Source: Syntrophotalea acetylenivorans
Lineage (GTDB): Bacteria > Desulfobacterota > Desulfuromonadia > Desulfuromonadales > Syntrophotaleaceae
Length of the DNA: 64,000 bases
Assembly: GCF_001887775.1 (NCBI RefSeq)
Contig: NZ_CP015519.1
Span: 62,001 to 126,000 of the forward strand
Direction of reading: 5' to 3'
Shown: positions 1-64,000 of the stretch, piece by piece
How positions within the stretch are numbered: position 1 is the stretch's first letter
Layout: the number at the start of each line of letters is the position of its first letter
Position numbers and translations under genes: made by a program
Notes under the pieces: generated by a model
What the model was told of the DNA's origin: nothing
The model's database searches: none
The model's input: only the letters and a program-made list of their open reading frames with translations

Positions 1-42
1 TACCGTTTGTGGATTACAGGTTTTAGGAAACGGAAATAAATT

Positions 43-870
43 ATGAGCCGAATTGAAAAAGCCATCGAAAAGGCCAACCAACTGCGACAGGGCGCTCCTG
101 CCGATATATCACCGGTAAAGGTTACGCCGCTGCCGGCCGCTGCGTCGACCATCCAGCCGCCCGCCGAGGACCTTCCGACGGGTCAGGCCCTGCAGCCGGA
201 CCACCCCTGTTTGGTCATCAACCGTGACCCCGGTGAAGGAATCGCCGAAGAATACCGCAAGCTCAAGTCGGTGGTGTTCGAACTGACTCGGCAGGGCGGC
301 TTTGACAACACCCTGTTGGTGACCAGCGATCTGCCCGATGCAGGTAAGAGCCTCACAGCTCTCAATCTGGCTCTCACCATGGCCAAGGAGTACGACCATA
401 CGGTGCTGCTGGTCGATACCGACCTGCGCAAGCCGTCGGTGCATAAATACCTTGGCATTGCCCCGGAAAAAGGTCTGTTGCATTGTCTGACCGAGAACTA
501 CCCCCTGGAAAAGGCCTTGATCCGCACCGGCATCGGTAAGCTGGTGGTGCTGCCGGCCGGTGGCACCGTAGCCGACCCAGCCGAACTGCTCGCATCCAAT
601 CGCATGCGCGATCTGGTTGCCGAACTCAAGGCTCGCTATCCGGATCGCTATGTCATCTTCGATACCACGCCGGTATTACCTTTTGCCGAGGCGTCGGTGC
701 TCGGCTCCCTGGTCGACAAGATCCTGTTCGTGGTCCGCGAGCGCCAGACCCGTAATGACCATCTGCAAGAAGCCCTGGGAATGCTCAAAGGGAACAATCT
801 GCTCGGCATCGTTTATAACGACGCCGATGTCAGTCATAAAATGGATCATTACCGGTATTACAATTATTGA
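43..870 (+). CDS. XrtA-associated tyrosine autokinase (BY-kinase domain)
   Basis: Cytoplasmic P-loop tyrosine kinase of the Wzz/Wzc partner type, which controls export and chain length of exopolysaccharide by autophosphorylation. The N-terminus (MSRIEKAIEKA) is typical of the kinase that travels with exosortase A. Walker A is at residues 94-103 (TSDLPDAGKS), Walker A' at 121-130 (VLLVDTDLRK) and Walker B at 203-210 (YVIFDTTP). A C-terminal tyrosine cluster (Y270, Y272, Y273, Y275) is the expected autophosphorylation tail. Walker A reads DAGKS where most relatives have GEGKS. No transmembrane segment is present, so a separate Wzz-like partner is expected upstream of the window. The 275-aa length fits the family. 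The ribosome site is weak (GGAAA, 8 nt upstream). Confidence 0.9.
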   Translation: MSRIEKAIEKANQLRQGAPADISPVKVTPLPAAASTIQPPAEDLPTGQALQPDHPCLVINRDPGEGIAEEYRKLKSVVFELTRQGGFDNTLLVTSDLPDAGKSLTALNLALTMAKEYDHTVLLVDTDLRKPSVHKYLGIAPEKGLLHCLTENYPLEKALIRTGIGKLVVLPAGGTVADPAELLASNRMRDLVAELKARYPDRYVIFDTTPVLPFAEASVLGSLVDKILFVVRERQTRNDHLQEALGMLKGNNLLGIVYNDADVSHKMDHYRYYNY

Positions 871-884
871 TTTCCGTAATAGGT

Positions 885-1255
885 AATGCGTGAGGCTTAA
901 CGGGACGCAGATTCACGCAGATCAACGCAGAAAAGGTCAAAGCCTTTTCACCACGAAGCTCACGAAGGACGCGAAGGAATAGTCTGGAAGTAATAGCTTA
1001 TCCCGGTGTTCTCAACCAGCGTAACGGTTAGGTGGTAAAAGCCGGGTTTAAATTGATCAGCGTATGCGTCAGTATCAGATTTTATCAGCGTCCAAATCAG
1101 GGCTTAAAGGCTTTTCGGGAACGCAGATGAACGCAGAAAAGGTCAAAGTCTTTTCACCACGAAGGGCACGAAGAAACACGAAGAGATCCTTTTGGAATAA
1201 TGGTTTTCTCTGTGTTCTTTAGTGAGCAGAGCGAACGGGCGGTAAAAACAAGGTT
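885..1255. repeat. Composite intergenic repeat: 7-mer fragment plus two copies of a 10/9-mer repeat
   Basis: The 426-nt gap between the kinase and beta-barrel genes has no convincing gene. It starts with 7-mer material (GTAATAG-GTAATGC-GTGAGGC). Two similar blocks follow, near 900-980 and 1117-1246. Each begins with CGCAGAT repeats about 10 bp apart, passes through AAAAGGTCAAAG and enters a CACGAAG 9-mer arm. The second block ends in the right-hand sequence AGTGAGCAGAGCGAACGGG followed by CGGT, which recurs near 27.1, 27.3, 39.9, 40.2 and 44.6 kb. Confidence 0.75.
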
Positions 1256-1314
1256 TTGATCGCTTTACGTTTAAGTGATGATTTTATGGGTTTGGAATGT
1301 CGAAGGAGGAAACT

Positions 1315-2556
1315 TTGCAGCGTATATTGACCATTATTGTCCTGCTAGGAGCCTTATGGCCGCTGTCAGCCCGGGCGGCATTTCAGATCGAACCCCGCCT
1401 GCAGCTTCGGGAAGAGTTTACCGACAACCTGTTTCTCGATGACCGGGACGAAGAAAGTGATTTCATCACCACCATCAATCCGGGGATTCTACTGCGCTAT
1501 GACGCCCGGTTGCTGGAGCTAGAACTCGATTATGGCCTAAACTTTCTCAAATATTTGCACCACGACGAAAAGGACGAAACCAGCCTGAGAGATACTCAGC
1601 GGATTCAGTTGAGAAGCGTCTTTTTGCCCGGGCAGGATTTCTCCGTGACGGTGCTCAATGAGTATCAGCGGGTGACCATCGACAGCCAGCGCCAAGTCGA
1701 TGAAGACAGTCCTTTCGTCAACAAGAGCAACCGTAACAAGCTGGTGATCAACCCCGAATATCGCAGCAGCTATTTCAGGACCTTTACCCCCAGCGTCGGT
1801 TACCGGTTTGAAAAAATTGACTATGACAAGCCGGAAGGGGACGATTCCTACAGCCAAGAGGTCTACCTTGATCTGCGCAAGCAGCTCAACTCCAAGATCG
1901 ATGTGACCCTTGGGGCGAGCCAGCAGTTCTATCGTGCCGACCGGGATCAGGATACTGGCCAGGACGAGGACTACGATCGCCTGGATGTCACCGGTCGTCT
2001 CGACTACCGTCTCAGTCGGGCCCTTACCCTGCGGGCCGGAGGCGGCAGCGGTTGGGTTGATTATAAGGATCAGGACGAGGAACAATCCCTGCTCTGGGAT
2101 CTGGCTCTTGACTATCAGCCCGGCTCCCGCTGGCGGGCAGGCCTCGCCTACCGAGAGGACTTCAGTCAATCCGTCAATGAAGGCTTGACCCGCAGCAAGC
2201 GTTTCGAAGCCTCCTTCGATTACCTTGAGCGACTGCCTGTCAGCCTGCTGCTCTACGCCGACAAGCAGGATTACCAGACCGAAGATCGTGAAGACCGCTC
2301 CATCGGGGGGAACTTCAAGCTCACCATCCCCTTTGCCAATCGACTGTCTCTCAACCTGACCAGCGAAGCCTCGGTCTGGCGCTTCCGACCCGAAGACGAG
2401 GATGCTTTCCGCTACGGAGCCGGTCTGGCCGCCAGTTACCCCTTCAAGATCGGCACCCTGAGCGCCGGTTACCGCTACCGGGCCAGTAATTCCGACCTGG
2501 ACGAGAACGATTATAAGAGCAATGTTGTTTATGTTCAGGCGGGTTTAACTTTCTAA
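1315..2556 (+). CDS. PEP-CTERM/XrtA-associated outer-membrane beta-barrel protein
   Basis: Predicted secreted outer-membrane beta-barrel of the kind encoded beside exosortase A (TIGR03016-like), presumably part of the polysaccharide secretion path. A signal peptide (MQRILTIIVLLGALWPLSARA) is followed by alternating amphipathic strands rich in Asp, Arg, Tyr and Phe, ending in the terminal Phe typical of barrel proteins (QAGLTF). I prefer the TTG at 1315 because AAGGAGG lies 5 nt before it and the signal peptide then starts at once. An in-frame ATG at 1297 adds six residues (MSKEET) but has no good ribosome site. It sits between the autokinase and the XrtA-associated ATPase, a conserved order. 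The exact role is not known from sequence. Confidence 0.8.
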   Translation: MQRILTIIVLLGALWPLSARAAFQIEPRLQLREEFTDNLFLDDRDEESDFITTINPGILLRYDARLLELELDYGLNFLKYLHHDEKDETSLRDTQRIQLRSVFLPGQDFSVTVLNEYQRVTIDSQRQVDEDSPFVNKSNRNKLVINPEYRSSYFRTFTPSVGYRFEKIDYDKPEGDDSYSQEVYLDLRKQLNSKIDVTLGASQQFYRADRDQDTGQDEDYDRLDVTGRLDYRLSRALTLRAGGGSGWVDYKDQDEEQSLLWDLALDYQPGSRWRAGLAYREDFSQSVNEGLTRSKRFEASFDYLERLPVSLLLYADKQDYQTEDREDRSIGGNFKLTIPFANRLSLNLTSEASVWRFRPEDEDAFRYGAGLAASYPFKIGTLSAGYRYRASNSDLDENDYKSNVVYVQAGLTF

Positions 2557-2559
2557 AGG

Positions 2560-2738
2560 CCGTAATGCGTGACGGGTGAAGCCGTGAGTATAAACACGTA
2601 ATAGGGGGAAAAACCTTTTTCTGTTCACGGGATTTATCACTAGCGTCCTTTGACTCACGTTTTAATCCTCACGGCAGTAGACTCACGGCAGTAGACTCAC
2701 GTTTCCTTACTCACGGAAGTACACTCACGGATTTAAAA
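2560..2738. repeat. 7-mer palindromic repeat (GTRAYRN arms)
   Basis: Left arm: GTAATGC-GTGACGG and relatives from 2564. Right arm: reverse-complement units, including two copies of a 14-bp unit (CTCACGGCAGTAGA) near 2670-2700. The right arm ends at GGATTTAAAACC, directly before the ATG of the next gene, leaving no Shine-Dalgarno sequence. Confidence 0.8.
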
Positions 2739-2740
2739 CC

Positions 2741-3820
2741 ATGTACGAATCCTTCTTCGGTCTCAAAGACAAACCCTTCAGCCTGGTGCCGGACCCGCGT
2801 TTTCTCTTTTTGAGCGCGACCCACAAAAAGGCTCTGCGTTACCTGCAGTACGGTCTTCAGGAAGGGGCCGGTTTTATTCTGCTCACCGGCGAGGTCGGCT
2901 CGGGCAAGACCACTATCCTAAAGGATTTTGTATCTCGTCTCGCCGGGGATACGGCATTGGCCATGGTGTTCAATACCTCCCTCGACGGCGAACAGCTGCT
3001 GGCCGCCATCAATGAAGAATTCGGTCTCGATATCCAAGGCCGGGACAAGATGGCCCTTCATCGCGATCTCAACGATTTCCTCATTCAGCAGTACGCCGAC
3101 AGCATTCGGCCGATCTTGATTATCGACGAGGCGCAGAATCTCTCCGCCGAATCGTTGGAAGAGATTCGTCTGTTGTCCAACTTGGAAACCGGTGGCACCA
3201 AGCTGTTGCAGATCATTCTGGTAGGCCAGCCAGAATTGCAGGAAATCCTTGATCAGCACCGTCTGCGTCAGCTTCGGCAACGCATTGCCGTCAGTTGTCA
3301 TCTCAGCACATTGTCTTTGGCCGAAGTCGAGGAGTACATCTTCTATCGTCTCGAAAAGGCTGGCAACCGAGGTGCACTCAGCTTCGAGGCGGACTGTATG
3401 GAGGTCATCCACCGTTACAGCGGCGGCATCCCCAGGTTGGTCAACCGCATTTGCGATTTTTTGCTGCTGGCCGCCTTCGGCGAGGAGACCTTTTATCTGA
3501 CCCTGGATCTGGTTACCGAGGTCGCCAGCGAAGCCGGTGACGCGACGGCTCTGGAAGGGGGGCATCCGCGCACGCAGGATCTGCCCGATGAAGGCGCGGA
3601 AACACGCCTTGAGCAACTCGAATCGGATTTTGCCCGCATGCTCTCCGGGGATCTGGAGAAAGAACGAATTTTTGAGAAGCTTACCCTGTTTGAGAATGTG
3701 TTAAAAAAAATGATTAAAAAACAACAGCTTCAGTTCGATGCGCTGGAGGAGAGTATCGACAAACTTTCTTCCCGTCTGGAAGAGGTGGAGAAGAAGCGGG
3801 GGATCTCGTTGGTCAAATGA
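2741..3820 (+). CDS. XrtA-associated AAA+ ATPase (ExeA/GspA-like)
   Basis: AAA+ ATPase of the ExeA type found in exosortase A loci (TIGR03015-like). The N-terminus MYESFFGLKDKPFSLVPDP is the family signature. Walker A is GEVGSGKTT at residues 50-58 and Walker B is ILIIDEAQNL at about 125-134. A sensor/arginine region (RQLRQRIAVSC) follows near 178. Residues about 285-355 are charged and heptad-like, probably a coiled coil. No membrane segment is visible, unlike GspA. It probably assembles or energises a cell-envelope complex for export; that is inferred from family and context. The start codon follows a repeat arm with no ribosome site, so translation may depend on upstream coupling or leader structure. 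Confidence 0.88.
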   Translation: MYESFFGLKDKPFSLVPDPRFLFLSATHKKALRYLQYGLQEGAGFILLTGEVGSGKTTILKDFVSRLAGDTALAMVFNTSLDGEQLLAAINEEFGLDIQGRDKMALHRDLNDFLIQQYADSIRPILIIDEAQNLSAESLEEIRLLSNLETGGTKLLQIILVGQPELQEILDQHRLRQLRQRIAVSCHLSTLSLAEVEEYIFYRLEKAGNRGALSFEADCMEVIHRYSGGIPRLVNRICDFLLLAAFGEETFYLTLDLVTEVASEAGDATALEGGHPRTQDLPDEGAETRLEQLESDFARMLSGDLEKERIFEKLTLFENVLKKMIKKQQLQFDALEESIDKLSSRLEEVEKKRGISLVK

Positions 3821-3827
3821 TTTGTTG

Positions 3828-4066
3828 TCCACGGAAAATACGGTGAAAAGCTTTGTCCACGGAAAACACAGAAAGCACTGACAATGCAGAAATAATAGAG
3901 TGGTTCTTTTCAGTGACTTCCGTGCCTTCAGTGGACAAGAAGAGTTTGAAGTTTGAGTTTTGGTTTTTATTCAAAACCTGAAAGGCATAATCGGTCCACG
4001 GAAAACACAGAAAGCACGGAAAGGTTAAGAGCAAATATTCAGTGTCTTCTGTGGGCAGAAAAGGTT
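3828..4066. repeat. 9-mer palindromic repeats (CACGGAAAA-CACAGAAAG type)
   Basis: At least two units between the ATPase and the first GxxExxY gene. Left arms read CCACGGAAAA-CACAGAAAG with 9-bp phase. Right arms read CAGTGACTT-C(A/C)GTGCCTT and end in GTGGAC. Copies start near 3829, 3855 and 3995. A minus-strand reading frame across them is a repeat translation, not a gene. Confidence 0.8.
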
Positions 4067-4070
4067 TTAA

Positions 4071-4460
4071 GTGAGTTCAGAAGATAAACAGTTGCTGCTT
4101 GAAAAAGAGACTTACGTGATTCGTGGCGCGGTGTTCGAGGTTTATCGAGAGATGGGTTGCGGATTTCTGGAGGCTGTTTATCAGGAGTGTCTGGAAAAAG
4201 AGTTTGCTCGACAAACAATCCCTTATACTTCACAGCAAACGTTGCAACTCATGTATAAAGGGGAACTTTTGCACCAGAGCTATAAGCCTGATTTTATTTG
4301 TTTCGACTCAGTGGTTGTTGAACTGAAAGCTCTTGCAAAACTGACCGGTGAACATAAAGCACAGTTGCTGAACTATCTGAAAGCATCAGGTTTACGGGTC
4401 GGTTTGTTGGTCAACTTCGGTTCTTATCCGAAAGCGACTTTGGAGCGAATTGTTCTTTGA
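4071..4460 (+). CDS. GxxExxY family protein, copy 1
   Basis: Small (129 aa) protein of the GxxExxY family (TIGR04256-like), function unknown. The defining motif is GFLEAVYQECL at about residues 30-40. Downstream are the conserved KPDFICFDSVVVELKAL block, with acidic and Lys residues resembling a PD-(D/E)xK-like core (D..E.K), and LRVGLLVNFGS. The start is GTG directly after a repeat right arm; there is no clear Shine-Dalgarno. It is flanked on both sides by 9-mer palindromic repeats and breaks the polysaccharide gene order, so it looks like a repeat-borne cassette. It is the most divergent of the three copies here. The nuclease resemblance is an inference from motif spacing only. Confidence 0.85.
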   Translation: MSSEDKQLLLEKETYVIRGAVFEVYREMGCGFLEAVYQECLEKEFARQTIPYTSQQTLQLMYKGELLHQSYKPDFICFDSVVVELKALAKLTGEHKAQLLNYLKASGLRVGLLVNFGSYPKATLERIVL

Positions 4461-4465
4461 TCAAA

Positions 4466-4835
4466 GCGGGTCCAACGGAAAACACGGTGATAAGCTAGGC
4501 CCACGGAATACACGGAAAGCACTGAAGGTAAAGAAGGGTAAGGCTGTTTTTTTCAGTGACTTCAGTGCCTTCTGTGGTCAAAAAGGTTTGAAGGTTTAGT
4601 TCAGGTTTGACAATACGGACATTAAGGTCGAGCTCAGTCCACGGAAAGCACTGAAAGCACGGAAGGGTTAAATTGTTTTTTCTGTGACTTCAGTGGACAA
4701 AAAGAGTTTGAAGACTGAGCCTGGTTTTAATAACAAAAACCCCTAAGTTGCAATCGGTCCATGAAAAATACAGAACGCATGTAATAGTCAGCAAGTATTT
4801 TCAGTATCTTCCGTGCCTTCCGTGGATAACAAAGG
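4466..4835. repeat. 9-mer palindromic repeats downstream of GxxExxY copy 1
   Basis: The 443-nt gap to the next gene holds three or four degenerate units. Left arms resemble CCACGGAA(A/T)A-CACGGAAAG (near 4500, 4641 and 4760). Right arms resemble CAGTGACTT-CAGTGCCTT-CTGTGG (near 4554, 4682 and 4800). They are of the same kind as the units upstream of the gene. No other feature is seen in the gap. Confidence 0.78.
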
Positions 4836-4903
4836 GTTCTCTGTAGTGCTTATAATCAATTTTTTATCGACGGTGAAAACATTATTCAGAAAGGCCCAAG
4901 ACA

Positions 4904-5770
4904 TTGTGTGATCTTTCCTTTGTCATATTGACCTGGAATTCAGAATCATACCTGCAGCGTTGCTTCGATTCCATTATCGACAAGTGCCGTCAGGAACAAT
5001 TGGTTTTTGAAATTATAGTGGTCGACAACGGTTCGTCCGATGATTCGTTGGCTCTTTTTGAACGTTATGAAAGAGACTACCCGGAAAACTTCGTACCGAT
5101 TTTACTGAAGGAAAATACCGGCACGACTTACTCGCGCAATCTCGGTTTGAAAAAGGCGCGGGGTCAATATCTCTGTATTCTTGATTCGGACACTGAATTC
5201 TCCGTTGGTTCTTTGAATCAGGTTCTTCAGCGCCTGGAACAAGATAAGCAGGTCGGTCTTATCGCGCCCCGTCTGGTCTATCCCGATGGTACCGTGCAGA
5301 ACTCGGTAAAAAAATTCCCCGCCTTCTGGCACAAACTCAGCAAGCTGCCAAAAGCCCTGTTGAAGATCCCGGTGCCGAATCGCGATTTCTATAGCGACTT
5401 TCCTTTCACTGCCGAGCGCAGCGTCGACTCCGCCATTTCGGCCTGCTGGTTTTTCCGCAAGGAGCTTGTAGAGGAGGTTGGTCTGCTCGACGAAAAGATC
5501 TTTTATTCTCCCGAGGATCTCGACTACTGTCTTCGGGTGCGCAAATCAGGCCGGCAGATCATTTACTGTCCCGATCTGACGGTGATCCATCACACCCAGC
5601 AGATTTCCCACAAAAAACCGTTGTCCAAGGTGTCTCTGAGCCACTTCGGCGGTCTGCTCTACTATTTCCGTAAGCATGGCGGCTGGTTGTCTTGTAAAGG
5701 CATTTATAGGCAGATTGCCGCTCAACAGGCCAAGGCTGCGACCTCCGGCCAGTCAGTGGCGGGTTCCTGA
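4904..5770 (+). CDS. Glycosyltransferase family 2
   Basis: Inverting GT-A glycosyltransferase that would add a sugar from a nucleotide donor to the lipid-linked repeat unit at the inner membrane. It has the family start (LSFVILTWNSESYL), the nucleotide-binding DNGSSDDS at residues 41-48, the metal-binding DSD at 94-96 and the acceptor-side block with CWFFRKE and SPEDLDYCLR at about 180-212, as in rhamnosyltransferase-like GT2 enzymes. The start is TTG with AAAGG about 9 nt upstream; no in-frame ATG precedes the conserved core. Its stop overlaps the next start by one base (TGATG), indicating translational coupling. Confidence 0.88.
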   Translation: MCDLSFVILTWNSESYLQRCFDSIIDKCRQEQLVFEIIVVDNGSSDDSLALFERYERDYPENFVPILLKENTGTTYSRNLGLKKARGQYLCILDSDTEFSVGSLNQVLQRLEQDKQVGLIAPRLVYPDGTVQNSVKKFPAFWHKLSKLPKALLKIPVPNRDFYSDFPFTAERSVDSAISACWFFRKELVEEVGLLDEKIFYSPEDLDYCLRVRKSGRQIIYCPDLTVIHHTQQISHKKPLSKVSLSHFGGLLYYFRKHGGWLSCKGIYRQIAAQQAKAATSGQSVAGS

Positions 5771-6891
5771 TGAACGAAAAACTTCATAGCTGCGCCCAGT
5801 GGCTGCCTCACTACCTGTGGCGCTCTTTGTCACGGACACTGGCGGGCGGGAGAACGAAGCCGCGCCATATCTATTTCGCTATCTGCGATCACTTCGAGCC
5901 CTACTGGGGTAAGGCCGACAAGGGCACCGCTCGCAAGCGACTGCAGCGCTGGTTGGATGAGTACCCGAAGATCGCCGAGAAATACCGGGATTCCGATGGG
6001 GAGATGCTCAAGTACAGCTTCTTCTATCCCGAGGAAGAGTATCAGAAAGACGATCTCGATGCCCTGGCCGAGCTGTGTCATGCCGGCTATGGCGAGGTGG
6101 AAGTTCACCTGCACCACGATAACGATACCTCCGAGAACCTGCGCCGCACTCTGCTCGACTATAAAAAGCGCCTCCATGAAGAACACGGACTGCTGTCGGT
6201 GGATAAACGCACCGGCGAGATCGCTTACGGCTTTATCCACGGCAACTGGGCGCTCGACAACTCCCGTCCCGATGGCCGCTGGTGCGGTGTAAACGATGAG
6301 ATCAGCATCTTACAGCAGACCGGATGCTACGGCGACTTCACCATGCCCTCGGCTCCCAGTAATACCCAAACCCGCAAAATCAACAGCATCTACTATGCGG
6401 TTGATGATCCGCAACGGCCCAAGTCCCACAACTGGGGGCGCAACGCCAGGGTTGGCAATCAAGAAGCAGGTTTGCTAATGGTACAGGGGCCGTTGTCACC
6501 GGCTTGGCACCATCGCAAATGGGGACTTATCCCCCGCATCGAAAATAGCGGCCTGGCCGTTAGTACGCCCCTAAGTCGTCAGAGGGTACGCTCCTGGATC
6601 GATATCGGAGTGCACGTTCAGGGCGCCCCTGAGCATGTGTTTGTAAAACTCTATGCTCATGGCACCCAGGAGAAGAGCCTGGAGATGTTTTTTGATCAGG
6701 GGGGTATGTCTCAGTTGCTTGAGCTGGTTCAGGAAGAAGGAGAGAAATCAGGAGCCAAGGTGCATTTCGTAAGCGCCCGGGAGATGGTCAATGTTGTCCA
6801 GGCTCTTGAGGAAGGAATGGCGAGGCCCGAAGAGTGCCGCAATAGCCGGTTCCTTAGCCACTTGTCACATCAGGTGAGACAGGCCGGTTAA
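5770..6891 (+). CDS. Putative polysaccharide deacetylase-like protein
   Basis: A 373-aa protein that I do not recognise as a named enzyme. It has features of a NodB-like carbohydrate deacetylase fold: an early strand with acid and His (IYFAICDHFEPYW, 34-46), a His/Asp strand (EVEVHLHHDND, 109-119) and a conserved-looking GFIHGNWALDNS block (154-165). These could supply metal ligands. No signal peptide is seen, so it probably acts in the cytoplasm. It is coupled at both ends (1-nt overlaps with the GT2 gene and with the O-antigen ligase gene), which places it in polysaccharide assembly. A glycoside hydrolase-like alternative cannot be excluded. Confidence 0.65.
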   Translation: MNEKLHSCAQWLPHYLWRSLSRTLAGGRTKPRHIYFAICDHFEPYWGKADKGTARKRLQRWLDEYPKIAEKYRDSDGEMLKYSFFYPEEEYQKDDLDALAELCHAGYGEVEVHLHHDNDTSENLRRTLLDYKKRLHEEHGLLSVDKRTGEIAYGFIHGNWALDNSRPDGRWCGVNDEISILQQTGCYGDFTMPSAPSNTQTRKINSIYYAVDDPQRPKSHNWGRNARVGNQEAGLLMVQGPLSPAWHHRKWGLIPRIENSGLAVSTPLSRQRVRSWIDIGVHVQGAPEHVFVKLYAHGTQEKSLEMFFDQGGMSQLLELVQEEGEKSGAKVHFVSAREMVNVVQALEEGMARPEECRNSRFLSHLSHQVRQAG

Positions 6892-8177
6892 TGCTTTTCT
6901 ATTTGCTTTGTATATACGTATCGCTCTATTACATTCGGCCATTTGAGTGGTACGGGCCTCTGCGCGGTTTACCGATTTTCGCCGTGCTGGGCATCATCTG
7001 TCTGCTGGCCCTCTTCTACTGCTGGGCGACCGATAAGATCCGCCTCTTCGCCTACAAGACTGACTATATGATGGCCGGCTTCGTCCTAGCCATAGTCTTA
7101 TCCCATCTCAGCAATGGCTATTTCGGCGGGGCTGTCGATTCGGTTATGCAGTTTCTCCCAAGTTTGGTGGGTTATTTTCTCATTGCGCATGGCTTGGACA
7201 ACAGACAAAAGGTCAACCGGTTTATTTTACTGTTGATCGTGCTGTCAACCTATCTAGGTTATGAGGCTTGGTTGCAACATTCGCAGGGTTTTAGTCATGG
7301 CGGCCTGGAGCCGCTCTACCAGCAAATAACCAATGCCGACGGGGTCCGTGAGCCATTGCTTAGGGTACGCTGGTACGGTTTGTTTAACGATCCTAATGAT
7401 TTAGGGTTGGCATTGGTTATAGCGGTACCCTTTTTGATTCAGCGCATATTAGAGAAAAAATACATTATAGCGGTTGTGTGTCTGCCAACCCTGTTATACG
7501 CGATTTATCTGACCAATTCCCGGGGGGCTATGTTGGCGTTGCTGGCCGCCATTTTCACATTTTTCATTCTATATTATCAAAGCAAGAAGGGGATGATATT
7601 TGGAGTGATCTTAACGGGACTTCTAATCGTTTTCGGTCCCAGTCGCATGGCCGAGATTTCGGCGGGGGAGAGCTCAGCCTACGGTCGTATTGAAGCTTGG
7701 TACGAGGGCTTTCAAATGTTTAAGGGCAGCCCCCTCTTCGGGGTTGGTAAGGGCATGTTCACTGATTACCATGCACTGACAGCCCATAACTCTTATATGC
7801 TGGTACTGGCAGAGTTGGGGGCTGTTGGGTCATTTTTTTTCATAGGCGTGTTCTTTTATTCTTTAAGGTGGGCTCAAAAACCCTTTTTCTCTAAAAGAAG
7901 TATGCCATCGAACAGCCAGGAACATGGTTTGCTTGCGGCCTGTTACGGAAGCTTGATGGGCCTCATGATATGTATGTTTTTTCTTAGTCGTGCCTATATT
8001 TTACTGCCTTTTATGGTTTTGGCCCTGTTGACCAGCTTTATCAATAAGTTGAATAGCACAGAGACAATAAAACCAAACCCCGATTTAGTATCTAAGGATT
8101 TCCAAGTGAAAAGGATTGGTCAGTTGGTTTTGTTGGAGATCGTTGGAATGTATGTTCTAATTAAGGTACTTCTGTGA
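6891..8177 (+). CDS. O-antigen ligase/polymerase family membrane protein (exosortase A-associated)
   Basis: Polytopic inner-membrane protein of the WaaL/Wzy superfamily (PF04932-like; resembles the exosortase A-associated ligase TIGR03097). It has about 10-12 hydrophobic segments from the first residue (MLFYLLCIYVSLYYIRPFEW). A large periplasmic loop contains RWYGLFNDPNDLGLAL, and the conserved late block is GVGKGMFTDYHALTAHNSY, where His and Arg residues are usual in this family. It would polymerise repeat units or transfer glycan at the periplasmic face. The start overlaps the previous stop (TAATG). A terminal basic stretch precedes one last membrane helix. Confidence 0.85.
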   Translation: MLFYLLCIYVSLYYIRPFEWYGPLRGLPIFAVLGIICLLALFYCWATDKIRLFAYKTDYMMAGFVLAIVLSHLSNGYFGGAVDSVMQFLPSLVGYFLIAHGLDNRQKVNRFILLLIVLSTYLGYEAWLQHSQGFSHGGLEPLYQQITNADGVREPLLRVRWYGLFNDPNDLGLALVIAVPFLIQRILEKKYIIAVVCLPTLLYAIYLTNSRGAMLALLAAIFTFFILYYQSKKGMIFGVILTGLLIVFGPSRMAEISAGESSAYGRIEAWYEGFQMFKGSPLFGVGKGMFTDYHALTAHNSYMLVLAELGAVGSFFFIGVFFYSLRWAQKPFFSKRSMPSNSQEHGLLAACYGSLMGLMICMFFLSRAYILLPFMVLALLTSFINKLNSTETIKPNPDLVSKDFQVKRIGQLVLLEIVGMYVLIKVLL

Positions 8178-8205
8178 AAGTTTGATTCAGACTGGAGTTT
8201 ATGGA

Positions 8206-9705
8206 ATGCTGAAAAATATCCTTTCCAATTGGTCCAACCTTTTCCTGTCTATATTGGCAGTCTTTGTGCTTTACCCATTTTGCGTTCGGGTGCTTGGAGA
8301 AGAACAGTACGGGGTTTGGCTGTTGATATCCTCCATCACAGGATACTTCGCTTTGCTCCAGCTGGGCGTTCCTCTGGCAAATGTGCGTTTTATTTCTAAA
8401 TACTATGCCCGTGGAGAGATTGACAAGCTGAACGAGGTTTTTAGTTCAAACTTCGCTTTTTTTTCGCTGCTAGGCTTGGTTGTTCTTCTTTCCGGTATAG
8501 GTCTAGCATGGTCAATTGACAATTTTTTTCAGATACCAGCAAAATTTCGGCCCCTAGCACAGCTGGCAACCATCATCGCCTCGGCAAACATAGCCCTAAG
8601 TTTTGTTTTTGAAGCGTTTGAAGGTGTGTTGCATGCCCTGCAAAAATTTGTCTTCCTTAACTTTGTAAAAAACATTCTTTTGTTTGTGAGGGTTTTTCTC
8701 ACCTTTCTAATCTTAAATTCGAGAGATGGGCTTTTTGTTCTGGCTTCGATTCTTGTCGTGGTTACTGTTTGTCAAGCAATGTTCTTATATTTTTACATCA
8801 GGTTGAGGCATCCTTATGTAAGGATAAAAAAGAGATATATTAAGCTCGCGACATTTAAAAAAGTGGCTGGTTACAGCATTTTTGTATTAATTTTTCAAGT
8901 GGCTAGCAGGGTGAGTTTCAATACCGATGCAATGGTGATCGGAAGCATTGTTTCTGTTTCGTCCATCGTATTTTTTACCGTCGGAAACAATTTTATTATC
9001 TATTCCATGCAATTCATCACAGGGATCTCAAAAGCATTAATGCCCCGGGTGAGTGAATTAGATTCGTTAAAAGACAACCAAGGCTTGAAAGATGTTTATT
9101 TAAAGTACAGTCGACTAACTTCATTTTTAGTCCTTCCCCTGTGTTTAGGGTTTATTTTCTTTGGTGGCGATTTTATTGCTCTCTGGATGGGGGAAAAGTA
9201 TCGAGTAGTCTCGGGTAACATTCTTTCGATTCTAGCGATCTCCTATCTCTTTTTTCTGGTACAAAGGGGAGTGGCTTATCCGCTTTTAATGGGTACCTCA
9301 AATTTGCGATTTCCAACAATTTTTATGGCTGTGACAGCTATACTTAATCTTTTGTTGAGTATCTGGTGGGGGAAATATTACGGACTTTACGGTGTAGCGT
9401 GGGGTACTACTTTGCCGAACTTATTGAACACGGCAGGAATTGTCTGGTTTACATGTCGCACATTCAAGCTGGCCATAAGAACTTATCTGGTATCCGGCCT
9501 TTTTATTCCCCTCAGTGCTGGTGTATTTTTTATCATTCCGGCTTTTGTTTTGCACAAATATATAATTTTAGACACTTATCTTAAATTTGGTTTTGCCATA
9601 ATTAGTTCGAGCCTTATTTATTCATTCTTTGTATTGCCAATATATATTGATAAAAAAAACAGAGACTTCCTGTTAAAAAAAATTCGGTTTTCATACGCAA
9701 AATAA
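8206..9705 (+). CDS. Oligosaccharide flippase family protein (Wzx-like)
   Basis: Polytopic membrane protein of the polysaccharide transporter (PST/MVF) superfamily, likely the flippase for the lipid-linked repeat unit. The start MLKNILSNWSNLFLSILAVFVLYPF and the second block (LGEEQYGVWLLISSITGYFALLQLG) are typical. About 12-14 hydrophobic segments over 499 aa match the family. I choose the ATG at 8206 because GGAG lies 6 nt before it; an in-frame TTG at 8182 adds eight residues. From here the DNA is visibly AT-richer than the early part of the locus, as often seen for acquired polysaccharide genes. It forms a Wzx/Wzy pair with the preceding gene. Confidence 0.88.
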   Translation: MLKNILSNWSNLFLSILAVFVLYPFCVRVLGEEQYGVWLLISSITGYFALLQLGVPLANVRFISKYYARGEIDKLNEVFSSNFAFFSLLGLVVLLSGIGLAWSIDNFFQIPAKFRPLAQLATIIASANIALSFVFEAFEGVLHALQKFVFLNFVKNILLFVRVFLTFLILNSRDGLFVLASILVVVTVCQAMFLYFYIRLRHPYVRIKKRYIKLATFKKVAGYSIFVLIFQVASRVSFNTDAMVIGSIVSVSSIVFFTVGNNFIIYSMQFITGISKALMPRVSELDSLKDNQGLKDVYLKYSRLTSFLVLPLCLGFIFFGGDFIALWMGEKYRVVSGNILSILAISYLFFLVQRGVAYPLLMGTSNLRFPTIFMAVTAILNLLLSIWWGKYYGLYGVAWGTTLPNLLNTAGIVWFTCRTFKLAIRTYLVSGLFIPLSAGVFFIIPAFVLHKYIILDTYLKFGFAIISSSLIYSFFVLPIYIDKKNRDFLLKKIRFSYAK

Positions 9706-9720
9706 AAAAAGGAGAAATGA

Positions 9721-10380
9721 GTGTTTCTATATTTGGCAAAATGTTTATTAAGAACCTATAGAAATAATCAGTTATTAAAACTTTCCCAAAAATTTCATCG
9801 AGAAGCAACTATAGGGCCTTTTTTTGAGCTAGAATTAGGCGCATCTATAAAAAACGAATCAGATGATAAAGGAAAGATTATAATAGGCCATCACTGTCGA
9901 ATTAATGGAACGCTAGCCTGTAAAGAATTCGGGAAAATAAAAATAGGTAACTATTCAACTATTCAAAGTGGTGCCTCCATAGAATGTTTGCAGAATATCT
10001 CTATTGGAAATTTTTCTGCTGTGGCTGGTTGCGCTTTAGTAACGGATAACAATACTCACGCAATTGGAATTGAAGAATGGATCAAACACCGCATCCGAAC
10101 CGCGCCAGAAGGCGCAGGTTACCCCGGCTTAGGGAATGGATGGGAATTATCTGATTCTGCACCTGTCAAAATAGGTGATGGGGTCTGGGTTGGTGCAGGG
10201 AGCACAATTTTAAAAGGAGTGACGGTTGGTGATGGGGCAATTGTCGCTAGAGGGTCTGTGGTGACCAAAGACGTTGTGCCGTTTACTATAGTTGCCGGAA
10301 ACCCAGCAAGAAAGGTTAAAGATCTTCCTGTCCCTGATAAACCCATTGATGAGATCGTTAATGAAATATTAGTTAAATGA
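9721..10380 (+). CDS. Acyltransferase with left-handed beta-helix hexapeptide repeats
   Basis: Sugar O-acetyltransferase-like protein (219 aa). Imperfect [LIV]-G-x4 hexapeptides run from about residue 50 to 190 ([44 protein letters not shown]). The closing block [16 protein letters not shown] is the standard end of this family, as in maltose and galactoside acetyltransferases. It would decorate the polysaccharide or its precursor in the cytoplasm using acetyl-CoA. The start is GTG with AAAAGGAG 6 nt upstream. It lies in a strongly AT-rich stretch. Confidence 0.85.
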
Positions 10381-10651
10381 GGCTACCGTGATTTGAATTT
10401 TAAAACTTTAGGAGGAGCGTCATACCATTATTCAAATATGTTTCTCCAATCCCATTTTATATTATTAGTTATTTTCTTATTTTTATATGCGGTTTGAATT
10501 AGTTAAAGTTGCAGATCATAAGGATAATAAAGTTCAGCTCCATGATTTAGAGCGCATACGATTAACCACCAAAACATTGTCCTTTCTATTGTGTCTTATT
10601 ATATTAAAAAATATAATAAGATGAAATATTTTTTGTAATTGGTGACAAATA
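10381..10651. other. AT-rich gap with a perfect 11-bp inverted repeat
   Basis: No convincing gene. An 11-bp perfect inverted repeat with a four-A loop (CTTATTATATT/AATATAATAAG) lies at 10595-10620. A T-run does not follow, so it is a weak candidate terminator or operator. A 42-codon reading frame from 10497 (starting MRFELVKVADHKDNK) has no recognisable family and no ribosome site; it may be a gene remnant. Confidence 0.45.
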
Positions 10652-11278
10652 ATGATTCAAGTTACTAGGCACATAAAAAAAATTTATAAAGGAATATTGT
10701 GGCGTTTTTTAAGAGTTGATAAACTATTAGTCTTTAGTTCCTCTTTATATTCATCTAAAGAATTTCCAGTTTATTCATTCAAATTTATCCGAATATGTAA
10801 GCCTAATGACGCCTATAGTCTGCAACAGTTAGAATGTGCGATGCAGTCTATGGGTGAGCCGGCAGGCCTTGTTGAGTCACGATTGAAAAATGGTGATGAA
10901 GTTTTTGGGTGGTTGGATGGTGATCGAATTGTATGCTTTGGATGGGTTACATATAGAAAAAGAGCTCTCGGATTAGTGCGCTTCCAAGACAAGCATGGCC
11001 GAGTTTTTTTATATAACTTTCATACATCAGAAGATTATCGAGGTCGTGGTCTGTATCCTGCCTTACTAATTAAGATACGTCAGGTGCTTGGTTGTGATCT
11101 TGGGGCCGAATTCATTATTGATGTTAATTCTAAAAACCTGAAATCTATTAGGGGAATTGAAAAAGCAGGCTTTGCTCCTGTTGCGCAGCTTTTTTTCTTG
11201 GTTCTTTTTAACTGTTGGAGGTGGTCATTTAGAATAAAAACTATAGACCACTCGTCCAGAGATCTATTTCAGATATGA
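10652..11278 (+). CDS. GNAT family N-acetyltransferase
   Basis: Probable acetyl-CoA-dependent N-acetyltransferase, 208 aa. The key motif A region is DYRGRGLYPALL (about residues 128-139), matching R-x-x-G-x-G/A pyrophosphate binding, followed by FIIDVNSKNLKSIRGIEKAGF, the usual N-x-x-S-x-x-x-x-E-K-x-G-F element of GNAT proteins. The N-terminal 50 residues are basic and do not match the core. The substrate is not evident; neighbours suggest an amino sugar or an amino-acid substituent on the polysaccharide. The weak ribosome site GGTGAC is 5 nt before ATG. It is followed after 14 nt by another acetyltransferase-like gene. Confidence 0.8.
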   Translation: MIQVTRHIKKIYKGILWRFLRVDKLLVFSSSLYSSKEFPVYSFKFIRICKPNDAYSLQQLECAMQSMGEPAGLVESRLKNGDEVFGWLDGDRIVCFGWVTYRKRALGLVRFQDKHGRVFLYNFHTSEDYRGRGLYPALLIKIRQVLGCDLGAEFIIDVNSKNLKSIRGIEKAGFAPVAQLFFLVLFNCWRWSFRIKTIDHSSRDLFQI

Positions 11279-11292
11279 GAGAAGTATAATAT

Positions 11293-12420
11293 ATGTCAAA
11301 ATTATCAGAAAATGAAAAGGTGGTCGCGCGTATTATTACAAATGAACTTGAATGGGATGCCATTAGGTCTGCCTGGAATGGACTTTTTGAGCGGAGCCCT
11401 AATGCATCACCGCCTCTTCATTTTGATTGGCTGCGTAGGTGGTGGCGTACATATGGTCATGTCTATGCGGATGGTTTGCTGATTTTTACTTTATGGCGGG
11501 AAACAAAACTTATTTGCGGTGTGCCTTTATATGTCAGCAGGGGAAAGTTTGGTGTCAGATGCATTCGTTTTATCTCAACGGGTGAGGAGGAGTATGAGGA
11601 AATTTGTCCAGATTATTTGAATATTCTCGCTTTGCCAGGTGAGGAGGAGGTGTCCGCTGCTGCGTTTTGGCGTGAGATAGCTGGCTTGGGTTGGGATCAA
11701 ATTGAGTTTCAGGACTTGCCTAAAGATTCGCCATTGTTTCCTAATTATAATGACATGTTTGATGCCCAACCTTATTTCAGGGGAGGGTGTCCCATCGCAA
11801 ATATTTCTGGAGGGTTTGACGCTTATCTTGGGCGCTTGTCATCGCATAGGCGAAATAAGGCTCGCCGTCTCTTGAGGGATGGAAAGCGGGCCGGAGTGAA
11901 ATTTGAAATCGTTGAGCACTGTAGAGCCGACCAAGTGTTTGACGCATTAATTCGATTACACCAAGAACGATGGGTGGCAAATGGAAAACCAGGTGTTTTT
12001 TCGGCCCCGAGGTTCGTTGAATTTCATCGTAACCTTATCCATGATTGGATGCCCGAGGGAAAGGCATTGCTCGCCCAATTGTTAATTAATGATGAGCCAA
12101 TAGCTGTACTTTACGGTTTTGTTTCTGGTAGTAAATTTGATTTTTACCAGTGTGGAATTAGGCGCGATCCTACCATTTCTCTGCGGAGTCCAGGGAATTT
12201 AGCTAATTTGCTTTTTATAAAAGCACTCTCAGAAATGGGAATAAGTGAGTATGATTTTCTCCGGGGTTCTTCTGCTTATAAGAACGAGTTGGCGACATGT
12301 GAAAACCAATTGTTTGGGTTAAGAATATGGCGATTAACCCCTAGATCGATGGTTCACCGTTTCATGGGCCTTTCTTGTGGTGCCGTTCGAAAAGGATTAT
12401 CTCTGTTCGGAATTTATTAG
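11293..12420 (+). CDS. GNAT/FemAB-like acyltransferase (BcsL/CelD type)
   Basis: A 375-aa protein of the cellulose-biosynthesis CelD/BcsL acetyltransferase group, close to the FemAB-type proteins that accompany exosortase A loci. Markers are the N-terminal PPLHFDWLRRWWRTYG, the middle LSSHRRNKARRLLRDGKRAG (about 185-204), LHQERW, and the late ISEYDFLRGSSAYKNEL block. Members transfer acyl groups to polysaccharide or peptide acceptors in the cytoplasm. Two residues of the RR-N-KARR block are likely to contact acyl-CoA by analogy only. It follows the GNAT gene by 14 nt with a GAGAG site. Confidence 0.8.
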   Translation: MSKLSENEKVVARIITNELEWDAIRSAWNGLFERSPNASPPLHFDWLRRWWRTYGHVYADGLLIFTLWRETKLICGVPLYVSRGKFGVRCIRFISTGEEEYEEICPDYLNILALPGEEEVSAAAFWREIAGLGWDQIEFQDLPKDSPLFPNYNDMFDAQPYFRGGCPIANISGGFDAYLGRLSSHRRNKARRLLRDGKRAGVKFEIVEHCRADQVFDALIRLHQERWVANGKPGVFSAPRFVEFHRNLIHDWMPEGKALLAQLLINDEPIAVLYGFVSGSKFDFYQCGIRRDPTISLRSPGNLANLLFIKALSEMGISEYDFLRGSSAYKNELATCENQLFGLRIWRLTPRSMVHRFMGLSCGAVRKGLSLFGIY

Positions 12421-12468
12421 ATTTTAATTTTAAATGTAATTCTTTGTTGCTGAAAAGGTAAATTAAAA

Positions 12469-13458
12469 TTGTTGGGAAAAAAACTTATTTTATCGAAAAT
12501 ATTATACCGCTCTCGGATAACTAGTCTTTTAGGCCTGATGTCAAGAAATAAGATTATAGTATGCAATTATCATCGCCTGTATAAAGAAAAAATATTCACA
12601 GAATTTGATAGAGGGGTATTTGCTCACTCTGTTATAGAGTTTGAGAAGCATTTGTTATGGCTTAAAAAGAACACTAAAATATTAGCGGAAAGTGAACTTA
12701 TTGATATTTTATCCGGTAGGGTTTCAACAACCAAAATATGCAGCTTGGTCACATTTGACGATGGTTATATAGATAACTATACGCTTGCATATCCTTTGTT
12801 GAAGAGATTAAACGTGCCGGCAATCTTTTTTATTCCAACAGGATTGATTGATTCAAGAAAGCTTGGTTGGTGGGATGTTATTGCGTATTTAATAAAAAAA
12901 ACTGAAAATACTTCTGTTGATTATAGGGGGGAGGTTGTTTCGCTCGAAAGTAAGATATCTGCGATTAAAAAATTTCAGGGCATTATGAAAATAAAGCCGT
13001 TTGAAAAAACAGCAGATCTACTTCACGAGCTCTCTAGTTTATGTGATGTCCCATTGCCAGATATAAAGAAGCAATCAAAAGAATTGATGACTTGGGAACA
13101 AATCAAGGAAGTCTCTGATGCTGGCATAGATATAGGGTCACATACTCATAGTCATAGAGTTCTGAGTACCATATCAAAATATGAACAAAAAAAAGAATTA
13201 AGTTTTTCAAAATCAATCATAGAGAAAAAAATTGGAAAAAAAGTTAATACAATTGCGTATCCAGTCGGAAATTATCAACACTTTAATTCTGATACAATTA
13301 ATGTTATTTCTAAGACTGGCTATGATGCTGGATTTTCTTTCAATACAGGGATTAATTATACAAGAGAACTAAGTGGATTTAATCTTAAACGAATAGAACC
13401 TTCGGCAAATATAGAACTTTTGGCATCAACAATTTTTTTCCCAAGGTTATTTATTTAA
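12469..13458 (+). CDS. Polysaccharide deacetylase family protein (NodB domain)
   Basis: Carbohydrate esterase family 4-type deacetylase, 329 aa. The NodB metal/catalytic block is LVTFDDGYIDNYTLAYPLL (about residues 97-115) with the catalytic Asp pair, and the His motif is DIGSHTHSHRVLS (about 222-234), i.e. H-x3-H type. NTIAYPVGNY gives the usual later strand. It would remove acetyl groups from polysaccharide amino sugars. The start is TTG with AAAGG about 10 nt upstream; an internal ATG at 12538 would remove part of the fold-leading segment. It has no obvious signal peptide, although the N-terminal 20 residues are basic and hydrophobic. AT-rich and Lys-rich like its neighbours. Confidence 0.85.
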   Translation: MLGKKLILSKILYRSRITSLLGLMSRNKIIVCNYHRLYKEKIFTEFDRGVFAHSVIEFEKHLLWLKKNTKILAESELIDILSGRVSTTKICSLVTFDDGYIDNYTLAYPLLKRLNVPAIFFIPTGLIDSRKLGWWDVIAYLIKKTENTSVDYRGEVVSLESKISAIKKFQGIMKIKPFEKTADLLHELSSLCDVPLPDIKKQSKELMTWEQIKEVSDAGIDIGSHTHSHRVLSTISKYEQKKELSFSKSIIEKKIGKKVNTIAYPVGNYQHFNSDTINVISKTGYDAGFSFNTGINYTRELSGFNLKRIEPSANIELLASTIFFPRLFI

Positions 13459-13484
13459 TAAAGATAATAGGGTTAACAGCTCAT

Positions 13485-14846
13485 ATGTACCAAAAAGTTT
13501 ACGAGAAAATTTATTTTCCATTTTTCGAGAGATTCCTAAAGCATAGACGCATAGCTAGTATCTATGAGGGGTCATTTGAAACACAATGGCTAAATTTATC
13601 AAAAATACAGAACCGTCAGGTCAATTCTCTTAAAAAACTACTTTGTTTAGCGCAGACCCACTCTGCCTATTATAAAGACCTTTTTAAACGTAACAGTTTT
13701 GATCCTCATGAACTATCATCGTTAAACGATCTTTCGCAAATAGATATTCTGAACAAAGATATTATTCGTCAGAAATTTGATTCTCTCATTTCTTCTCCCT
13801 TTAAAAATAATCTTTGGCGAAAATCTACTGGTGGGTCTACAGGTCAGCCTCTTCATTTTGGATATACCAAAGAAAGCTACGAGTGGCGGGTAGCGATGTC
13901 CAAACGGGGCTATGCTTGGGCTGGGGCCCGCCCCGGAACAAAGCAGGCGTACATATGGGGAGTATCGCTTGGTGAAACTACTACAAAACAGCGATTAAAA
14001 GAATCGTTACATCATTTTATTGATCGTCAAAAATTTTACAATTGCTTTGAGTTTGGGGAACAGGAGATGGCACAGTGTCTTGCTTCTCTTAACAAATGGC
14101 AGCCTCAAAACCTTGTTGGGTATACTAACCCTCTTTACGAATTTGCTCTTTATGTGGACCGCAATGGGGGACCGCTTTTTAAGCCACAATCTATTTTATG
14201 TGCAGCCGAAAAGGTTTATCCCTATCAACGAGAGGTGCTTCAGAAAGTCTTTGGTGCACCAGTCTTTAATACTTACGGTTCACGCGAATTTATGCTTATT
14301 GCTTCCGAATGTGAAAAACATGAGGGCCTGCATATAAGTATGGAAAACCTTATCGTTGAGGTGGTAGATGATGACGGAAGGCCCACTAGACCGGGTGAGG
14401 TTGGCAAGATTTTGGTGACTGATCTGCATAACTACGGTATGCCGTTTATTCGCTATGAAATTGGTGATATGGCACGAGTCAGTGATCACCAATGTTCATG
14501 TGGTCGCGGACTTATGTTGTTGGACGACATAGTCGGTCGATCTCTTGATGTCATCAGGTTGCCGGAGGGTAAAACATTACCTGGAGAATTTTTTCCGCAC
14601 TTGATGAAAGACTTTCCAGAAGTTTATCGCTTCCAAGTTATTCAGGACCGGATAGATCAGCTGATAGTTAAACTTGTTCCGCATGGGGAATTAGGAGCTG
14701 GGACCCGGTCAGCAATTGAGCAGATAATTGCTTCAGCTGTTGGGCCAGATATGGTTGTTGCATATGAAATTGTCAGTGAAATCCCACTAACGATTTCCGG
14801 GAAACATCGAGTTACCATATCCAATTTGAGCCAGGTGGTTGCGTGA
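13485..14846 (+). CDS. CapK/PaaK-like adenylate-forming enzyme
   Basis: Phenylacetate-CoA ligase-like protein of the CapK group common in capsule loci, 453 aa. The adenylation P-loop is KSTGGSTGQPLHFG at about residues 112-125. The central AMP-binding element is FNTYGSREF (about 261-269), the later Asp-containing YEIGDMARVSDHQCSCGRG holds three or four cysteines as in PaaK-like proteins, and the hinge region is near VGRSLDVIRLPEG. It probably activates a carboxylic acid for attachment to the polysaccharide. The true substrate is unknown. Its stop overlaps the next ATG (TGATG), so it is coupled with the glycosyltransferase downstream. Confidence 0.85.
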   Translation: MYQKVYEKIYFPFFERFLKHRRIASIYEGSFETQWLNLSKIQNRQVNSLKKLLCLAQTHSAYYKDLFKRNSFDPHELSSLNDLSQIDILNKDIIRQKFDSLISSPFKNNLWRKSTGGSTGQPLHFGYTKESYEWRVAMSKRGYAWAGARPGTKQAYIWGVSLGETTTKQRLKESLHHFIDRQKFYNCFEFGEQEMAQCLASLNKWQPQNLVGYTNPLYEFALYVDRNGGPLFKPQSILCAAEKVYPYQREVLQKVFGAPVFNTYGSREFMLIASECEKHEGLHISMENLIVEVVDDDGRPTRPGEVGKILVTDLHNYGMPFIRYEIGDMARVSDHQCSCGRGLMLLDDIVGRSLDVIRLPEGKTLPGEFFPHLMKDFPEVYRFQVIQDRIDQLIVKLVPHGELGAGTRSAIEQIIASAVGPDMVVAYEIVSEIPLTISGKHRVTISNLSQVVA

Positions 14847-15946
14847 TGTTAAATGTTTTGCATGTTGTTCTTGGGCTAGAAATCGGTGGGCTGGAGAAAT
14901 TTGTTTTAGGCCTGGTCAAAGGCAGTAAAAAGGAGGTTGTTCCACATATTCTTTGTTTGCAAAAAAAAGGGGCCTTGGGTGAACGGATTTTTGATGTACC
15001 GATCTTTGAACTAGACTGCTCGGAGGGTATAAAGCCAAAAGTTGTCCTGGATATTTATAAAATAATTAAAAAACTTAAGATCGAGGTTATTCATACCCAT
15101 AATCCTTCCCCTCATTTCTACGGGGCTTTGGCCGGTTTTTTTGCAGGAGTACCCGTTGTTCATACCAAACACGGTCGAAATTATCCTGGTTCGAAAAAAA
15201 AGGTTCTTTTAAACCGCCTGTCCACAGCCTTTACTTCAAAGATCGTCGCTGTGTCTCACGAGGCAGCCGAAGTTTGTCGATTGACCGAAAAAGTACCTGA
15301 ACAGAAAATACACACAATTTGGAATGGTGTTGATGTCAGTGCTTTTCTTCCTGCTAATGGTAAAAAACCACTTTTGAGTTCTCTTGGTATAGATGACACA
15401 AATGTGGTTGTTGGTATTGTTGCCCGCCTTTCTCCTGAAAAAAACCATTCATGCCTATTGCGTGCTTTTGCTGAGACTCAAAGTGAGTTTCCTTTGGGAC
15501 GGTTATTAATCGTTGGTGATGGTGTTCTCCGTCAGCAACTTGAAGCTGAGGTAAAGTCACTTGGTTTGGGAACCAGCGTTATTTTTACAGGCTCCCGTCA
15601 TGATGTTCCCGAATTGCTGAGGGAATTCGATGTTTTTTGCTTGTCTTCTAAAACTGAGGGGCTGCCGCTGACTGTTTTGGAGGCGATGGCCTGCAGTTTG
15701 CCGGTAGTTGCCACCAATGTTGGAGGTAACTCTGAGGCGGTAAAGGACGGGGAAACAGGGTTTCTTGTTGAATCGGACGACTCTGCCGCTTTAGGGATTA
15801 GACTTAAGAGCCTCCTTGGGGATGGTGATTTGCGTAAGCAAATGGGGGAAGCTGGGCGATTACTTGCGGAGAACCATTTTGACAGCCAAAGCACGGTCAA
15901 GTGTTATGTGGACTTGTACCGGTCTGTTGCTAGGGGGCGGTCATGA
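14846..15946 (+). CDS. Glycosyltransferase family 4 (XrtA/PEP-CTERM-type sugar transferase)
   Basis: GT-B retaining glycosyltransferase, 366 aa. The N-terminal acceptor domain starts LNVLHVVLGLEIGGLEKFV, resembling the sugar transferases associated with exosortase A loci (TIGR03088-like). The C-terminal donor domain has VGIVARLSPEKNHSCLLRAF and the E-x7-E region SKTEGLPLTVLEAMACSLPVVA. I take the ATG at 14846 (1-nt overlap with the previous stop); a GTG at 14843 is the other choice. Its end overlaps the next gene by 4 nt (ATGA). It adds a sugar on the cytoplasmic side of the inner membrane. Confidence 0.87.
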   Translation: MLNVLHVVLGLEIGGLEKFVLGLVKGSKKEVVPHILCLQKKGALGERIFDVPIFELDCSEGIKPKVVLDIYKIIKKLKIEVIHTHNPSPHFYGALAGFFAGVPVVHTKHGRNYPGSKKKVLLNRLSTAFTSKIVAVSHEAAEVCRLTEKVPEQKIHTIWNGVDVSAFLPANGKKPLLSSLGIDDTNVVVGIVARLSPEKNHSCLLRAFAETQSEFPLGRLLIVGDGVLRQQLEAEVKSLGLGTSVIFTGSRHDVPELLREFDVFCLSSKTEGLPLTVLEAMACSLPVVATNVGGNSEAVKDGETGFLVESDDSAALGIRLKSLLGDGDLRKQMGEAGRLLAENHFDSQSTVKCYVDLYRSVARGRS

Positions 15947-17100
15947 CCAAGAAGAGGCTTCTTTTTGTCTCCAATCTTTTCCCAAATCCCCTTGAGCCAC
16001 AAAGGGGCACTTTTAATCAACAACAGGTTGCTGCGTTGAAGAAATTTTACCATATTGATATTGTGGCACCTGTTGCCTGGACGTTGTGTGAGCGTAAAGC
16101 TGGCATACCTTCAAAGAGGGAGTTTGATGGTTCTGCTGTATATCACCCCACCTATTGGTATACGCCCGGGTTATGTCGTTCATGGTATGGGCGATTTTTT
16201 TTGAGATCGATTCAAAAAGTAGTTCTTGAGGCCCATAAGGCGAACCCGTTTGATGCTGTTTTTGCTTCTTGGCTTTATCCGGATGGCTGGGCGGCAGGAA
16301 AATTGGCTCAAATTATGGGGGTTCCTTTTTTCGTTAAGGTGCATGGCACGGATGTCAATCGTCTAAAATGTGGAACTTTGATGACAAAAGTTTCAATTGA
16401 AGGGATAGGGGGGGCTGAAAGAATTTTCAGTGTGAGTGGCGCTTTAAAGTCCCATCTTATGTCACTGGGCGTTCTGGAAAGAAAAATAAAAGTAATTTAT
16501 AACGGTGTGGACCAAAAGATTTTTTATCCGCGCCCAAAAGATACGGCCCGGCAGTCTGTTGGTGTCGATGGCCAGAGCCAAATAATTCTCTTTGTCGGGA
16601 ACCTGAAAAAGGAAAAAGGGCTCGGGGAGCTTGCCGCCGCTTTTTCTAAGTTGATTAACTCTGGTGGGGAGAGGGACTACAGATTAGTTATTGTCGGGAG
16701 AGGACCTTATGAGGGGGAACTCAAAAAGCAACTTGAAAACCTGGGTGTCATAAACCAGGTGCAGTTTAAGGGAAGCCTCCCGCCAGAGAAAGTCGCTATG
16801 TGGATGAACGCAGCTTCAGTTTTGTGTTTGCCAAGTTATATGGAGGGCGTTCCCAACGTGATATTGGAAGCTCTATCTTGTGAGGTGCCGGTTGTGGCGA
16901 CAGATGTAGGCGGGATACCGGAACTTTCAGTTAAAAGTGGCTTGCTTCAGATGGTAGCTCCTAAGGATATTGATGGGTTGATTCGTGAATTAAAGTTTGT
17001 ATTGGAAGAAGATCTGGAAGAAGCAAAATGTAATGGTTTACCTACGTGGCTGGAAAATGCCCAACAAGTTCGAGACGTTATCGACTCTTTCGTTTTCTAG
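15943..17100 (+). CDS. Glycosyltransferase family 4
   Basis: Second GT-B enzyme, 385 aa, overlapping the preceding one by 4 nt. The N-terminus is LLFVSNLFPNPLEPQRGTFNQQQV, with FVKVHGTDVNR and the nucleotide-sugar domain LFVGNLKKEKGLGELAAAF. The E-x7-E motif is in PSYMEGVPNVILEALSCEVP and the protein ends with EAKCNGLPTWLENA. The overall form matches teichuronic/exopolysaccharide GT4 proteins. The donor sugar cannot be read from sequence. It is the last gene of the tightly coupled AT-rich block; a 49-nt gap precedes rmlB. Confidence 0.87.
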   Translation: MTKKRLLFVSNLFPNPLEPQRGTFNQQQVAALKKFYHIDIVAPVAWTLCERKAGIPSKREFDGSAVYHPTYWYTPGLCRSWYGRFFLRSIQKVVLEAHKANPFDAVFASWLYPDGWAAGKLAQIMGVPFFVKVHGTDVNRLKCGTLMTKVSIEGIGGAERIFSVSGALKSHLMSLGVLERKIKVIYNGVDQKIFYPRPKDTARQSVGVDGQSQIILFVGNLKKEKGLGELAAAFSKLINSGGERDYRLVIVGRGPYEGELKKQLENLGVINQVQFKGSLPPEKVAMWMNAASVLCLPSYMEGVPNVILEALSCEVPVVATDVGGIPELSVKSGLLQMVAPKDIDGLIRELKFVLEEDLEEAKCNGLPTWLENAQQVRDVIDSFVF

Positions 17101-17149
17101 TTAACTCAATTAATAGGAACCTGAGAGTGATAAAAAATAAGGGGATTAA

Positions 17150-18208
17150 ATGGAAAATATACTAATTACAGGGGGCGGTGGCTTTATAGGTTCCAACTTT
17201 GTCCGGGAAGCGTTAAAGGAATTTTCAGATTGCCGTATTGTCAACTTAGATAAACTGACTTATGCGGGTAATCTGCAAAACTTATCAGATATTCAAGCAG
17301 ATTCGCGCTATCGGTTTGTTCAGGGCGATATTGGTGATGCTGATCTCGTTGAATCTATTTTTTCCTGTGAAAGCATCGATACGATTGTAAATTTTGCTGC
17401 GGAATCCCATGTGGATCGCAGTATTCACGGCCCTGCAGAGTTTGTTCAAACTAACATTGTAGGCACTTTTAATCTTCTTGAGTGTGCTCGTAAAGCATGG
17501 GATGGCAAACAGGAGGATTGTCGTTTTCTCCATGTCTCAACCGACGAGGTCTATGGTTCGTTAGGGGAAACAGGGATGTTTACTGAAACTACTCCTTTCG
17601 ATCCTCGTTCCCCATATTCTGCATCTAAGGCCTCTTCCGATCATTTGGTCAGCGCCTATTACCATACCTATGGCTTGCCGACCCTGGTAACCAACTGTTC
17701 TAACAACTATGGTCCCTATCATTTTCCTGAAAAGCTTATCCCTTTGATCATCAACAACGCTCTGAATGGCAAAGATCTTCCGGTTTATGGTGATGGTAAA
17801 AATGTCCGTGATTGGCTTTATGTGGAGGATCACTGTAACGCCATACTTACCGTACTTGAAAAGGGGCAAGTAGGCCAGACCTATAACGTCGGGGGAAACA
17901 ACGAGAAACAGAATATCGAGATCGTTAAAACCATTTGCGACATTCTGGATGAAAAAGTTGGTTTTTTGCCTTCAGGTGAGTCTCGCCGTAGCCTGATTAG
18001 ATTTGTCAAAGATCGTCCCGGTCATGATCTCCGCTACGCCATTGATGCCACCAAGATTAAAGATGAGCTCGGCTGGGAACCGTCGGTCACCTTTGAAGAG
18101 GGAATCCTTAAAACTGTCGACTGGTATCTTGAAAACCCGGAATGGGTTGCATCGGTTGTGAGTGGCGATTATCAGACCTATTACCAACACATGTACGAAG
18201 GCCGTTGA
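17150..18208 (+). CDS. rmlB: dTDP-glucose 4,6-dehydratase
   Basis: Extended SDR enzyme that converts dTDP-glucose to dTDP-4-keto-6-deoxyglucose, the second step of dTDP-rhamnose synthesis. It has the NAD site [13 protein letters not shown] at residues 5-17, [14 protein letters not shown], the catalytic [11 protein letters not shown] (Asp/Glu) and [11 protein letters not shown] (Tyr-x3-Lys). [13 protein letters not shown] and [11 protein letters not shown] are typical RmlB signatures. The 352-aa length is normal. AAGGGGA lies 6 nt before the ATG. It heads a group with rmlA and rmlC. Confidence 0.95.
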
Positions 18209-18343
18209 GGTGAAGGGTAAAACCAGGTTTAAGCAGGTTACGGGGCAGCGTGTTCCATGACGGCAGGAGGGATTAAAACGCTACGTAAATGGGCGTTAGT
18301 TCTTTTGTTTGTTTAATAGATTGCAATCAATAGGAGTGTTTCG

Positions 18344-19222
18344 ATGAGCGGCCTTAAGAAAGGTATTATTCTCGCCGGTGGAGCAGGGAGTCGTCTTTAT
18401 CCTTTAAATATAGTGGCCAGTAAGCAGTTGCAGCCTGTTTATGACAAGCCGATGATCTATTACCCCCTCTCTACCCTGATGATGGCTGGGATCAACGACA
18501 TTCTTATTATTTCTACCCCGCAGGACACACCACGTTTTGAAGATTTGCTGGGAGATGGCAGTCGCTGGGGAATCCGGCTTACATATGCCGTGCAGCCGGA
18601 ACCCAAAGGTATCGCGCAGGCTTTTTTGATCGGAGAGTCCTTCATTGGTAATGATAACGTTTGCCTGATTCTGGGGGACAACATTTTTTACGGCAAGATG
18701 GGGCTGGACCGGATTTGTAGAGAATTTTCCAGTGGTGCTCGAGTTTTCGGTTATCCGGTCCATGACCCGGAGCGTTACGGGGTGGTGGAATTTGATAAAA
18801 CAGGCAAGGCTGTCGGTATTGAGGAAAAACCGACCAAACCCAAATCCCACTATGCGGTTCCGGGTCTCTACCTTTACGACAATAAAGTTGTGGAAATTGC
18901 CAAGTCAATGCAAACCTCTGCTCGTGGAGAACTGGAAATTACCGACGTCAATCTCGCCTATTTGGATCAGCAAGAACTGATGGTTGAAAAACTTGGGCGC
19001 GGCATAGCCTGGCTCGATACCGGGACCCACACGAGCCTTTTGGAGGCAAGTCACTTCATTGGTACTTTGGAAAGTCGTCAGGGAGTAAAGATTGCCTGTC
19101 CCGAAGAGATCGCATTCCGTATGGGCTATATCGATCATTCGCAAATGGAGCGGGTAATCGAAGAGACTCCCAAGTCGAGCTATCGCGATTATCTGACTAT
19201 GGTACTGAAGGAAGAGTTCTGA
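18344..19222 (+). CDS. rmlA: Glucose-1-phosphate thymidylyltransferase
   Basis: Nucleotidyltransferase making dTDP-glucose from glucose-1-phosphate and dTTP, the first rhamnose step. Signature [15 protein letters not shown] (6-20), the catalytic Lys in the [17 protein letters not shown] region, [11 protein letters not shown], and late [14 protein letters not shown]. The 292-aa length is standard. A good ribosome site (AGGAG, 7 nt) precedes ATG. A 135-nt gap separates it from rmlB and could hold a promoter; none is convincing. The rmlC start follows after two bases. Confidence 0.95.
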
Positions 19223-19224
19223 TC

Positions 19225-19767
19225 ATGGAAGTATTAAAAACAGAAATCCCCGATGTATTGATTATTGAACCGAAGGTGTTCGGCGACGATCGAGGTTTCT
19301 TTTTCGAGAGCTTTAATCACCGGGAATGGGAGGAGCAAACCGGGCTGAAGGTTAATTTCGTTCAGGATAATCACTCTCGGTCAACCAAGGGGGTTCTTCG
19401 CGGCCTCCATTATCAGGTTAAACAATCCCAGGGTAAGCTAGTGCGTTGTGTCGTTGGGGAAGTTTTCGATGTGGCGGTGGACCTGCGGAAAGGCTCCCCG
19501 ACCTTTGGCCAGTGGGTTGGGGTACGCCTCTCTGCCCAGAACAAACGCCAGTTGTGGGTGCCTGAAGGTTTTGCCCACGGGTTTCTGGTGGTGTCGGATG
19601 TTGCAGAGTTTTTATATAAAACTACAGATTATTATGCTCCAGAGTATGAACGATGTATTGTTTGGGATGATCCTGATTTGGCCATTTCCTGGCCGTTGGA
19701 AGGTGCCCCGAATCTATCTGCAAAAGATCGAGAGGGGAATCTCTTCAGGGATGCACAGGGTTTTTAG
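19225..19767 (+). CDS. rmlC: dTDP-4-dehydrorhamnose 3,5-epimerase
   Basis: Cupin-fold epimerase, 180 aa, third rhamnose step. Conserved residues are in DDRGFFFESFN (22-32), the active-site DNHSRSTKGVLRGLHYQ (catalytic His in LHYQ), DVAVDLRKGSPTFGQW and WVPEGFAHGFLV. It lies 2 nt after rmlA, so the two are cotranscribed. The reductase RmlD needed to finish dTDP-L-rhamnose is not in this window; it must be encoded elsewhere or the pathway must end in another dTDP-6-deoxy sugar. Confidence 0.95.
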   Translation: MEVLKTEIPDVLIIEPKVFGDDRGFFFESFNHREWEEQTGLKVNFVQDNHSRSTKGVLRGLHYQVKQSQGKLVRCVVGEVFDVAVDLRKGSPTFGQWVGVRLSAQNKRQLWVPEGFAHGFLVVSDVAEFLYKTTDYYAPEYERCIVWDDPDLAISWPLEGAPNLSAKDREGNLFRDAQGF

Positions 19768-19826
19768 TTGGGTCCAGGTCTCTGTGTGTTTTCACTTTAA
19801 AATCCAAATAATTGAAGACTTACAAA

Positions 19827-21131
19827 ATGAAAGTATTGGTTGTTGCTCACTATTTTCCGCCCGTTGGTGGAGCAGGCGTTCAACGTACTGCAAAGTTTGT
19901 AAAATATATGCCGGAGCTTGGGTGGGATCCCATTGTTCTTGCAGCGGAAAACCCCTCTGTGCCTGTTTTTGATAATAGCCTGATGGATGACCTTCCGCCG
20001 GAAGTAAAAATAGTTAGAACAAAAACACTTGAACCGTCATATCAGGTAAAAGAAGCGTTGGTGAAAGGCTCTCCAGATAAATCAAAGTGGAAAAAATGGC
20101 TTTCTTCCAAACTGCGATCATTCATAAAAGCCCTTCTTTTGCCAGATCCACAAATTCTTTGGTGGCCATGTACGATCTGGCAGATGTTTAAAATAATTAA
20201 AAAAGAAAAAGTAGATGTCGTGTTCGCAACGGCGCCGCCATTTTCAGTTTTGTTTTTTTCAACGATTTTAGGTCGTTTGTGCGGTGTACCAGTGGTTATA
20301 GATTTTCGGGATGAGTGGGTATTTGCTCGTGAGACACTTGAACAGACTGCCAAAGGTTGGTGGCCAAGGTTTTTTGATCAATTTATGGAGCGACTTTCTG
20401 TCGGACTGTGTACAAATTTTACGGCAGCCACCCAAAGTTATGTCACAAGTATCTCGGCAAGACACCAAAAGCAATCCCGTGGTAAAGGAATTGTAATTAC
20501 CAATGGTTTTGATGAGGACGATTTTTCAGGATTAGGTGCTGAAAACTCCAATGATAATCCCGGTGAGATTGTTTCAATTGTGTACGTTGGCACTGTTTGG
20601 AAGGCCACAACTTTAAAGCCGTTTATTGATTCCATAAATGATTTTGTTAAGGACAATGAAAAACTAGCGAAAAAAATAAGGGTTAAAATTTTTGGCAGAG
20701 TTGTGGATAGTGAAAAAGATTACCTGATTTCATCTCAAGCCAGGTTTGATATCCAACTATTAGGTTATCAACCGCATAAGGACATTTTAAAAGAGTTGGT
20801 CGCAGCAGATACCCTCCTTTTGACTCTCACAGATTTGCCAGGTGCTGAGAGGATTATTCCTGGCAAGCTTTTTGAATATCTTGCTTCTGGAAGCAGAATA
20901 TTGGCTGATGTTCCTTCTGGGGAGACAAAGAATATTTTGGAAAAATGCCCAAAGGGGCGCGTTTTGTGGCTAACCAGGGATAGAGAGTCCACGTCACGTT
21001 TATTTAAAAAACTTATAGGGTGCCCAAAATTGTCTTTTGCACAAGCCCCTGAAATAGAAGTGTATAGCCGTCGATTTTTAACAAAAAGACTTGTTGATGT
21101 TTTTGATTCTGTTCTTGGGGGGAAGGCATGA
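19827..21131 (+). CDS. Glycosyltransferase (family 4-like, GT-B)
   Basis: Glycosyltransferase of the group with an N-terminal MKVLVVAHYFPPVGGAGVQRT block, 434 aa. A central DFRDEW motif follows VVI, as in many capsule/teichuronic GT4-like proteins, and the donor domain has VYVGTVWKATTL and PGAERIIPGKLFEYLASGS. I chose the ATG at 19827; an upstream TTG at 19812 would add five residues and has no ribosome site. The 3' end overlaps the next gene by 4 nt. Donor and acceptor are not identifiable. Confidence 0.82.
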   Translation: MKVLVVAHYFPPVGGAGVQRTAKFVKYMPELGWDPIVLAAENPSVPVFDNSLMDDLPPEVKIVRTKTLEPSYQVKEALVKGSPDKSKWKKWLSSKLRSFIKALLLPDPQILWWPCTIWQMFKIIKKEKVDVVFATAPPFSVLFFSTILGRLCGVPVVIDFRDEWVFARETLEQTAKGWWPRFFDQFMERLSVGLCTNFTAATQSYVTSISARHQKQSRGKGIVITNGFDEDDFSGLGAENSNDNPGEIVSIVYVGTVWKATTLKPFIDSINDFVKDNEKLAKKIRVKIFGRVVDSEKDYLISSQARFDIQLLGYQPHKDILKELVAADTLLLTLTDLPGAERIIPGKLFEYLASGSRILADVPSGETKNILEKCPKGRVLWLTRDRESTSRLFKKLIGCPKLSFAQAPEIEVYSRRFLTKRLVDVFDSVLGGKA

Positions 21132-22126
21132 CTGTGCGTGTTGGAACAATAATCCATGGTGCTCTTGGTGACTGTTATGAGCAGCTTTGTTGCCTAAAAC
21201 TTTGGAAAAAAAACAAAGATGTAAAGGTCGTAGGGTTTTTTGCTGTAAAAGACCGTATGTTGGCTATGTTGAACTATGATCTTGATATGTTGGATGAAGT
21301 ATGGCCTGCCACAGAGATTGAAAATGTCAATGTAGACTATTTTTATCAGTATCAAATTCGCGATTACGAATTAAATAAATTTTTGCTTGATGACCTTCCA
21401 GATAAAATTCGTGAAAAGTTTGATTTTAAAAGAAATATAAAGCCTTGGAGTTTTATAAGGAGGCACGACTTTCATAGTTCAGGAATAAAACTTAATCTTA
21501 GTGAAAGTGGTAAAAAATACCTTCCGATTTGTATGGAAAATAATGATATCGATAAATCCATTTTTGATGAAAAATTTACTGTTGGATATTTATGGAGATA
21601 TCGGTCTGGGGGGGCAATTAAACCATATTTTCAAAGGCCAAAAGACTGGGTACTGAAAACAAAAAGTGAGCTTTTTAATCATGTTATTAATAAGTACAAC
21701 GCTCATGTTTTTGTTTGCGGTATGGCTAAAGAAGAATCTTTTAGGGTTAATAATGATCTTGATGAAGCTGGAGTTGTAGCTGGCGAGTATTTAAGTAAGT
21801 ACGCCAATGACCGGTTGGACTTACCAGAATCAAACTGTACTTACCTTAAAGGCCTTGGCTATGCTGCAGAGATGGAAATTATGTCCCGATGTGATCTGCT
21901 TATCATGATGCCTTCTGGTTTTTCTGAGCCTTTATGGATGATGCAAAAAACACCTGTTGTTATGCTGGACCCTCCACCAGTTTATACAGCCAAGTTGTTT
22001 TGGAATCGTATGCCTTTGTTTGATAATAAATCGCTTAAAGGGGCTATTTTTAATTCAATTGTTCCACATACGGCTAAAAATGTTATCAGCTATTTAGAGG
22101 GAAGAGGTTTTTTGCCCTTAGCTTAG
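21128..22126 (+). CDS. Uncharacterised protein, possibly GT9-like glycosyltransferase
   Basis: A 332-aa protein that I do not recognise. Its ends recall the GT-B fold of heptosyltransferase-like (GT9) proteins: GTIIHGALGDCYEQL near the start resembles the G-x-L/A-G-D loop, and LLIMMPSGFSEPLWMMQKTPVVMLDPPP near residue 255-282 resembles the nucleotide-sugar side. The middle is Asp/Tyr-rich with no known motif. It is translationally coupled (ATGA overlap) to the glycosyltransferase upstream, which supports a role in glycan assembly. AT-rich and Lys/Asp-rich. Confidence 0.55.
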   Translation: MTVRVGTIIHGALGDCYEQLCCLKLWKKNKDVKVVGFFAVKDRMLAMLNYDLDMLDEVWPATEIENVNVDYFYQYQIRDYELNKFLLDDLPDKIREKFDFKRNIKPWSFIRRHDFHSSGIKLNLSESGKKYLPICMENNDIDKSIFDEKFTVGYLWRYRSGGAIKPYFQRPKDWVLKTKSELFNHVINKYNAHVFVCGMAKEESFRVNNDLDEAGVVAGEYLSKYANDRLDLPESNCTYLKGLGYAAEMEIMSRCDLLIMMPSGFSEPLWMMQKTPVVMLDPPPVYTAKLFWNRMPLFDNKSLKGAIFNSIVPHTAKNVISYLEGRGFLPLA

Positions 22127-22154
22127 TTGACGTCAATCCAACAAGGAGTGACCT

Positions 22155-24575
22155 ATGAAAAAGCATCTCTTCTTACAGGCAATTATTTGCTTAACTTTTG
22201 TTGCAACTACATATGGTTTTGGCCTGCCAGACTATCTTCCCGATGGTCCCCATCCTAGAATTTGGCTTACCTCTTCGGAGTTGGCACGACTGCGGTCTGA
22301 CATGGCCGAGAACACCCCAGAGTGGCAGAGTTTAAGCACTTGGTTAACCAATAATTACCCAGCTACCAATTATGATGTTAGATGCCCCTCACCATCGAAT
22401 CCCTCTTGGCGATCAATAAACTGGGATGGCCATAGCTTCGGCAGTTATCGAGGGCTTGGTTGGCTTAAAAACATTGTTAACTATTCTCTAGCTTATCAGA
22501 TATTGAAAGCCAGCGACCCGACCACGGCAGAGCTTTACGGCAATCAAGCGGTTGATATTGTTAACGGCATGATCGCAACGCACTCTGTTGGCGAAGAGAA
22601 CGACAACGGCATATTGATGATGCGGGCAGGGGATGCGGTTTATAACCTGACCAACAATGCCGATGAAGTCACAGCCGCAACAGTAGCGGGGGAGTATATA
22701 TCGCCAACGTACCGGGTGGGAAAATACGGTTATCCTGCCAGGGCAATGATGGCCTTGCCCATTGCCTATGACTGGCTATATGACCTGTTGACTCCGGCTG
22801 AAAGAACCCTTTGGCAAGATGTTATGTTTCGCTACTTCGATTGGGTCAGGGGTGTTACTTCTACCTACAACGATGGCGTTGTTTATGATGGGGTGCGTTA
22901 TCATGAACAGTCTGATGGCGTTTGTGACGGCGTGACCAATGTTTGCACCTCTGTTAGCGACTTCTATCAAACTGGCGCTTCGTGGGAGGACATCGGGGAT
23001 AACTTCTGGTCCGGTCACTTTGCAATGATGTCTCTGATTGGTGTGGCTACCTATGGAGATAACGCAGACGCGGCATCTTATTACAATTACGCCTTAAGTG
23101 AAATGTGGGAAAATAAGCTCAAGGCTTATTGGAATGATCCCCAATACGGGAAGGGTGGGGATGCCGTTGAGGGGTGGAATTATGGCGGTGGTTATTTCCG
23201 CTCTTATCAAGCCTTGTGGGGAATGTATACGGCTACAGGATATAACTTTTTCAACGATACCAGCCACCCCCAGGAGATGGTGCAGAGTTATATCCATTCC
23301 ACCGCCGCAAACATGACCGATATGTATAATCATGGGCAGTGGAGCGGTAGCGCCGTTGGTCGTCCGTTTGATTACCATTTGTTTATGCCAAAATTCGTGC
23401 TTGATCAAATCGGTGATACCACCTATGCGCCAATAGCCCAAAGTTATTTGGATACTGCCGACTTTGCCGTTGTTACGGACGACTGGTCGCAGCTCATGTT
23501 TAAATTCGATTCAGCGAGTACAACAGACTACAAAACGCTCCCTCTCCACTATTGGAACGAGGGAAGCGGCTTGTTTTCTTTCCACAGTAGCTGGGATGAT
23601 TTGTCGGACACTGTTTCATCGTGGTTTCAGTTAGGGCACGGCACCAGTTCAACCCATGAAAATTACGATGAAGGGGCGTTTCAAGTAATTCGTGGTAATG
23701 ACAAATTGGTTTGGGATGCTGGTTTAAACCGAGATGAGTGGCGGCAGTCTGTTTTGCGCTTTGGCGTATCCGGCACTACAGGTAGTCAACGCCCGTGGGG
23801 TACACAGTGGGTGTTAGATAAATCTGTCGTTGGTCAAGAACACGATGCTGCTTACAACTATATAAAAGCTGATTTGCGTGGTGGTTATCAGAAATACTAC
23901 TACAGTTCAAAAACTGCTGATATTTACCTGAAAAGTGTCTTGTATCTGCGCCCGAATCTCTTTGTTGTTTATGACGTAACCCGCACCGATCCAACCAACG
24001 CAAATAAATGGAAAGATTGGCAAACGCAGTATCCTGGCACCCCTACAACGGATGTTGGAACGCAAACCATCACCTTTTCCAATGGCAGTTCCAAGGCGTT
24101 TGTTAAGACGCTCCATCCTGCCGTTTCTTACAGTACGGCAGTGGAGTCTGGTGTTTATAACTATGTGAAAGCGCGACCAAATGTTGAGCAGGAATACGAT
24201 CAGTTTTTACATGTGATTGAAGCGACTAGTTCCACCCAGAACCAAATGACCACAGCAGATGGCTTTTTATCCACAGATGGAAAAATGCGGGGTGCTTATA
24301 TCCAGCATAGCAGCATACCTTGGGTCGTTCTTTTTAGTGCTGATCAAGATGGGGGGGATGTATCAGGTGATATTTCCTATACAGTCGAAACTTCCCAAGA
24401 AGATCGCCCTAGGCATATTCTGCTTGGGCTGCCTCCGAATACAAGATATAAAGTCAGAGTAACCGACAGCAGGGATTTCAGCTTGACAGTCGATGCGACT
24501 GGCGACCATGTGTCTTCAAGTCAGGGCGTGTTGTCTTTTGGTCCGCCGGTTTTTAAAGAGCGTACCTTGCAGTAA
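22155..24575 (+). CDS. Heparinase II/III-like secreted polysaccharide lyase
   Basis: An 806-aa exported protein: signal peptide MKKHLFLQAIICLTFVATTYG, then an alpha/alpha-toroid-like region (GPHPRIWLTSSELARLRSDM, ALPIAYDWLYDLLTPAERTLW, YHEQSDGV) and a C-terminal beta-sandwich region starting near SSTHENYDEGAFQVIRGND (about residue 497), where heparinase II/III proteins carry their conserved His/Tyr. Family members cleave uronic-acid glycans by beta-elimination. In this locus it may trim, release or recycle the exopolysaccharide in periplasm or outside. A strong ribosome site (AAGGAG) precedes the ATG. It is less AT-rich than its upstream neighbours. Confidence 0.75.
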   Translation: MKKHLFLQAIICLTFVATTYGFGLPDYLPDGPHPRIWLTSSELARLRSDMAENTPEWQSLSTWLTNNYPATNYDVRCPSPSNPSWRSINWDGHSFGSYRGLGWLKNIVNYSLAYQILKASDPTTAELYGNQAVDIVNGMIATHSVGEENDNGILMMRAGDAVYNLTNNADEVTAATVAGEYISPTYRVGKYGYPARAMMALPIAYDWLYDLLTPAERTLWQDVMFRYFDWVRGVTSTYNDGVVYDGVRYHEQSDGVCDGVTNVCTSVSDFYQTGASWEDIGDNFWSGHFAMMSLIGVATYGDNADAASYYNYALSEMWENKLKAYWNDPQYGKGGDAVEGWNYGGGYFRSYQALWGMYTATGYNFFNDTSHPQEMVQSYIHSTAANMTDMYNHGQWSGSAVGRPFDYHLFMPKFVLDQIGDTTYAPIAQSYLDTADFAVVTDDWSQLMFKFDSASTTDYKTLPLHYWNEGSGLFSFHSSWDDLSDTVSSWFQLGHGTSSTHENYDEGAFQVIRGNDKLVWDAGLNRDEWRQSVLRFGVSGTTGSQRPWGTQWVLDKSVVGQEHDAAYNYIKADLRGGYQKYYYSSKTADIYLKSVLYLRPNLFVVYDVTRTDPTNANKWKDWQTQYPGTPTTDVGTQTITFSNGSSKAFVKTLHPAVSYSTAVESGVYNYVKARPNVEQEYDQFLHVIEATSSTQNQMTTADGFLSTDGKMRGAYIQHSSIPWVVLFSADQDGGDVSGDISYTVETSQEDRPRHILLGLPPNTRYKVRVTDSRDFSLTVDATGDHVSSSQGVLSFGPPVFKERTLQ

Positions 24576-24599
24576 TTCGAACAACAACACTGCTGACTA

Positions 24600-25220
24600 A
24601 TGGCACCTTATATCACTCGGAAAAGTTTCTACGTGCTGGCTTCTCTGCTTTTTGCAGCAGGACTCACTTTGGGACTAAGGGCTGAACGCTCTTCCTTTTT
24701 AGCCGTCGAGCAGAAAGTCAGCCGTCCAGTGGTGTTGGTGGTGATGGCTGGGGATTCAATCATCAGATTGCCTGTTGCTGCAGCTCGATATCGCGAGGGA
24801 GGGGTTGAGAAAGTATTGCTGACCAACGACGGCGTCCTCGGTCGTTGGTCAAAGGAACATCAGCGCAACCTTTATCAGGTGGAATGGGCAGCTCGCAGAC
24901 TGGTCGAGTTTGGAGTGCCGGAATCTGCTATCGTGAACTTGCCCTTTTCAAAAAGCGGCACGATTCACGATGTACGGGCCGTTCTACGGTATGTAGAGGA
25001 CCGCGGGATAGAGCGTCTGCTGGTGGTGACCTCTGACTACCATACTCGCCGTACGTTGTGGACCTTTCAGCGGGCATTTAAAGATTCTTCCGTGCAAGTT
25101 GGAATTTTTGGCGCTGAAGGCGCCATACAACATGAATCCACTATTTGGCAAGAGCTCGCCGAATACAGGACGCTGATAGTTGAGTTTGGCAAGTATATCT
25201 ATTATCGGGTTCGTTATTAG
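24600..25220 (+). CDS. YdcF/SanA-like DUF218 protein
   Basis: A 206-aa membrane-anchored protein with an N-terminal hydrophobic helix (about residues 8-25) and a DUF218 domain: VVLVVMAGDSIIRLPVAAARYREGGVEKVLLTNDG, then HDVRAVLRYVEDRGIERLLVVTSDYHTRRTLWTFQRAF, with the typical TSDYHTRRT motif. ElyC and SanA of this family affect envelope glycan metabolism, possibly lipid-carrier use. Such proteins often accompany exosortase A loci. It starts 24 nt after the lyase gene with no clear ribosome site. Confidence 0.82.
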   Translation: MAPYITRKSFYVLASLLFAAGLTLGLRAERSSFLAVEQKVSRPVVLVVMAGDSIIRLPVAAARYREGGVEKVLLTNDGVLGRWSKEHQRNLYQVEWAARRLVEFGVPESAIVNLPFSKSGTIHDVRAVLRYVEDRGIERLLVVTSDYHTRRTLWTFQRAFKDSSVQVGIFGAEGAIQHESTIWQELAEYRTLIVEFGKYIYYRVRY

Positions 25221-25365
25221 CAAAGACTCGTGATGAGTGATGAGTGTTAGCAATACTTCCGTAATGCGTAATACGTGATGGGTAATAAGTGAAGTCATAT
25301 ACCACAATTTCTTTTAAACCCGTTAAGATTTACGCCTCACGGATTTTAAGGCGAGTGACGGCTTT
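25221..25365. repeat. 7-mer palindromic repeat
   Basis: Left arm near 25227-25293 (GTGATGA-GTGATGA, GTAATGC-GTAATAC-GTGATG). A short right arm near 25330-25345 (TTACGCC-TCACGGA). It ends about 20 nt before the beta-CASP gene. Confidence 0.75.
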
Positions 25366-25368
25366 AAA

Positions 25369-26868
25369 ATGAGCAACACATATCCTCAAATTCTCCATCA
25401 CGGGGCCTTGCAGGGCGTTACCGGTTCCTGTCATGAATTGCGTTTGTCCGGGAAGAGCGGCATCCTCATCGATTGTGGTCTTTTCCAAGGGGAGGAGGCG
25501 GAGGGGCAGGGAGCCAGATCCAAAGGGCAAGGATTAAGAGGCGACAACGAATCCTGGCAGACCATCGAATTTCCCATTGAACATATCAAGGCCCTGGTTG
25601 TCAGTCATGTGCATATCGACCATGTGGGGCGTATCCCTTATCTGCTGGCAGCAGGCTTTGAAGGGCCGATCTACTGCTCGGAACCTTCCGCGCTCTTGCT
25701 GCCGCTGGTTTTGGAAGACGCAGTAAAGGTTGGTTTCACACGGGACTCTCGCCTGGTAGAGCGTTTTCTCAAACGTCTGCAAAAAATGATCGTGCCGTTG
25801 CCATATGGGCGCTGGCAGAAAATCGAGACCGATTCCGATGTTCGGCTCGATATCAAGCTGCAGCCGGCAGGGCATATTCTCGGCTCGGTCTATGTGGAAT
25901 GCAGGGTACGCTCTTTGTCAGAAGACAGCGGTCATTTGCCTGTAACTAATGAGCATAACCTTGCGGCCACCAACCGTCAGTGCGAGCTGCGTTACATTTT
26001 TTCCGGCGATCTCGGCGCACCCTATGCGCCGCTGTTGCCGGCGCCTCGTTCACCCTACCGGGCCGATGTGCTGGTGCTGGAAGCGACCTATGGTGACAGG
26101 CTGCACGAAGGGCGACGGGAGAGGCGTCAGAAATTGCGCCGGTTGATCGAAGGGGCGTTGCAGGACCGGGGGGTGGTGCTGGTGCCGGCCTTTTCCATCG
26201 GCCGTACTCAGGAACTGCTCTACGAGCTGGAAGAGATCATTCACCGCCAGGGGAATCGTACGACCCCTGCTAGTTTGCCCTGGGACGAGTTGGAGATCAT
26301 TGTCGATTCGCCGCTGGCCAGCCGCTTTACAGAGGCCTATCGGGCGTTGCGTCCTTATTGGGATGCGGAGGCCCGTCGCAAGGTGCGAAGTGGCCGACAT
26401 CCGCTCAGCTTCGAGCAACTGACTACCATCGACAGCCATACCGATCATCAGCAGGCCGTCGCCTATCTGCAGAAGACTGGCCGTCCCTGTGTGGTGATTG
26501 CCGCCAGCGGCATGTGCAGCGGCGGGCGCATAGTCAACTACCTAAAGGCACTGATCGGCGATCGGCGCACCGATGTGCTGTTCGTCGGCTACCAGGCAGC
26601 CGGAACCCCTGGGCGGGACATTCAGGTTTATGGACCCCGGGGCGGTTATGTGGTGTTGGACGGCAAGCGCTATCCGATTCGCGCCCGGATTCACACCATC
26701 GGCGATTATTCGGCCCACGCCGACCAGCAGAACCTGATCAACTTTGTCCGGCGTATGCGCCATCGGCCCCATACCGTGCGACTAGTGCATGGCGATGCCG
26801 AGGCCAAACGAGCTTTGGCGGCGAAGCTGAAACAGGTCATACCAGGCTTGCTGGTTGATATCCCTTAA
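25369..26868 (+). CDS. MBL-fold beta-CASP ribonuclease/metallohydrolase
   Basis: Metallo-beta-lactamase enzyme with a beta-CASP domain, as in RNA exonucleases and CPSF-like proteins, 499 aa. Metal motif 2 is HVHIDHVGR at residues 80-88, motif 3 is AGHILGS, motif 4 is SGDLG. The beta-CASP region has VLEATYGDRLHEGR, VVLVPAFSIGRTQELLYEL, PCVVIAASGMCSGGRIVNYL and the closing TIGDYSAHADQQ. Two insertions, at about 40-62 (Gln/Gly/Glu-rich) and about 183-203 before SGDLG, are unusual; they lie at loops. These enzymes act on RNA in the cytoplasm. Exosortase A loci of this group sometimes carry one, but its link with the polysaccharide is unclear. Confidence 0.85.
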   Translation: MSNTYPQILHHGALQGVTGSCHELRLSGKSGILIDCGLFQGEEAEGQGARSKGQGLRGDNESWQTIEFPIEHIKALVVSHVHIDHVGRIPYLLAAGFEGPIYCSEPSALLLPLVLEDAVKVGFTRDSRLVERFLKRLQKMIVPLPYGRWQKIETDSDVRLDIKLQPAGHILGSVYVECRVRSLSEDSGHLPVTNEHNLAATNRQCELRYIFSGDLGAPYAPLLPAPRSPYRADVLVLEATYGDRLHEGRRERRQKLRRLIEGALQDRGVVLVPAFSIGRTQELLYELEEIIHRQGNRTTPASLPWDELEIIVDSPLASRFTEAYRALRPYWDAEARRKVRSGRHPLSFEQLTTIDSHTDHQQAVAYLQKTGRPCVVIAASGMCSGGRIVNYLKALIGDRRTDVLFVGYQAAGTPGRDIQVYGPRGGYVVLDGKRYPIRARIHTIGDYSAHADQQNLINFVRRMRHRPHTVRLVHGDAEAKRALAAKLKQVIPGLLVDIP

Positions 26869-26884
26869 TGATATAAGGTTTGAA

Positions 26885-27425
26885 AGCCGTAATGAGTGAT
26901 GCGTGACGCGTGACCGGTTGTCAGCCGTTACTACTAACTCTTACTGATTACTGATTACAGCGTTACACTATTCTGTGTCCAGTTCTAGTTCTAAGGACGT
27001 TTGGTGCGTAGGCATAACAAAAACCCTTTTACCACAGAGAACACAAAGGGCACGGAGAAATTCAATAACTCAACAGGGGTTCTCTGTGTACTCTAGTGAG
27101 CAAAGCGAACGGGTGGTAAATGCCAGGGTTTTGATCGGTCTGCGTAAGGTCATTATCGGATGTGAGCACTGTCCAATTCTTGTTTTAAGGCCTATGACTT
27201 AGTTCAAGGAGGTAGGGCAAGGTCATTTCACCACGGAGAGCACAGAGATTCATTCAAGACAAAGGCTTTTCTCTGTGTACTCTAGTGAGCAAAGCGAACG
27301 GGTGGTAATAAACAGAACTTTAAGGCCGTAATGCTTGATGGATTGTGCCGTGAGGATGAAAACGTAAGGTGTAAGGACTTATACGATTCACGTGTTTTTA
27401 CTCACGGATTTACAAATTTGCGCCC
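26885..27425. repeat. Repeat block: 7-mer unit, two 9-mer units with AGTGAGC tail, 7-mer unit
   Basis: The 596-nt gap before manC has no gene. 26890-26965 is a 7-mer unit (GTAATGA-GTGATGC left, TTACTGA-TTACTGA right). 27029-27120 and 27226-27308 are 9-mer units with left arms such as CCACAGAGAACACAAAGGG and right ends CTCTAGTGAGCAAAGCGAAC followed by GGGTGGT. 27325-27415 is another 7-mer unit. A 75-codon reading frame across 26975-27202 is translated repeat. Confidence 0.8.
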
Positions 27426-27464
27426 CATAACTTGATTGAAGAAAAAAAGAAACAAGCAGATTGC

Positions 27465-28904
27465 ATGCTGATTCCAGTGATTTTATCCGGCGGTTCGGGT
27501 ACCCGCTTATGGCCCTTGTCCCGGGAGTTGTATCCCAAACAGCTGTTGCCGTTGGTGAATGATGCCACCCTGCTTCAGGAAACGGTGCTGCGCCTGGACG
27601 GACTGGCGGGCATGGGCAAACCGCTGGTAGTGTGCAACGAGCACCATCGTTTTATGGTCGCCGAGCAATTGCGACTTATCGACTGTCCGGCGGCTTCCAT
27701 CCTTTTGGAGCCGGTGGGACGCAATACCGCTCCGGCTGCGGCGGTGGCGGCCCTGCAGGCGATGGTTGAAGGAGATGATCCTTTACTGCTGGTGCTGCCG
27801 GCCGATCATGTGATTCGGGACGCAGAGGCGTTGCGTGAAGAGATTGCAGGCGGGATGCCTCTGGCCGAGGCGGGGCGGCTGATTACCTTCGGCATCGTTC
27901 CGGACAAGGCGGAAACGGGCTATGGGTATATTAAGCGAGGCGCTTCTTTGAATTCTGGCGGTTGCCGGCAAGAGCTCGTTCAGGACACTGCTTTTGAGGT
28001 AACCGAGTTCGTTGAAAAACCGGACCTGGCTACAGCGGAACAATTCCTGGCCGAAGGCGGTTATTACTGGAACAGCGGCATGTTCTTGTTTCGGGCTTCC
28101 CGTTACCTGGAAGAACTGGAACAATTTGCGCCCCAAATATTGACCTGTTGCCGACAGGCATTGCAACAGGCCGAGCAGGATCTTGACTTTGTTCGTCTCG
28201 ATGCCGGGGCTTTTGCTGCCTGCCCGAAGGATTCCATCGATTACGCGGTAATGGAGAAGACCGATACGGCCGCGGTAATTTCCCTGGATGCCGGCTGGAA
28301 CGATGTCGGTTCCTGGTCAGCCTTGTGGGAGTCGGGCGAACCGGACGCCGACGGTAATGTGTTGCGTGGTGACGTGCTTACCGAGGATGCCCGCAACTGT
28401 TATCTGCATTCCTCCGGGCGCATCGTGGCGGCAGTTGGTTTGGAGGACCTCGTGGTGGTGGAAACGGCGGACGCGGTGCTGGTTGCTGCCCGCGACCGGG
28501 TGCAGAATGTGAAAGATATCGTGGCCCGGTTAAAAGCCAAGGGTAGAGGGGAGGCGTTGCTCCATCGCCGGGTCAACCGCCCCTGGGGCAGTTATGAGGG
28601 TATCGACCAGTCCGAGCGGTTCCAAGTCAAGCGCATTACGGTTAATCCTGGCGCCAGCCTGTCATTGCAATTGCACCATCACCGTGCCGAACACTGGGTG
28701 GTTGTCACGGGCACGGCGCGGATTACTAAAGATGGAGAGAGCTTTACCCTTACGGAAAACCAGTCTACCTATATTCCCCTCGGGGTGGCTCATCGACTGG
28801 AGAACCCCGGCATCATCCCTCTGGAACTCATCGAAGTGCAGTCGGGCAGTTATCTGGGGGAGGATGATATTGTGCGTTTTGAGGATACCTTCGGCAGAGA
28901 TTGA
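27465..28904 (+). CDS. manC: Mannose-1-phosphate guanylyltransferase / mannose-6-phosphate isomerase
   Basis: Bifunctional enzyme (also called algA/cpsB type, 479 aa) feeding GDP-mannose synthesis. The N-terminal nucleotidyltransferase has ILSGGSGTRLWPLSRELYPKQ, VLPADHVI and VTEFVEKPDLATA. The C-terminal type II isomerase cupin has VNRPWGSYE, ITVNPGASLSLQLHHHRAEHW (metal His residues) and YIPLGVAHRLENPG. I use the ATG at 27465, where the usual family start (MLIPVILSGG) begins; a TTG at 27432 adds 11 lysine-rich residues. No good ribosome site is seen. GDP-mannose is a likely donor for one of the GT4 enzymes upstream. Confidence 0.93.
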   Translation: MLIPVILSGGSGTRLWPLSRELYPKQLLPLVNDATLLQETVLRLDGLAGMGKPLVVCNEHHRFMVAEQLRLIDCPAASILLEPVGRNTAPAAAVAALQAMVEGDDPLLLVLPADHVIRDAEALREEIAGGMPLAEAGRLITFGIVPDKAETGYGYIKRGASLNSGGCRQELVQDTAFEVTEFVEKPDLATAEQFLAEGGYYWNSGMFLFRASRYLEELEQFAPQILTCCRQALQQAEQDLDFVRLDAGAFAACPKDSIDYAVMEKTDTAAVISLDAGWNDVGSWSALWESGEPDADGNVLRGDVLTEDARNCYLHSSGRIVAAVGLEDLVVVETADAVLVAARDRVQNVKDIVARLKAKGRGEALLHRRVNRPWGSYEGIDQSERFQVKRITVNPGASLSLQLHHHRAEHWVVVTGTARITKDGESFTLTENQSTYIPLGVAHRLENPGIIPLELIEVQSGSYLGEDDIVRFEDTFGRD

Positions 28905-29090
28905 AAAGCGTTTTACCGCAGAGAACGCCGAGGGCGCAGAGGAATGACAAGATACAGAGGGAAAAGCTTGGTCTACTGATAATTTTCCATTTCTTCGAAG
29001 TCAAAAACGACCTAAAGAGGATTGTTTATAATTATAGGTTTTCTCCGTGATCTTTGCGCTCTCTGCGGTAAATAATATGTAGTTTAAGGT
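28905..29090. repeat. Partial GxxExxY 3' copy with 9-mer arms
   Basis: Left arm CCGCAGAGAACGCCGAGGG (28916-28935), then sequence similar to the last 80 nt of the GxxExxY gene (CTACTGATAATTTTCCATTT at 28973-28992), then right arm CTTTGCGCT-CTCTGCGGT near 29053-29070. It has the same layout as the units of the 29.5-30.3 kb array but is separated from them by the intact gene. Confidence 0.7.
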
Positions 29091-29134
29091 GTTTGGCCGA
29101 CGGCATAGGGGAAAATCAGGCTTTGGGATTGAGC

Positions 29135-29518
29135 ATGAATGAAGAACTTGATCAATTGACCAACGCTATTATCGGTGCAGCTATAGCCGTTCATCGGGAG
29201 TTGGGTCCCGGGCTTCTCGAATCAGCTTATGAGGCTTGTCTTGCTTTTGAACTGACCGAAAGGGGCCTTCAAGTTGAACGGCAGAAGCCGCTTCCGGTTG
29301 CTTACCGGGGTATTCAACTGGATTGTGGTTATCGCTTGGATTTGTTGATCGAAAACAAAGTAATTTTGGAGCTGAAAACTGTCGATCGACTGCAGCCGAT
29401 CCATGATGCCCAACTTCTCTCATATTTGAAGGTGGCGCAGCAGAAGGTTGGGCTTCTGATAAATTTCCATTCCTTGAGAGTCAAAGACGGTATAAAAAGG
29501 ATAGTCAACAAATATTGA
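29135..29518 (+). CDS. GxxExxY family protein, copy 2
   Basis: Intact 127-aa member of the GxxExxY family. Motif HRELGPGLLESAYEACL at about residues 22-38, then YRGIQLDCGYRLDLLIENKVILELKTVDRL with the D..E.K triad suggestive of a PD-(D/E)xK-like core, and VGLLINFHSLRVKDGIKRIVN. ATG at 29135; an upstream TTG at 29093 is also in frame but lies next to repeat. Very similar to copy 3 at 35781. Flanked by 9-mer arms (CCGCAGAGA type left, CTCTGCGTT-CTTTACGAC-CTCTGCGGT right). The four tandem repeats that follow are derived from this gene's 3' end. Confidence 0.87.
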   Translation: MNEELDQLTNAIIGAAIAVHRELGPGLLESAYEACLAFELTERGLQVERQKPLPVAYRGIQLDCGYRLDLLIENKVILELKTVDRLQPIHDAQLLSYLKVAQQKVGLLINFHSLRVKDGIKRIVNKY

Positions 29519-29548
29519 ATTTCTCTGCGTTCTTTACGACCTCTGCGG

Positions 29549-30334
29549 TGAAGGAGTTTGAAAGATAAAAGGATTGAAAGGCTACTTACCGCCGAGGGCG
29601 CCGAGTACGCAGAGGATGGATAAGATTCAGGGGGAGGGAATCTTGGCCTACTGATAACCTTCCATTTTCTGGAAATTAAAGAACACATAAAGAGGATTGG
29701 CCATAGTTATGGATTTTCTCTGCGTTCTTTGAGATCTCTGCGGTAAAAGGGTTTGAAAGAGAACAGGATTAAAAGGCTACTTACCGCCAAGGGCGCCGAG
29801 TACGCAGAGGATGGATAAGATTCAGGGGGAGGGAATCTTGGCCTACTGATAACCTTCCATTTTCTGGGAATTAAAGAACACATAAAGAGGATTGACCATA
29901 GTTATGGATTTTCTCTGCATTCTTTGCGATCTCTGCGGTAAAAGGGTTTGAAAGATAACAGGATTGAAAGGCTACTTACCGCCGAGGGCGCCGAGAACGC
30001 AGAGGATGGATAAGATTCAGGGGGAGGGAATCTTGGCCTACTGATAACCTTCCATTTCCTGGAAATTAAAGAACACATAAAGAGGATTGACCATAGTTAT
30101 AGATTTTCTCTGCGTTCTTTGCGATCTCTGCGGTAAAAGGGTTTGAAAGAGAACAGGATTAAAAGGCTACTTACCGCCGAGGGCGCCGAGTACGCAGAGG
30201 ATGGATAAGATTCAGGGGGAGGGAATCTTGGCCTACTGATAACCTTCCATTTCCTGGAAATTAAAGAACACATAAAGAGGATTGACCATAGTTATAGATT
30301 TTCTCTGCGTTCTTTGCGATCTCTGCGGTAAATA
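29549..30334. repeat. Four-copy 195-bp tandem repeat derived from GxxExxY 3' end
   Basis: The marker TAAGATTCAGGGGGAGGG starts at 29621, 29816, 30011 and 30206, exactly 195 bp apart. Units differ by only a few bases. Each unit holds a left arm (CCGCCGAGGGCGCCGAGTAC), a block matching the last 80 nt of the upstream GxxExxY gene (CTACTGATAACCTTCCATTT for CTTCTGATAAATTTCCATTC) and a right arm (CTCTGCGTT-CTTTGCGAT-CTCTGCGGT). No open reading frame is maintained. It accounts for most of the 950-nt gap. Confidence 0.93.
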
Positions 30335-30404
30335 TGGTGTTTAGGGCTTTTGGTTTTGCTTGACCAGCGTCCAATTGAGGGTTTAGGGGGCTCATCCCAA
30401 GGAT

Positions 30405-30457
30405 TGATTGAACCTGTTACGCGTTACGAATCACGGCTTACGGCCTTTAAGTCTTAT
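30405..30457. repeat. 7-mer repeat arm upstream of exosortase gene
   Basis: Right-arm type 7-mers (GTTACGC-GTTACGA-ATCACGG-CTTACGG) end 12 nt before the xrtA start. The left arm is not obvious; the tandem array lies beyond. Confidence 0.65.
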
Positions 30458-30468
30458 GGGGGATACAC

Positions 30469-31289
30469 ATGCAATGTGTTGCTGATGTCATGAAAAGGGA
30501 TGCCTGGTACCTGGCCTTGCTGGTGCCGTTGTTGGCGGTGGTCTACGCCACCGTGGTGCCGGATATGGCGGGGCAGTGGTCAGATGATCCCAACTACTCC
30601 CACGGCTTTCTGGTGCCGTTGATTGCCGGGTATTTTATATACCAAAAATGGCCGGAATTGCGTACGACACCGATTCGTCCCAGCCGTCTGGGGCTGCCGG
30701 TTATTCTGGCCAGCCTTTCTCTGCTGGTGGTCGGTATCGCCGGCACCGAATACTTTACCATGCGCTCCTCACTGGTTTTTCTATTGGCCGGTATCGTTCT
30801 GTACTGGTTCGGTGGGCAGGTGCTGAAAGTTCTTGCGCTGCCCATCGGTTTCCTCTTGTTCATGGTTCCCTTGCCCTACATCGTCTACGATGCCATGGCT
30901 TTTCCCCTGAAGTTGTTCATTACCAAGGTCTCGGTCTTTGTGCTCAAGGCCACTGGCATCATCGTCTGGCGGGAAGGGAATATTATCATGTTTCCGCAGA
31001 CGGTACTGGAAGTGGCAGACGCCTGCAGCGGACTGCGCTCGCTGATGTCCCTGCTGGCCCTGAGCGTGGCCTTTGCCTTCTTCTCGCAGAAGACCAACCT
31101 GAAGCGGACCCTTCTGGTATTGTCCGCTATCCCCATCGCCATCATCACCAATATGCTGCGGGTTATCGTCACCGGCTTTCTCGCCCAATATTACGGCAGG
31201 GCCGCGGCGGAGGGTTTTTTTCACGAGTTTGCCGGGATGGCGGTGTTTGCCATGGCTATGGTTTTATTGGTGGCATTTAGTGCCGTAAT

Positions 31290-31302
<13 letters not shown>
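30469..31302 (+). CDS. xrtA: Exosortase A
   Basis: Inner-membrane cysteine protease/transpeptidase-like enzyme (EpsH family) that processes PEP-CTERM sorting signals, 277 aa with about eight membrane helices. The catalytic triad is visible: Cys186 in EVADACSGLRSL, Arg231 in NMLRVIVTG and His252 in GFFHEFAGM. Early family features are SHGFLVPLIAGY and PLPYIVYDAMAFPLK. GGGGGA 6 nt before the ATG at 30469 supports this start; ATG 30490 is the alternative. The last residues (AVIRKA) and the stop lie in the first units of a 7-mer repeat. No PEP-CTERM substrate is encoded nearby except possibly the FnIII protein at 37700-38578. Confidence 0.95.
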
Positions 31303-31455
<153 letters not shown>

Positions 31456-31466
31456 AAGGGGGAGAG

Positions 31467-31814
31467 ATGAAAAACCACAAGGATCTGGATGTTTGGCAAC
31501 TAAGCATGGGCCTTGTGACGGATATCTATAAACTCACAGGCGTTTTTCCAAAGGAAGAAATCTATGGCCTCTCAAACCAGATGCGAAGAGCGGCGGTCTC
31601 TGTCCCCTCAAATATTGCCGAAGGTGCAGCAAGGAATTCAAAGAAGGAATTTATTCAGTTTCTGCATATCTCTCTTGGATCACTCGCTGAAGTTGAAACT
31701 CAATTGATCATTTCAAATAACCTGGAATATGCTCTTGCGATTGAGAGCTTTTTAGAAAAGGTCGAACGGGTAAAAAGAATGCTGAACGGTCTTATTTTTC
31801 ATCTTAAAAAATAG
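31467..31814 (+). CDS. S23-like four-helix-bundle protein, copy 1
   Basis: Small (115 aa) protein of the four-helix-bundle family first known from intervening sequences of 23S rRNA genes (TIGR02436-like). Signature: HKDLDVWQLSMGLVTDIYKLT, FPKEEIYGLSNQMRRAAVSV and PSNIAEGAARNSKKEFIQFL. About 70% identical by eye to copy 2 at 32745. GGGGGAGAG precedes the ATG. It lies between xrtA and epsI, flanked on both sides by 7-mer palindromic repeats, and is therefore probably a cassette rather than a member of the exosortase machinery. Related proteins form pentameric bundles and may bind nucleic acid; that role is not shown here. Confidence 0.9.
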   Translation: MKNHKDLDVWQLSMGLVTDIYKLTGVFPKEEIYGLSNQMRRAAVSVPSNIAEGAARNSKKEFIQFLHISLGSLAEVETQLIISNNLEYALAIESFLEKVERVKRMLNGLIFHLKK

Positions 31815-31904
31815 TTGGTTTGCTTTAAGATCACAGGGGCGATTTGATGGGTTCTTTCTAAAAACGACATTTATTTCATTTGCTCTGTAGTTGGCATGGG
31901 CCTT

Positions 31905-31948
31905 TAACCTATTACGCGTTACGGATTACGCTTTACGGACTTAAAACC
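31905..31948. repeat. 7-mer repeat right arm before epsI
   Basis: ATTACGC-GTTACGG-ATTACGC-TTTACGG at about 31913-31938, followed by ACTTAAAACCA and the epsI ATG, with no ribosome site. Confidence 0.75.
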
Positions 31949-31949
31949 A

Positions 31950-32582
31950 ATGATTACCAAATATCGCTTCTTCATCGTTTACGCTCTGCTCATTGCTGCA
32001 GCCCTGTTCGTTCATTTGCACGAGGATGTGGCGGTGCCGGTTAATCGACCATTGGCGGAAATTCCACATCATCAGAGCGACTGGCGCATGACAAGTCAGA
32101 CCCGGTTTGACGACCGGATATTGGAAGTGCTCAAGCCGACCGATTATCTGTCCCGCAGCTATACGGATCAAAAGGGCAACCGGGTCGGGTTCTACCTCGG
32201 CTATCATGGCGGCGGTCCAGACAGCGGTCCGATTCATTCGCCGAAGCACTGTCTGCCGGGTAGCGGTTGGCAGGAACTGTCGGCGGAGACTGGCGAGTTG
32301 ACGGTGGATGGGGCAAATATCCATCTTGTAAAAGCTGTTTACCAGAACGGCTACAGCAATGAACTATTTATCTACTGGTTTCAGGTCAAGGGGAAAAGCC
32401 TCGTCAACGAATATGCCCTCAAAATTGCTGAGGTGACCAATTCCATTTTTTACAATCGCAAGGACTCGGCATTTATTCGCATCTCGGTGCCGGTTACAGA
32501 GGATCTCGATAAGGCGGTAGCGGTAGGAGAACGGTTCGTTCGCGACTTTTATCCACACATTTGTTCAGTGCTTCCCAAGTGA
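31950..32582 (+). CDS. epsI: Exosortase-associated protein EpsI
   Basis: EpsI-type protein that accompanies exosortase A (TIGR02914-like), 210 aa. A single N-terminal membrane helix (about residues 7-24) leads into a periplasmic domain with the conserved blocks LGYHGGGPDSGPIHSPKHCLPGSGW and the later VNEYALKIAEVTN. The His and Cys in SPKHCLPG are family hallmarks. The function is not settled; it acts with exosortase A in envelope assembly. It is separated from xrtA by the first four-helix-bundle cassette and from prsK by the second. Confidence 0.92.
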   Translation: MITKYRFFIVYALLIAAALFVHLHEDVAVPVNRPLAEIPHHQSDWRMTSQTRFDDRILEVLKPTDYLSRSYTDQKGNRVGFYLGYHGGGPDSGPIHSPKHCLPGSGWQELSAETGELTVDGANIHLVKAVYQNGYSNELFIYWFQVKGKSLVNEYALKIAEVTNSIFYNRKDSAFIRISVPVTEDLDKAVAVGERFVRDFYPHICSVLPK

Positions 32583-32584
32583 GG

Positions 32585-32737
32585 CAAGATCGTTACGCGT
32601 TACCTGTGATCTGTGATCTGTGACGGGCAAAAACCGTGATCTGTGACGTGTGACCGATTAAAGTTCTTGATCGGCGATTGAAAAGAGTTTCCCTTGCACT
32701 TGTCACTTGTCACTTGTCACTGATCTTGAATCTTGAG
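32585..32737. repeat. 7-mer palindromic repeat
   Basis: TGATCTG and GTGACGT-GTGACC units in the left arm (32596-32660). Right arm of GTCACTT-GTCACTT-GTCACTG (about 32699-32720). It lies between epsI and the second four-helix-bundle gene. Confidence 0.8.
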
Positions 32738-32744
32738 GGTTTTG

Positions 32745-33116
32745 ATGGCGTCTAAAATTTCCCATCACAAAGATTTGGATGTCTGGCAGTTGAGTATGGC
32801 CTTGGTTTCAGAAATTTATCGACTGACTGGAAATTTCCCCAAGGAAGAAATTTACGGGCTAACTAACCAGATGCGAAGGGCGGCAGTATCTGTGCCGTCT
32901 AACATTGCAGAAGGTGCTGCGCGGAATTCCAAGAAGGAATTTTTGCAGTATCTTTATGTTTCGCTCGGTTCCTTGGCCGAATTGGAAACTCAACTTCTTA
33001 TTTCTAAGAACCTAGGATATTTAGCATCGCCAGATTCAACAATGTGTGAATTAGAAAATATCAGAAAAATGCTCTCGGGCTTGGTCAATTATGTCAGAAG
33101 TAAACTTGGGCAATAA
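32745..33116 (+). CDS. S23-like four-helix-bundle protein, copy 2
   Basis: A 123-aa paralogue of the protein at 31467, with the same blocks: HKDLDVWQLSMALVSEIYRLT, EEIYGLTNQMRRAAVSV and PSNIAEGAARNSKKEFLQYL. GAGGG 5 nt before ATG 32745 supports this start; a TTG at 32733 is in frame and less likely. Divergence is concentrated near the C-terminus. The 7-mer repeats before (GTCACTT units) and after (GTGACCA-GTGACGC) mark it as another repeat-flanked cassette, here splitting epsI from prsK. Confidence 0.9.
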   Translation: MASKISHHKDLDVWQLSMALVSEIYRLTGNFPKEEIYGLTNQMRRAAVSVPSNIAEGAARNSKKEFLQYLYVSLGSLAELETQLLISKNLGYLASPDSTMCELENIRKMLSGLVNYVRSKLGQ

Positions 33117-33119
33117 CGA

Positions 33120-33232
33120 ATGCACAGTGACCAGTGACGCGTGACAATCGATAGATCACCCGTTACCCATTATGGATCACGGCTTGTAGTTTTTCACAGA
33201 TCACTCGTTACTCATCACGGATCACGGACATT
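33120..33232. repeat. 7-mer palindromic repeat
   Basis: Left arm GTGACCA-GTGACGC-GTGAC near 33127-33145. Right arms ATCACCC-GTTACCC-ATTATGG-ATCACGG (33156-33183) and ATCACTC-GTTACTC-ATCACGG-ATCACGG (33200-33227). The last unit ends seven bases before the prsK start. Confidence 0.85.
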
Positions 33233-33233
33233 A

Positions 33234-35291
33234 ATGTTTCAAACTATCTGTTCATTTATAGCCATTTTAGGCACGCTCGGTGTTGGTCTGGCTCTGCTGG
33301 GAAACAAGTCGCGCAGCTTGAACAAGACCGCTCTGTTGGCGGCCTTGGCGGCCTGTGCCGTACTGGAAGGTCTCGATCTGACCAGTTTGCTACTTCCTGC
33401 ACGGTTGTTGGACTGGAAACGGGGGGCGGTGCTGGCGGAGGCATTGTTGCCCTTCTGCTGGTTGCTTTATGCCTGGACCATTGCCTGGGACGGCAATTGG
33501 AAGTCCATCGCTATGCCGTCGCGGCTACTGCTGGCCATAACCGGTTTGTTTCCCGTGGTAGCGATCTTTGTCGATCTCAACGCTTTGTATTACTCTCCCG
33601 ATTTTGGTACCGAAAGCCTGCTGTTTCTTGGCCAATACGGTTTCTTTTTCTATCTTGTCCTGCTGGTGCTGTTGGTGCTGGCATTAACTCAATTGGAAAA
33701 ATCTCTGACGCTGCTGCCCCGGGAAGAGCGATGGCGGGCCAAATATGAGATGCTCGGCGCTTGCCTGTTATTGGCGGCCTTGATCTTTTATTACAGCCAG
33801 GGGTTGCTGTACCGTTCGTTGAATATGGCTATGATGCCGGTGCGGACCTTGATGCTGGGGGCCGCGGTAGGCTTGATAGGTTACTCTCGTCTGGTGCGGG
33901 GCGAAGCGAAAAACATCATTGTTTCGCGGCAAATGGTCTTTCGCTCGGTGGCTCTGCTGGGGGTAGGCAGCTATCTTTTGTTCCTCGGCATTTTCGGCGA
34001 GGGGTTGCGTTATTTCGGTGAGTCGTTTCGTCAATCCATTTTGATCCTGCTTTTGTTCGGTGGGGTGTTGGCTGTTCTGGCGTTTTTGCTTTCTGACCGA
34101 TTGAAGCGCAAGTTCAGTGTTTTTCTGCATAAGAATTTTTATCGCCAGAAGTATGACTATCGGATTGAATGGCAGCAGTTTACCGGTAGTCTGTCGAATG
34201 TTCGCAGCAGCGAAGAGCTTAAGAAGGCTATTCTACGCAGTTTCTGTCAGACCTTTGCCTTGAAAGGCGGAGTTCTGTTTTTAAAAGAAAGCGATGACGG
34301 CCGTTTTATCTGTCGCTGCGAATACGAAATGCAGGTGGACGACTATGTTTTTTATGGTGACGACTCGCTGCTGAGTCATGTCAGTGACCATCCTGACTGG
34401 ATCGTCGATCTCCAGCAGGGACACCCTGCCTTGGAGCAGCAGCATGGGGAGTTTTTTCGCCGTTGTGGAGCTTTTTGGGCCATCCCCTTGGTTTTTGGGG
34501 ACGATCCAGCAGGACTCTTGCTGCTTGGAGCCCAGCTTAATAGTGGTGAAAAACTTACCTATGAGGATTTTGACTTGATGCGGATGTTGGCCCGCCAGGC
34601 CACTTCCACCCTGCTTAGCATAAAACTCTCCGCTCAACTCAGCAGCGCCCAGGAGATGGCGGCCATGGGGCGGGTGTCGACTTTTGTTATACACGATCTT
34701 AAAAACCTGGCTTCGAACCTCGCCATGGTGACTGAAAACGCCTCGGATTATCTGGATGACCCTGACTTTCAGCGCGACATGCTCGAGACGCTGACCGCTA
34801 CTGTGTCCAGCATGAAGGGACTGATTACCCGCCTGAGAAATGTCGCCAGGCCTAAGGAGTTGACGCTGGACTTTACCGACCTGCGTGAATTGGCCGAGCA
34901 AGGGGTACGTTTGGCCGGTGGACTTCAAGTGGCAGTGACCGGTGAACCGGTCACTGCGCAGGTCGACGAGGGCGAGATGCAGAAAGTAGTGCAGAACCTG
35001 CTCGTCAATGCCCACGAGGCCAGCGGCAGCAATGAGCCGATCGGCTTGGAAGTCGGCCAGATGGGAGAGGCTTATCTCAAGGTGAGTGACTCAGGCTGTG
35101 GAATGAGCGAGGAATTCATTCGCGAGCGGTTGTTCCAGCCTTTTCAGACGACTAAAGCCAAGGGCTTCGGCATTGGTCTTTATCAGTGTAAGAATATAGT
35201 CGAAGCCCACGGTGGCCGCATCGAGGTCGATAGCCGGGTAGGGCAGGGAACGACCTTTACTGTGTGGTTGCCGCTTGTTGATAATCCGTAA
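33234..35291 (+). CDS. prsK: XrtA/PEP-CTERM system histidine kinase PrsK
   Basis: Membrane sensor kinase of exosortase A loci, 685 aa from ATG 33234. About seven or eight N-terminal hydrophobic helices (residues about 1-290), a GAF-like domain (about 315-465), the phosphoacceptor H-box FVIHDLKNLASNL (His near 486), an N-box NLLVNAHEASGS (about 588), G1 DSGCGM and G2 KGFGIGLYQCKNIVEAHGG. It should phosphorylate PrsR. A longer in-frame reading from ATC-adjacent ACG/ATG at 33141 only translates 7-mer repeats (VTHYGSR, VTHHGSR), so I reject that extension. The signal it senses is unknown. Confidence 0.93.
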   Translation: MFQTICSFIAILGTLGVGLALLGNKSRSLNKTALLAALAACAVLEGLDLTSLLLPARLLDWKRGAVLAEALLPFCWLLYAWTIAWDGNWKSIAMPSRLLLAITGLFPVVAIFVDLNALYYSPDFGTESLLFLGQYGFFFYLVLLVLLVLALTQLEKSLTLLPREERWRAKYEMLGACLLLAALIFYYSQGLLYRSLNMAMMPVRTLMLGAAVGLIGYSRLVRGEAKNIIVSRQMVFRSVALLGVGSYLLFLGIFGEGLRYFGESFRQSILILLLFGGVLAVLAFLLSDRLKRKFSVFLHKNFYRQKYDYRIEWQQFTGSLSNVRSSEELKKAILRSFCQTFALKGGVLFLKESDDGRFICRCEYEMQVDDYVFYGDDSLLSHVSDHPDWIVDLQQGHPALEQQHGEFFRRCGAFWAIPLVFGDDPAGLLLLGAQLNSGEKLTYEDFDLMRMLARQATSTLLSIKLSAQLSSAQEMAAMGRVSTFVIHDLKNLASNLAMVTENASDYLDDPDFQRDMLETLTATVSSMKGLITRLRNVARPKELTLDFTDLRELAEQGVRLAGGLQVAVTGEPVTAQVDEGEMQKVVQNLLVNAHEASGSNEPIGLEVGQMGEAYLKVSDSGCGMSEEFIRERLFQPFQTTKAKGFGIGLYQCKNIVEAHGGRIEVDSRVGQGTTFTVWLPLVDNP

Positions 35292-35365
35292 CACGTAATG
35301 CGTGATTCGTGACCTGTAAAAGGCGTGATAAGTAATTAGTAACGAGTAATGGGTTGAATATTCCA
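35285..35365. repeat. 7-mer repeat array (left-arm type)
   Basis: Starting at the prsK stop, GTAACAC-GTAATGC-GTGATTC and further units GTAATTA-GTAACGA-GTAATGG keep 7-bp phase for about 70 nt with one two-base slip (GC near 35326). No matching right arm is apparent. Confidence 0.85.
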
Positions 35366-35379
35366 CTGCATGAAAAGCT

Positions 35380-35625
35380 GTTACCACGAAGAGCACGAAG
35401 GACACGAAGAATGGACTTCGATGAATTGTCGAGTCGGGTTATTTAATTGTTGAACAGGTTAAGAGCGTGCACAAAGCGTAATTACTGACTTAAATCAAGG
35501 TTTCGGGCTCAATAAGATCCATTTTGCTTAACTTTAACGTCAACAGGCTTAAAGATGGAATCAAGTGTTTTGTTCTTTGATTCCTTCGTGCACTTCGTGT
35601 CCTTCGTGGTGCTAAGCTTGGACCC
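35380..35625 (+). pseudogene. Deleted GxxExxY relic with intact 9-mer arms
   Basis: The left arm CCACGAAGAGCACGAAGGA (from 35381) leads to ATGGACTTCGATGAATTGTC (35411-35430), matching the start of the gene at 35781 (ATGGATTTTGATGAACTTTC). The reading frame then breaks, and most of the gene is missing. Sequence resumes near 35527 (GCTTAACTTTAACGTCAACA), matching the 3' end of the 35781 gene almost exactly, then a right arm (CTTCGTGCA-CTTCGTGTC-CTTCGTGG). The internal 200 nt or so are lost or scrambled (one fragment, GAACAGGTTAAGAGCGTGCA, resembles the EQIK region). Confidence 0.85.
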
Positions 35626-35750
35626 TTGTAGAAGATGAGCAACTGGTTAAGCCTAAGTCAGGCAATAGGTGCGGCAGTATTCATATCTGACTTTACCTTA
35701 GACCTTGTGGTTTTGTCTGCCATCCTCAAATTCCGGATAAGTAGGTTCTT

Positions 35751-36183
35751 CCACCACGAAGAGCACGAAGGACACGAAGAATGGATTTTGATGAACTTTC
35801 GAATCAACTGATTGGCTGTGCGCTACAAGTTCACCGTGAGTTGGGGCCGGGCCTGTTAGAGTCAACCTATGAAAAGTGTCTTGCCCATGAGTTGAGTTTT
35901 AATAATATTGATTTTAAACTGCAACATCCTCTTCCAGTAGAGTACAAGGGTATCCGTCTTGAGTGTGGTTACCGGGTTGATTTATTTATTGAGGATAATC
36001 TGATTGTTGAACTAAAAAGTGTAGAGCAAATCAAGGCTGTCCACGAAGCGCAACTGTTGACTTATATGAAACTTGCAAGTGTCAAAACCGGCCTATTGCT
36101 TAACTTTAACGTCAACAGGCTTAAAGATGGAATCAAGCGTTTCGTTCTCTGATCCCTTCGTGCTCTTCGTGTCCTTCGTGGTT
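35751..36183. repeat. 9-mer inverted repeat flanking GxxExxY copy 3
   Basis: Left arm CACGAAGAG-CACGAAGGA-CACGAAG at about 35754-35779 abuts the ATG at 35781. Right arm CTTCGTGCT-CTTCGTGTC-CTTCGTGG at about 36157-36182 follows the stop. The two arms are near-perfect reverse complements. The gene plus arms form a 430-bp cassette, of which the 35380 relic is a deletion derivative. Confidence 0.9.
35781..36152 (+). CDS. GxxExxY family protein, copy 3
   Basis: Intact 123-aa GxxExxY protein: HRELGPGLLESTYEKCLAHEL (about residues 17-37), GYRVDLFIEDNLIVELKSVEQIKAVHE with D..E.K spacing, MKLASVKTGLLLNFNVNRLKDGIK. It begins with its ATG directly against the left 9-mer arm, so it lacks a normal Shine-Dalgarno site apart from the purine-rich arm itself (CACGAAGA). 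It lies between prsK and prsR and breaks that two-gene unit. Function unknown; see copy 1 for the nuclease-like reading. Confidence 0.88.
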   Translation: MDFDELSNQLIGCALQVHRELGPGLLESTYEKCLAHELSFNNIDFKLQHPLPVEYKGIRLECGYRVDLFIEDNLIVELKSVEQIKAVHEAQLLTYMKLASVKTGLLLNFNVNRLKDGIKRFVL

Positions 36184-36212
36184 AAACCGATGCTTTTTGG
36201 AGTTATATCGTT

Positions 36213-37604
36213 TTGGAAAAACTACTGATTATCGATGACAGCCCTGAGATTCGTCAACAACTGAAGTGGGGCTTGAAAAAGGATTATAAGCTGCTTCTCG
36301 CCGCTGATGTCGACGAGGGTTTGCGATTGTTTCGCAGCCATCAACCCAAGGTCGTGACCCTGGATCTTGGGTTGCCTCCCGATATCGACGGTGCTACTGA
36401 AGGGCTTCGCGGCTTGAAGGAAATTCTCACCGACGCACCCGGCACCAAGGTTGTTGTACTGTCCGGGAATGAGGAACGGGAGAATGCTCTAAAGGCCGTT
36501 GGGCTGGGCGCTTACGATTTTTATAGTAAGCCCATCGAACTGGCGGAGCTGAAGACGATTCTACAGCGGGCCTTTCACCTGGCAACCCTGGAAGAGGAAA
36601 ACCGCGGCCTGCTTCAGGCTACCCAGGCCGAACAACGGTCTCTGTCGGGGATCTTCGGCCAGTGTGTGAAAATGGAGGAGGTCTTTACTTCGATTCGCAA
36701 GGTGGCTTCTGTCGATGTTCCGGTGTTGATTCTGGGTGAAAGCGGTACCGGTAAGGAATTGGTTGCGCGAGCGTTGCACGACAACAGCCTGCGTAAAGAA
36801 GGTCCCTTTGTACCCATCAACTGCGGCGCGATTCCGGAGAATCTATTGGAATCGGAATTGTTCGGCCATGAGAAGGGGGCTTTTACCGGAGCTCAGTCCC
36901 AGGTAAAGGGCAAAATAGAATATGCTCAGGGCGGGACCCTGTTCCTTGATGAAATCGGGGAGATGCCGCCGCCGCTTCAGGTGAAGCTGTTGCGCTTTCT
37001 CCAGGAGCGGGTCATCCAGCGGGTCGGCGGCCGACAGGACATCGAGGTCGATGTACGGGTAGTGGCGGCGACCAATATCGATATCCAACAGGCGATACAG
37101 CAGGGTACTTTCCGCGAGGATCTTTTCTACTGTCTCGGGGTGATCAGCGTCGACCTGCCGCCGCTGCGAGAGCGAGAAGACGATGTGTTTTTATTGTCGC
37201 ATCTATTTTTGCATCGATACAATGGCGAATTCGGAAAAAAGGTTCGAGGGATCGGTCAAAATGCTATGGAAGCTTTGCGGGGCTATGACTGGCCGGGCAA
37301 TGTGCGGGAACTGGAGAACAAGATCAAACGGGCGGTGGTCATGGCCGATCAGCCTTTTCTGGAACCCGGAGACCTGGGGTTTGTCGACGTTGCGCCGGCT
37401 GAAGTTCCTGCTGAGAATGGGCAGGCCGGCGGCATCGCTTTAGCTTATGAAGGCCTCACTCTGAAGGAAGCCCGCCAGCGCTTGGAGAAGGAACTGCTGT
37501 TGATCGCTCTGGAGAAGGAGGACGGCAATATCGTGCGTAGTGCCGAGATTCTCGGTGTCAGCCGGCCGACTCTTTATGATCTGATGAAAAAACATGGTTT
37601 GTAA
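36213..37604 (+). CDS. prsR: XrtA/PEP-CTERM system sigma54 response regulator PrsR
   Basis: NtrC-type regulator, 463 aa, partner of PrsK (TIGR02915-like). Receiver domain with acid pair IIDDSPEI (7-14) and phospho-Asp51 in VVTLDLGLPP; AAA+ domain with Walker A GESGTGKE (about 176-183), the sigma54 contact GAFTGA (about 222-227) and Walker B GGTLFLDEIGEMP; C-terminal Fis-type helix-turn-helix NIVRSAEILGVSRPTLYDLM. TTG start with GGAG 9 nt upstream; the N-terminus begins at the usual receiver strand. It activates -24/-12 promoters; one such promoter lies upstream of the divergent FnIII gene that follows. Confidence 0.94.
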   Translation: MEKLLIIDDSPEIRQQLKWGLKKDYKLLLAADVDEGLRLFRSHQPKVVTLDLGLPPDIDGATEGLRGLKEILTDAPGTKVVVLSGNEERENALKAVGLGAYDFYSKPIELAELKTILQRAFHLATLEEENRGLLQATQAEQRSLSGIFGQCVKMEEVFTSIRKVASVDVPVLILGESGTGKELVARALHDNSLRKEGPFVPINCGAIPENLLESELFGHEKGAFTGAQSQVKGKIEYAQGGTLFLDEIGEMPPPLQVKLLRFLQERVIQRVGGRQDIEVDVRVVAATNIDIQQAIQQGTFREDLFYCLGVISVDLPPLREREDDVFLLSHLFLHRYNGEFGKKVRGIGQNAMEALRGYDWPGNVRELENKIKRAVVMADQPFLEPGDLGFVDVAPAEVPAENGQAGGIALAYEGLTLKEARQRLEKELLLIALEKEDGNIVRSAEILGVSRPTLYDLMKKHGL

Positions 37605-37609
37605 GGAGT

Positions 37610-37698
37610 TTAAAAGCGGTGACGAGTGACAGGTGATGAGTGATGGGTTTTCAGCCTTTACTGATCACCGATCACTTGTTACTGATTACTTGTACTGA
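37610..37698. repeat. 7-mer palindromic repeat between convergent genes
   Basis: Left arm GTGACGA-GTGACAG-GTGATGA-GTGATGG (37619-37646); right arm ACTGATC-ACCGATC-ACTTGTT-ACTGATT (37661-37688). It separates prsR from the convergent FnIII gene. A transcript would fold into a long hairpin that could act on both ends. Confidence 0.85.
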
Positions 37699-37699
37699 T

Positions 37700-38578
37700 T
37701 CACTCCGCTACAAAAGAACTGGTTTCGCTTTCATATTCCTGCCCGTCGCCATCCACGGCGATGACTTGCCAATAATAAGTCGCGCCTTCTTCCAGGTCGT
37801 CGGTCGTGTAATAGCTGTCGGTCAGGCCGGCAACGACGATAGTGTCGCTATCATACGACACGGTAGCCGAAGGACTGCTGCCTCCTCCACCTCCACCACC
37901 ACCTCCTCCGCCACCGCAGCTGGCGGTGGACAGGGCTAACCCCACGCAGACCGTAAGGGCCAGCAGGCGTTGTTTGCCGAGGCGAGCCGCCAGTTGGCGC
38001 AGGCTTAAACCGACCAGGCAAACCATGGCGGCGAGCAACGGTGCCGAGGCGGGCGTGGTGGGGGGAGCGGAATCGCCATGGTGGCTTGCAATCGTGGCAC
38101 TGCCCGTTTGTAGCTGAGGATCGGTGCCGTAGCGCAGGGTGAAGGTCAGGTTGAGATCTGCCGGCGGCGTGCTCCAGATCAAGGTGGCCGGGGTGCCGGC
38201 TGTCTCACCCATCTCCGGTGCGACGGGTGCGGGGATCCAGGCGCTGGCCGTCAGGTTGGAGAGGCTGCTTTCGTACCCTGTGCTGTCGTAGACGGTGGCG
38301 CGGAAGTAGTAGACCGATCCTTCCGGCAGTTCGGTCAGGGTGAAGGATGTTACGTCGCCGACGTCGATGGGCGATGGCCCTTCCAAGGCTTCGATGCCAT
38401 CCAGGGGTAATTCACTGGACCCGGCCTTATAGTAGATCTTGTATCCGGCCACGTCGTCGCTGACGCTGGACTCCCAGTTGAGCTCGATATTTTGCGCCAG
38501 CAACAGGCCGGGGCAGGTTAGCAGAGAAATGACCAGTATCATCAGAGCGGCGATGGTCAATTTAATTGTATTTATCAT
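37700..38578 (-). CDS. Fibronectin type III protein with an internal hydrophobic/lipobox insertion
   Basis: A roughly 292-aa exported protein. N-terminal signal peptide (MINTIKLTIAALMILVISLL...), then a FnIII domain at about 30-112 (WESSVSDDVAGYKIYYKAG; ESSLSNLTASAW). A second FnIII domain starts at about 128 (TPATLIWSTPPADLNLTF) but is interrupted at about 166-237 by an insert: a Pro/Ser/Ala linker, a hydrophobic helix (LLAAMVCLVGLSL), basic residues (RQLAARLGKQR), a second hydrophobic helix and a lipobox-like LALSTASC followed by 11-12 glycines. The rest of the domain resumes (EEGATYYWQVIAVDGDGQEY). The helix-plus-basic part resembles a C-terminal sorting tail. It has its own sigma54-type promoter and sits next to prsR, so it may be an XrtA-system output protein. 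Confidence 0.8.
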   Translation of the reverse strand: MINTIKLTIAALMILVISLLTCPGLLLAQNIELNWESSVSDDVAGYKIYYKAGSSELPLDGIEALEGPSPIDVGDVTSFTLTELPEGSVYYFRATVYDSTGYESSLSNLTASAWIPAPVAPEMGETAGTPATLIWSTPPADLNLTFTLRYGTDPQLQTGSATIASHHGDSAPPTTPASAPLLAAMVCLVGLSLRQLAARLGKQRLLALTVCVGLALSTASCGGGGGGGGGGGGSSPSATVSYDSDTIVVAGLTDSYYTTDDLEEGATYYWQVIAVDGDGQEYESETSSFVAE

Positions 38579-38622
38579 GGGAGCCTCTTGCTCAGAAAAT
38601 TGGTTTCGTTACTTATTCTGAA

Positions 38623-38639
38623 AAGCAAGGGGCGTGCCT
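38623..38639 (-). promoter_or_regulatory. Sigma54 (-24/-12) promoter for the FnIII gene
   Basis: Minus strand AGGCACGCCCCTTGCTT: GG at -24 and GC at -12 separated by exactly 10 bases, matching TGGCACG-N4-TTGC in all but the first base. Transcription would start near 38613, giving a leader of about 35 nt with AGAGG before the ATG at 38578. The activator PrsR is encoded 1 kb away. Confidence 0.85.
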
Positions 38640-38753
38640 TGTTTTGTATCTACTGTAAGTGGCTGAAAAATAAAGAGAAGATTTTGTTTTTAGAAAATTT
38701 TCTTAAGCATTGCCCGGAAAGGTATTGTTATCGAAGTTTTATGGAGAGACCAG

Positions 38754-38770
38754 CTGACAAAATATGTCAG
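38754..38770. promoter_or_regulatory. 17-bp palindrome, candidate PrsR upstream activating site 1
   Basis: CTGACAAAATATGTCAG: 6-bp perfect arms CTGACA/TGTCAG. It lies about 115 bp upstream of the -24 element of the minus-strand sigma54 promoter, a normal enhancer distance. It shares its arms with the site at 39027. The rest of the 38640-39110 gap shows no gene. Confidence 0.6.
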
Positions 38771-39026
38771 GCAAATAGCCGAATGTCCTCAGGATAGGAA
38801 AAGTGCCGGGGTTTTAATGGCTTAGGCTGCTTGTGGTGGGACCGTGATCCATTTTTTGTACTCGAATGAGAGGCAATGTGTGGGCCCTGAGGAGGTTGTT
38901 CTTCGATTGGTTGTCTTTTCGATAGCGACAGACTGTTCTTCAACTACAGGTTTTATAAGGCCTGTAGGCTGAAAAGATGTGTGATAACAGTTTGTTCTCG
39001 TATATTGCTTGGCTTCTGATAAACTA

Positions 39027-39043
39027 CTGACAAACTTTGTCAG
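39027..39043. promoter_or_regulatory. 17-bp palindrome, candidate PrsR upstream activating site 2
   Basis: CTGACAAACTTTGTCAG is a perfect palindrome around one central base (8-bp arms) and matches the 38754 site at 14 of 17 positions. It lies about 390 bp upstream of the sigma54 promoter, which is far but possible for looping. Confidence 0.55.
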
Positions 39044-39110
39044 CGGCGCCTCAAGGGCCAAGTTGACAGGGATATGCAAAGCAGCTTGTATTAAAATAAC
39101 GACATGGCGT

Positions 39111-39237
39111 GATGGCGTCGCAAAAAGTCCGCCCTCCGGCGTTACGGCGTTTTTTCAGGACCTCGACATACTCGATATATGCCTTCGCCCCTGAAAAAAC
39201 ACCAGGCCTTGGTGGTCAAAAATTTTGCTTAGCCATC
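39111..39237. repeat. 127-bp element with terminal inverted repeats, copy 1
   Basis: Starts GATGGCGTCGCAAAAA and ends with TTTTGCTTAGCCATC; the ends are inverted repeats of each other (GATGGC...GCAAAAA). An inner inverted repeat is GTTTTTTCAGG/CCTGAAAAAAC. A second copy of the same length lies at 41802-41928. No protein gene inside. Confidence 0.85.
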
Positions 39238-39255
39238 GTATAGATAGGAGAAGAT

Positions 39256-39804
39256 ATGGATACAGGACCTATTGCCAATATCGGTATTGTCACCGTCTCT
39301 GACCGGGCCAGCCGCGGCGAGTACGAGGATCGCGGTGGACCGGCGATTGTCGATTATCTTCAACAAGTGCTCTCCTCGGAGTATCGTGAGGTTTTGCGGG
39401 TGATCCCCGATGAATCAACGACCATCGAGCAGACGCTGAGGACTCTGTGCGATGAGCAGAATTGTTGCCTTGTCATCACTACTGGCGGAACCGGGCCGGC
39501 AGTTCGCGATATCACCCCAGAGGCGACCGAAGCGGTGTGCGATAAGATGATGCCCGGTTTCGGCGAATTGATGCGCAAGGTGTCGTTGGAAAAGGTGCCG
39601 ACGGCTATTTTGTCCCGTCAGACCGCCGGGATTCGAGGCCGTTCATTGATCGTTAATTTACCCGGTCAACCCAAGGCCATCGCTGAATGTCTCGATGCGG
39701 TTTTTCCGGCCATCCCCTATTGCATTGATTTGCTCGGCGGCCCCTATCTGGAAACTGACGAAAAACGTCTCAAGGCTTTTCGTCCTGCATCCGCGATCAA
39801 ATAA
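39256..39804 (+). CDS. mog: Molybdopterin adenylyltransferase
   Basis: MoaB/Mog family enzyme, 182 aa, which adenylates molybdopterin before metal insertion. Family motifs: GIVTVSDRASRGEYEDRGGP at 8-27, the MPT-binding VITTGGTGPAVRDITPEAT (about 72-90), and LIVNLPGQPKAIAECL near 128-143. This form with the longer C-terminus fits Mog rather than the short MoaB. A strong AGGAG site precedes the ATG. The gene is alone between repeats, not in a molybdenum cofactor cluster. Confidence 0.9.
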   Translation: MDTGPIANIGIVTVSDRASRGEYEDRGGPAIVDYLQQVLSSEYREVLRVIPDESTTIEQTLRTLCDEQNCCLVITTGGTGPAVRDITPEATEAVCDKMMPGFGELMRKVSLEKVPTAILSRQTAGIRGRSLIVNLPGQPKAIAECLDAVFPAIPYCIDLLGGPYLETDEKRLKAFRPASAIK

Positions 39805-39858
39805 TCCGTGGAAAAGAAATGGTTTTCTGTGGATTGAAGGAAAACACGGTCAAAGTCA

Positions 39859-40206
39859 TTTCACCACAGAGGACACAGAGAGCACAGAGGAGTTCATTCA
39901 AGACAAAGCTTTTTTCTGTGTTCTCTAGTGAGCGAAGCGAATGGGTGGTAAACCCGGTTTTTATTGATCAGCATATGCATAATTGAAACCCGACCAATGG
40001 AACCGCCGAGGACGCAGAGGGCGCCGAGGGAGAACGTAAATAAGATAAATCTGTACAAGATGTTCTCTGCGATCTTTGCGAGCTCTGCGGTAAATAGGGT
40101 GTTTAGGAAAGTCATTTCACCACGGAGGACACAGAGGGCACAGAGGAGTTCATTCAAGACAAAGCTTTTCTCTGTGTTCTCTAGTGAGCGAAGCGAATGG
40201 GTGATA
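39859..40206. repeat. Three 9-mer palindromic units
   Basis: 39859-39951 and 40114-40206 are near-identical units: left arm CCAC(A/G)GAGGACACAGAG, core GTTCATTCAAGACAAAGC, right end CTCTGTGTT-CTCTAGTGA followed by GCGAAGCGAATGGG. Between them, 40002-40094 is a unit of the other subtype (CCGCCGAGGACGCAGAGGG ... CTCTGCGGT). Open frames through them on both strands are repeat translations. Confidence 0.9.
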
Positions 40207-40250
40207 ACCGTATATCAGAAGTTTTCTTTTCCAATTACTAAGTGGGTTTA

Positions 40251-41849
40251 ATGGAGTTTACAATATCTCAAGGTGTTACCGCACAGCCGTCCGGGGGGGC
40301 GAATAACGGTTCCCGGCGTCAGCGTGTCGGTCTGCTGCTGGGCCCGTTTTTGTTCTGTGCCTTTTTATTGCTGCCCACCCCTGAGGGATTGGCCCCGGAA
40401 GGCCAACGTATGTTGGCTGTCGCTGCGCTGATGGCGACCTGGTGGATGAGCGAGGCGATTCCCATTCCCGCCACCAGCTTGCTGCCATTGGCGCTGTTTC
40501 CCTTGCTTGGCATCATGCCTACCGCCCAGGCGGCGGCTCCCTACGCCAATCAGCTGATTTTTCTGTTTATGGGGGGCTTTATCATCGCCCTGGCCATGCA
40601 GCGTTGGAATCTGCATCGGCGTATTGCCATGCAGGTGGTGCGCTCGATCGGTTTCTCGCCCGGCCGCCTGATTTTCGGTTTTATGCTGGCTTCGGCTTTT
40701 TTGTCGGCCTTTGTTTCCAATACCGTGACGGCGGTGATGATGATGCCCATCGGCCTGGCTATCATTGAGCATGTAGCCGAGTTCGGGCGTAAGGAAGGCC
40801 TGGACCGGACGATCGATTTTGCCCCGGGTCGGTTTCATTTTGGCATCAACCTGATGCTGGGCATTGCCTATGCCGCCACCATTGGTGGTGTGGCGACGTT
40901 GATCGGCACTCCGCCGAATATGGTGCTCGCCTGTTACCTGCATACCGCTTACGGCTTTGAAATCACCTTTGCCCGCTGGATGCTGGTCGGGGTGCCGCTG
41001 GCCGCAGTGCTGCTGCCCATGACCTGGCTGTGGCTGACCAGGTGGGCCTATCCCCTGCGCCTGAAACGGGTTCCGGGAGGGCGGGAAATCATTCTGGACG
41101 AATTGCGTCAGCTCGGCCCCATGCAGTCCGGCGAACGGTGGACCGCGCTGGTTTTTGTCCTGACCGCCCTGGCTTGGATCGGCCGGGGTTGGTTAGCGCC
41201 GTTACTGCCTTATTCGGCTATGATCAGCGATGCGACCATTGCCATGGGCGGCGCATTGCTGTTGTTTCTGATTCCCGTCGATCTGCGATGCCAGCGTTTT
41301 GTTATGGACTGGCATTGGGCGGTGAAAATGCCCTGGGGAGTGTTGGTGCTTTTCGGCGGCGGCCTGTCGTTGGCGGCGGGATTCGAGAGTACCGGTTTGA
41401 CGAGCTGGATCGGCGGTCAGGTGATGCTTTTGCAGCAAGCTCCCTTGCTGCTGCTGGTGATTGCCGTAACTACAATGATCATTTTTCTCACCGAACTGAC
41501 CTCCAATACCGCCACCGCCGCCATGGCGATGCCGTTACTGGCGGCGGTGGCCATCGGACTGCACCAGAACCCTCTGCTGTTGCTGATTCCTGCGGCTCTG
41601 GCCGCCTCCTGTGCCTTTATGTTGCCGGTAGCCACACCACCCAACGCGATCGTTTTCGGCTCGGGCTACATCACGATTCCTCAGATGGTTCGCAGCGGCC
41701 TCGGTCTCAATCTTCTCAGCATCCTGTTGATTACCTTGCTGACTTATCTCCTCGTAGTGCCCCTGTTCCACATTGTATTCAATGAGTTGCCCCAATGGCT
41801 TGATGGCGTTGCAAAAATTCCGCCCTACGGCGTTACGGCGTTTTTTTAG
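40251..41849 (+). CDS. SLC13/DASS family anion:sodium symporter-like permease
   Basis: A 532-aa polytopic permease of the divalent-anion/dicarboxylate (CitT/SdcS) family, with about 11-12 hydrophobic segments. Conserved features: MATWWMSEAIPIPATSLLPL, SNTVTAVMMMPIGLAI (first SNT motif), GTPPNMVL, and the second SNT repeat ELTSNTATAAMAMPLLAA with LPVATPPNAIVFGSGY. The ligand is probably a di- or tricarboxylate or sulfate. ATG 40251 is preferred; a GTG at 40242 is three codons upstream. The last 15 residues (DGVAKIPPYGVTAFF) and stop are encoded by the 127-bp repeat at 41802, so the original C-terminus was replaced or extended by the element. Confidence 0.87.
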   Translation: MEFTISQGVTAQPSGGANNGSRRQRVGLLLGPFLFCAFLLLPTPEGLAPEGQRMLAVAALMATWWMSEAIPIPATSLLPLALFPLLGIMPTAQAAAPYANQLIFLFMGGFIIALAMQRWNLHRRIAMQVVRSIGFSPGRLIFGFMLASAFLSAFVSNTVTAVMMMPIGLAIIEHVAEFGRKEGLDRTIDFAPGRFHFGINLMLGIAYAATIGGVATLIGTPPNMVLACYLHTAYGFEITFARWMLVGVPLAAVLLPMTWLWLTRWAYPLRLKRVPGGREIILDELRQLGPMQSGERWTALVFVLTALAWIGRGWLAPLLPYSAMISDATIAMGGALLLFLIPVDLRCQRFVMDWHWAVKMPWGVLVLFGGGLSLAAGFESTGLTSWIGGQVMLLQQAPLLLLVIAVTTMIIFLTELTSNTATAAMAMPLLAAVAIGLHQNPLLLLIPAALAASCAFMLPVATPPNAIVFGSGYITIPQMVRSGLGLNLLSILLITLLTYLLVVPLFHIVFNELPQWLDGVAKIPPYGVTAFF

Positions 41850-41928
41850 GACCTCGACATACTAAATGTATGCCTTCGCCCCTAAAAAAACATCAAGCCT
41901 TGTAGGACAAAATTTTTGCTTAGCCATC
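41802..41928. repeat. 127-bp element with terminal inverted repeats, copy 2
   Basis: Starts GATGGCGTTGCAAAAATT and ends AATTTTTGCTTAGCCATC. Same length and layout as the 39111 copy, with inner repeat GTTTTTTTAGG/CCTAAAAAAAC. Its first 48 nt are read in frame as the end of the SLC13 gene. The compensatory change in the inner stem (CAGG/CCTG versus TAGG/CCTA) suggests that the hairpin is maintained. Confidence 0.88.
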
Positions 41929-42014
41929 CAATGAGTTTTGCGAATGCATCATGGCTTGGCCCGGTTGCCGGATAGTGCTGGTAACGCCGTCGTCTGCTGA
42001 GGTACACTGCAAGC

Positions 42015-42172
42015 CGTAATACTACAACCCGTAATACGTGATGCGTGAGGCGTAATGGGTTAAAACCTTTTACAACTTACGCATCGCATCCAGCCAATCA
42101 TCTATTACGGATTACGGGTTAAGTTTTTAAAATTACCTATTACGATTTACCTATTACGAATTACGGAATTTT
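42015..42172. repeat. 7-mer palindromic repeat upstream of rlmKL
   Basis: Left arm GTAATAC-GTGATGC-GTGAGGC-GTAATGG (42030-42058). Right arms (CTTACGC, ATTACGG-ATTACGG at about 42108-42120; ATTACCT-ATTACGA-TTTACCT-ATTACGA-ATTACGG to 42167). The last ends 8 nt before the rlmKL ATG. Confidence 0.87.
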
Positions 42173-42174
42173 AC

Positions 42175-44340
42175 ATGACTCAATACGAATTATTCGCTCC
42201 CGCCCCTAAAGGCCTTGAACCGCTGCTGGCGGAGGAATTGCGCTCTTTGGGCGCGCAGAATATTGCGGAAACCCGTGCCGGGGTAGCCTTTTCCGGCGAC
42301 CTTAAATTGGCTTATCGGGTCTGCCTCTGGTCCCGCTTGGCGAGCCGGGTCTTGCTGACGGTGGCCCGTTTTGCCGCAGCGAGTCCTGAGCAACTTTATG
42401 AAGAAGCGCTTCTTCAGCCCTGGGAGGAGCATCTGGCTGCCGACGGTACCCTGGCGGTTTCCTGCCAGGTGGTTCGATCTCAGATCAGCCACTCGCGCTA
42501 TGCGGCTCTCAAGCTCAAAGACGCCATTGTCGATCGCTTTCGAGATCGCTGCGGCAATCGGCCTTCCGTCGATGTGGAACGGCCCGATGTGCGGTTCAAC
42601 CTGCATCTGGACAAAGATCAGGCGACCCTCAGTATCGATCTGTCGGGAGAAAGCCTGCATCGTCGCGGCTATCGCACTGAAGGGGTGCTTGCGCCGCTGA
42701 AAGAAAATCTGGCTGCGGCTATTCTGCTTCGGGCCGGTTGGCCCCAGATTGCCGCCAAGGGCGGTTCGTTGCTTGATCCGGTGTGCGGATCCGGGACCCT
42801 GCTCATCGAGGGGGCGTTGATTGCTGCCGACATTGCCCCCGGTTTGAACCGTCCTTATTTCGGTTTTGAGGGCTGGAAAGGTCATCAGCCGGACATCTGG
42901 CGGGAGCTTCTGCTGGAAGCACGGGAGCGGCGCAAGGTGGGGCTGGCTCAACTACCGATGATTGCCGGACGGGATCGGGACTCCAAAGCGGTCCGTGCCG
43001 CGCATCTCAATGCCGACCGGGCCGGGCTCGGTGGACAGTTGCATTTCTCAACTGCCGATCTGGCCGATTTGCGGCCACCGGACAATATGGAAGATCGGCC
43101 GGGGCTGTTGATAGCCAATCCTCCCTATGGCGAACGGCTCGGCGAACGGGACGAACTGGTGCATCTCTACGGCCGTCTGGGTGAAAATCTGCGTCGTTAT
43201 TTCCTTGGCTGGAAAGCCTCTGTCTTCACCGGTAATCCCGACCTGGCCAAAGAGCTGGCTATCCGCGCCCGGCGCAAACATAACCTCTATAATGGAGCCC
43301 TGCAATGCCAGTTGCTCCACTTTGACATCAACGAGCGCTGGTTCTTTGGCGCGCAAAAGGATCAGCGCCCGGCCAAACCGGCTGCCCCCTTAAGCGAAGG
43401 GGCGCAGATGTTCGCCAACCGCATTAAAAAGAACCTGCGCCAGGTTGCCCGCTGGGCAAAAAAGAACGACATTTCTTGTTACCGGCTCTACGATGCCGAT
43501 ATGCCCGAGTATGCCGTGGCCGTCGATCTTTATGGTCCCTGGGTGCATGTTCAGGAGTACCAGGCCCCCGATACCATTGATGCAACCATGGCTCAACGGC
43601 GCCTTAAAGAGGCTATGGCTGCTTTGCCGGAAGCTCTGGATGTTACGCCGGAACAGATCTTTCTTAAAGTGCGCAGCCGCCAGTCGGGCCGCTCCCAGTA
43701 TCGAAAGTTACAGGAAGAGGGACAGTTTCATGAAGTGACGGAGGGCAATTGCCGTTTTCTGGTCAACTTTACCGATTACCTCGATACCGGCTTGTTCCTC
43801 GACCACCGACCGACCCGGTTGTTGGTGCAGCAGATGGCTGCCGGTAAGCGTTTTCTCAACCTGTTTGCTTACACCGGCAGTGCTACGGTGCATGCCCTCA
43901 AGGGCGGCGCTTCGTCGACCCTGACCGTCGACATGTCCCGCACCTATCTTGAATGGGCCCAGCGAAATCTGGCTTTGAACGGTTTTCAGCTGGACGAGAA
44001 TCATCGCTTGCTGCAGGCCGACTGCCTGGCCTGGCTTGAACAGGCCGAGGGAAGCTTCGATCTGATCTTTCTCGACCCTCCCAGTTTTTCCAATTCAAAG
44101 TCCATGACCGGAACCTTCGATGTGCAACGGGATCATGTTGCTTTGTTACGCCAGGCTGTCGCTTTGTTGGCCGAGGGTGGGGTGTTGCTCTTTTCCAATA
44201 ATCTGCGACGATTCAAACTTGATCGTGAGGTCCTGGCCGATCTGGAAATTGAAGATTTGACCGCCGCCACCATTCCCAAGGATTTTGCCCGCAACTCACG
44301 AATTCACAATTGCTGGCGTATTAAGGCTCGTAATACGTGA
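42175..44340 (+). CDS. rlmKL: Bifunctional 23S rRNA methyltransferase RlmKL
   Basis: Fusion of the guanine-N2 (G2445) and guanine-N7 (G2069) methyltransferases, 721 aa, acting on 23S rRNA before 50S assembly. A THUMP domain lies at about 45-155, the RlmL half has LLDPVCGSGTLLIEGAL (about 200-216) and the catalytic NPPYGERLG (about 315). The RlmK half starts near 395, with SAM motif FLNLFAYTGSATVHALKGG (about 560) and DPPSFSNSKSM (about 633). Complete and typical. Its last residues (RNT) and stop come from the first 7-mers of the repeat that follows. No ribosome site is visible between the upstream repeat arm and ATG. Confidence 0.95.
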   Translation: MTQYELFAPAPKGLEPLLAEELRSLGAQNIAETRAGVAFSGDLKLAYRVCLWSRLASRVLLTVARFAAASPEQLYEEALLQPWEEHLAADGTLAVSCQVVRSQISHSRYAALKLKDAIVDRFRDRCGNRPSVDVERPDVRFNLHLDKDQATLSIDLSGESLHRRGYRTEGVLAPLKENLAAAILLRAGWPQIAAKGGSLLDPVCGSGTLLIEGALIAADIAPGLNRPYFGFEGWKGHQPDIWRELLLEARERRKVGLAQLPMIAGRDRDSKAVRAAHLNADRAGLGGQLHFSTADLADLRPPDNMEDRPGLLIANPPYGERLGERDELVHLYGRLGENLRRYFLGWKASVFTGNPDLAKELAIRARRKHNLYNGALQCQLLHFDINERWFFGAQKDQRPAKPAAPLSEGAQMFANRIKKNLRQVARWAKKNDISCYRLYDADMPEYAVAVDLYGPWVHVQEYQAPDTIDATMAQRRLKEAMAALPEALDVTPEQIFLKVRSRQSGRSQYRKLQEEGQFHEVTEGNCRFLVNFTDYLDTGLFLDHRPTRLLVQQMAAGKRFLNLFAYTGSATVHALKGGASSTLTVDMSRTYLEWAQRNLALNGFQLDENHRLLQADCLAWLEQAEGSFDLIFLDPPSFSNSKSMTGTFDVQRDHVALLRQAVALLAEGGVLLFSNNLRRFKLDREVLADLEIEDLTAATIPKDFARNSRIHNCWRIKARNT

Positions 44341-44475
44341 TGAGTGATGGGTGATGGGTGATGGGTGATGGGTGATGGGTGATGGGTGATGGGTGATGGG
44401 TGATGGGTGATGGGTGATGGGTGATGGGTGATGGGTGATGGGTGATGGGTGATGGGTGATGGGTGATGGGTGAGC
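44336..44475. repeat. Perfect 18-copy GATGGGT tandem repeat
   Basis: Begins at the rlmKL stop with 7-mers GTAATAC-GTGATGA and continues as 18 exact copies of GATGGGT (44346-44471). Perfect identity indicates a recent slippage expansion of a left-arm 7-mer. No right arm follows. Confidence 0.95.
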
Positions 44476-44499
44476 TATTGGCCTTCTAGAAGGGCAGAA

Positions 44500-44630
44500 A
44501 CCTTTTTCACCGCAGAGATCGCTGAGGACGCAGAGAAAGGCAAACACCAATCTAGCTTGATGTGGTTTTCAGGCTTTTCTCTGTGCTCTCTGCGTCCTCG
44601 AGTGAGCAGAGCGAACGGGCGGTGAAAAAC
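44500..44630. repeat. 9-mer palindromic unit with AGTGAGC tail
   Basis: Left arm CCGCAGAGATCGCTGAGGA (from 44510), right arm CTCTGTGCT-CTCTGCGTC (44578-44595) and tail CGAGTGAGCAGAGCGAACGG to 44620. It precedes the TPM-domain gene by about 30 nt. Confidence 0.85.
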
Positions 44631-44661
44631 GATTTTGAGTCAGATTTTTCAGGAGGCGCCG

Positions 44662-45678
44662 ATGCCACGTTTTGGTGTTCTATTTCTGATTTTGGCAACT
44701 GTGCTGTTTTGCGCTTGTCCTCGAACAGATAATCAGGAGATAGACGATCAGGCAGGTCTGATGGCGCCGATTGAACGGCAGCGGGTGGTCTCTTTTGCGC
44801 ACAGCCTGTTGCGGAATCAGGACATCGAACTCAAAGTGGTGATCCTGGAAAGAGCAGCCGCCGATCTCGACCAAAAGGCTCTGAAGTTATTTGAGGATTA
44901 CAGGGTCGGGAATCAAACTCACGGCGCCCGAGGGTTGTTGCTGGTGATCGATCCGTTGGGTCATTAACTGCGGCTGGAGGTCGGTTACGACCTGGAAGGG
45001 CTCTACCCGGATGGTTTTGTCGGCTATGTCGAAAATCAGCAGATGGCGCCCTTTTTTCAGGCCAGCCGTGTTGGTGCCGGGATCGAAGCGACGGTCGAAT
45101 TGCTGATCGCTCGTGCCTCAGAAGTTGGCATAGCTGATGTGGTCGACGGAGGGACTTCTCTAACCCATCTGTCCGGTGGGGGCGGAGCCCGCATCGACGT
45201 GCAAGTGGGCAGTGGTGTTGGGGAAAAAGAGCGTGTGGCGGATAGCGCGCCTTTTGCCGCCGCGGATTCACCGGAAGAGACTTTGCAGCGCTATTTACAG
45301 GTATTGCAGGGGCACATCAAAGATCCGGATTTAGGTCTCTATACGCCGCAAACCAGGGAGTTTTTTCGCAATTGGCTGGTAACGGATGCCCAGCAGGACA
45401 ACGAACTGCGTGAGCTGCAACGGGTCATTGAACAGGGCAGGGTGGTGGTTGCGGGCGAACTGGCGGTAGTGCGCTTTCCCATCGGTCAGCGGCGTAACTC
45501 TCCCTATCTGCTGCGGCGCGGTGAGGGTGGCTGGATGCTCGATTTTTCCGCCATGAGCCGCCTGCTCGGCTTCAATCATCGAAACCAGTGGTTCTTTCGT
45601 AGCACGGAACACGAATTCATGTTCGCTTTTAACGACCTGCGATTCGATAGGAACGGGTTTCCGCATGAAGATCCGTGA
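44662..45678 (+). pseudogene. TPM-domain lipoprotein-like gene interrupted by in-frame TAA
   Basis: A single frame runs from ATG 44662 (AGGAGG 7 nt upstream) to the stop at 45676-45678, with one TAA at 44965-44967 after 101 codons. The N-terminus has a hydrophobic signal ending in FCACP, a poor lipobox. The region across the stop is a TPM (YgcG) domain: HGARGLLLVIDPLGH, stop, LRLEVGYDLEGLYPDGF. A CAA to TAA change would restore the domain. The downstream 236 codons include a Gly-rich stretch and a second part (YLQVLQGHIKDPDLGLYTP) of unknown function. It may be a true nonsense mutation, a sequencing error, or read-through; a truncated product could start at ATG 45043. Normal TPM proteins are periplasmic or membrane-linked. 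Confidence 0.75.
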
Positions 45679-45798
45679 GGGAAGGGCCGTGAGGGATGAT
45701 GCCGTGAGGATGAAGCCGTGAGGATGGTGCTGTTACTTATGATTCACGTCTTCTTACTCACGATTCACGTTTTTTTACTCACGACTCACGGCCTTTAG
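45675..45798. repeat. 7/14-mer palindromic repeat between convergent genes
   Basis: Left arm CCGTGAGGATGAAG and related 14-bp units (45683-45730). Right arm of ATTCACG, ACTCACG and similar units (45740-45790). Lies between the TPM gene and the convergent mntP gene and may end both transcripts. Confidence 0.8.
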
Positions 45799-45801
45799 AA
45801 G

Positions 45802-46365
45802 TTACGCACCTAAAAGATGTTCCAGCAAAACCTTGGTGCCGATGCCGATGAGAATCAGGCCGCCCAGGACCTCGACCCGTTGTCCCCACAGGGCGCCGAT
45901 GCGTCGCCCAAGGAGCATTCCGATCAGGGTGAGCAGTCCGGCGACCAGGCCGATTACGACAGCCGGTTTCCAGATGGAGACACCGAGCATGCCGAGAGAA
46001 AGGCCGACCGCCAGGGCGTCGATACTGGTGGCTACCGAAAGCACCACCAGCGACAAGCCGCGAGTGGGGTCGCCGGTTTCTCGTTGATCTTCCTCCTTGA
46101 AGGCTTCATGGATCATCTTGCCGCCGACAAAGGCCAGCAGGCCAAACGCCAACCAGTGGTCGAAAGCCGCCAGCTGTTTTTGTACGGTGATGCCGGCCAG
46201 CCAACCGATAACCGGCATCAGGGCCTGAAACAGGCCGAAATGAAAGCCGAGGCGAAAGAGATGGCGTCCGGTCAGGGGGGCTACCGCCAGGCCGACACCG
46301 AGGGATACGGCAAAGGCATCCATGGCCAGGGCCAGGGCGATGCCAAGCAGGGTGATGAAATCCAT
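45802..46365 (-). CDS. mntP: Manganese efflux pump MntP
   Basis: A 187-aa polytopic membrane protein of the MntP (YebN/DUF204) family with six hydrophobic helices in two similar halves. Conserved acidic membrane motifs: ALAMDAFAVSLGVGLAV (about 11-27) and SVATSIDALAVGLSLGM (about 108-124). It exports Mn(II). The start at 46365 is supported by AAGGA on the minus strand. I looked for a yybP-ykoY manganese riboswitch in the 46366-46470 leader and did not see its core. Confidence 0.93.
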   Translation of the reverse strand: MDFITLLGIALALAMDAFAVSLGVGLAVAPLTGRHLFRLGFHFGLFQALMPVIGWLAGITVQKQLAAFDHWLAFGLLAFVGGKMIHEAFKEEDQRETGDPTRGLSLVVLSVATSIDALAVGLSLGMLGVSIWKPAVVIGLVAGLLTLIGMLLGRRIGALWGQRVEVLGGLILIGIGTKVLLEHLLGA

Positions 46366-46469
46366 GGGGTTCCTTTTGTCTAGCGGCCACGCAAGGGTGG
46401 TTTTGTTGGTTTCCCGTCGGTGTACCAGTCAGCGGGATTGGTTGTCAATGTTAAAGAAGACTTTTAGAA

Positions 46470-46531
46470 TCCGTAATGCGTGACGCGTAACAGGTAATAG
46501 GTTAAAATCCCTTACGGCTTACGGCTTGCAG
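46470..46531. repeat. 7-mer palindromic repeat
   Basis: GTAATGC-GTGACGC left arm continuing GTAACAG-GTAATAG at 46473-46500; right arm CTTACGG-CTTACGG-CTTGCAG at 46511-46531. The simplest and clearest example of the 7-bp phase in the window. Confidence 0.9.
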
Positions 46532-46566
46532 GGTTTTCGTTGTTCGATGAGGAAAGGAAGACAAAA

Positions 46567-47361
46567 ATGAGGTTTTTACTGATAGGGCTGTTGTTGATTG
46601 GTTGGGCGAGTATTGCTTCGGCCTTCCCCCAGGAGGATTGCGGAGAGAAACGCTGCACCGACTGTCATAGCCTCACGAAAGAGGAAGCCGGTTTTCTGCT
46701 CGGTGCCGGTGCCGACCGGGTTCTGAAAGTCGACCAGGCCGAAATGCCCGGAGTGTGGGCGGTGGAGGTTGAAAAGTCCGGCCGTAAATATCCGGTATAT
46801 ATCAACTACAGCAAGAGTCACTTGCTCCGGGGCCAGGTAGTACGCCTGAAGGATGGTGAAAATCTCACCAAGCTTCGGATGGCATCGCTTAACCGGGTTG
46901 ATGTTTCCCGCATTCCTTTAGAAGATGCCTTGATCATCGGTGATCCTCAAGCTTCTAAAAAGGTGGTTGTCTTTACCGATCCTCAGTGCCACTTTTGCGC
47001 CAAGCTGCATCGCGAATTGCCGGAGGTGGTGGCTCGCGATCCCAATATCGCCTTTTACATCAAGTTGCTGCCCCTTGCCATGCATCCCGATGCATATCAT
47101 ATCGCCAAGAGCATTGTTTGTAACCGGTCCATGGAAATGCTGGAGAATAGCTTTGACGGCAAGTCGGTGCCGCCGCCCTTGTGCCGCGCCGAAGCGGTCG
47201 ATGAAACCTTGGCGCTGGCCCGCAAGCTGGGTATCCGTTCCACGCCCACTCTGGTACTGCCCGATGGTCGGCCTTTCTCCGGTTATAAAAAAGCCGATCA
47301 ACTCTTGAACTTGCTCGATTCCTCAGAAATAGATTCCTCGGTAGAACCTGGCAAACGTTGA
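46567..47361 (+). CDS. DsbC-like thioredoxin-fold protein with an N-terminal CxxCH motif
   Basis: Periplasmic disulfide-isomerase-like protein, 264 aa from ATG 46567 (AGGAAAGGAAG upstream). Signal peptide MRFLLIGLLLIGWASIASA, then a short Cys-rich segment with Cys25 and CTDCH at 30-34, a c-type heme-binding pattern, then a DsbC-like N-terminal domain (VWAVEVEKSGRKYPVYINYSK). The thioredoxin fold has active site CHFC (about 141-144) in FTDPQCHFCAKLH and cis-Pro in IRSTPTLVLPDG. An extra Cys pair is near VCNRS/PPLCRAE. Whether the CxxCH really binds heme or is a second redox pair is open. An upstream TTG at 46540 is a poorer start. Confidence 0.85.
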   Translation: MRFLLIGLLLIGWASIASAFPQEDCGEKRCTDCHSLTKEEAGFLLGAGADRVLKVDQAEMPGVWAVEVEKSGRKYPVYINYSKSHLLRGQVVRLKDGENLTKLRMASLNRVDVSRIPLEDALIIGDPQASKKVVVFTDPQCHFCAKLHRELPEVVARDPNIAFYIKLLPLAMHPDAYHIAKSIVCNRSMEMLENSFDGKSVPPPLCRAEAVDETLALARKLGIRSTPTLVLPDGRPFSGYKKADQLLNLLDSSEIDSSVEPGKR

Positions 47362-47431
47362 TAATGGCTTGCCTTGTTGACGGGTTTTTGTTAAAAGACA
47401 GGATCAACTTTTCTATTCAGGAGGGGCAAAT

Positions 47432-48199
47432 ATGGGTTTGATGGCAGGGAAACGTGGGATTATCTTTGGCGTTGCCAATGACAAGAGTATCGCCTGGGGA
47501 ATCGCCCAGCAGCTGAGGGCCGCTGGTGCCACGCTGGCTTTCACCTATCTTAACGAGGCGTTGGAAAAGCGGGTTCGGCCTTTGGCTGAGAGTCTCGATT
47601 CTGAACTGGTCCTGCCCTGCGACTTGTCAAAAGACGAGGACATTGAGGCCGTTTTCAAGAAGGTCGGCGAGCAATGGGGGGACATTGATTTTGTCGTCCA
47701 TGCCGTGGCTTTCGCCAATCGTGAAGACCTTAAAAATCCCTTCAGCCAGACCAGCCGCGAAGGTTTTACTCTGGCTATGGATATCAGCGCTTATACCCTG
47801 GTGGCTGTGAGCCGCGCTGCGGCACCGCTGATGAAAGATGGTGGCAGCATCGTCACCATGACCTATCTCGGCGCTCAACGGGCAGTACCCAACTATAACG
47901 TCATGGGTGTGGCCAAAGCGGCCCTTGAGGCTTCGACCCGCTATCTGGCAGCCGAATTGGGCGAGCAGGGGATTCGCGTTAACGCCATCTCCGCCGGTCC
48001 GATCAAGACTCTGGCAGCTTCGGCTGTCGGCAAGTTCAAAGAAAAGCTCAAGGTCATGGACGAGCGCGCACCTCTGCGTCGCACCGTGACCCAGGATGAA
48101 GTGGGCAAGTCGGCCCTTTACCTGCTCTCCGACCTGTCCAGCGGCGTTACTGGCGAAACCCATTTTGTCGATGCCGGGTTTAATTTCGTCGTTTCCTGA
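47432..48199 (+). CDS. fabI: Enoyl-ACP reductase (NADH)
   Basis: FabI of type II fatty acid synthesis, reducing trans-2-enoyl-ACP, 255 aa. SDR fold with GVANDKSIAWGIAQQL (about 12-27), SLDSELVLPCDLSKDEDI, catalytic Tyr-x6-Lys in YNVMGVAKAALEA, and the substrate loop AISAGPIKTLAAS. Strong AGGAGG site. A Rho-independent terminator follows. Confidence 0.96.
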   Translation: MGLMAGKRGIIFGVANDKSIAWGIAQQLRAAGATLAFTYLNEALEKRVRPLAESLDSELVLPCDLSKDEDIEAVFKKVGEQWGDIDFVVHAVAFANREDLKNPFSQTSREGFTLAMDISAYTLVAVSRAAAPLMKDGGSIVTMTYLGAQRAVPNYNVMGVAKAALEASTRYLAAELGEQGIRVNAISAGPIKTLAASAVGKFKEKLKVMDERAPLRRTVTQDEVGKSALYLLSDLSSGVTGETHFVDAGFNFVVS

Positions 48200-48223
48200 T
48201 CGACTTTTACTTTTATAACTGCG

Positions 48224-48250
48224 AAAAGGGCCCAGCCGGGCCCTTTTTTT
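48224..48250 (+). terminator. Rho-independent terminator after fabI
   Basis: Stem AAAAGGGCCC / GGGCCCTTTT with loop AGCC and a seven-T run. It ends 19 nt before the hflX start, so it could also be a leader attenuator for hflX. Confidence 0.93.
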
Positions 48251-48269
48251 ATCTATTGGCGGCAATAAT

Positions 48270-49913
48270 TTGATACACGGCAATCTCACCGGACTGAAAA
48301 CCAGCCAGGTCAAGGCGCTGGAGCGCATCTACCGACGTCGTATACCGGCTTCGCAGATCGTGACCGGCGAATTGGCCCGTTACCTGACCGAGATTTCCCA
48401 GGAGATTCGACGTCAGGTTGGGCTGATCATCGATCGATCGGGTGCGGTCAAGTATGTCATCGTCGGTGATGATCGAGAGATCGTGATCCCTGACTTGTCC
48501 GACTTTGCTCTCGGTCGCAGCGGCTTGCGCGGTCTGCGCTGCGTCCACACCCATTTGCAACGGGACCCCCTGAGTACCGATGACCTGACTGACCTGGCCC
48601 TGCTGCGTCTCGATCTGATGGTGGCCATTGAGGTTGGTGAGCAGGGACTGCCTGGCGAGGTGCACTACGGCCATATTTTACCACCCAATCGCTCTGGCAA
48701 AAGTGTCGAGGTTTTAAAGGCCTCTTCCATCTATGAGTTGGATCTCGATCTGGCCAGCTTTTTACGGGCTCTTGAAAGAGAACTCGAGATGAAGATGGCC
48801 GAAACCGTGGATCTGTCGGATACCCGGGAAAAGGCCATTCTGATATCGGTCAGTCAGGATTCCCGCCGGGAAACGGAAGATTCTCTCGATGAACTGGAAG
48901 AACTGGCACGCACCGCCGATGTGGTGGTCCTCGATCGTTTCGTGCAGCGGCCGCGGCGGATTAATCCCAAGTATCTCATGGGGGAAGGCAAGGCTCGCGA
49001 GGTGGTGATCAGCGCTCTGCAGCAGGGGGCGACCCTTCTGATTTTTGACCAGGACCTGGCGCCGAGTCAGGTGCGATCCATTGCGGCCCTGACTGACTTG
49101 AAGGTCATCGATCGCAGTCAGCTCATTCTCGATATTTTTGCCCGCCGTGCCCATACCCGGGATGGCAAGGTTCAGGTCGAGCTGGCCCAGTTAAAATATA
49201 TTCTGCCCCGTTTGAGCGGCCGAGGGATCGCCCTATCCCGACTCATGGGCGGTATCGGCGGTCGCGGTCCGGGAGAAACCAAACTTGAAATCGATCGGCG
49301 CCGCATCCGTGATCGCATCAATCGCCTGGAGCGAGAGCTCAAAAGTTTGTCCCGGGGGCGTCTGCAACGCCGCAGTCGGCGTGCCAAAGCGGGTGTACCT
49401 ATAGTCTCTATCGTCGGTTATACCAATGCCGGCAAATCGACTCTCCTTAACGCCCTGACCCAGAGTGAGGTATTAACGGAAAACCTGCTCTTTGCTACCC
49501 TCGATACCGCTACCCGAAGGTTGCGGTTTCCCCAGGAGAGGGAAGTCATCATTACCGATACCGTCGGTTTTATCCGTAAATTACCACCGAGTCTGCTCGG
49601 CGCCTTTAAGGCCACTCTGGAGGAGATGGAGGATGCCGACCTGTTGTTGCATGTGGTCGACGCCTCTAATCCTAGATTCGAGGAGCAGGTCAGTGCGGTG
49701 GAGCGAATTTTGCTTGATTTGGATTTGGACCGAATTCCAAGATTGTTGATTTTCAACAAGGTTGACTTGTTGCCGGCCGACGAAGTAGCGGCCTTGTGCC
49801 GTCGCTTCGAGGCCTTGCCTATTTCCGCGATGGATCGAAATAGTTTTGAGCCGCTGCTGGAAGTGCTGGAAAAGCGTTGTTGGCCCGATTCCCAAAGGGA
49901 TAACGGTAGCTAG
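48270..49913 (+). CDS. hflX: Ribosome-associated GTPase HflX
   Basis: HflX GTPase, 547 aa, which splits or rescues stalled 70S ribosomes. It has the longer N-terminal extension (about 1-185) seen in deltaproteobacterial and archaeal-like forms, the nucleotide-binding HflX domain (about 200-360: RINPKYLMGEGKAREV, SGRGIALSRLMGGIGGRGPG), and a G domain with G1 GYTNAGKSTLLNAL (about 384-397), DTVGFIRKLP (G3) and NKVD (G4). TTG start; no closer start keeps the N-terminal domain. It begins just after the fabI terminator; no promoter was recognised. Confidence 0.93.
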   Translation: MIHGNLTGLKTSQVKALERIYRRRIPASQIVTGELARYLTEISQEIRRQVGLIIDRSGAVKYVIVGDDREIVIPDLSDFALGRSGLRGLRCVHTHLQRDPLSTDDLTDLALLRLDLMVAIEVGEQGLPGEVHYGHILPPNRSGKSVEVLKASSIYELDLDLASFLRALERELEMKMAETVDLSDTREKAILISVSQDSRRETEDSLDELEELARTADVVVLDRFVQRPRRINPKYLMGEGKAREVVISALQQGATLLIFDQDLAPSQVRSIAALTDLKVIDRSQLILDIFARRAHTRDGKVQVELAQLKYILPRLSGRGIALSRLMGGIGGRGPGETKLEIDRRRIRDRINRLERELKSLSRGRLQRRSRRAKAGVPIVSIVGYTNAGKSTLLNALTQSEVLTENLLFATLDTATRRLRFPQEREVIITDTVGFIRKLPPSLLGAFKATLEEMEDADLLLHVVDASNPRFEEQVSAVERILLDLDLDRIPRLLIFNKVDLLPADEVAALCRRFEALPISAMDRNSFEPLLEVLEKRCWPDSQRDNGS

Positions 49914-49972
49914 AGTTTTTTTTGCAGGAACTGCCTGGTCGGTTGCTGGTGCATTACCCATAGGAGGTTGTT

Positions 49973-51640
49973 GTGGCCCGGATTTATGTGGTGGCCCTAT
50001 TCGTGTGTTTGCTGGCTGGTTGCGCAGTTGCTGATTTCCCCTGGCCCGGTGCTGCCGTAGATTCGGATGCCGCCCTGAAACAGGCCGGTGATGCTACGGT
50101 ACCCGCTGTTCAGGAGGAAAGTCAGGAAGAACTATCCGGTAACTCCGATTCAAAGATAGTGGCCGAAGAACCGGTGCCGCTGACCGAAGAGGCCGAAACG
50201 GCCCCAATGGATGCCGAGACCCTGGAAGATCTGGCCTTGTTAACAGGGGCCGATCAGTTTGTTCCTGAAGAAGAGGGTGAAACGGTCGTTGAGGAGGCTG
50301 TCTCCTTTGACCTTCCGATGGTGGAAAACGCAAAGGTTCGCCATTTTGTCAATTATTACACCGGACGCGGTCGGCATGGTTTTCGGCGATGGTTGGAGCG
50401 TTCGGGTCGTTATTTACCCATGATGAGGGAGGTCTTTGCCGAGCTGGACCTGCCTCTCGATCTGACTTATCTGGCGATGATCGAATCGGGCTTTAATCCC
50501 CGTGCCTGCAGCCGTGCCAATGCCGTGGGCCCATGGCAGTTCATGGCTAGCACCGGAAAGAATTACGGCCTAAACAACGATTGGTGGCGTGATGAACGGC
50601 GAGACCCTCTCAAGTCCACTAAGGCTGCTGCTCGCCACTTAAAGGATTTGCACAAACGTTTCGATGGGGACTGGTATTTGGCCATTGCGGCTTACAATGC
50701 CGGTCCTGGTAAGGTCGAAAGGGCGATCGGCAAATCCCGTAGCCGCGATTTTTGGCAATTGTGCCGGGGAAGTTACCTGCGCAAAGAAACCAAAAATTAT
50801 TTGCCGAAATTGCTGGCCGTGCTGCTCATTGCAAAGGAACCGGAAGCCTACAATTTTAACGATCTGCAATACCAACCGGCACTGACTTTTGATATCGCCG
50901 AGCTGCCCAGTTCTACCGATCTCGATATTGTGGCCCGATTGTGTGGTGTTTCCTATGAAGAGATTGTGGCCCTTAATCCTGAACTGAAGCGGTGGTGTAC
51001 CCCGCCTCGTCACCCCAATTACAAGGTTCGTCTGCCCGCCGGAAAGGGTACCTCCTTTTCGGCAAAGTATGCTCAGATTCCGGCTGACAGACGTGCCAAT
51101 TATCGGCGCCACAAGATCAAGCCCGGGGATACTCTCATCGGCATGGCCAAGCGCTACGGTATTCGCAGCAAAGATATTGTCGCCTTGAACAACATCCGCA
51201 ATCCCCGTTCCTTGCGGGTCGGTCGCGATCTTATTCTGCCGTTGAGGCCCGGCGCTTCACTGCCGGCGGATGTGTTGGAAGAGGGGTATGAACGGACCCG
51301 TCAGAGGCGTTATAAGATTCGCAGGGGGGACAGTCTGTGGAGCATTGCCCGCCGATTTGATGTTACCACCAGCCAATTGTGCGCCTGGAACGGTATAGGC
51401 AAGCAAACCATTCTTAAGCCGGGCAAGGTGTTGCGTGTGGCCGGCAGCACTAGGACCTCCAGTCGCGACCGGCGTAAACTGGTCTACAAAGTTCGGGCTG
51501 GTGATACACTGTGGGATATCAGTCGTCGTTATGATCTTAAGACCGGCGATATCATGCGCTGGAATCAACTGGGCAGGAGGCATGTTCTGCGTCCAGGAGA
51601 TCGTCTGACCCTTCTGGTTAAGCCGGGTCGGCAGGGATAG
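49973..51640 (+). CDS. mltD: LysM-containing membrane-bound lytic transglycosylase (MltD-like)
   Basis: Lipoprotein murein transglycosylase, 555 aa. Lipobox LLAGC (Cys17), acidic low-complexity linker (about 25-115), SLT domain (about 120-260) with catalytic Glu in LAMIESGFNPRACS and AVGPWQFMASTGKNYGL, plus AIAAYNAGPGKV. Three C-terminal LysM repeats at about 376-425, 443-490 and 504-550 (IKPGDTLIGMAKRYGI; IRRGDSLWSIARRFDV; VRAGDTLWDISRRYDL) bind peptidoglycan. GTG start with AGGAGG upstream. Confidence 0.93.
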   Translation: MARIYVVALFVCLLAGCAVADFPWPGAAVDSDAALKQAGDATVPAVQEESQEELSGNSDSKIVAEEPVPLTEEAETAPMDAETLEDLALLTGADQFVPEEEGETVVEEAVSFDLPMVENAKVRHFVNYYTGRGRHGFRRWLERSGRYLPMMREVFAELDLPLDLTYLAMIESGFNPRACSRANAVGPWQFMASTGKNYGLNNDWWRDERRDPLKSTKAAARHLKDLHKRFDGDWYLAIAAYNAGPGKVERAIGKSRSRDFWQLCRGSYLRKETKNYLPKLLAVLLIAKEPEAYNFNDLQYQPALTFDIAELPSSTDLDIVARLCGVSYEEIVALNPELKRWCTPPRHPNYKVRLPAGKGTSFSAKYAQIPADRRANYRRHKIKPGDTLIGMAKRYGIRSKDIVALNNIRNPRSLRVGRDLILPLRPGASLPADVLEEGYERTRQRRYKIRRGDSLWSIARRFDVTTSQLCAWNGIGKQTILKPGKVLRVAGSTRTSSRDRRKLVYKVRAGDTLWDISRRYDLKTGDIMRWNQLGRRHVLRPGDRLTLLVKPGRQG

Positions 51641-51643
51641 GTT

Positions 51644-51672
51644 TTGACATTTAATCTCCGGATTGCTACACT
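51644..51672 (+). promoter_or_regulatory. Sigma70-type promoter for TPR and Smr genes
   Basis: TTGACA, 17-bp spacer, TACACT. It starts just after the mltD stop. Transcription would begin near 51679, so the start of the next protein must lie downstream, supporting ATG 51813. Confidence 0.65.
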
Positions 51673-51812
51673 TCCCGCGCCCGCAGGTTAAGGGGCTTTT
51701 TCTGGTTTCGACAGTTTTGTTTCGAAATCATCTTCAGCAAAGATTCCCCGCGTGCTACGCGCAAACCCTGGCCTTTATTCGGCCTGTTTGGTTAAGAAAG
51801 GATTTCCCTCCG

Positions 51813-52538
51813 ATGATCAATCTCGGCATTTCACTGCTGGTATACACCCTGATGCTTTTGGCGTTGAATTTTGGCGCCGGGCTTCCAGTTCTCTATTCCG
51901 CCCTGCTGGCTCTGCTCGGTTTTGCCGGCAGTTTCTTTTTGCTAAGCCGCCGAACTTCCAAACAACTCACCGCCTTGATGGAAGGGGTGCAACGGGATAT
52001 GCAGGGAGGTCGAACCGAAAAGGCGATCAAGGCCCTGCAGTCTGGCTATCCCCTGGGTAAATGGCAGTTTTTTGTTAAATCCCAGATCGAAGCTCAGATC
52101 GGTTGTCTGCTCTATCTTAAACGGGATTTCGCTCAGGCCTTCGACCATCTGCAAAAGGGTTTTACCCGGCATTGGGTGGCCATGGCCATGCTGGCCATTT
52201 GCTACATGAAACGTAATAATCCCGAAAAGATGAAGGCCTCCTTCGAAAAGGCTGTGGCCGCAACCAAGAACGAATCCTTGCCCTGGGCTTTGTATGCATT
52301 TTGCCTTGATAAGGTTGGCGAGCGAAGCAAAGCCATTGAAATTCTCGAAAAAGGCATTAAGAAAGGGGCGGCCGACGATACCCTGCTGGCTAACCTGGGT
52401 GCCCTTCAAGAAGGCAAGAAGATGAAGATGAAGAGCTACGGCGACCTCTGGTATCAGTTCCATCTGGAGAAGCAGGGAACCGTGATCAAGCAACAGACCC
52501 GGGCCGTACAGGGCCGCCGGAAAATTGTGAGACGCTGA
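51813..52538 (+). CDS. Membrane-anchored TPR-like protein
   Basis: A 241-aa protein with two N-terminal hydrophobic helices (about residues 2-20 and 25-45, MINLGISLLVYTLMLLALNF) followed by TPR-like helical repeats (LYLKRDFAQAFDHLQKGF, AMLAICYMKRNNPEKMKASFEKAV, GERSKAIEILEKGIKKG). It resembles uncharacterised tetratricopeptide proteins of deltaproteobacteria. ATG 51813 was chosen because a further upstream frame start (51663) overlaps the promoter. AAGGA lies upstream with long spacing. A role as an adaptor is inferred only. Confidence 0.75.
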   Translation: MINLGISLLVYTLMLLALNFGAGLPVLYSALLALLGFAGSFFLLSRRTSKQLTALMEGVQRDMQGGRTEKAIKALQSGYPLGKWQFFVKSQIEAQIGCLLYLKRDFAQAFDHLQKGFTRHWVAMAMLAICYMKRNNPEKMKASFEKAVAATKNESLPWALYAFCLDKVGERSKAIEILEKGIKKGAADDTLLANLGALQEGKKMKMKSYGDLWYQFHLEKQGTVIKQQTRAVQGRRKIVRR

Positions 52539-52540
52539 TC

Positions 52541-53224
52541 TTGTCCAAGCGCAGCAAAAAGCAGAAAACAAAGGACTTTCAGAACAGTCCTTTTAAAGCG
52601 TTAAAAGGGGTGGCGGTGGCTGCTGAAAAGGATTCCGGGGCTCCCAAATCGGACCCTCTGCCGCCCAAAGAGCCGGTTGTCGAAGACGATTCCGCTGCTT
52701 TTGAACGGGAAATGGCCCTGCTGGGGGTTGATCCTCGGGAGCAGGATGAACGTCAGCGGGAAGTAGAGCCGGTTGCCGACGATTTCGCGGATGACAAGAG
52801 CGAAAAGAAGGTTGAGCTTACCGACGACGAATTGTTTTTGGAATCTCTGGGAAGTATGGATAGCGTCTTTCGCGATGAGATTCCGGAAACCGAAGAGGTT
52901 GCAGCAACTCCGCGGCGTATGCGGCAGCTTCGCCAGGGTAAATTGGCACCCGAGGCAAAACTCGACCTGCACGGTCTGACCCGGCAGGAAGCGCGGGAAA
53001 AGGTTCGCTTCTTTCTCGAAGATGCTACTTTCCAAGGGCTCAAAACTGTTCTTATTATCACAGGTCGGGGAAAAAGCTCATCGGATGGACCGGTGTTACG
53101 GCAGTTTATGGAACGTTATCTGTCCAGTGATGCCAGGGCCTGGGTTGTAGAGTGGGGTCGGGCGCCGGCTCGCTATGGCGGCGAGGGTGCCCTGGTGGTT
53201 TTTCTTAAGGGGCGCCGAAACTGA
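52541..53224 (+). CDS. Smr-domain protein
   Basis: A 227-aa protein with a charged N-terminal region (about 1-140, Lys-rich then acidic) and a C-terminal Smr domain (about 145-226: LDLHGLTRQEAREKVRFFL and TVLIITGRGKSSSDGPVLRQ). LDLHGLT and H/T-G-x-G-x-S are the classic Smr motifs, which have nicking nuclease or RNA-binding activity in other proteins. TTG start 2 nt after the upstream stop indicates coupling with the TPR gene. A terminator follows at 53303. Confidence 0.87.
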   Translation: MSKRSKKQKTKDFQNSPFKALKGVAVAAEKDSGAPKSDPLPPKEPVVEDDSAAFEREMALLGVDPREQDERQREVEPVADDFADDKSEKKVELTDDELFLESLGSMDSVFRDEIPETEEVAATPRRMRQLRQGKLAPEAKLDLHGLTRQEAREKVRFFLEDATFQGLKTVLIITGRGKSSSDGPVLRQFMERYLSSDARAWVVEWGRAPARYGGEGALVVFLKGRRN

Positions 53225-53302
53225 TCCTATCGAGTCCGCGGCCTTTAAGGCTAATCCCCTGGTGCCGCGGTTAAATAAACGAAGAATTATAAGCAGTATA
53301 GG

Positions 53303-53337
53303 AAAGGCCGGAGCATTGTGTGCTCCGGCCTTTTTTT
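53303..53337 (+). terminator. Rho-independent terminator after the Smr gene
   Basis: 13-bp stem AAAGGCCGGAGCA / TGCTCCGGCCTTT with TTGTG loop and seven T on the plus strand. It lies between convergent genes (the rne stop is at 53341-53343) and may also help to end the minus-strand transcript. Confidence 0.93.
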
Positions 53338-53340
53338 GCT

Positions 53341-55890
53341 TTATTCGGTGTCGGATTCGCTGGGCTTCGAGGTTGCTTTGGCAGCGGGTTTCCGGCGCGG
53401 TTTAGGCTTCGTCTTCTCTTTATCCTTGTCCATATTGTCGGTGGCAGGCTCAGGTTTTTCCTCTGCCGGTTTTTTGCGAGGACGACCACGGCGCGCCGGC
53501 TTTTTGGGAGGCTCGGCGGCCGTGGGGCCTGTTTCGTCGGCCGTCTTTGGAGGGGCAACGTCCGCGCTTGGGGATTCCGTTGCCTTTTCCGTAGGTTTGC
53601 TCTCTGTTTGCTTTGCAGCCGGTTTGCGCGTGCGTCGGCGCTGAGGCTTTTCTACGGCCTTTTCATCCCCGGTCTTGGATTCTTTGGCCCTGGCTTCTTC
53701 CACCGGGGCGGCTGGCGTTGTTGGCTGATCTGACTGCTCCGGCTCGGTGGTCTTTTTTGCCGCAGGGGAGCGCCTTCTACGGGGTGTTTTAGGTTTCGGC
53801 TTTTCCGCCGGTGCTTCTGCAGCCGCTTCCTTTGCCGAGTCCCCTTTCGAGGTGTCAGCAGGCGGTTCTTCCACCGTCTCCGGTTTTGCTTCCGTTGAGG
53901 CCGGTTTCCTGGCAGCGGCCGGTTTGCGTGGTCGGCGGCGCGGTTTGGGTTTGTCGCTTTTCTGCTCGGCACCAGTTTCCGGAGCCGGTTCGCCGGCTGC
54001 CGGCTGCTGAGCCATAACCGGTTCTGTTTGACTTTCTACTGGCTTGGCTTCAACTGTTGGAGCCGGAGAAGTTTCCGTTGGAGCGGTTGGTGCGGTTTGT
54101 TCCTCTGCAACGATCGGTGCCGGTTCGGTAGTGGCGGCCTTTTGCGGTTCAGAGACAGGTTCCTCAGGCGTGATTGCAGCGCCCTCTTCAGTGCTGCCAG
54201 TCGCAGTAGTTTGTTCAGTACTCGCCGCTGCCGGCTTCCGCCGACGGCGGGGGCGGCGGCGTTTCCGTCCGCTGGGCCGGCTCTCGGCTTCTGCCTCGGC
54301 TCCGGGGGCCGAATCGGATTCACCATCCTTTTCAACAGTCTCTTCCTGTGGGCCATCAACCTTTACCGACGAGGCTTCCACATAGTTCTGGGTCGAATTC
54401 TGCGGCTCTTTTTCCCGACGTATGAAGTCGACTTCAAGTTGTCCGTTGGTGAAATCCGGGCAACCTTTGATGTAGATGGTCGCATTATATTGCTGTTCAA
54501 GACGAATCAGCTCGGCGCGCTTATTGTTCAGCAGGTAGGCTGCGACTTCAATGGGAACTTGTCCGTCCACCCGGCCGATTTGGCCTTTGGCCATTCCGGC
54601 AGACAGGCGCCGGACAAAATGCAGAGCCTGAGCCTCCGCGCTCTTGATTCGACCGCTGCCATCGCAGTGGGGGCATGGCAGATAGGAGGCCTCAGCCAAG
54701 GCCGCCTTGATACGCTGCCGGCTCATCTCCAATAAGCCGAATTGACTGATGCGACCGACGGAGACGCGGGCCTTGTCGCTCTTAAGGGCATCTTTGAGGC
54801 ATTTTTCAACATCGCGGATATGTTTGCGATCCCGCATGTCGATGAAGTCGATAACAATCAGACCGCCCAGGTCGCGCAAGCGTAGCTGGCGGGCTGCTTC
54901 AGCGGCGGCTTCCATGTTCGATTTGAAGGCCGTCGCTTCTACCCCTTTTTCAGTGGCCATTTTCCCTGAGTTTACATCGATGGCGACCAGTGCCTCAGTG
55001 GTGTCGATGACGATAGAGCCACCGGAGGGCAGGGGAACCTTGTTGCGCGAGAGGGCCTCGATCTGTTCTTCAATCTGATAGCGGGAGAAGATCGGCCGAC
55101 GCTCCTGGTGAAGTTTTACCAGTTGGGCGTATTCCGGCATGACCTCCTGGAAAAATTCTTTGCCCTCCTGGGCCGCCTTGGGATCGTCCACCAGCACCTC
55201 GTCGATATCCGGGCTGAAATAGTCCCGGATTGAGCGGATTACCAGATTGGATTCCTTGTAGACCAGGGTCGGCGCTTTGACCTCTTTACCCAGTTCGCAG
55301 ATTTTTTCGTAGACCCGCAGCAGGTAGTCCACATCCCGCTTGAGCTCAGTTTTTTTCTGGCCGATGCCGGCAGTGCGGACAATGTAACCGATATTCTCCG
55401 GCAGTTCCATGGAGCTCATGGCTTGTTTAAGCTTTTTTCGAGTCGATTCCTGCTCGATTTTACGGGAAATGCCCTTGGTGTCACTTTCCGGCATTAATAC
55501 CATGTAGCGTCCCGGGAGGGACAGGTAGGTGGTCAGGGCCGCACCTTTGGTGCCTCGCTCTTCCTTAACGACTTGCACCATCAGTTCCTGTCCGCGACGC
55601 AACAGGTCGTTGATGCGCGGACGTCCCTTGGTTTCGCTGTTGGGGTCGGCTTTATGGAAGGAAGGGTGGATTTCTCCGATCTGTAGAAATCCGGGCCGCT
55701 CACCGCCATAATCGACAAAGGCCGCCTGCAGACCGGTTTCGACCCGGACCACGACGGCCTTGTAAATATTGCCCTTGGTTTGTTGTTTTCCGGTGATTTC
55801 GATGTCGAGTTCGCTCAGGGCGCCGTCATCGACGATGGCTACCCGGTGTTCTTCCGGATGGGTAGCGTTGATCAGCATCTTCTTGCTCAT
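53341..55890 (-). CDS. rne: Ribonuclease E/G family endoribonuclease (RNase E-like)
   Basis: Single-strand endoribonuclease central to RNA decay and rRNA/tRNA processing, 849 aa. S1 domain near 38-120 (GNIYKAVVVRVETGLQAAFVDYG), then the catalytic core with metal-binding Asp in LVAIDVNSGK and GLIVIDFIDMRDRKH, and the Zn-link CPHCDGSGR at about 404-412. The small domain ends near 500. The remaining 350 residues are low-complexity Pro/Ala/Glu/Lys/Arg with arginine-rich patches (RKRRRPRRRRK), a disordered scaffold that in other RNase E proteins binds RNA and degradosome partners. MSKKML start with AAAGGA upstream. A long leader (about 400 nt) precedes it. Confidence 0.92.
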   Translation of the reverse strand: MSKKMLINATHPEEHRVAIVDDGALSELDIEITGKQQTKGNIYKAVVVRVETGLQAAFVDYGGERPGFLQIGEIHPSFHKADPNSETKGRPRINDLLRRGQELMVQVVKEERGTKGAALTTYLSLPGRYMVLMPESDTKGISRKIEQESTRKKLKQAMSSMELPENIGYIVRTAGIGQKKTELKRDVDYLLRVYEKICELGKEVKAPTLVYKESNLVIRSIRDYFSPDIDEVLVDDPKAAQEGKEFFQEVMPEYAQLVKLHQERRPIFSRYQIEEQIEALSRNKVPLPSGGSIVIDTTEALVAIDVNSGKMATEKGVEATAFKSNMEAAAEAARQLRLRDLGGLIVIDFIDMRDRKHIRDVEKCLKDALKSDKARVSVGRISQFGLLEMSRQRIKAALAEASYLPCPHCDGSGRIKSAEAQALHFVRRLSAGMAKGQIGRVDGQVPIEVAAYLLNNKRAELIRLEQQYNATIYIKGCPDFTNGQLEVDFIRREKEPQNSTQNYVEASSVKVDGPQEETVEKDGESDSAPGAEAEAESRPSGRKRRRPRRRRKPAAASTEQTTATGSTEEGAAITPEEPVSEPQKAATTEPAPIVAEEQTAPTAPTETSPAPTVEAKPVESQTEPVMAQQPAAGEPAPETGAEQKSDKPKPRRRPRKPAAARKPASTEAKPETVEEPPADTSKGDSAKEAAAEAPAEKPKPKTPRRRRSPAAKKTTEPEQSDQPTTPAAPVEEARAKESKTGDEKAVEKPQRRRTRKPAAKQTESKPTEKATESPSADVAPPKTADETGPTAAEPPKKPARRGRPRKKPAEEKPEPATDNMDKDKEKTKPKPRRKPAAKATSKPSESDTE

Positions 55891-56445
55891 GTAGGTCCTT
55901 TCGGCTGCTCCGCAGAGAAGCCATTAAAATGTAATGCGGCAAGGCATATGCCTGCCGGTTCGCCCGGGGTCCAAGTCTTGAAGACTGCACCTGCTAACGG
56001 TGAAGCTCTCAAACGGACCCGTACGGGGAAAATCCTGTGTTGTTTCAAACAACTCTAAACTAGATTTAAGCACCGGGTCGAAGTGGCTCTCCAATGGATA
56101 CGAGCCATGTATGACATTGCGGTGCCAGGGCCTTGCAGGCCCGTTGCCGGTAAAAACGGTATCGGCGAAAACCATGCCGAATGGTGTCAGGGCCATTGAG
56201 AAGTCGTATCGGAAACGGCTCCTGAAAATATGTTCTATTCAGTCTTGAAAACAGCCAGGTGGTCTATCCGTCGTTGGTAGAGAAATGACCCGTGGACTGT
56301 ATAGGATTTTGTCCGTTAATTGTTAAACCGTTGCAACTATAGCAGAAAGCAGTATTACTGGATAGCAGAAACTACCTTTTTGTGCCTATGTTAAACCATA
56401 TTTGTAGGTTTTTTCGTCGCCGAGCTTATGGTATAAAAGAGAGCT
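55891..56445 (-). promoter_or_regulatory. Long rne leader with a candidate sigma70 promoter
   Basis: The 555-nt divergent gap between rne and the ABC-F gene holds no convincing gene. On the minus strand TTAACA (56326-56321), a 17-bp spacer and TATACA (56303-56298) form a plausible promoter, giving an rne leader of about 400 nt. Several hairpins are visible, for example GGGCCTTGCAGGCCC near 56127. Autoregulation of rne through its leader is known in Escherichia coli; here it is only inferred. Confidence 0.45.
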
Positions 56446-58374
56446 ATGTTGCAATTACGAGATATTACCAAAAATTTTGCCGATCGAAGACTTTTTGCCG
56501 GTATCAATTGGCACATTCGGCCCGGTGACCGGATCGGCTTGTGCGGTGAAAACGGAGCCGGAAAGACCACCTTGCTGCGTCTGCTGGCTGGCCAGGTTCA
56601 GGCTGACGACGGTACTCTGCAGATGGCTCGCGGGACCACTTTTGGTTATCTGCCTCAGCAGGGTCTGGAACACCATGGGCATACCCTGTTTGACGAGGTG
56701 CGTTCGGCCCTTGGCGAGTTGACCGCCATGGAACAGGAGATGCGTGCTCTGGAACAGGAGCTGGCCGGTGGCTGCAACGATGACCGCATGGAGCGTTACG
56801 CCCATCTGGAAGAGGCCTTCCGGCAGCGGGGCGGCTATACTCTTGATACGGAAATCGCCAAGGTTCTCGATGGCCTCGGGTTTTCCAGTGACGACCGTGA
56901 CCGCCCCTGCGAGCATTTTTCCGGCGGTTGGCAGATGCGCATTGCTCTGGCCAAGTTGCTGCTTCAGCGGCCCAATTTGTTGCTTCTTGACGAACCGACC
57001 AACCATCTCGATCTGCCGGCCAGAGATTGGCTGGAGGATTATCTCGCCAACTACCCTTATGCCGTGGTGCTGGTCTCCCATGATCGCTTTTTTCTCGATC
57101 GGGTGGTCAGCCGCATTGTTGAAGTCTGGAACGGCGAACTGACCGAATATCCCGGAAATTACAGCCGTTACCTCGAGGAACGTGATCGGCGGGTAGCGGC
57201 CCTGCGCGAGGCCAAACAACGCCAGGACGAAGAGATCGGCCGCATCGAAGCTTTTATCAGTCGCTTTCGCTATCAGGCCAATAAGGCTTCTCTGGTGCAG
57301 AGCCGGATCAAACAATTGGAACGTTTTGAGCGTATTGTGGTACCGCCTCTACGCAAACGCATTGCTTTCCAGTTTCCTTCGCCGCCACGCAGCGGACGCG
57401 CGGTTCTTGAACTCAAGGGCGTGGAGCATGGTTACGATGCGCTGCAAGTTCTAGCGGATGTCGAACTGACCGTCGAGCGGGGTGAACGTATCGCCCTGGT
57501 GGGGGCCAATGGCGCCGGCAAGTCGACCTTGATGCGGTTGCTGGCCGGGGTGGAGGAGCCACGCCAGGGAACCTGCACTCAAGGTCACCAGGTGCTGCAA
57601 GCTTATTTTGCTCAAGACCAGGCCCGGATTTTGGATGGAAGCAAAACCGTTCTTGAGGAAATCACCGGGGCTGCACCTTTCGATATGGTGCCTCGGGTAC
57701 GGGATATCCTCGGCTCGTTTCTCTTTTCCGGCGACGATGTGCACAAGCCGGTGTCGGTGTTGTCCGGCGGCGAGCGCAATCGTCTGGCCCTGGCTCTGTT
57801 GTTGTTGCGGCCGGCCAATTTGCTGCTGCTCGATGAACCGACCAACCATCTCGATTTACAGTCCAAAGAGGTCTTGCTCACCTCTTTGAGAAACTTCCCC
57901 GGCACCCTGGTTTTTGTCAGTCATGACCGTTACTTCGTCGATGCCTTGGCGACCCGGGTGTTGGAAGTAGCGGAGGGTGGCGTTGTCTCCCACCTGGGAA
58001 ATTACGAGGACTTTCTCCGCGCTAAAGCGGCGGCTGGAGATGCGAGTCATTCGTCCTTGCGGGTCGAACAGGCCGCTGCAGAAACCATTGTTGCCGAAAC
58101 TCCAACAGCTGGTGATGAGCAACTGTCCTATGCCGAGCGCAAAGAACTAAAGCGCAAGGAGCGACGTCGTCAGAAAGACCTGGCCGAGATTGAACAGCGC
58201 ATTGAAACTCTGGAACAGGAATTGGCTGAATTGGAGGAGACCATGGCTGATTCGACCCTGTACCAGGATGCCGACCGTTGGCGGGAGGTCAGCGATCGCC
58301 ATGCCCACTTGAAGGACGAGGTCGAGGGTTCCTACCGGCAGTGGGAAGAGCTGCAACTGGCCGAATCGGCCTGA
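56446..58374 (+). CDS. ABC-F family ATPase (Uup/YheS-like)
   Basis: Soluble tandem ATP-binding cassette protein, 642 aa, with no membrane domain. NBD1 has Walker A GENGAGKTT (34-42), signature HFSGGWQMRIALAKLL and DEPTNHLD; a helical linker (about 240-290, P-site tRNA interaction motif region) follows. NBD2 has GANGAGKST and LSGGERNRLALALLLL. The C-terminal coiled coil (about 560-635, ERKELKRKERRRQKDL) resembles Uup/YheS. ABC-F proteins act on translating ribosomes. GAGAG precedes the ATG. Confidence 0.92.
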   Translation: MLQLRDITKNFADRRLFAGINWHIRPGDRIGLCGENGAGKTTLLRLLAGQVQADDGTLQMARGTTFGYLPQQGLEHHGHTLFDEVRSALGELTAMEQEMRALEQELAGGCNDDRMERYAHLEEAFRQRGGYTLDTEIAKVLDGLGFSSDDRDRPCEHFSGGWQMRIALAKLLLQRPNLLLLDEPTNHLDLPARDWLEDYLANYPYAVVLVSHDRFFLDRVVSRIVEVWNGELTEYPGNYSRYLEERDRRVAALREAKQRQDEEIGRIEAFISRFRYQANKASLVQSRIKQLERFERIVVPPLRKRIAFQFPSPPRSGRAVLELKGVEHGYDALQVLADVELTVERGERIALVGANGAGKSTLMRLLAGVEEPRQGTCTQGHQVLQAYFAQDQARILDGSKTVLEEITGAAPFDMVPRVRDILGSFLFSGDDVHKPVSVLSGGERNRLALALLLLRPANLLLLDEPTNHLDLQSKEVLLTSLRNFPGTLVFVSHDRYFVDALATRVLEVAEGGVVSHLGNYEDFLRAKAAAGDASHSSLRVEQAAAETIVAETPTAGDEQLSYAERKELKRKERRRQKDLAEIEQRIETLEQELAELEETMADSTLYQDADRWREVSDRHAHLKDEVEGSYRQWEELQLAESA

Positions 58375-58420
58375 GCCGTCCATGCTCTTTAGATAATCAA
58401 CAAATAGTCAAAGGCCAGGC

Positions 58421-58522
58421 GCTTTACCACGAAGGTCACGAAGAGCACGAAGGAATACAATGGTTTTCGACCTGATTATCTTACGATTTTCTCCGTGTCC
58501 TCTGTGCTCTCTGTGGTGAATG
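58421..58522. repeat. 9-mer palindromic unit
   Basis: Left arm CCACGAAGGTCACGAAGAG-CACGAAGG (58426-58453), right arm CTCCGTGTC-CTCTGTGCT-CTCTGTGGT (about 58491-58517). It occupies most of the gap after the ABC-F gene along with the structure at 58562. Confidence 0.82.
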
Positions 58523-58561
58523 GTTCTGGGTAAAAAAAACAGGACTTTTTGAACTGAAAAA

Positions 58562-58632
58562 CACAACCCGGTTAACTCTCTGCCTGTTGGTCTCGCCAGC
58601 CGCTCCGTGTCGGTGGCGTCACAGGGGTTGTG
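58562..58632. other. Stable nested hairpin of unknown identity
   Basis: Outer stem CACAACC/GGTTGTG, next stem CCTGT/ACAGG, inner stem CGCCA-CCG/CGG-TGGCG with loop CTCCGTGT. There is a one-sided bulge of about 13 nt. No T-run follows, so it is not a simple terminator. It may be a structured RNA, a protein-bound site or another palindromic repeat class. Confidence 0.5.
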
Positions 58633-58704
58633 AGATAAAATCAAGGGGTGCTTTTCTATGCAATATCATTGACATCTCACGAGTAAGAAAGGTGCCTGCA
58701 CGGA

Positions 58705-59364
58705 ATGTTGTTGCCAAAGGGAAAATTGATCAAGGATGAGTTCAATCCGGTACGTATGAACTGGCTGGAAGCGATTCAAAAGCTTCAAGCCGGTCGCTTC
58801 TCCGGTTATCTGGCGTGCAGGGATCTGCATGGACGGGGTGTTGTATTGTTTGTCGGCGGTCAGCTGGTGGCAGTGCGTTTTGTTGGCGAAGGAGAGGCGC
58901 TGTCCCATCAGGAAGCTTTTGCCCGTATCTTCGCCCGATCTTTGTCCGGCGATACTATGCTCTCTATTTATCGGCTTTCCCAGACCTTGGCCCTTCAATT
59001 ATTTGGTGTGGTCAGTGGCGAGATGCTCTATGCCGCTCAGCAGTTACGTTTACTCGATATCCCCCATCTGTTGCATACCCTTAAGCATGATCACTTCAAC
59101 GGTTGTTTGCGTGTCTATGCTGCGGAGGATGTGGCTCTGATCTTTTTTCAACAGGGCAACCCCATCGGTTTTTTTCATGACGGTGGTACCGATCTGGCGC
59201 AGGATGCTGAATTAAGCGAATCCGTCGCCTGGCAGCCCGGTGCTTCGGTAGATATTATTGCCGGCCAAAGCGAGCTGGCAGAGAATCTGCCTGACCTCAT
59301 GGAATCGCTGGACCTTCCCGGATGCTGGCAGCAGGCGGTGGCCCAGGCGGCGCTTGATCGGTAA
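58705..59364 (+). CDS. Uncharacterised protein with two PATAN/DUF4388-like halves
   Basis: A 219-aa soluble protein that I do not recognise by name. Two related segments are visible: FSGYLACRDLHGRGVVLFVGGQLVAVRF (about 32-59, shown by its ends FSGYL and GGQLVAVRF) and FNGCLRVYAAEDVALIFFQQGNPIGFFHDGG (about 131-161). The pattern F-x-G-x-L...G-x-(I/V)-x-F-x-x-G-x-(I/V)-x-A/F recalls DUF4388/PATAN domains of bacterial signalling proteins. No catalytic motif. It is monocistronic between repeats and the macro-domain gene. Confidence 0.6.
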   Translation: MLLPKGKLIKDEFNPVRMNWLEAIQKLQAGRFSGYLACRDLHGRGVVLFVGGQLVAVRFVGEGEALSHQEAFARIFARSLSGDTMLSIYRLSQTLALQLFGVVSGEMLYAAQQLRLLDIPHLLHTLKHDHFNGCLRVYAAEDVALIFFQQGNPIGFFHDGGTDLAQDAELSESVAWQPGASVDIIAGQSELAENLPDLMESLDLPGCWQQAVAQAALDR

Positions 59365-59497
59365 AAGAAAAGAGTCGTCATTTTTGAGTTGGATGTAAGC
59401 CGTTTCAGGTGTTCGGGGATCGATATCCGGCTCTGTCAGTGGTAACCTTTGCTAAAGCGATACCGGGTATCCAAACTTACAGGCAGAGGAGGGCTCC

Positions 59498-60025
59498 ATG
59501 AAACATGAAACCTTCGGTCGGATGGAACTGCTGCAGGGTGATATCACCGGCCTCCAGGTGGATGCCATTGTCAATGCGGCTAATCGCTCCCTTCTTGGAG
59601 GCGGCGGAGTGGACGGGGCCATTCATCGGGCGGCGGGTCCGCAACTTCTGGCCGAGTGCAAAACACTCAATGGTTGCGAAACAGGTGAGGCCAAGATCAC
59701 GGCAGGCTACCGGTTGCCGGCCCGGCATGTTATCCATACCGTCGGTCCGGTCTATCGTCAGCGGCCGCAGGACCCGCAGCTTCTGGCGGCCTGTTACCAG
59801 AACAGCCTTGAGCTGGCCGTGGCGCGCGGGCTGAAAACGGTGGCCTTTCCGGCGATCAGCTGTGGCGTTTACGGCTATCCTCCGGAGAAGGCCTGCGCTA
59901 TTGCCGTCGATACGGTGAAGGCTTTTCTACAACAGGACCATGGTCTGGAAAAGGTTTTATTCGTTGTATTTGCCGACGAAATTTATCGGATCTATCACGA
60001 TTATTTAACGGCCGGCGGCAACTGA
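59498..60025 (+). CDS. Macro-domain protein (ADP-ribosyl/O-acetyl-ADP-ribose hydrolase-like)
   Basis: YmdB-type macrodomain, 175 aa, which hydrolyses O-acetyl-ADP-ribose or removes ADP-ribose from proteins or nucleic acids. Conserved blocks: [28 protein letters not shown] (about 19-46) with the catalytic Asn/Asp, [24 protein letters not shown], and [18 protein letters not shown] for the phosphate loop. A strong GAGGAGG site precedes the ATG. Confidence 0.92.
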
Positions 60026-60079
60026 GAATTTTCCCGGGAGGTTGCTCCTGGCGCGGAAGCCGGTGTCCAAAAAGGGTGA

Positions 60080-61210
60080 ATGATGGAAGCCATGAAATTA
60101 CTTCTTCTCGAACCCTATTTCACCGGTTCGCATGCGGCCTGGAGTGAAGAATACGCCGCCCGCAGCCGTCATCAAGTGGATATCCTGTCTTTGCCGGGTC
60201 GTCATTGGAAATGGCGCATGCACGGCGGTGCGGTGACCCTGGCCCGGCAGTTTCTTGAACGCCGTGAACCGATCGATCTGTTGCTGGCCAGTGCGATGCT
60301 CGACCTGACCACTTTTCTGGCCCTGACCCGCAGCAAAAGTGCCGGTGTGCCCTCGGTACTCTATTTTCACGAAAACCAGCTGACCTATCCCTGGTCGCCA
60401 CGGGATAACGACCCGGCCGCACGGCGGGACGCTCACTACGGTTTTATCAATTACGCCAGCGCCCTGGCTGCCGATCGGGTGCTGTTCAATTCCCACTATC
60501 ACCGTCAGGCCTTTCTCGAGGCGCTGCCCGGTTTTCTTGGAGTTTTTCCTGACCACCGGGAGACTATGAGCATTGAAGCTATTGCTGACAAGAGCCAAGT
60601 ACTGCCGTTGGGACTGGATCTGCAACGCTTCGATACCTATCGCCCGCAAGCTGAGCTTGATCCCCATCGATTGCCGTTGTTGTTGTGGAACCATCGTTGG
60701 GAGTATGACAAAAACCCGGAAGAATTTTTTCGGGCTCTGTTTCTTTTGCAGGACCAGGGCCTCGATTTTCAGGTGGCTATCCTCGGTGAAAGTTTTGCCG
60801 AGCAGCCGGCTATTTTTGCCGAGGCTCAGCAGCGCCTCGGCAAGCGGGTAGTGCAGTTCGGTTATGCTGCCGATTTTGCTTCTTATGCCGAATGGCTATG
60901 GCGGGCCGATATTCTGCCGGTTACAGCAATTCATGACTTTTTTGGTATTAGTGTGGTGCAGGCCATGCATTGCAACTGTCATCCGCTATTACCGAAACGG
61001 CTGGCGTATCCCGAACATGTGCCGCCTTCTCTGCATGAAGACTATTTTTATGCAGATTTTGACGACCTGGTGGCCCGGCTGGCCGAATCGATCGGACAAG
61101 TTTCCGCCTTGCGCTGCCGTAGCGTGAGGCCCTTTGTGCAGGATTACGACTGGCGGCAGTTAGGTGTTCGCTACGATGTTCTTTTTGCCGGGTTTCAGGA
61201 GTTACTCTAG
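60080..61210 (+). CDS. GTDC1/QTMAN-like glycosyltransferase (DUF3524)
   Basis: A 376-aa GT-B enzyme. The N-terminal domain is the DUF3524 type typical of the tRNA-queuosine mannosyltransferase family: LLLEPYFTGSHAAWSEEYA, FSLPGR-like LSLPGRHWKWRMHGGAVTLA and LYFHENQLTYPWS. The C-terminal donor domain has LLWNHRWEYDKNPEEFF and DFFGISVVQAMHCNCHPLLP. In animals this family puts mannose on queuosine of tRNA-Asp; the function of bacterial members is less clear. ATG 60080 or 60083 are both possible starts, and the internal ATG 60092 begins the conserved core. Confidence 0.85.
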   Translation: MMEAMKLLLLEPYFTGSHAAWSEEYAARSRHQVDILSLPGRHWKWRMHGGAVTLARQFLERREPIDLLLASAMLDLTTFLALTRSKSAGVPSVLYFHENQLTYPWSPRDNDPAARRDAHYGFINYASALAADRVLFNSHYHRQAFLEALPGFLGVFPDHRETMSIEAIADKSQVLPLGLDLQRFDTYRPQAELDPHRLPLLLWNHRWEYDKNPEEFFRALFLLQDQGLDFQVAILGESFAEQPAIFAEAQQRLGKRVVQFGYAADFASYAEWLWRADILPVTAIHDFFGISVVQAMHCNCHPLLPKRLAYPEHVPPSLHEDYFYADFDDLVARLAESIGQVSALRCRSVRPFVQDYDWRQLGVRYDVLFAGFQELL

Positions 61211-61373
61211 TGCCCTGTGCGGTTAATCCTGACTTCAAATTCTGGTAATTTTCGGCCCTGCCTGCGTTGCGCCAATTTGACTTAGCGCACGGCTAGACCT
61301 GCATTGGCGACGCCTTGGCAGGCCCCAAAATGCCTCAGAATTATTTGACACTATCACCCACACAGGACACTGG
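61209..61373. repeat. Long palindromic repeat (about 165 bp) between two genes
   Basis: Outer arms AGTGCCCTGTGC (61209-61220) and its imperfect complement CACACAGGACACT near 61360-61372. Inner arms AATTCTGGTAATTTTCGGCC and GCCCCAAAATGCCTCAGAATT-like sequence (61238-61275 and 61306-61343) contain GCCTGCGTTGCGCCA/TGGCGACGCCTTGGCAGG. Its sequence is unrelated to the 7-mer and 9-mer classes. Confidence 0.75.
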
Positions 61374-61399
61374 GCGTTTGTTTAATTCAAGAGGGAACG

Positions 61400-61870
61400 A
61401 TGCGTAAAACTATTATCGGTGTGATAGGTGCCGGCCAGGTTTCCGATACCGGCTATGCGGTGGCTCGCGAGGTCGGCCGCCGCATCGGCGAGGGGGGCGC
61501 GGTGCTTGTCTGCGGCGGTTTGTCCGGGGTCATGGAGGCGGCCTGCCAGGGTTGCAACGAGGTCGGCGGAGAGACCCTTGGTCTTTTGCCCGGCGGTGAT
61601 GCGGCGATGGCCAATCCTTATGTTACTCTGGCGGTTCCGACCAACATGGGTCATGCCCGCAATGTGATCATCGCGCACACCGCACAGGCGTTGATCGCGG
61701 TGGAAGGGGAATACGGGACATTGTCGGAAATAGCCGTTGCACTCAAACTGGGTAAACCGGTGGTAGCGCTGAACAGCTGGCCGGGTATCGAAGGTGTGAT
61801 CGAGGCGTCTTCCGCCGAGGAAGCGGTAGAAATAGCATTGCAACTGGCGACAGGACAGGGAGAGGCATAA
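61400..61870 (+). CDS. TIGR00725/LOG family nucleotide-binding protein
   Basis: A 156-aa Rossmann-fold protein of the group related to lysine-decarboxylase-like (LOG) proteins. Motifs: IGVIGAGQVSDTGYAVAREVG, VLVCGGLSGVMEAACQGC (PGGxGTxxE-like partner) and VAVEGEYGTLSEIAVAL. Distant from cytokinin-activating LOG; likely a nucleotide or nucleotide-sugar-binding enzyme. GAGGG precedes the ATG. The next gene starts 2 nt after its stop, so they are cotranscribed. Confidence 0.83.
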   Translation: MRKTIIGVIGAGQVSDTGYAVAREVGRRIGEGGAVLVCGGLSGVMEAACQGCNEVGGETLGLLPGGDAAMANPYVTLAVPTNMGHARNVIIAHTAQALIAVEGEYGTLSEIAVALKLGKPVVALNSWPGIEGVIEASSAEEAVEIALQLATGQGEA

Positions 61871-61872
61871 CT

Positions 61873-62916
61873 ATGTTCGAACAATCGGCCTTGCAGCGTT
61901 CACGGGAGTTTTCCAGTCAGTTTATCGAATGGCTGCGGGGTAAGGGGACAGTGCTCATTGTCACCCATGATCACCCCGACCCCGATTCCCTGGCTGCGGC
62001 CATGGCCCTGAAACACCTGATTTTGGTCAAGACCGGTCAAAGGTCGACCATTGCATATGGCGGAGTGGTCGGTCGCGGCGAAAACAGGGTCATGGTGGAA
62101 AAGTTGGAGATTGAACTGGTGCCGTTGGAAGAACTCGATCTTCAGCAATTTCAGGTGGTCTGTATGGTCGATACCCAACCTCAAGCGGGCAACAATTCAT
62201 TGCCGGCCGATTGCAAGGTCGACCTGGTGATCGATCATCATCCGCTGAGGGAGTCCTGCCGGGACTCTGTCTGGGTCGATGTGCGCGAAGACTATGGGGC
62301 CTCGGCGACCATCCTGCTCGAATATTTGCTCGCCCAGGAAATTACCATATGTACAAAATTAGCGACGATCCTCTTTTACGCCATCAAATCCGAGACCCAG
62401 GATCTTGGCCGGGAGTGGAGCCGGGCAGACCGCCTGGCTTATTTGCATTTGCTGCCGTTGAGCAACAACCGTATTTTGTTCGATATCATTCATCCCGAGG
62501 TGCCGAGGGATTATTTTGCCGCTTTCAGTCTGGCGATTCGTAATGCCCGTATTTTCAGCGATGTGTTGGTGTTTAATCTCTATGAAATCGGTAATCCTGA
62601 TATTGTCGCTGAAATGGCCGATTTTCTGCTGCGGGTGGACCGGGTCAAAATCGTGCTCGGTATGGGTCATTATCAGGAGGACGAGATTCTTTCCTTTCGC
62701 ACTTTGTTGCCCGATATTCGAGCCGGGGCGGTGATGCAGGAAGTGGTCGCCGGGCTCGGCACCGCCGGTGGCCATGGTATGATCGCCGGTGGCCAGATTC
62801 GTTCTGTAGACAAAGACTCTACTTCCCAAAACGATCTGGAAGAAACCCTGACTGAGCGTTTGCTCAACTGTCTGAAACGCCCTGTCGGCCCCGGCCAGCC
62901 CCTGGTTGTTTCCTGA
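61873..62916 (+). CDS. DHH family phosphoesterase (NrnA-like)
   Basis: A 347-aa DHH/DHHA1 protein, probably a nanoRNase/pAp phosphatase-like enzyme. Motif I is VTHDHPDPDSLAAAMAL (32-48), motif II DTQPQAGN and motif III is LVIDHHPLRES (Asp-His-His, about 118-128). A C-terminal GGHGMIAGGQI is the DHHA1 glycine-rich RNA/nucleotide-binding element. Normal NrnA length. It would degrade short oligoribonucleotides or nucleotides. Cotranscribed with the LOG-like gene. Confidence 0.85.
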   Translation: MFEQSALQRSREFSSQFIEWLRGKGTVLIVTHDHPDPDSLAAAMALKHLILVKTGQRSTIAYGGVVGRGENRVMVEKLEIELVPLEELDLQQFQVVCMVDTQPQAGNNSLPADCKVDLVIDHHPLRESCRDSVWVDVREDYGASATILLEYLLAQEITICTKLATILFYAIKSETQDLGREWSRADRLAYLHLLPLSNNRILFDIIHPEVPRDYFAAFSLAIRNARIFSDVLVFNLYEIGNPDIVAEMADFLLRVDRVKIVLGMGHYQEDEILSFRTLLPDIRAGAVMQEVVAGLGTAGGHGMIAGGQIRSVDKDSTSQNDLEETLTERLLNCLKRPVGPGQPLVVS

Positions 62917-62935
62917 TGAGCCGCCGCTCCTTGCG

Positions 62936-62965
62936 TTGACACTCCCCGCGGGGCTGGGGTATAAG
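62936..62965 (+). promoter_or_regulatory. Sigma70-type promoter for the amidase gene
   Basis: TTGACA, an 18-bp spacer, then TATAAG. The spacer contains the palindrome CCCCGCGGGG. The -35 box matches consensus. The amidase start is 25 nt downstream of the -10. Confidence 0.75.
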
Positions 62966-62989
62966 AAGGCCCCTGTTTGAGAGGTAGTT

Positions 62990-64000
62990 ATGATTCGAAT
63001 TTTTTTCCTGCTACTGATGTTGTTGCCGGCGTTGAGCGTTGCCGAAGGAGCGGTGCAGTTGGCTCTCGAAGGTAACTCCCCGGTTACCATCAATGAAGTC
63101 TACCACCGCGACGGGGTGGCGTATCTGGCGGTTGATGAGGTATTGCCGGTGCTCGGTCTATCCGGAACCTGGGATTCGGTAAAACACGTCTATTCAATCA
63201 AGACGCCTTGGGGCAGGGCACAGATGTCCCCCGGCAGCCAGTTTTTGCGCTTTGGCGGCCAGTTCCAGCCTCTGACCAATCCGCCCAGTTTCATCGACGG
63301 CCGATTGCGGGTTGACGAAAACTTTGTGGCGATCCATCTGCCGGCTCTGCTAAACCTGTCCGTTTATTACCGCAACCTCGATCCTTCTGTCGAACAGATG
63401 CCGACCCAAAGCTCTCTTGACCGCTTGTACTCCTTTCTGTTGCGCAAACAGAAGCCTGCCGATGTCAAAGGGTTGCGGGCTGTCGCCATCGACCCCGCCC
63501 ATGGCGGGTCCGATCCCGGCAGTATGGGGTCGAACGGCATGAAAGAGAAAGATGTGGCCCTGGCCGTGGCACAGGGGCTGCAGAAGCGTTTCAAAATGCG
63601 CCTCGGTCTGCCGGTCTACTTAAGTCGGGATGCCGATTACTCAATGACCGTGGCTCAACGTTTTGCCGCAGTCAATAAACCCGAAGTCGATGCCTTGATT
63701 TTGCTCCATGCTCAGTCCGCTTTGAGCGAGTCCTCCCGTGGGGCGGTCTTGTTTATCCGGCGTCAAGAACAGCGGGCCGAAAATCCCAACGGAGACAGTA
63801 TGACTCTGGCTGTTCATTTAAGTCAGGCCCTGAGCCGGGCCGGTATACAGGTGGCCGCTATCGAACGGGCCCCACTGCTGCCATTGGGGCAGGGCGATTT
63901 GCCTACCGTGCTGGTGGAGCTCGGATATTTAAGCAACCCGGCTGACCGGGAAATGCTCGGCCAGTCCGCCGGTCAGGAACGTCTTGCCGAAGCACTCTAT
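62990..64000 (+). CDS. N-acetylmuramoyl-L-alanine amidase (3' end beyond window)
   Basis: Partial gene (337 codons visible) starting ATG 62990 with GAGAGG upstream. A signal peptide (MIRIFFLLLMLLPALSVA) is followed by a copper-amine-oxidase-like N-terminal domain (about 28-130: INEVYHRDGVAYLAVDEVLP) and the Amidase_3 domain: IDPAHGGSDPGS (zinc His), KEKDVALAVAQGL (zinc Glu), ILLHAQSA (zinc His), VLVELGYLSN (catalytic Glu). It cleaves the amide between MurNAc and the stem peptide and acts in the periplasm. The stop is not in the window. Confidence 0.92.
   Translation, partial: MIRIFFLLLMLLPALSVAEGAVQLALEGNSPVTINEVYHRDGVAYLAVDEVLPVLGLSGTWDSVKHVYSIKTPWGRAQMSPGSQFLRFGGQFQPLTNPPSFIDGRLRVDENFVAIHLPALLNLSVYYRNLDPSVEQMPTQSSLDRLYSFLLRKQKPADVKGLRAVAIDPAHGGSDPGSMGSNGMKEKDVALAVAQGLQKRFKMRLGLPVYLSRDADYSMTVAQRFAAVNKPEVDALILLHAQSALSESSRGAVLFIRRQEQRAENPNGDSMTLAVHLSQALSRAGIQVAAIERAPLLPLGQGDLPTVLVELGYLSNPADREMLGQSAGQERLAEALY

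Follow-up and report, generated by a model that had tools for sequence, protein, structure and literature searches.

A putative internal lipoprotein signal within a split fibronectin type III domain of Syntrophotalea acetylenivorans and other Desulfuromonadales

Lipoprotein signals are taught as being N-terminal only, and this is where annotation tools search for them. A signal peptide processed by Lgt and LspA contains a basic n-region, a short h-region, A, S, or G in front of the Cys, and often a Gly-rich linker behind it. A protein encoded in the window, which is the 64,000-nucleotide stretch of the S. acetylenivorans genome analyzed here (NZ_CP015519.1, positions 62,001 to 126,000), shares these features, but its putative signal is internal, N-terminally preceded by an exported domain and a predicted stop-transfer helix. 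The tails sorted by exosortase A (PEP-CTERM), rhombosortase (GlyGly-CTERM), or myxosortase (MYXO-CTERM) possess a transmembrane helix followed by Arg, as does the first helix, TM1, of the window protein, whereas in the latter an invariant Cys comes after a second helix, TM2, no PEP motif could be recognized, and the polypeptide continues. In GlyGly-CTERM, the Gly-rich motif, the transmembrane helix, and the basic end are C-terminal, in contrast to the Gly run of the window protein, which is situated after TM2 in a continuing chain. An internal MYXO-CTERM is reported for MXAN_5598 (PMC11980579).

Two NCBIfam families are also close. NF033207, “midcut-by-XrtH,” denotes by its name a cut in the middle of a protein by a sorting enzyme; it gave a weak match to 2 of 20 modules of the kind described below, was not listed for the window protein, and exceeded its cut-off of 45 bits in none of 58 genomes. 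NF058595, “invert_tail” or “lipo-invert putative C-terminal anchoring domain” (NCBIfam 20.0, June 2026), is a weakly matching model, whose curators apparently knew of such proteins and surmised an anchoring role. Its alignment to the window protein covers positions 8 to 90 of the 113 profile positions, which is most of the profile, with 27.2 bits (E = 3.9e-6), 30.3 bits with the tail alone, and 30.7 bits in the genome search. This is below the cut-off of 37 bits, so the window protein is not filed under NF058595, albeit it looks like a member in its build. With E <= 0.01 as the limit, the profile recognizes 19 of the 20 modules but exceeds the cut-off in none of the 58 relatives and in 2 of 194 genomes of the class, where one hit is a homologue of the window protein (L186 in G449, 37.8 bits) and the other an ordinary N-terminal lipoprotein (L185). 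The latter, together with hits below the threshold in 5 of the 14 control genomes, indicates that weak matches to this profile mean little. Among open-licence PMC articles, no paper on “lipo-invert” was found; nothing on point concerning an internal lipobox, or the action of Lgt/LspA on a TM2 placed after a short cytoplasmic loop and another transmembrane helix, was among the matches listed, and those listed for XrtH/JDVT-CTERM, “midcut,” and exosortase/PrsR/FnIII contained no paper on this protein.

Complementation of fibronectin type III (FN3, FnIII) fragments was reportedly described by Dutta in 2005. FN3 fragments of an engineered split monobody, cut in the CD loop, re-associate with a lower stability, Tm of ~45 versus 78°C (PMC11666773). 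Unlike this construct, the window protein carries a natural and conserved insertion, located likewise in the region from strands C/C' to E.

Architecture of the split protein

The window represents an exopolysaccharide/exosortase A locus, in which XrtA, EpsI, PrsK, and PrsR were confirmed by profile. The gene of interest, positioned tail-to-tail with prsR, encodes a secreted protein of 292 amino acids with two FnIII domains, the second of them split (Table 1). FnIII-1 was recognized by Pfam fn3 with 42.8 bits (best stretch, residues 29 to 103), and FnIII-2 spans residues ~113 to 292 with a break beginning at about residue 165. The earlier note had described this break as two helices, a basic patch, a lipobox, and a Gly run, after which the domain resumes with a YYW strand, and both the sequence and the AlphaFold model bear this out; the run of “11 to 12” Gly residues comprises exactly 12 (residues 222 to 233), directly behind T218-A219-S220-C221. 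The lipobox Cys is thus residue 221 and not N-terminal as in a standard Lgt/LspA lipoprotein. The motif STASC fits a PROSITE-style lipobox pattern, and the Cys is located 16 residues past the last K or R.

Table 1. Features of the split-FnIII gene and its locus (positions in the window)
Feature	Position	Strand	Basis or remark
Split-FnIII protein gene	37700..38578	-	Stop included; Pfam, NCBIfam, AlphaFold model
N-terminal Sec (SPase I) signal peptide, residues 1-28	38495..38578	-	By eye; alignment A1 without a conserved Cys here
FnIII-1, residues 29-112	38243..38494	-	Pfam fn3, AlphaFold model, VIA
FnIII-2 N-half (strands A, B, C, short C'), residues 113-164	38087..38242	-	Model; single FN3 alignment
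TM1 helix, residues 179-199	37982..38044	-	Model; upstream hydrophobic 15-mer in 94/94 rule-assigned copies
Basic patch R194, R199, K202, R204, overlapping the TM1 helix end	37967..37999	-	n-region of the putative internal signal peptide
TM2, putative h-region of the internal signal peptide, residues 205-220	37919..37966	-	16 residues, last K/R to Cys
Lipobox Cys221 (TAS-C), predicted Lgt/LspA site	37916..37918	-	Sequence, alignments
Gly12 run, residues 222-233	37880..37915	-	Sequence; length varies among relatives
FnIII-2 C-half (last strands including YYW), residues 246-292	37703..37843	-	Model, VIA
PrsR, convergent neighbour, not part of the module	36213..37604	+	TIGR02915, 641 bits
Exosortase A (XrtA), same locus	30469..31302	+	TIGR03109, 222.6 bits (cut-off 208)

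We give an even chance to a reading of the insert as an internal signal peptide of type II, which would be cut by LspA while both halves remain together as one two-chain FnIII domain, being in effect a C-terminal lipid anchor. The architecture, the conservation, the single-domain fold of the model, and the LspA genes are observations, from which we infer the steps of the mechanism. Three LspA homologues (PF01252) over cut-off are encoded in the same genome (G000:C1:970980, 983148, and 2981441), which also contains an ordinary N-terminal lipoprotein (L175, G000:C1:718453) with LLLPGC followed by 10 Gly, the same style as at the internal site.

Distribution of the module and conservation of its Cys

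With the window protein as query, some match was obtained in 35 of 58 relatives. A profile search with A3, built from 20 diverse modules including their Cys, located the module at 97 sites, distributed over 67 of the 136 genomes from the order (E <= 1e-15). Of 297 genomes across the phylum, 18 gave a match (E <= 1e-8), only 8 of them with nearly the whole profile, and the match was confined to the last FnIII part in the remaining 10. Three hits came from another family of the phylum, and the one that was read (L153) has the module and the Cys. Outside the phylum, inspection of the sequences showed the module in MAGs of two Nitrospirota (L089, L093) and a Bdellovibrionales member (L080), and also in a MAG labelled Neptunomonas (L072), which may be misbinned. 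From 144 relatives, 80 loci were taken, 26 of which were translated and all 80 scanned by a strict rule; this yielded 13 rows, one of them false (L078), and missed some true copies (L077, L080, and L089). A natural split into two genes in L089 was excluded, since the full frame carries the module, and a phage origin was discarded because there was no tblastn match in a phage collection.

The host proteins are otherwise unrelated. They include S8 subtilases (L031, L055, and L056; PF00082), propellers of the YNCE/lactonase type (L039, L038), an Ig/fn3 protein (L093), and small FnIII proteins. In one subtilase copy (L062/L285, G050:C1:3104351-3104692), the frame stops directly after the Gly run and the last FnIII strands are absent, perhaps lost through slippage in the GGN repeat.

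The earlier note had proposed that homologues be searched for the same split with a conserved Cys and helix, and such homologues were found. In alignment A1, the homologues of which had been collected with the whole protein as query, the Cys ends TM2 in all 18 insert-bearing sequences, the window protein and 17 homologues. A lipobox-type Cys closes TM2 also in 97 of the 97 module copies from the 67 genomes; these copies had been selected by a profile that contained the Cys, which is why the 18 sequences found with the whole protein matter. When 96 copies were realigned with the Cys column masked, 87 Cys were in the column and 9 slightly displaced. A rule was applied by which the Cys had to be preceded by a hydrophobic stretch, followed by polar residues, and placed 11 to 22 residues downstream of K, R, or H. 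It assigned the Cys in 94 of the 96, and the other two were recognized by eye (L231, ILSAC; L273, LVLSC). The 97th copy, L038/L155 (G019:C80) with LLTAC, was read separately.

The surroundings of this Cys resemble those of an ordinary lipoprotein signal. Among the 94 copies, the residue at −1 is always A, S, or G, which the rule did not demand, and 54 copies have L at −3. The last K, R, or H precedes the Cys by 12 to 20 residues with a median of 16 (11 to 22 being permitted by the rule), and the region upstream of the h-region contains on average 3.8 K/R and 0.1 D/E. The lipobox pattern fits 80 of the 94 copies, and the other 14 deviate from it, in most cases at a single position (Q, N, or P between −4 and −2 and one Glu at −5). 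In a set of 38 proteins, which leaves aside L001 (no insert), L062 (truncated copy), and L051 (a form described below), the pattern was present at this Cys in 34 of 38 cases versus 3 of 112 other Cys residues. Some copies also carry a Cys at the end of TM1, before Arg. GGG follows directly after the lipobox Cys in 75 of 94 copies, and the Cys stays where the Gly run is lost, as in CSDD or CGNSS; the Gly run was rejected as the conserved element, its length being variable while the Cys is constant. An invariant Cys, A, S, or G at −1, a short h-region, and a basic n-region argue for a type II signal peptide rather than a plain transmembrane anchor, and this conservation strongly implies that the Cys would be lipidated.

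The hairpin of TM1, Arg, TM2, and lipobox was also present between an inhibitor I9 and an S8 protease domain in 8 proteins from 6 of 136 genomes, all within one family of the order (L218-L222 and L289-L296; G030, G044, G052, G424, G440, G481). Both domains were identified by Pfam in L051 only and by alignment in the other proteins. The Cys is present in 8 of 8 and a long Gly run in none (CSNSSS, CGSDDG, CGSGGD, CGGGDS). An I9 part generally acts as a non-covalently bound chaperone of its protease. The hairpin is likely, judged from its sequence, an internal lipoprotein signal in another context. If it were cut, the protease would become an ordinary enzyme lipidated at its N terminus, and the I9 part would remain behind the membrane hairpin. 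This second location, at a junction of two mutually binding parts, is a good indication that the hairpin serves for cutting.

Fold models, insert-free paralogues, and the neighbouring exosortase

An AlphaFold model of the window protein from 16 sequences had a mean pLDDT of 77.5, with block means of ~90 across most of both FnIII-2 halves, ~62 to 70 in the hairpin and less at its edges, and low confidence at residues 165 to 178 and 220 to 243. Helices were at 179 to 199 and 202 to 218, and strands including YYW at 246 to 291. In this model, both halves of the discontinuous FnIII-2 (residues 113 to 292) form one FN3 beta-sandwich. These residues matched the contiguous FN3 4n68 (99 residues) with Z = 9.7, an rmsd of 2.6 Å, and 90 aligned residues (VIA-align), which means that a single domain has ~80 residues looped out. 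The module of another protein, L093 of a Nitrospiraceae MAG, is 24% identical to that of the window protein and led to the same result, the two halves being joined in one FnIII and residues 11 to 186 of the model matching 3p4l (Z = 11.3, 95 aligned, 2.4 Å). In VIA-align, rows within 1 Z are to be read as tied, and a match indicates fold and not function. The hairpin is located between strands C' and E in L093 and between a short C' (residues 162 to 164) and the strand from 246 in the window protein.

The model represents a single uncut chain and is silent on a cut one. Since one FnIII was built from the uncut chain and the topology needs no cut, the insert may act as an uncut anchor, a hairpin of two transmembrane helices looped out of FnIII, with the Cys possibly lipidated as an additional anchor and the chain remaining whole. 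This explanation leaves the A, S, or G at −1 of an invariant Cys in 94 of 94 copies, the short h-region, and the ordinary appearance of the lipobox unexplained. As a rule, LspA acts on lipidated prolipoproteins, which also counts against it, and we regard the uncut anchor as unlikely, albeit as a serious competitor of the internal signal peptide. The same evidence from the site would also agree with a cut by LspA after which the halves part and two separately sorted products are released, as pictured in the earlier note. In this case, the C-terminal fragment would be half an FnIII domain, and core residues of both FnIII halves are invariant along with the Cys in A3 (W25, C111, Y158, W160, F179), which is a better fit to a pairing of the halves, so that such a release appears distinctly improbable.

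The earlier note had regarded homologues with an uninterrupted second domain as a refutation. Such insert-free paralogues exist, one in the same genome (L001, 59% identity in A1) and two in relatives (L071, L085), but they are nested in two branches among insert-bearing proteins. In a midpoint-rooted tree of the FnIII columns, L001 fell beside L009 and the window protein at a bootstrap of 82, and L071 and L085 beside L010 and L011 at 100. They look like losses for this reason and do not refute the module; the simplest reading of the tree would be at least two secondary losses, each leaving an intact FnIII domain. Within about 6 kb on each side of L071, 14 queries from the window locus gave no match except the paralogue itself. 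Values of dN/dS for the hairpin in four close pairs were 0.18, 0.29, 0, and 1.01, the last from few changes, and the hairpin looks to be under purifying selection in 3 of the 4. An artefact or a decaying insertion, either an assembly error or a recent mobile piece, might be suspected from the two insert-free lineages, a Gly run that is a simple repeat, and the single dN/dS of 1.01. The presence of the module in 67 of the order's 136 genomes, the three low dN/dS values, and the invariant Cys make this explanation practically negligible.

The position of the gene beside those for XrtA, EpsI, PrsK, and PrsR, and a TM1 followed by Arg as in sorting tails, would suit another explanation, in which a cut upstream of TM1 is made by exosortase A or a related kind of sortase, with TM1 being a displaced C-terminal sorting tail. 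The gene was next to prsR in 8 of the 16 insert-bearing loci that were compared, several of which have short flanks, so the protein of ~300 amino acids is often part of the exosortase neighbourhood. These 16 were among 23 loci compared, the other 7 not being counted as insert-bearing owing to a missing insert (L001, L071, L085), a contig end (L075, L079), a broken frame (L081), or another protein (L086). An exosortase was present in 21 of 33 module-bearing versus 6 of 25 other relatives (Fisher P = 0.004, uncorrected for shared ancestry), and with midcut-by-XrtH NCBIfam contains a family named after a mid-protein cut. On the other hand, 12 of the 33 module-bearing relatives had no exosortase hit, and 7 of these 12 genomes are 99 to 100% complete (G007, G014, G016, G029, G034, G041, and G048, each at least 99%). 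This indicates that an exosortase is unnecessary for the module, and dependence on it was rejected as a requirement, while the positive association and the shared locus remain. No PEP-type motif was seen by eye before TM1 in A1 or A3, TM1 is followed by 93 further residues, and the midcut profile gave only the weak matches mentioned above. A cut by an exosortase before TM1 is thus very improbable, and an accessory role of the exosortase in some lineages may exist.

A small ORF is located between prsK and prsR at window positions 35781 to 36152 and is of the GxxExxY type; it had a tblastn match in L068 and none in L069, L070, L073, L077, and L082.

Proposed processing and its meaning

According to the preferred reading, an internal signal peptide cut by LspA, the N-terminal signal would export the protein, TM1 would stop the transfer and leave the Arg/Lys loop in the cytoplasm, and TM2 would re-enter the membrane with its C-terminal end outside. 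Lgt would then attach diacylglycerol to Cys221, a lipidation that is probable in view of the conserved site. Once lipidated, the chain would with high probability be cut by LspA between S220 and C221, which would yield an N-terminal fragment of ~20 kDa (residues 29 to 220) and a lipoprotein fragment of 72 residues (~7 kDa) composed of Cys, a Gly linker, and the last FnIII strands. The two halves would keep or form one FnIII beta-sandwich, and it is equally probable that they stay together after such a cut. The N-terminal part, be it FnIII, a protease, or a propeller, would be held by the lipid near its C terminus. The earlier note had proposed that one polypeptide is processed internally, by exosortase A and/or signal peptidase II, into a tail-sorted N-terminal part and a lipoprotein-like C-terminal part. 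The lipoprotein-like part stands, being compatible with the invariant Cys, A, G, or S at −1, the short h-region, the basic n-region, and the LspA genes, but exosortase A is not required, as seen from the 12 of 33 relatives without it.

Our confidence in both cutting and re-association is moderate. More tentatively, the module could represent a widespread natural split-domain complementation, in which lipoprotein enzymes cut an internal signal placed in an FnIII loop or at an I9/S8 junction and the chains stay folded together, leaving the N terminus free. If this is true, many envelope proteins of the Desulfuromonadales, secreted subtilases included, would be two-chain lipoproteins that annotation would mistake for single soluble proteins or proteins with two transmembrane helices. 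Any exported protein could be lipid-anchored at its C-terminal end in this way. The module would be a natural counterpart to the engineered split FN3 and might be usable as a genetically encoded C-terminal lipid anchor.
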